DNA from: Planctomycetaceae bacterium
GTDB lineage: Bacteria > Planctomycetota > Phycisphaerae > SM23-33
DNA length: 16,048 bases
Assembly: GCA_021371965.1 (NCBI GenBank)
Contig: JAJFVE010000159.1
Location: forward strand, 1-16,048
Direction of reading: 5' to 3'
In this document: positions 1 through 16,048 of the stretch, piece by piece
How positions within the stretch are numbered: the stretch's first letter is position 1
How the letters are laid out: the number at the start of each line of letters is the position of its first letter
Made by a program: the position numbers and the translations under genes
The notes under the pieces: model-generated
The model's input: the letters and a program-made list of their open reading frames with translations, nothing else
What the model was told of the DNA's origin: nothing
Databases searched by the model: none

Positions 1-200
1 TTGTTGACGGCCGCCAGCAGGGCCGCTTCGTCCTCGAACCGCACGTCGGTCCGCGTGAGCTTGCCGCCGCGCTCGATGTAGACTTCGTCGAAGCGGTTGA
101 TCATGATCTCCGAGACCGTGTCGTCGTGCAGGAATCCTGCAATCGGCGCCAGGAAGTGTTCGACCGTCGCGGCAAAGATGTTGATTTTCTGCTCGGGCAT
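1..200 (-). CDS. CpaF/TadA-type secretion ATPase, N-terminal fragment
   Basis: The reverse strand encodes a protein that starts at an ATG ending at 200 and runs off the window, so only the first 66 residues are visible. Residues 29-46 read VSEIMIN..DEVYIERGG, the signature of the N-terminal domain of CpaF/TadA (type II/IV secretion, tight-adherence pilus) ATPases, followed by the usual 'KLTRTDVRF.DE..LL..VN' continuation. In the family this hexameric cytoplasmic ATPase powers assembly of Flp/Tad pili. The Walker motifs lie outside the window. The N-terminal extension before the signature is short compared with typical CpaF. The Shine-Dalgarno sequence is weak (GAGACG a few bases before ATG). 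Family assignment is fairly firm; the exact pilus system cannot be told from this fragment. Confidence 0.8.
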   Translation of the reverse strand, partial: MPEQKINIFAATVEHFLAPIAGFLHDDTVSEIMINRFDEVYIERGGKLTRTDVRFEDEAALLAAVN

Positions 201-363
201 CTTACGTCTCTTATCGGTGCGCGGCCGTGACCGCATTGAGGTTAACGCTCCGGAAACAAATTTATCACAAATCGAGGGAATATTTTCGCCGGTGGCTTGA
301 GTGTAGATGACGGTGCACGGTCAAACAAGGCACTTTCTCGTCGGCCTGGGAGAACGGGGAAGA

Positions 364-479
364 AACCGAGGACGAGGACGACGACGAGGACGATAAAAGC
401 ATTCAGCGACGATGTTAGCGGCGGGCTCGACCGCCAGAGCATGGTTGTTTCGTCCTCGTCGTCGTCCTCGTCGTCGGTT
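364..479. repeat. 30-bp inverted repeat (GAGGACGAC-type) in the 201-512 gap
   Basis: The 312-base gap between the Rieske oxidoreductase and the CpaF-like gene contains no credible gene. Its main content is two 30-base arms, 364-393 and 450-479, which are reverse complements with a single mismatch and are separated by 56 bases. The arms consist of GAGGAC/GACGAC triplet-like units. The loop includes a smaller GGCGG/CCGCC hairpin. A third, diverged copy of the right arm lies at 15348-15379. The pair could fold as a long stem downstream of the oxidoreductase (ends 513) and upstream of the ATPase (starts 200). It could be a REP/MITE-like dispersed element, a terminator or transcript stabiliser; no T-run follows it. 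Open frames across it give low-complexity Asp/Glu or Ser/Arg peptides and are not believed to be genes. Confidence 0.8.
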
Positions 480-512
480 GTCTCTCTCCCCTGAAATAAT
501 CCGGCACGATTC

Positions 513-2084
513 CTATTTATTGCCAGCGGGGCCGCCTGCAGCCTGGCGGGCTTCGTCCAGGGTCGGCATTTCAGGTCGCTTGAGCGGGTCGTCGAGGCGC
601 AGCAGGTCCAGGTCTCGTTTGCAGGACGCTGCGGCAGCGACCTTGCCGCCCTTGAGATAGTACGCGGTGAACGATCGCTCGGACAGATTGCCGTCGAGGA
701 CGACCTCGTCGAAATCGCGGGCATAGCCCAGGTAGCGCACCGACAGCTTGTACTGCGTTGTCCAGAAGAACGGCACGCCGCCGTATTGCGTCGGCCGGGC
801 AGCCATGTTCATCGCGGCGACCTGCCCGAGCTGCTCGGCCAGCCGCCAGTGCTCGATACGGATGGGCCCCCCGCCACGCCAGTCGGGGAACATCGCGATG
901 TCGCCGGCGGCGTAAATGTCGTTGCCGGCATGCATCGTCGAGTCGACCGTCAGGCTGCCGTCGCCGTTGAGCGCCAGACCTGAGTTCTTGAGAAAGTCCG
1001 TCGCCGGCCGCACGCCAACCCCGACGACGACCAGGTCCGCATCAAGGCGTTGGCCGTCGTCAAGCACAGCGCCCTGCACCTGCTGGCCGCCCTCAAACCG
1101 CGCGACCTTGCGGCCGAGGCGGAACGACACGCCATTTTCCTCGTGGAGCGACTGGAACATGCGACCGATGTCGTCGCCGAGGGTGCGCTGGAACGGCACC
1201 GCGTCCGGCGCCACCACCGTGACGGCCAGGCCACGGGCCCGCAGCGAGGCGGCGACCTCCATGGCGATGAAGCTGGCGCCAATGACGACGGCTTTGCCCT
1301 GTGCCGGTGCGGCCGCGATGATCTTCTTGCAGTCGTCGAATGTGCGCAAGGTGAAGATATTCGCCAGCGTGCTGCCGGGGGCGTCGAGCATGCGCGGGAC
1401 GGCGCCGGTGGCCAGCAGCAACTTGTCGTACTTCACGTCGCCGCCGCCTTCGAGGATCACACGGCGGCCGGGAATGTCGATGCCGGTCGCGGCGCGATTG
1501 AGCTGCAGTTCGATGCCCTGCTTTTCATAGAACGCCAGACCGCGCAAAAACGGCTCGAACTCGCCCTTGGCCATGTACGACTTGCTCAGGTCCGGGCGGT
1601 CGTAGGGTCGCTGGCTATCGCGGCTGATCATGACGATTCGTCCGCAGAACCCTTCGGTCCGCAGCGTCTGTGCGGCGGCGAACCCCGCGCCTCCGCCGCC
1701 GACGATTGCGAACGTTCTGCCGTCGCGGCTGGCGTCGGGCGCCGCCAGTTGCGGCAGGCGCGACCGCTTGATCTTTTCCGGCAGCGTGACAACGAGCGTC
1801 TCGCCCTCGACGCGCAGGTCGAAGCGGCACAGGCAATCATGGGCCGGCGGCTGGCGCAGGTCACCGCTGGCGGCGTCGAAGTGCGCGTGGTGCCACGGAC
1901 AGCGCACGACGCCATCCTTGAGCAGGCCCTTGGCCAATGGCCCGTCGTAGTGCGTGCACTTGGCCTGCAGGGCGTAGTACTGCCCGGCGATGCGAACCAG
2001 CAGCAGTTCCACTTCGCCGGCCTGGACGGACTTCATCTGCCCGTCCTTCAGATCGTCCGTGCGCCCTATTGTGAAGTCAGCCAT
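513..2084 (-). CDS. Rieske-FAD NAD(P)H oxidoreductase (AIFM3-like)
   Basis: This 523-residue protein joins an N-terminal Rieske [2Fe-2S] domain to an FAD-dependent pyridine-nucleotide-disulfide-type oxidoreductase, the layout of AIFM3-like proteins and ferredoxin reductases of Rieske dioxygenase systems. Cluster ligands are Cys43-x-His45 and Cys62-x2-His65 (CTHYDGP and CPWHH). The FAD Rossmann motif is at 127-134 (VGGGGAG), the NAD(P)H-binding motif at about 266-278 (VVIGASFIAMEVA), and the second FAD contact at 389-396 (DIYAAGDI). A reductase C-terminal domain follows from about residue 430. It probably moves electrons between NAD(P)H and a cytoplasmic acceptor; the substrate is unknown. The start at 2084 is chosen because GGGGA sits 7 bases upstream; a longer frame back to 2291 adds 69 residues without family resemblance. 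No partner oxygenase is adjacent. Confidence 0.9.
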   Translation of the reverse strand: MADFTIGRTDDLKDGQMKSVQAGEVELLLVRIAGQYYALQAKCTHYDGPLAKGLLKDGVVRCPWHHAHFDAASGDLRQPPAHDCLCRFDLRVEGETLVVTLPEKIKRSRLPQLAAPDASRDGRTFAIVGGGGAGFAAAQTLRTEGFCGRIVMISRDSQRPYDRPDLSKSYMAKGEFEPFLRGLAFYEKQGIELQLNRAATGIDIPGRRVILEGGGDVKYDKLLLATGAVPRMLDAPGSTLANIFTLRTFDDCKKIIAAAPAQGKAVVIGASFIAMEVAASLRARGLAVTVVAPDAVPFQRTLGDDIGRMFQSLHEENGVSFRLGRKVARFEGGQQVQGAVLDDGQRLDADLVVVGVGVRPATDFLKNSGLALNGDGSLTVDSTMHAGNDIYAAGDIAMFPDWRGGGPIRIEHWRLAEQLGQVAAMNMAARPTQYGGVPFFWTTQYKLSVRYLGYARDFDEVVLDGNLSERSFTAYYLKGGKVAAAASCKRDLDLLRLDDPLKRPEMPTLDEARQAAGGPAGNK

Positions 2085-2211
2085 ATTGGTCCCCAAAATA
2101 GCCTGGCATCTTCCGCCGGCCGGGTCTCTATCCAGTTTATTCGGTTGTTGTTCTTCTTTTTGATTTGGGCTTTTTAATGGTTCTTCCGGGAATACCGGGA
2201 AGTACTTGCTC

Positions 2212-2230
2212 TGCGTCCCGTTGGGACGCA
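2212..2230. other. Perfect 8-bp hairpin in the 2085-2287 gap
   Basis: TGCGTCCC (2212-2219) and GGGACGCA (2223-2230) form a perfect stem with a three-base loop. It sits just downstream of the site-2 protease gene (ends 2288) and upstream of the oxidoreductase. No T-run follows on either strand, so it is not a classical Rho-independent terminator; it may still end or protect the protease transcript. A second, weaker imperfect palindrome (CTTCC..GGAAG) lies at about 2183-2202. The rest of the gap is a T-rich/A-rich tract (about 2139-2177) without a gene. Confidence 0.5.
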
Positions 2231-2287
2231 TCCGAATTGATCGCTCGTGCACTCTCCCATTTATTCCCGCAATAGTTGTATTCTTCC

Positions 2288-3460
2288 TCACTCCTCCGGG
2301 GGTTCGACCTTCTTGATCTCTTCGTCGCTTTCCAGGGCCATTTTGGTCGAGAGGAACTTCAGCAGATCGCGCAGCGTGATAATGCCCACCAGAGCGCCAT
2401 GGTCGACCACCATCAGGCGGCTGGCCTGGGCCTGCGTCATGCGCGTCAGGGCGTGCATGGCATCTTCCTCGGGCGGGATGGTGTTCTCATCGCTGCACGG
2501 CTGCATGATCTCGCCGACGGTCTTCATGGGCCACTGCTCGCGCGGAACCTCGCGGACTTTCTGCGTGGTGACGCAGCCGCTCAGGTGCCCGTCCTCGACC
2601 ACCGGGAACATCTTGAAGTGGTATTGGAAGACCTTGTCCTCGACGAGGTCCTTGAGGTTCAGCGACGTCGGCACGGTCACCGGATCGGTGTTCATGAACC
2701 GCTTGAGCGGCTCGCCGTGAAGCATCTCGCGCACGAGGATCTGCTGGTAGCCCTGCTTGGCGGCGGACCGGACGAACAGGCCGATGATGATCCACCACAC
2801 CCCGCCGATGGCATTGCCGCCCAGCAGCAGCTCGAGGATCCCCAGGCCCACCAACAGCACGCCAAAGCCCATCCCCACCCGCGAGGCCACGTGCGTGGCC
2901 CAGCGCAGATCCTTCTTGGCCGCCCACAGCACGGCCCGCAGGACGCGCCCGCCGTCGAGCGGAAAGCCCGGAATCATGTTGAAAATCAGCAGGATGATGT
3001 TGATCAGCCCGATCCACTGCAGCACGCCGGTAACTTCGCCGGGCCAACCGGCGGCCGCCGACACCGCCGCCAGGATCATGAAGACGATCCCCAGCACGAG
3101 GCTGACAGCCGGCCCGGCCGCGGCGATGAGGCCTTCGGCAATGGGGCTGGGCGGTTCGTCGCTCATCTCGGCCACCCCGCCGAGCATGAACAGCGTGATG
3201 CCGGTCATCGGCAGTCCGAAACCCCGGGCCGCCAGCGAGTGGCACAGCTCGTGGATCACGATCGAGGCGAAGAGCCCCACCGAGGCCGCCAGCGCCATCG
3301 CCAGATAAGAGCCCCACGTCAGGCCGGGAAACTGAGATGGAAAGACCCCCGCACCCAGCGACCAGACCACCAGCACCAGGATCACCAGCCAGCTCAGGTC
3401 GATGCGGACGCTGAAACCGAAGATTGTGAATAGTTTTATCGAACGGTTAAGCATGAACAT
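2288..3460 (-). CDS. Site-2 protease (M50 family) with CBS domains
   Basis: This 390-residue polytopic membrane protein is an intramembrane zinc metalloprotease of the M50/site-2 protease family, group with C-terminal CBS domains. The zinc site is HELCH at 70-74 (His70, Glu71, His74), and the distal motif N161..P..PLDGGR supplies Asp169. Hydrophobic segments lie at about 22-40, 50-72, 85-95, 112-138, 148-168, 193-214 and 216-232. Two CBS domains follow at about 255-310 and 315-372, usually sensors of adenosyl nucleotides. Family members cleave membrane-bound regulators such as anti-sigma factors or signal-peptide remnants; no such substrate is adjacent. The start at 3460 has a GAGGGGG Shine-Dalgarno sequence about 7 bases upstream; an internal ATG two codons later is an alternative. 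The length is normal for the CBS-containing subfamily. Confidence 0.92.
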   Translation of the reverse strand: MFMLNRSIKLFTIFGFSVRIDLSWLVILVLVVWSLGAGVFPSQFPGLTWGSYLAMALAASVGLFASIVIHELCHSLAARGFGLPMTGITLFMLGGVAEMSDEPPSPIAEGLIAAAGPAVSLVLGIVFMILAAVSAAAGWPGEVTGVLQWIGLINIILLIFNMIPGFPLDGGRVLRAVLWAAKKDLRWATHVASRVGMGFGVLLVGLGILELLLGGNAIGGVWWIIIGLFVRSAAKQGYQQILVREMLHGEPLKRFMNTDPVTVPTSLNLKDLVEDKVFQYHFKMFPVVEDGHLSGCVTTQKVREVPREQWPMKTVGEIMQPCSDENTIPPEEDAMHALTRMTQAQASRLMVVDHGALVGIITLRDLLKFLSTKMALESDEEIKKVEPPEE

Positions 3461-3707
3461 TCCACTTCCCCCTCAGTCCGGCCGGTAATGATCACTGCGG
3501 CTTCAAGGCTCTGCATTCGCCTCTGGAAGTCTCCTTCAATTCTAGCCCCGCCTGTAGAGACGTGGGGAATGAACGCCGGGGGGAAGGCAGGCCGTGGCGG
3601 CTGTCGCTGCCGCCAGCCGCTGCAAACCACGACGAATGCGGGCACTCTTGTGGAAATGCCTCAGCCTTCGCCGGAGCGCCCCCTATGGCAAAACTAGAGA
3701 ACCCCGC

Positions 3708-3737
3708 TTGAACTTTTTTGACCGCCGGCGCTAGGAT
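3708..3737 (+). promoter_or_regulatory. Candidate sigma-70 promoter, possibly leaderless
   Basis: TTGAAC (3708-3713) and TAGGAT (3732-3737) are separated by 18 bases and each match the sigma-70 consensus at four of six positions. The -10 box ends five bases before the ATG at 3743, so transcription would begin at or next to the start codon. The AGGA inside the -10 box could equally be a Shine-Dalgarno sequence, in which case the real promoter is elsewhere. Confidence 0.35.
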
Positions 3738-3742
3738 TTCTC

Positions 3743-4144
3743 ATGTTCATGTGGGAAATCCTTCTCTCGTCGCTCCTGGCGGCCATTCTGAGCATGCTGC
3801 TGACGCTGGTGCTGGGGCGCCGCGGGCCCGGGCCGCTGATGGGATTCATCTTCTTCTACATCATGCTGTTTCTGGCGACGTGGGCCGGCGGATTGTGGCT
3901 GGGGCGAATCCGTCCCGGCGAGTGGCAGGTCAACTGGCTGGGATACGTCCTGGTGTCGGTAGTGCTGTGGTTGATCCTGGCCGCCGTGCTCCCGCGTCAG
4001 GGGCGAAAGCCCCGCCATGCCGACTCGGCCACGCTGCCGGTCGTCGAACCCCAGGCCACCCAGCAACTCGCCCTGGGAGTGCTGTTCTGGCTCTTGGTCG
4101 TCGTCCTGCTGATAATCATCGCCCTCAACTACTACACCTTCTGA
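3743..4144 (+). CDS. Small four-helix membrane protein, unknown function
   Basis: I do not recognise this 133-residue protein. It has four predicted membrane helices at about 5-25, 31-53, 65-84 and 109-130, linked by short basic loops (RRG at 26-28, RQGRKPRH at 85-92), and ends right after the last helix with NYYTF. There are no conserved catalytic residues or cysteines. It is divergent from the site-2 protease gene, with a 282-base region between, so shared regulation is possible. The region also holds a GC-rich hairpin with a 7-bp stem (TGGCGGC/GCCGCCA, 3595-3615). AGGA lies about seven bases before the ATG. Codon use and length argue that the frame is a real gene, but its role cannot be stated. 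Confidence 0.75.
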   Translation: MFMWEILLSSLLAAILSMLLTLVLGRRGPGPLMGFIFFYIMLFLATWAGGLWLGRIRPGEWQVNWLGYVLVSVVLWLILAAVLPRQGRKPRHADSATLPVVEPQATQQLALGVLFWLLVVVLLIIIALNYYTF

Positions 4145-4147
4145 CGA

Positions 4148-4285
4148 TTGGCTCTGACGATGGTCTCGCGGCCCGCACAAATCGCCGCTGAGCTCGAGGC
4201 CATCCACCGTGCCATCCGCCGCTGCCGGCACTGCCGCCTCCTGACGCCTCTATCCCAGATGCTCGAGCCGGATTCTTCGATTCTC
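4148..4285 (+). pseudogene. Possible remnant of a gene start (UDG-like Cys motif)
   Basis: The plus frame from about 4148 begins with a helix-like stretch, AELEAIHRAIRRCRHCRLL, that resembles the N-terminus of family 4 uracil-DNA glycosylases (a helix followed by C-x-x-C-x-L, part of their iron-sulfur site). After about 45 residues the resemblance stops where repeat-like sequence begins, and no GEGPG-type catalytic motif follows. If genuine, this is a gene truncated by rearrangement. The match is short and based on pattern memory only, so it may be chance. Confidence 0.2.
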
Positions 4286-4307
4286 GTTTCAAGACACATG
4301 TGGCGAC

Positions 4308-4337
4308 GTCCTTCGACTCGCTCCGCTCGCTCAGGAC
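4308..4337. repeat. CCTTCGAC...CTCAGG-type dispersed palindrome
   Basis: A 30-base sequence is bounded by GTCCT (4308-4312) and AGGAC (4333-4337), with CGACTCGCTCCGCTCGCTC between them. Palindromes starting CCTTCGAC and ending GCTCAGG are widespread intergenic repeats in many bacterial genomes. Only one copy is visible here, so its repetitive nature is inferred from its form, not from a second copy in the window. Confidence 0.5.
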
Positions 4338-4371
4338 TCGCCCCCGGCTATTCCCGGAAGAATCATAGAAA

Positions 4372-4393
4372 AGGCACCGGAAAACCGGTGCCT
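4372..4393 (-). terminator. Hairpin, candidate terminator of the ferredoxin operon
   Basis: AGGCACCGG (4372-4380) and CCGGTGCCT (4385-4393) form a perfect 9-bp stem with a four-base loop. Read on the minus strand the stem is followed by a short T-run (TTTTC), as in a Rho-independent terminator; on the plus strand no T-run follows. It would end transcripts of the HicB-like/sigma/ferredoxin operon about 290 bases after the ferredoxin stop. The T-run is short and the hairpin lies among repeats, so it could instead be a mobile palindrome. Confidence 0.45.
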
Positions 4394-4683
4394 GGACTTT
4401 GCCTTCTACCGCCTCGACATCTTTATTATAGTGACTGGACAGCCCTTCAAGAGAATCCTGGTGCGGCGGAAAATTCTTTCGCTCTGTCGCTGCGGGAAGA
4501 TGCGAATTTTCGCCCAAAGGCGAAATATTCTTCTTTTGCAGGACATCTGGTTTATGAAACTCTCCCAAGAGCATTTGCAGAGCGAGCGTCCCCGTTGCGG
4601 CAGAGCAGTTCACCAAACCCGCTGTGAAAAGTACAACAAAGTGCAAGGAAGACAACGCGCCGGCGATGGGAGGCTGCGGCGTT

Positions 4684-4872
4684 CTACTCTTCGATGTGGA
4701 TCGCGTCGACGGGGCAGCTTTCGGCGGCCTCGGTGGTCTTGGCTCGCAGTTCGGAAGGGACGGGGTCTACGATGGGCTTGGCGAAACCGTCCTCACCCAT
4801 CTGGAAGACTTCCGGGCAGATGTCCACGCACAGTTCGCAGCCGATGCAGGTTTCGTCGACGATGGCTTTCAT
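4684..4872 (-). CDS. Small [4Fe-4S] ferredoxin
   Basis: This 62-residue protein is a single-cluster ferredoxin of the Thermotoga/Desulfovibrio type. Cluster ligands are most likely Cys9, Cys12 and Cys15 (CIGCELC) plus Cys53 in SCPVDAI. Cys19 (in DICP) matches a cysteine that forms a disulfide in the Thermotoga protein, but its partner cysteine is missing here. The second cluster of clostridial ferredoxins is absent. It is a soluble cytoplasmic low-potential electron carrier. It is the last gene of a minus-strand operon, 33 bases after the sigma-factor stop codon. The ATG at 4872 is the only start after the in-frame stop; the Shine-Dalgarno sequence is poor (AGGCGG at 11 bases), which suggests coupling to upstream translation. 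Confidence 0.92.
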   Translation of the reverse strand: MKAIVDETCIGCELCVDICPEVFQMGEDGFAKPIVDPVPSELRAKTTEAAESCPVDAIHIEE

Positions 4873-4905
4873 CTTGTTCTCGGCCGCCTGTGCGGTCTTC
4901 CCCCC

Positions 4906-5943
4906 TTAGACCGCCAGGCTGCCCTCCAGAGCATATCGGATCTTCGACAGCGAACTCTTCTCGATCTGCCGCACGCGTTCCAGCGACAGTCCGAGCGTCT
5001 TGCCGATCTGCATGAGCGTTCGCGGCTGATCGTCGTCGGACATCCCGAAGCGTTCCTGGATGACGGTGCGCTCGATGTCGCTCAAAGCGGCATGGTTTTT
5101 CAGCAGCACCTGCCGCACGACGTCGATGGCGTCGGTGCGCTGCTGTTCGTGGCGTTGCTCGATAAAGTCGCTGCGTTCGAGTTCCGGGTCGAACTGCACG
5201 GGGCAGTATTTGTGCCGCGTGCGGGCTTTGCTGGCCAGGCGCGAGAAGCAGGCCAGGATCGAGCGGCAGGCATAGGTCGAGAACTTGAACCCGCGCGAGA
5301 CGTCGAACTTCTCGACGCTGCGGAGCACGGCCATGTAGCCCTCGGAGATCAGGTCGCCGAACTCGACGCCGGTATGGGTGGCGCGTTGGGCCATCGCCGG
5401 AACCAGCGGCAGATTGGCGTGGACGATCTTGCGGTGGGCGTCCTGGGCGCGGTGGCGCCACAGGCCCCACTGCTGGGCCTGCGTGCGGCTTCGCGTGAGC
5501 TTGGACATGCGGTACTTGGCGTAGTTGTATCGCATGAACAGCAGTTTTTCCTCGTGGGTTCGCAGGGAAGGGCGGCTTTGCGGCTGCTCAGGGACGTCGT
5601 CGAGCACCTGTGGGAGCAGGCGGTAGTTGGGCACGTCGATGGAAGCCGACGCCGGTCCCCAGAGGCGCTCTTCCGCACCGGGCAGGGAGTAGCTGCGGTG
5701 ATGGACGTGGTCCAGGCTGGGAAGATCCATTTCCATTCGGGCCAGCCAGTCCTTGTCGAGGGACTTGTTGCAGCACGAGGCCGCCTCAGCCCGGCGGCGG
5801 GATGTCACGATTGCTTTGACCACGTTCCTGTCCTTGCCGGCTCCGTGGGCGGGGCCTCTGGCGTTTGAGGAAGTCTTCCATCCGCCGGCACGGGCAGATC
5901 GGGCCGCGGCGGCGCGTTTCAAATGCGAGTCGGTTGTTTTCAT
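4906..5943 (-). CDS. Atypical sigma-70 family RNA polymerase sigma factor
   Basis: The 345-residue protein carries sigma-70 region 2 at about 167-238 (ANLPLV, then EFGDLISEGYMAVLRSVEKFD, then FKFSTYA) and region 4 at about 285-340, with the helix-turn-helix QIGKTLGLSLERVRQIE near 312-328. Between them a recognisable region 3.0 is missing. In region 2.3 the usual STYATWWIRQAI becomes STYACRSILACF, so the two tryptophans that help melt the -10 element are absent. The first 130 residues are basic, low in recognisable motifs and resemble no region 1.1. It would direct core RNA polymerase to a special promoter set. The ATG at 5943 has GGAAGG six bases upstream. It lies 15 bases after the HicB-like gene and 33 before the ferredoxin gene, an evident operon. 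No anti-sigma factor is adjacent unless the HicB-like protein serves as one. Confidence 0.88.
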   Translation of the reverse strand: MKTTDSHLKRAAAARSARAGGWKTSSNARGPAHGAGKDRNVVKAIVTSRRRAEAASCCNKSLDKDWLARMEMDLPSLDHVHHRSYSLPGAEERLWGPASASIDVPNYRLLPQVLDDVPEQPQSRPSLRTHEEKLLFMRYNYAKYRMSKLTRSRTQAQQWGLWRHRAQDAHRKIVHANLPLVPAMAQRATHTGVEFGDLISEGYMAVLRSVEKFDVSRGFKFSTYACRSILACFSRLASKARTRHKYCPVQFDPELERSDFIEQRHEQQRTDAIDVVRQVLLKNHAALSDIERTVIQERFGMSDDDQPRTLMQIGKTLGLSLERVRQIEKSSLSKIRYALEGSLAV

Positions 5944-5958
5944 GAGGGACCTTCCGAA

Positions 5959-6225
5959 TCAGGCAATGCACATCGAACGATGCTCCTGTCCGGCCAGGTC
6001 CGCATGCAGTGTCAGGACATTTCCAGCAGATACCCTGGCCTGGCGGCGAGCCAATTCCCTGGGCAGAGCCACGTCCATCGTGGCCAGGTATCCGCGAACG
6101 GCTGAGCGTATCTTGGTGGAGGCCTCCTGTCGGGTGAGGCCTAAGACGCGGCAGCCCGGTAGAGCGGGGCACCATGCTTTGAACGTCCCGTCGGCTTGGG
6201 CAGCCATCCTGACGACCAAATTCAT
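5959..6225 (-). CDS. HicB-like domain protein without HicA
   Basis: An 88-residue protein matches the HicB-like fold: residues 12-24 (DGTFKAWCPALPG) followed by GLTRQEASTKIRSAVRGYL at 29-47, the typical strand-CPxLPGC-strand-TxxEAxxxIxxAIxGYL order. HicB proteins are usually antitoxins that bind the HicA mRNA interferase. Here no HicA-like frame is seen on either side, and the C-terminal 28 residues do not form the helix-turn-helix or ribbon-helix-helix seen in DNA-binding HicB. The start at 6225 is chosen because AGAGGA lies eight bases upstream; longer frames begin with isoleucine-rich junk. The stop is only 15 bases before the sigma-factor ATG, so the two are probably co-transcribed. An orphan regulator or adaptor role is likelier than a classical toxin-antitoxin role. 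Confidence 0.75.
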   Translation of the reverse strand: MNLVVRMAAQADGTFKAWCPALPGCRVLGLTRQEASTKIRSAVRGYLATMDVALPRELARRQARVSAGNVLTLHADLAGQEHRSMCIA

Positions 6226-6563
6226 CGCACACATCCTCTGAATAATGATGATGACGGATCGGGCCACCACGTTGGCTGGCTCGCTTGCTTCAATTGTGGC
6301 ATCAGCGGCAAGGCTTTCAATCGGTGCTGTTACCGCTTTGTGGCAGGCAGATACTTCCAGAGGGACTAAGAAAAGTACCTACAAAAGCAGGAAACAGGAG
6401 CTGGTGGGGAAACCAGTAGCCGGTGAAGAACGCGCGATAGCATGCTCTGCGCAATGGTTCCTGGATTGAGTCGAGCGAGATCTGCCTGTCTTCCACGGGC
6501 TACCGGCTACCGGCTACTGATCACTGCTTCTATCTGGCTACCGGCGACTGATCACTGCTTCTA
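6226..6563. other. Gap upstream of the HicB-like operon
   Basis: The 338 bases between the HicB-like start and the response-regulator stop hold no convincing gene. The small plus-strand frames here have no recognisable motif, and none is HicA-like. Visible features are an 11-bp inverted repeat (CAGTAGCCGGT at 6414-6424 against ACCGGCTACTG at 6509-6519) and a direct repeat at the right edge (6505-6565). The promoter of the HicB-like/sigma/ferredoxin operon should lie here on the minus strand, but I found no convincing -35/-10 pair. Confidence 0.5.
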
Positions 6564-6565
6564 TC
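6505..6565. repeat. Two-copy 30-base direct repeat, period 31
   Basis: GGCTACCGGC(T/G)ACTGATCACTGCTTCTATC occurs at 6505-6534 and again at 6536-6565 with a single difference. The first copy is preceded by another partial GGCTACC unit (6498-6504). The second copy overlaps the stop codon of the response regulator gene (6564-6566). It is a recent tandem duplication or part of a dispersed repeat. Confidence 0.85.
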
Positions 6566-7256
6566 AGCATTCCTGGTACTGCACCCAGTGGATCGCCTGG
6601 CGGAGCAGGCGCGAGGCGCTAGCGCACTTGAGCTTGTCCTTGATGTTCTCGCGGTGCGAATCGACCGTCTTGGAGCTGATGTGCAGGCGCTGGGCGATCT
6701 CGCGCGTCGGCAGACCGTTGCCGATGAGCTCGAAGATCTCCAGTTCCCGGTCCGTCAGGGAGTCCATGAGGTTGCGGCCGCTGCCGCTGCCGGAGGCGTA
6801 AACCCCGGCGAAACGGCTGAGCACTTTGGAGGACATCTGGCCGCTGATGTAGATATTTCCCCGCAGCACGGTGCGGATTCCTTCGACGACGTTGGCGGGG
6901 TTTTCCTCTTTGGTGATATAGCCCATCGCCCCGCATCGCAGGACGCGTTCGGCGTAAAGCGCCTCCTCGCGCATCGACAGCACGAGCATGCGCAGGTTGG
7001 GAAACTGCGTGGCAGCCTGGCGGATAACGTCGAGCCCGCTGCTGTCCTTGAGACTCAGGTCGATCAGAGCGACGTCGGGCTTCTCCGCGGCCATCAGCGC
7101 CAGGGCGTCGGCGGCGTTGTCCGTTTCGCCGCAGATACACAGGTCGCTCTCGCGTTCGACCACCATCTTGATGCCTTGCCGCACGATGGGATGATCTTCC
7201 ACGAGCAGAATTTTGCTTTTCTTCACGCTGACTCGTATCTTTTCCGACTTGTCCAT
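6564..7256 (-). CDS. NarL/FixJ-type response regulator
   Basis: A 230-residue two-component response regulator. The receiver domain (about 15-132) has the acidic pair Glu20-Asp21, the phosphoacceptor Asp66 (VALIDLS), Ser94 in place of Thr, and Lys116 (YITKEE). A LuxR-type helix-turn-helix domain spans about 165-225 (LTDRELEIFELIGNGLPTREIA..LHISSKTVDSH). Phosphorylation by a sensor kinase would alter DNA binding. No histidine kinase gene is in the window, so it is an orphan here. The start at 7256 (MDKSEK) is preferred because the receiver domain follows shortly after; the longer frame to 7331 adds 25 residues without family resemblance, and neither start has a strong Shine-Dalgarno sequence. 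The gene is divergent from the baeRF-like gene, and its stop lies inside a tandem repeat. Confidence 0.9.
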   Translation of the reverse strand: MDKSEKIRVSVKKSKILLVEDHPIVRQGIKMVVERESDLCICGETDNAADALALMAAEKPDVALIDLSLKDSSGLDVIRQAATQFPNLRMLVLSMREEALYAERVLRCGAMGYITKEENPANVVEGIRTVLRGNIYISGQMSSKVLSRFAGVYASGSGSGRNLMDSLTDRELEIFELIGNGLPTREIAQRLHISSKTVDSHRENIKDKLKCASASRLLRQAIHWVQYQEC

Positions 7257-7358
7257 AGCCCAAACCCGCATCTTAAGGAACCCCGAAAACCTGAACTTGC
7301 GGAATGATAACACGCTTTGCCGGAAGTGCACTATAAAAAACTGCCCGCCCGCGTAATG

Positions 7359-7479
7359 CCTCAGTCATGGGGGGAAAGTCGTGCCGTACGGTATCTGGGC
7401 CAAGCATTCATCGACGCCTGCAAGACGGCGTTGATAAATACTCGGTGCCTCCGCCGCGACTTCCCCCCTGGAACTGAGG
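7359..7479 (+). promoter_or_regulatory. Long-range stem-loop upstream of the baeRF-like gene
   Basis: CCTCAGT (7359-7365) pairs with ACTGAGG (7473-7479), GGGGGG (7369-7374) with CCCCCC (7463-7468), and AAGTCG with CGACTT just inside, giving about 19 base pairs with a small internal loop and one bulged A. The 75-base interior holds a CCGTACGG palindrome and an ACGCC/GGCGT hairpin. The stem ends 94 bases before the ATG at 7574, inside the 317-base divergent gap with the response regulator. As part of the baeRF transcript it would be a structured 5' leader. It could also be a DNA-level element or a dispersed repeat. The remainder of the gap shows no gene. Confidence 0.5.
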
Positions 7480-7561
7480 GGATACCCGCCCGCGACGCGC
7501 ATATAGTGAATGAGGGAGACACGGTCAGGTTCATGCAGCCACGCTTGTGCCGGCAATAAGT

Positions 7562-7567
7562 AGGAGG
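7562..7567 (+). promoter_or_regulatory. Perfect AGGAGG ribosome binding site
   Basis: AGGAGG lies six bases before the ATG at 7574. It decides the start of the baeRF-like gene over the upstream in-frame ATG at 7547 and is the strongest Shine-Dalgarno sequence in the window, pointing to efficient translation. Confidence 0.85.
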
Positions 7568-7573
7568 CGTCTC

Positions 7574-8761
7574 ATGGCCGAGCAAATCACCAAGGCTCGC
7601 ATCCGCGAGCTGATGTCACAGACTGATCCGATGAATGTTTCCATCTTCATGTCGATGCACCCGTTTGGGCCCCAAAAGCAGGAAGACTCGCTGAGGCTCA
7701 AGAACCTGCTGGACAAGGCCCGGGATCGCCTGATAGCGATGGGCGTTGCGGGCGCGCGGGCGCAGCAGCGAGTCGACGCCGTCGCCTCGCGCATCGATGC
7801 CGGGCGAATCTGGCAAAATCAGTGCCACGGCCTGGCGGTCTATCTTGGACCCAAGCACGATTACGTCTTTCAGTTGCCCCTGGCGCCGCGCGAAATGGTG
7901 GTCGTGGGGCCTCGATTCCATATCAAGCCGCTCCTGGCGGCCTTGGCCCTGGTGGGACGCTTCTACGTTCTGGCTTTAAGTTCCAACCAGGTGCGTCTGT
8001 ACGAGGCCGACCCGAAGGGCATGCGGGTCATCGAGACGGCGGCCCTGCCGCGCGACTACGACGAGGCCACGCGGTTCAACCAGTTCCAGCGCCAAGTGAG
8101 CTTCCACACCCGCACGTCCGCGCACGGCGCCGGTTCGAGGCGGCCGGCGATGTTCCACTCCCAGGGCGGCGGCGATGAGGCCGACAGGAAAAGGTACCTT
8201 CTCGACTTCTGCCACATGGTCGACGCCGGCGTGCAGAGCGTACTGGCCGGCCAGACCGTCCCGCTGGTGCTGGCGGCCTGCGAGCCGCTGGCGGGCATCT
8301 TCCGCCAGTGCTGCAGCTACCGCTTCCTCTACAGCCACATCGTCGAGGGCAACCCGGAGTTGCTTTCACCTGAGGACCTGCACCACCTGGCGATGAAGGC
8401 GCTGGGCGATCATTTCCTGCTGGCGATGCGCCGCGACGGCGACCTCTACCGCCAACTGGCCACCAAGGGCCACGCATCGAGCAACATCGAGGAAATTCTC
8501 GCAGCCGCCACATACGGGCGGGTCGAGGCAATGTTCGTCTCGGCTGGGGATCACTGCTGGGGCCGCTACGACGGTCAGACCGGCACGGCAGAGATCCACC
8601 CTGTCCAGCAGGAGGGCGACGAAGACCTGTTCGACCTGGCGGCCGCACGGGCATTTGAAAATGGCGGAACCGTCCACGTCGTCTCTCGAGGCGAGGTGCC
8701 CGACTCCGCCGCCATCGCCGCGACGTTCCGCTACGCGCTGTCCCGCGCCGAGGCGGGGTGA
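7574..8761 (+). CDS. baeRF family-7-like release-factor homologue
   Basis: The 395-residue protein resembles the bacterial archaeo-eukaryotic release factor (baeRF) proteins, especially family 7. Typical features are VSIFMSMHPFGPQ..DSLRLKNLLDKA (22-49), WQNQCHGLAVYLGP (80-93), VVVGPRFHIKPLL (109-121), FYVLALSSNQVRLYE (130-144), a glycine-rich loop HSQGGGDEADRK (195-206) at the place of the GGQ-like loop, and a C-terminal eRF1-domain-3-like part with GRVEAMFV (315-322) and GDEDLFDLAA (348-357). By analogy with eRF1/Dom34, the family is thought to act on ribosomes, perhaps rescuing or modulating stalled ones; the reaction is not established. It is convergent with the PQQ protein gene, only 13 bases between stops. 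The start is fixed by AGGAGG. Family membership is fairly sure; activity is inference. Confidence 0.85.
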   Translation: MAEQITKARIRELMSQTDPMNVSIFMSMHPFGPQKQEDSLRLKNLLDKARDRLIAMGVAGARAQQRVDAVASRIDAGRIWQNQCHGLAVYLGPKHDYVFQLPLAPREMVVVGPRFHIKPLLAALALVGRFYVLALSSNQVRLYEADPKGMRVIETAALPRDYDEATRFNQFQRQVSFHTRTSAHGAGSRRPAMFHSQGGGDEADRKRYLLDFCHMVDAGVQSVLAGQTVPLVLAACEPLAGIFRQCCSYRFLYSHIVEGNPELLSPEDLHHLAMKALGDHFLLAMRRDGDLYRQLATKGHASSNIEEILAAATYGRVEAMFVSAGDHCWGRYDGQTGTAEIHPVQQEGDEDLFDLAAARAFENGGTVHVVSRGEVPDSAAIAATFRYALSRAEAG

Positions 8762-8774
8762 ACGGTGTTCCGCG

Positions 8775-11700
8775 TCATCGACCAAGTGCAAAGACGTGCA
8801 CGCCCGAGCGGTCGGCGATGACGATGGCGTGGTCGAGGATTCTGGCCTGGGCGTCGTGGTCCCAGCGGTACGACTGGCTGCACGCTGCGCCGCTCAGTTC
8901 GCTGCGGGCGACGTGGCGGGCCGTGGCGGCATCGAACACGTCCACGTACATCCGCGGGTCGATCGTCGCCCACTTGATATTCATGTCCTTGCGGTCGCGG
9001 CGGTGCAGGTACTTGCCCTTGAGACCCGACACCACGACCATCTTGTCGCCGACGAGGCGGAAGTCGTAGATGGCGTGCAAGGTGTTCTCCGGTCCGGCGG
9101 GCAGGTTGTAGACCGTCTCCTTACGCTTGGCCGGGTCGAAGCGGAACAGTTGCCCGTAGAACCGCAGGTACGCCGCGTCGGGCGCCGAGCGCAGGCCCAG
9201 GCACCAGGGGTACATCTCCGTGATGCGCGGGTCGGCCCCGCGCCGCCACGCGCCGGTGACGCCCGGGTCGCCCGCGGACGGGCGGTACTTCGCCCGCATC
9301 GCCGCGTTGATGTAGCACGCGCCGGCCGGGCTCAGCGCCGAGCACTCGGGCCAGTTCACCAGGTCGTCCAGCAGCGGCGAGATCTGCTGCACGCTCCCGC
9401 CGGCGGCGTCGACCGCCACGTCGGCCACCTGCCAGGTTCCGCCGTCGCTGCCGAAGGCCGCACTGAGGAACAGGTGCAGCCGCCCCTGCCCATCGCCCCC
9501 GCGGGCGAACCACATGCCCAGCAGCCCTTGGCGCGAGCGGAAACGCATCGGGTCGCTGAACGGGCGCGACCAGAGCACCTTGCCCGTGCCGGCATCGATG
9601 GCCGCGGCGAAAGGTTCCCAACTGTTGCCCAGCTTCCACGGGCAGGTGGCGGCCGCCACCAGCGAGTCGTCGCCGTCGATCTGGTACGGGCAGAACGGCA
9701 GTCTGGCCGACCACTGCAGCGCCCCGCCCTCAAGGTCCAGGGCGGTCAGATCGCTGCCGCTGCGGAGCACCATGCGTCGGCCGACGATGCTGCCCCCGCC
9801 AGCGGCGGCCGGGAGGAACTGCTGCCAGGCGACCTTGACCTGCCCGCGCAGTTGCAGGCAGGCCGCTTGCCGCCCCACCAGCACGCCCAGGGCCTCTGCG
9901 TTGCGGTCCTGCGGCGGCGCGACGAGGATCGGGTTCTCGCACGGCAGAGTCCAGATTTCCTTGATCGCCGCCGGCGCGGCGAAAATCTCTGGGCCCTCGG
10001 CGATGGCGGCGGCCGGGCCGGCGGCAAGGGTAGGCCCGGCCACTTCGGCCAGCGAACCGTCGGGCAAGATCGCGTGCTGCCAGAGGCCGCTGGTGTTCAG
10101 GTCTCGCTGCTCGAGCGTCTTGCCCGTCTGGGCGTGCAGGCGATGGGCCGTGGGGCCGCTGACGAGGACAACTTCGCCGCCGACGACGGCCGCCTGCGAG
10201 CCGGTTCCCTGCTCGAAATTGCGGCACCACAGCACGCGCCCGGTGGCGATGTCCATCCCGGCCAGCCATTGGGAATTGACGCCCACCAGCGCAGCGCCAC
10301 ACACGCCGGCCAGCGCGTCGGAGGGAACCAGCAGCGTTTCCCAGATCAGCTTGCCGCTGTCGCGCTGCAGCGCCAGCACGCCGCTGTGATCTCGCGGGGC
10401 CACCAGCACCGTCTCGCCCACGATGATCGGCGCGGCGCCCTCGCGCGACGCCCCGCCGGCGGCGCCGGCGTAACCGCTGAGCCATTCCACCGTGCCGTCG
10501 AGAGCGTCGCAACGGGCCACCACCCCCAGGTTCGTCGCGCAGTACACCGAGCCCTGGTGCACCGAGATGCCGCACGCCCCGCCGCCGGATTCAAAATCGC
10601 TGCGGTCGCCGCCGCCGATGGCCTGCTTCCAAAGCGTGTGGCCGCTACGGCCGTCCATGCACACCAGCGCCAGCGCGGGCGAGTCGCCCCCGCCCTGCAC
10701 TGCCAGCACGTACACGCGCCCCTCGGCGGCTGTGGGCTCGCTCAGGGGCGTCAGGTCTTTCCAGTCGCCGTCGGCCGCGGTGGTCCAGAGCGTCTTTCCG
10801 CTGCGGGCGTCGCAGGCCTCGATCAGCGGCTTCCTGCCCCCGACGAGCCTGTAGAACGCCCGCGCGGCGGCCAGGCCCAAGGCCACGTCGGTCAACGCCG
10901 ACGACGCGGGCCCGCGCACGGCGATGGGGCGCGGAGTTTCCCGCCGCCACCACCGCGGCGTGCCGGCAAAGACCACGCTCTGCTCCTGCGGCGTGTCCGG
11001 CCCGGGCGCCTCCCACGGCGGGGAGTGGACCCAGAGGCTCTTGCCGCCCGCGGCGTCGAAGCGGGCCGCCTTCGCGCCCGACACCAGCAGCGCCGCGGCG
11101 TCGGCCTGGATCATGTCCAGCGGACCAGCGGCGCCCTCGCGGCCAACGGCCCACAGCGGCGGCAACTCGAGGCGCCGCCGGACCAGTGACGCCAGCGCGA
11201 CAGGCCGCTCGCCCGCCCCTGCTGCCGCCGACAGGATCGCCTGCTTGATCTTCCCCGCCGGCGCCTTGCCGCCCCGCCAGGGCAGCGGCTCGTCGTCGGC
11301 CACTGCCGCCATCGCCGCGTCGATCTGCCAGCGCGGAGCGTCTTCCTGGACCAGCGTCAGCCACAGCCCCACGCGGGCGCACGCACGCAGATCGGCGCCG
11401 GCCGCGTGACGCAGCACGTCGCCATAGGCCGCAAACGCCTCCTGCCGCCGCCCGGTGCGGAGCGAGTGCTCGGCGAAATCCAGCAGCGCCGCATGCACGC
11501 TGGCGGCCCAGGGGTACTTCTTGGCCAGGCGGCTCAGGTCGTGCCCGTCGCCGCTGTCGCGCACCTGCCGGGCCAGGTTGCATGCGGCCTGTTCCTGCAT
11601 GGCCCGCAGCGCCGCCAGCGCCGCCGGCGGGAGTTTGCACAGCGCCTGGTCTGCCGCGGCGCGATAGGAGATGTAGTGCGTGTCGCTGACGCGCAGCAGC

Positions 11701-12602
11701 AGGCCGCTCTGGGCGCCCATGTCCGCCACGCGAGACAGCTCGTCAGCCTTGGCGGGGGCGTCTTCCTGCTCGCGGATGTGGCTGGCGGCTTCCCACCGCA
11801 TTTCCATGTCGACGTTGCGGGGCACGCGGATGGCCGGGCCGGGCAGCACCCGCGCCATGCCCTTCGAGGGGTCCTGGGACTTGTCGTAATACGCCGCCGC
11901 CTGCTCGGCGTGCCCCATCGCCGTCAGCAGGTCGCCCGCGGCCGCGTACGCGCGAGGGCACTGCGGGCCAATGCGGGCGACGGCCTTGAAGAACGCGGGG
12001 AAGGCGTCGTATCGCGGCCGGGCCGCCAGCGCAGAAGCCATCCGCTGCAGCGCCGCGACGACGACCGGATGGTCGTTGGGGATGCCTGCGGCCTCGTTGA
12101 GGTCGAGGATCTCCTGCATGACGAAGGCCCAGTCCATCGCCGAGGGGTTCTTGACGGCGTCCTGGAAGGGCTGATCGATGATGTCGGCGTAGGCCGCCGC
12201 CACCAGCTCTTTGCGCTGCGGGAACTCCTTGATCAGCGCGTAGAGATAGTAGGACCGCCACCACATGCTGCCGGCCTGGGCGTGCGCGTCGGCGATCTGG
12301 CGGTAGGCGTCGGCGTGCTTTTCGCGGTCGGCCGGCGATTTGAACCGCACGATCATCGCTTTGAGCAGCGTGATCTTGCGCAGCGCCTGGGCGCGTGAGG
12401 CGCCAGCCGCAGCCGCCTTGTCGCGCCCCGCCTTCACCGGCTCGCCGACGGGATTAGCCGCCAGCGTCTGCTCCCATGTGTCGCGCCAGGCGATCGGCGG
12501 CCCGGCCCACTCCGGCGGCAGATAGTCCACCACCCGCGCCTGCGGCGGCCCCTGCCCCGCGGCGGTGGCCGCAAACAACAATATGAGAGCCAATTTCCGC
12601 AT
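8775..12602 (-). CDS. Large exported PQQ-like beta-propeller protein
   Basis: A 1275-residue protein with a probable signal peptide (MRKLALILLFAATAAGQ), an alpha-helical, TPR-like N-terminal half (about 60-480) and a PQQ/quinoprotein-type propeller. The propeller blades show the GxxxW end motif repeatedly: GKSLW (520), GKTLW (602), GHTLW (654), GTVEW (703), GKLIW (750), GRVLW (788) and GKVLW (1007). The regularity fades toward the C-terminus. Such proteins are usually periplasmic or envelope scaffolds; a bound quinone or dehydrogenase activity cannot be claimed, since catalytic residues of PQQ dehydrogenases are not evident. It follows the lipoprotein genes by 80 bases on the same strand and may belong to their operon. 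The start at 12602 has only a distant GGGGG (12 bases). A long plus-strand frame opposite (8655-11189) is a GC-composition shadow. Confidence 0.88.
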   Translation of the reverse strand: MRKLALILLFAATAAGQGPPQARVVDYLPPEWAGPPIAWRDTWEQTLAANPVGEPVKAGRDKAAAAGASRAQALRKITLLKAMIVRFKSPADREKHADAYRQIADAHAQAGSMWWRSYYLYALIKEFPQRKELVAAAYADIIDQPFQDAVKNPSAMDWAFVMQEILDLNEAAGIPNDHPVVVAALQRMASALAARPRYDAFPAFFKAVARIGPQCPRAYAAAGDLLTAMGHAEQAAAYYDKSQDPSKGMARVLPGPAIRVPRNVDMEMRWEAASHIREQEDAPAKADELSRVADMGAQSGLLLRVSDTHYISYRAAADQALCKLPPAALAALRAMQEQAACNLARQVRDSGDGHDLSRLAKKYPWAASVHAALLDFAEHSLRTGRRQEAFAAYGDVLRHAAGADLRACARVGLWLTLVQEDAPRWQIDAAMAAVADDEPLPWRGGKAPAGKIKQAILSAAAGAGERPVALASLVRRRLELPPLWAVGREGAAGPLDMIQADAAALLVSGAKAARFDAAGGKSLWVHSPPWEAPGPDTPQEQSVVFAGTPRWWRRETPRPIAVRGPASSALTDVALGLAAARAFYRLVGGRKPLIEACDARSGKTLWTTAADGDWKDLTPLSEPTAAEGRVYVLAVQGGGDSPALALVCMDGRSGHTLWKQAIGGGDRSDFESGGGACGISVHQGSVYCATNLGVVARCDALDGTVEWLSGYAGAAGGASREGAAPIIVGETVLVAPRDHSGVLALQRDSGKLIWETLLVPSDALAGVCGAALVGVNSQWLAGMDIATGRVLWCRNFEQGTGSQAAVVGGEVVLVSGPTAHRLHAQTGKTLEQRDLNTSGLWQHAILPDGSLAEVAGPTLAAGPAAAIAEGPEIFAAPAAIKEIWTLPCENPILVAPPQDRNAEALGVLVGRQAACLQLRGQVKVAWQQFLPAAAGGGSIVGRRMVLRSGSDLTALDLEGGALQWSARLPFCPYQIDGDDSLVAAATCPWKLGNSWEPFAAAIDAGTGKVLWSRPFSDPMRFRSRQGLLGMWFARGGDGQGRLHLFLSAAFGSDGGTWQVADVAVDAAGGSVQQISPLLDDLVNWPECSALSPAGACYINAAMRAKYRPSAGDPGVTGAWRRGADPRITEMYPWCLGLRSAPDAAYLRFYGQLFRFDPAKRKETVYNLPAGPENTLHAIYDFRLVGDKMVVVSGLKGKYLHRRDRKDMNIKWATIDPRMYVDVFDAATARHVARSELSGAACSQSYRWDHDAQARILDHAIVIADRSGVHVFALGR

Positions 12603-12682
12603 CCACGTTCATAACCCCCGCCCGCTGATCGCGGAGCGGCAATTCGCCATAGCACGGGCCGTCCCGTCGGCAGAGAAGAACT

Positions 12683-14173
12683 TCACGGCAGCACTGCCAT
12701 CGCTTCGGCAATTACGGGCAAGGCCGCACTTGAGTGGGGAATCAGCACCCCGTGGAAGGAGTAGCCCTGCCGCCGCGAAAGACCCGTCGCATCGACAAAC
12801 GCCACACGCCGCGGTTCCTGCGTCGCCGGCTGGACCTTGACGGTCACGACGTTAGAGATGAGTTTGCCCTTCCACGCCCACGCCGGCCAGGCGTTGTCGA
12901 ACTCGGGTGGCTGTTTCTGGGTCGATGGGATGCCCTGCATCTGGGGGAAGTACGCCCGCCAGGTGTCGCGGGCATGCTGTACTTGAGGGTCTGGGGCCTG
13001 CGGGTAGAATCCGGGATGGATGGGGAACTCGGCCCAGACTTCGGCCGACTCGCTTGCCGAAATCGCGTTCCAGATGGTCTGAGGGTCGCCGTCGGCGACA
13101 TTATCGCTACGTAGCGTGAACGTCCGGCCCAAAGTCGCACCGGGCTTGATCTCCAGTGGACTGTGCACATGCAGGCTTCTGATATCGACCGGCCTGTCGA
13201 TGAAGAATACGAACGTCTGCCCGGAAGCAGCCTTCACTCGCACGCCCACGTACGACGGCCAATCAATCTGGCCGCACAGACACACAGGCACCACTCTCCG
13301 CTGGGCGGCTTCAGAGATCACTTCCACCTTGAGCGCCACGTCTTCCCACCGCGACCAGACCTTCTTTTCGCACGAGAGCTTGAGCCTCAGCCGATTGATA
13401 CACTCGCCCGCCGCCGGCGTCGTAGCGGGCATCGTCGTCGACGTGTTCGCCCGTCCATAGGTCGTGTACTCGGGCTTAAGCTCGATGTAGATGACATCCG
13501 GGATCGCCGCGACGGAGGGCAATTGCGTCTTTTCGATGTCGATCATCAGACGATCGTGCTCCACAGTGGCCTTGATCCCCTGCTTTTCCAACTGGGACTT
13601 CACGCCATCGAGGTTCGCACGGGCAAAGACCATAAACGGCCGACATTCGTGCTGGGCCGGGGGCCTTCCGGTAAGGCCTGGCAGGGAGTCATTCGGGAAA
13701 TCCGGGATGCCTTCAGCGTAGAGCTTCAAGATACCGGGGGTGAGTTTGTATAGAGGCTGAAAGATATAGACCTTGGCCACATACGGCAGGCGCTCGATCT
13801 GCGTTCTCTTTGCCGGATCGATCTTGAGCAGCGTGTCGTCGCTTTGGAATCCGCTAATGACCGCGGCGCCCAGCGCCTGGATCTGCGTATACCATTCGCG
13901 TTTCCCGCTTTCTTTGAACTGAACGATGTAATAGCCGGTGTCTTTGTCGGTAATGAAAGATGCCAGATCGTCCCTCGACATCTTGCGGTAATACTCGCCG
14001 TTGGTTTTCACGCAAAACGGATAAAGGCCACGGATCAGATCATCGGCGGTTTCCCGCGTGGTCGGCTGGGACGCAGGTCTTGTGGCTGGCGACTTGCGGC
14101 ACCCCTCGACGGCCGCACCCGCCGTCGCGGCCAGCACGATCGCGCATATTGAGATGATATTTCTTCGTTTCAT
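12683..14173 (-). CDS. Lipoprotein: S8-propeptide-like plus Ig/BsuPI-like domain
   Basis: A 496-residue exported protein, probably a lipoprotein (signal segment 1-24, Cys25 in VEGC, an imperfect lipobox with Glu at -2). Residues 80-148 (YYIVQFKESGKREWY..., LGAAVISGF, ERLPYVAKVYIFQPLYKL) and 180-237 (FMVFARANLDGVKSQLEKQG..., IPDVIYIELKP) resemble the two-part N-terminal region that precedes the catalytic domain in certain S8 (subtilisin-like) proteases. No Asp/His/Ser protease domain follows. Instead residues 259-450 form a beta-rich module similar to the upstream lipoprotein's second domain: LRLKL..K..W..WEDVALKVEV, CLCG at 298-301, EIKPG at 341-345 and W-K-G-K-L-I-S-N at 434-441. The ATG overlaps the previous gene's stop (ATGA), and AGGTGG precedes it, so the two are translationally coupled. 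Protease control is a guess; family unnamed. Confidence 0.8.
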   Translation of the reverse strand: MKRRNIISICAIVLAATAGAAVEGCRKSPATRPASQPTTRETADDLIRGLYPFCVKTNGEYYRKMSRDDLASFITDKDTGYYIVQFKESGKREWYTQIQALGAAVISGFQSDDTLLKIDPAKRTQIERLPYVAKVYIFQPLYKLTPGILKLYAEGIPDFPNDSLPGLTGRPPAQHECRPFMVFARANLDGVKSQLEKQGIKATVEHDRLMIDIEKTQLPSVAAIPDVIYIELKPEYTTYGRANTSTTMPATTPAAGECINRLRLKLSCEKKVWSRWEDVALKVEVISEAAQRRVVPVCLCGQIDWPSYVGVRVKAASGQTFVFFIDRPVDIRSLHVHSPLEIKPGATLGRTFTLRSDNVADGDPQTIWNAISASESAEVWAEFPIHPGFYPQAPDPQVQHARDTWRAYFPQMQGIPSTQKQPPEFDNAWPAWAWKGKLISNVVTVKVQPATQEPRRVAFVDATGLSRRQGYSFHGVLIPHSSAALPVIAEAMAVLP

Positions 14174-15261
14174 TTTCCACCTGCCACCGTGATCCGTAGG
14201 CTGTTGGAGTCAATCTCGCCGCTCCAGACGTTCGCCTTGGCATCGGGGGCGATGTGGTACTTGAACACCACGTCGTGGAGTCCAGCCTTGAGGGTGATGG
14301 GCTCGCCGCTATATGGCGCGTCTTGATAGTAAAGGCCCTCGCGCGGGACCTCGAGGGTCGTGCGAAAGACCTGGCCGGGTTCCAGTTCGATGTGGCTGGT
14401 GTCGCGCCAGGGATCGCAGGCGCGAGCGTGCTGTGCCCCGATGGGCAGTAGCGTCCGCCCGCCCTTGTCGCGTATCGTGAAGCCTCCGAAGCAACCGCAC
14501 TGGCAGACTCCCAAGCGAAACATCATGGCCTTACCCAATACGTTGCGAAACTCCGCCTGCACGGTAATCGGCTCCCCTTCACGATAGACATCCTGCGCGG
14601 CTGCAATCCCGAGCTCCAAGCCGTTGACGACGGTGCCGGCCGGCTTGGGCGCAATCGTGATCTTGATCGTGTTGGACAGGACCGGGCTGGAGAGGACTGA
14701 CCCACCGGCCGGGAGATCATTGAGCTCATCCTCTCGGGTGGAGGTCATCCTGTTCTGGCGAAACCGCTGGAAGTACTCGCGCGTCAGCGACTCCAGACGC
14801 AACGCCAGAGAATACTGTCCCGCAGCCAACTCTGGGTTGAACCACGCCGGATGGAGTTCCATACGGCCAGTGCGCGAAGATTTCCTATCGATGTTAAAGA
14901 ACGCCGAGCGAGGCTGCATTGCCACAGCAAGTTGGGGGCCGCCGTAGGAGTACAGCGTGCCCTTGGAGTCAGTCATCTCCAAGCTCAAGCCTGAACCAGG
15001 GTAGCTGATCCTGGAACTATCAAAGACAACGACCTTAAGCTCATCTCCCGTGTTCTCCAGGCGCGTTTCCAGAACAATAGGCTGGCCCAGTTCCAGGACC
15101 TCCTTTTGAGATCGGATCGTGAGACGGATGCCCTCGGCCGCCTGCCCGCTCTTCGGCCAAGCTGGTTCACTCGCCGCCTGCGTCGCCGGCGCGGCGGGGG
15201 CGGGCCGGTTGCCTTGACATCCGGCGGCCGCGAGAGCTATCACCAGCAGCATGTATCGCAT
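14170..15261 (-). CDS. Lipoprotein with two Ig/BsuPI-like beta-sandwich domains
   Basis: A 363-residue predicted lipoprotein: signal MRYMLLVIALAAAGC with lipobox AAGC and lipidated Cys15, then a Pro/Ala linker (to about 42). Domain 1 (45-205) starts IRLTIRSQKEVLELGQPIVL..RLENTG and ends SNTIKITIAP. Domain 2 (213-360) starts LELGIAAAQDVYREGEPITVQAEFRN, contains CQCGC (253-257), IELEPGQ (291-297) and WSGEIDSNSLRITV (346-359). This order resembles BsuPI-like (intracellular proteinase inhibitor) or other Ig-like sandwiches, but the match is by pattern only. It should sit in the envelope, anchored in a membrane. The start at 15261 has AAGGAAA seven bases upstream. The stop overlaps the next gene's ATG, and domain 2 is homologous to that gene's C-terminal part. 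Function unknown. Confidence 0.8.
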   Translation of the reverse strand: MRYMLLVIALAAAGCQGNRPAPAAPATQAASEPAWPKSGQAAEGIRLTIRSQKEVLELGQPIVLETRLENTGDELKVVVFDSSRISYPGSGLSLEMTDSKGTLYSYGGPQLAVAMQPRSAFFNIDRKSSRTGRMELHPAWFNPELAAGQYSLALRLESLTREYFQRFRQNRMTSTREDELNDLPAGGSVLSSPVLSNTIKITIAPKPAGTVVNGLELGIAAAQDVYREGEPITVQAEFRNVLGKAMMFRLGVCQCGCFGGFTIRDKGGRTLLPIGAQHARACDPWRDTSHIELEPGQVFRTTLEVPREGLYYQDAPYSGEPITLKAGLHDVVFKYHIAPDAKANVWSGEIDSNSLRITVAGGK

Positions 15262-15347
15262 TGCGAACTTTCCTTCTTCCGTGTTGTTGGACGCACTGAA
15301 CTGGAATTGGTTCCGAGGCGCGATGCGATCTTGCGGATTTGTATCGT

Positions 15348-15379
15348 TTTCGTCCTCATCGTCGTCATCGTCGTCGATT
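15348..15379. repeat. Third copy of the GAGGACGAC-type element
   Basis: This 32-base stretch matches 448-479, the right arm of the inverted repeat near the left end, at 29 of 32 positions; all three differences are G or C in that arm against A here. It lies in the divergent gap (15262-15448) between the lipoprotein and sulfatase genes. Flanking sequence is unrelated, so the match is confined to the element. Low-complexity triplets could arise independently, but the shared TTTCGTCCTC start and TT end argue for common origin. Confidence 0.65.
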
Positions 15380-15413
15380 TACCGGTTTCCCGCTGGTGTG
15401 CCAGAGCTCGCCA

Positions 15414-15442
15414 TTGACGGCATTTCGTTACTTCGTCAAAAT
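15414..15442 (+). promoter_or_regulatory. Candidate sigma-70 promoter of the sulfatase, leaderless
   Basis: TTGACG (15414-15419, five of six consensus bases) and CAAAAT (15437-15442, four of six) are 17 bases apart, the ideal spacing. The -10 box ends six bases before the ATG at 15449, so the transcript would start at the start codon. No Shine-Dalgarno sequence is seen before this ATG, which fits leaderless translation. Confidence 0.45.
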
Positions 15443-15448
15443 GCCCGC

Positions 15449-16048
15449 ATGCGTAACCCAACTGATCGACCGAACATTATTCTGATCAACTGCGACGACC
15501 TGGGCTATGGCGACTTGAGCTGCTACGGCTCGTCTGTCAATCGCACGCCGGTGCTGGACTCGATGGCGGCCGCCGGCGTGCGGTTCACCGACTTCTACAT
15601 GGCCAGCCCCGTCTGCTCGCCCTCGCGCGGGGCGATGATGACGGGCTGCTACCCGCGGCGGATCGGCTTTGGCACCTTCGACGGGGCGTGGGTGCTGTTC
15701 CCCGGCCAGGGCGTCGGGCTCAACCCCTCCGAGATCACGATGGCCACGCTGCTGCGGCGGCAGGGCTACGCGACGTACCACATCGGCAAGTGGCACTGCG
15801 GCGACCAGAAGGAGTTCCTCCCCACGCGGCACGGGTTCGACTCGTACTTCGGCATCCCCTACAGCAACGACTTGGGCTGGCAGGTCGGCGGCAACAACCC
15901 CTGGCCGCCCTTGCCACTGATGCGCGACGAAGAAGTCATCCAGGCCCAGCCCGATCAGCCCAACCTCATCGAGCGCTACACCGAGCGTGCCGTCGGCTTC
16001 ATCCGCGACAACCGCGAGAAGCCCTTCTTCCTGTACCTGGCGCACATG
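15449..16048 (+). CDS. Type I sulfatase, N-terminal fragment
   Basis: The first 200 residues of a formylglycine-dependent sulfatase; the gene runs off the window. The start reads RPNIILINCDDLGYGDLSCYG, with Asp16-Asp17 as calcium ligands. The active-site signature is CSPSR at 56-60 within the C-x-P-x-R motif, where Cys56 would be converted to formylglycine by a sulfatase-modifying enzyme. IGKWHCG at 112-118 supplies the catalytic Lys114 and His116. Such enzymes hydrolyse sulfate esters, often of algal or host polysaccharides, and are abundant in planctomycetes. No signal peptide is visible: the protein begins MRNPTDRPNIIL directly, which suggests either a cytoplasmic enzyme or a start further upstream, though a frame check finds no better start. 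Another ATG at 15441 is in a different frame and ends quickly. Substrate cannot be told. Confidence 0.93.
   Translation, partial: MRNPTDRPNIILINCDDLGYGDLSCYGSSVNRTPVLDSMAAAGVRFTDFYMASPVCSPSRGAMMTGCYPRRIGFGTFDGAWVLFPGQGVGLNPSEITMATLLRRQGYATYHIGKWHCGDQKEFLPTRHGFDSYFGIPYSNDLGWQVGGNNPWPPLPLMRDEEVIQAQPDQPNLIERYTERAVGFIRDNREKPFFLYLAHM

Follow-up and report, generated by a model that had tools for sequence, protein, structure and literature searches.

The window, as we call the whole 16,048-nt stretch of DNA from a planctomycete-type bacterium analysed here, contains two overlapping genes, one of which encodes a protein (P0001) in which two subtilase-propeptide-type folds are predicted in tandem, joined to an Ig-like module and unaccompanied by the catalytic domain of an S8 protease. 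We tentatively propose that P0001, as a tandem propeptide freed from its protease, is held at the cell surface and there binds and inhibits S8 proteases, and we place the probability of this reading a little short of even. The features on which the analysis rests are collected in Table 1.

Table 1. Position of the gene pair, its predicted domains and its surroundings within the window (residue ranges refer to the encoded proteins)
Feature	Position	Strand	Description or basis
P0002	14170..15261	-	363-aa predicted lipoprotein, two Ig-like modules
P0002 first Ig-like module, residues 40-206	14644..15144	-	Putative; sequence similarity to P0002 second module
P0002 second Ig-like module, residues 206-363	14173..14646	-	C-x-C-G and W-x-G-x-I-x-SN motifs
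Overlap of P0002 and P0001 genes (ATGA)	14170..14173	-	ORF coordinates
P0001	12683..14173	-	496-aa predicted exported protein: tandem propeptide folds and Ig-like module, without S8 catalytic domain
P0001 export signal, VEGC (C25)	14099..14173	-	Read by eye
P0001 propeptide-fold unit 1, residues 79-147	13733..13939	-	
P0001 propeptide-fold unit 2, residues 176-235	13469..13648	-	
P0001 tail YIELKPEYTTY, residues 229-239	13457..13489	-	Motif alignment with BPN' propeptide tail
P0001 C-terminal Ig-like module, residues about 251-460	12809..13411 (residues 255-455)	-	Sequence match to P0002 second module
TPR and PQQ-type beta-propeller gene, 1275 aa	8775..12602	-	Signal peptide read by eye
Segment holding the pair, without long match in G079	12649..15401	.	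DNA comparison

The gene pair and its setting

The ATGA overlap of the two genes, reported in an earlier note on this DNA, is correct, and so is the note's claim that both proteins begin with an export signal ending near a Cys: read by eye, each has a hydrophobic N-terminal stretch with a nearby Cys (C25 in P0001, C15 in P0002). Also by eye, the AAGC of P0002 (C15) fits a lipobox, and the VEGC of P0001 is a possible lipobox, atypical at -2. P0001 is probably exported and lipid-anchored, membrane anchoring itself being a step that we infer.

Codon use in the pair is coding-like, with scores of +0.15 for P0001 and +0.07 for P0002 (the two remaining frames of that strand score -0.66 to -0.82), but it lies below that of the six window genes on which the score was trained (0.35-0.58) and of a sulfatase gene outside the training set (0.42). 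GC3 is 0.75 and 0.74 in the pair vs 0.81-0.92 in the neighbouring genes. Downstream of P0001, on the same strand and after a gap of 80 bp, lies the TPR/PQQ gene; the sulfatase gene stands on the other side of the pair and points away from it. No S8 gene was seen within the window, and a look for promoters and terminators yielded nothing telling.

Several features of the surroundings are recorded in their own right. The TPR/PQQ protein has many paralogues, with 16 matching stretches in G079, the closest genome met (one 79% identical, the rest 34-49%), and 14 in another genome (G146); some of the stretches share one ORF. A baeRF-type protein is encoded at 7547-8761 (+), its best NCBIfam match being a ribosome hibernation factor family, below cut-off. 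A sigma-70-type factor, with best relatives mostly in Phycisphaerae, is encoded at 4906-5943 (-), and upstream of it (5959-6270, -) is a 103-aa protein with a weak HicB likeness (E 0.07), relatives of which occur in 6 of 80 sigma-factor loci.

Sequence and modelled folds of the two proteins

The earlier note had described two segments of P0001 as resembling the N-terminal region of S8 proteases and had seen no catalytic domain. The latter observation is confirmed, the ORF being closed and an S8 match absent from the Pfam search; the former holds clearly for the first segment and weakly for the second. Among 397 genomes of the class, 57 have a match to P0001 at E <= 0.1, and the 22 strongest rows all fall within residues 71-176, the best having E 2.6e-7 and 37% identity; ORFs of 663-1532 aa account for 21 of these rows. 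Twenty loci were fetched from this search and 19 used (L102, which matched elsewhere, was left out); in a set of 51 ORFs all 19 match P0001 at E 3.9e-6 or better. The alignment begins at the YIVQF motif and continues as far as the S8 domain, and Peptidase_S8 was found in all three full ORFs tested among these loci. Against a profile of 19 Phycisphaerae S8 N-terminal sequences, unit 1 (at residues 82-150) scores 45.1 bits, the best of 2000 shuffles reaching 4.3, and this score is somewhat inflated because the profile sequences were picked by similarity to P0001. Unit 2 alone scores a weak 4.5 bits on the same profile (i-E-value 4.4; best shuffle 3.4); it is collinear with the second part of the S8 N-terminal region, in the expected place, and in the model it repeats the fold of unit 1.

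No Pfam family matches P0001 at E up to 10, including Inhibitor_I9 (PF05922); a PF05922 match is likewise absent from 35 S8 N-terminal pieces, so this failure does not separate P0001 from them. Searches of Pfam, NCBIfam and PDB sequences with P0001 and P0002 gave nothing usable, and when unit 1 and unit 2 were aligned with each other or with the BPN' propeptide, no pair was significant.

The propeptide-like fold suggested for residues of about 79-235 was recovered by structure prediction, as two folds of the subtilase-propeptide type with no catalytic domain. AlphaFold models the propeptide core well, working from an alignment built from S8 N-termini, which tilts the result toward such a fold. 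BRCT and ACT likenesses were set aside, propeptides having scored higher in structure. In a Foldseek search with the model, the best propeptide row has a weak E of 0.039, with probabilities of 0.99-1.00, and the first row (E 0.028) is the acetolactate synthase small subunit 2FGC, which we take to be an ACT-domain protein.

The features by which a propeptide docks are partly kept. The tail of unit 2 (YIELKPEYTTY) and that of the BPN' propeptide (YVEEDHVAHAY) are of equal length and end in the same residue; they were aligned by motif, not from a complex, using a BPN' propeptide sequence that fully matched 1SPB_P and residue numbers of our own count. In the BPN' propeptide, Glu69 and Asp71 are helix-capping residues (PMC6993865). 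E231 of P0001 takes the position of Glu69, in a column that is acidic in 33 of 35 S8 rows, and the position of Asp71, the second capping site, is occupied by Lys. P0001 further carries A at position 133 (R in 33 of the 35 S8 rows), K at 134 (W in 27), Q at 139 (H in 30), L at 232 (R in 24) and K at 233 (W in 24), changes that, judged from sequence, would count against docking in the manner of its S8 relatives. The tail is modelled with low confidence (pLDDT 66 for block 231-240) and is not free, being followed by a Thr-rich linker and then the Ig-like module.

The C-terminal modules, which the earlier note had described as shared, are related between P0001 (about 251-460) and the second module of P0002 (206-363), with a Smith-Waterman score of 61 that none of 1000 shuffles equals (best 49), but not significantly between P0001 and the first module of P0002 (36; 61 of 1000 shuffles as high). 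The two modules of P0002 score 49 against each other (0 of 1000 shuffles as high; best 47). The second is modelled as Ig-like, with BsuPI/IPI (3ISY) among its structural neighbours; the likeness to BsuPI is one of fold only. In the model of P0001, pLDDT of the C-terminal module is mostly <50. Matches to P0002 at E <= 0.1 occur in 56 of the 397 class genomes, most of them weak or in the signal peptide, and some led to a family of Ig-like modules that is common in the window's order and occurs there in ORFs of widely differing length. This family lacks a Pfam match above cut-off, and P0002 itself matches only DUF6049 in Pfam (E 0.098, below cut-off).

Relatives and the corresponding site in G079

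Single-sequence searches of 5.8 billion proteins with P0001 and P0002, which score only word-sharing candidates (7996 for P0001), returned only the queries themselves. P0001 matched 12 stretches in genome_contigs, none a relative; the 397 class genomes held no convincing match beyond S8 N-termini, plasmids and phages held none, and neither protein had a match in viral contigs. Weak matches to P0001 at E 0.21 and E 0.26 were dropped, their ORFs having no visible relation. The notion of a pair conserved in related genomes found no support: as far as searched (proteins, contigs, class genomes and G079), the pair occurs in this genome only, which weakens any claim of a conserved system and leaves the structural reading untouched.

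The S8 N-terminal profile matches 106 of the 397 class genomes at E <= 0.001 and none of the 38 genomes of the window's order at E <= 0.01; PF05922 was likewise found in 0 of these 38. As a separate observation, the Phycisphaerae S8 proteases of loci L083-L101 and L123-L160 have in common, at the N-terminus, a tandem region of propeptide type without a Pfam match. Eleven such regions were read, comprising all nine rows with open frames of <660 aa among the matches listed, a 690-aa frame and a stop-broken frame. S8-type sequence follows the tandem region in nine of the 11, two of them in broken genes, as separate pieces (L154, L220); L155 and L159 are cut by contig ends, 13 residues past unit 1 and 11 residues into an apparent S8 start. 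When the tandem region was used to search proteins of about 137-437 aa, with 7997 candidates scored, four matches came back: three of S8 type (Pfam S8 just below cut-off; S8 motifs by eye; apparently the broken S8 gene of L154) and one whose 724-base contig stops too soon for a decision. Among the matches listed, P0001 appears to be the sole protease-free case; the searches turned up no relative of the tandem region that lacks a protease, which leaves conservation unable to support a function.

G079, which belongs to the window's order, aligns with the window in four pieces (4676-12648, 81-89% DNA identity). Its TPR/PQQ gene lies at the start of contig C44 and its sulfatase gene at the start of contig C6 (93% identity from window position 15402). 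At this end of C44 (1-209, L205), outside the shared DNA, is a transposase C-terminus that aligns with an annotated IS630-family transposase at 53% identity across 32 residues and has no Pfam or NCBIfam match, and the reading frame at C6:1-193 (L208) is presumably an IS630-type N-terminus; a 22-base repeat, AACGGCCGCCATGGCACCCGGC, stands at both contig ends. P0001 was not found in G079, P0002 had only matches at E 0.2 or worse, and no S8 match came up there at E <= 1e-5; an assembly gap is possible. No terminal repeats marking a transposon are evident around the pair. Most simply read, the site is variable, occupied by the pair in this genome and by an insertion sequence in G079; gain here and loss in G079 are indistinguishable, though codon use leans toward gain. 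Short GAC/GAN-rich repeats of 27 bases were also observed at window positions 368, 449 and 15349-15375; two copies face each other at 368/449 and in L215, and window 15343-15379 matches at least 10 places in G079 at 88-91%.

Possible function and comparison with known systems

In the mechanism that we propose, P0001 would combine an Ig-like module with two I9-type folds that form a tandem subtilase propeptide, without a protease. Unit 2 would dock on an S8 protease, the strand-4 tail (YIELKPEYTTY) would enter the substrate cleft as a propeptide does, and unit 1 would steady the docked unit 2, while the Ig-like modules, both that of P0001 and those of the lipoprotein P0002 translated with it, may serve as spacers or partner-binding domains. 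Docking, inhibition and the choice of protease are what we infer for P0001. The earlier note's reading is supported in its structural part, and the protease-inhibiting or protease-regulating role that it gave the pair stays a proposal. Against the proposal weigh the substitutions at conserved positions, the tethered and poorly modelled tail, the weak Foldseek E-values, the non-significant alignments with the BPN' propeptide, the lack of an S8 match in the window and in G079, and the failure to find the pair in G079. Since G079 gave no S8 match, a protease from outside is as likely a target as one of the cell's own, or likelier. A bolder and rather unlikely version is a surface trap at a variable, IS-prone site, in which a foreign subtilase cuts after Tyr239 and stays blocked, the cut freeing the Ig-like module to act as signal or decoy.

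The main rival to inhibition is a domesticated S8 remnant that binds something else: the catalytic domain would have been lost and the N-terminal region would have joined an Ig-like module in a purely binding or structural envelope protein. We consider this possible, with the balance leaning against it. The loss of conserved residues in both units speaks for a remnant, as do the lack of another protease-free copy among the matches listed, the different state of the site in G079, where IS630-type ends stand, and the commonness of the Ig-like module in ORFs of many sizes; an intact ORF with coding-like codon use, a propeptide core that models well and a retained acidic capping residue speak against it. 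Improbable, in our judgement, is a folding helper acting in trans, in which the tandem propeptide would chaperone an S8 protease made elsewhere without a propeptide of its own; subtilase propeptides do aid folding besides inhibiting (PMC10580911, PMC6993865). Against it, no S8 gene was seen in the window or found in G079, and a diffusible helper would not usually be lipid-anchored and fused to an Ig-like module. Already very unlikely is a coincidence of fold, P0001 being some other ferredoxin-like double domain (e.g. ACT-like) in an unremarkable lipoprotein, for which the Foldseek row 2FGC (E 0.028) and the fact that ferredoxin-like folds are common can be cited, propeptides having scored higher in structure.

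If P0001 is indeed an inhibitor, propeptides can be cut loose from their proteases in bacteria too, and an envelope-held tandem propeptide would be a directly testable form of surface control of, or defence against, subtilases. Independently of this, a tandem propeptide-type region without a Pfam match fronts many Phycisphaerae S8 proteases.

To these proteases P0001 is homologous over unit 1 and collinear over unit 2, and it differs from them in lacking the catalytic domain and in its changed R, W and H positions. From the subtilase propeptides of MEROPS I9 (BPN' 1SPB_P, subtilisin E 1SCJ_B) it differs by its two tandem units, by having no protease in the chain, and by its lipoprotein-type export and Ig-like fusion. 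With respect to BsuPI/IPI of Bacillus subtilis (PF12690, 3ISY), neither P0001 nor P0002 has a Pfam match to PF12690, and AsaP1, RbmA, Spo0M and arrestins match the second module of P0002 about as well as 3ISY or better. Closest in concept are the stand-alone propeptide-like inhibitors, which P0001 resembles in encoding a propeptide fold without a protease domain: Pleurotus POIA1, the yeast peptidase B inhibitor, Arabidopsis SPI-1, Toxoplasma TgMIC5 and Plasmodium SUB1-ProM, those named in PMC6993865 being all eukaryotic, whereas P0001 is bacterial, tandem and Ig-fused. Among the papers listed in a limited check of the open literature on propeptide inhibitors and BsuPI, no bacterial stand-alone propeptide lipoprotein came to notice. 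Stand-alone propeptide mimics are already known (PMC6993865); the bacterial, tandem, lipoprotein-type, Ig-fused form appears to be new.
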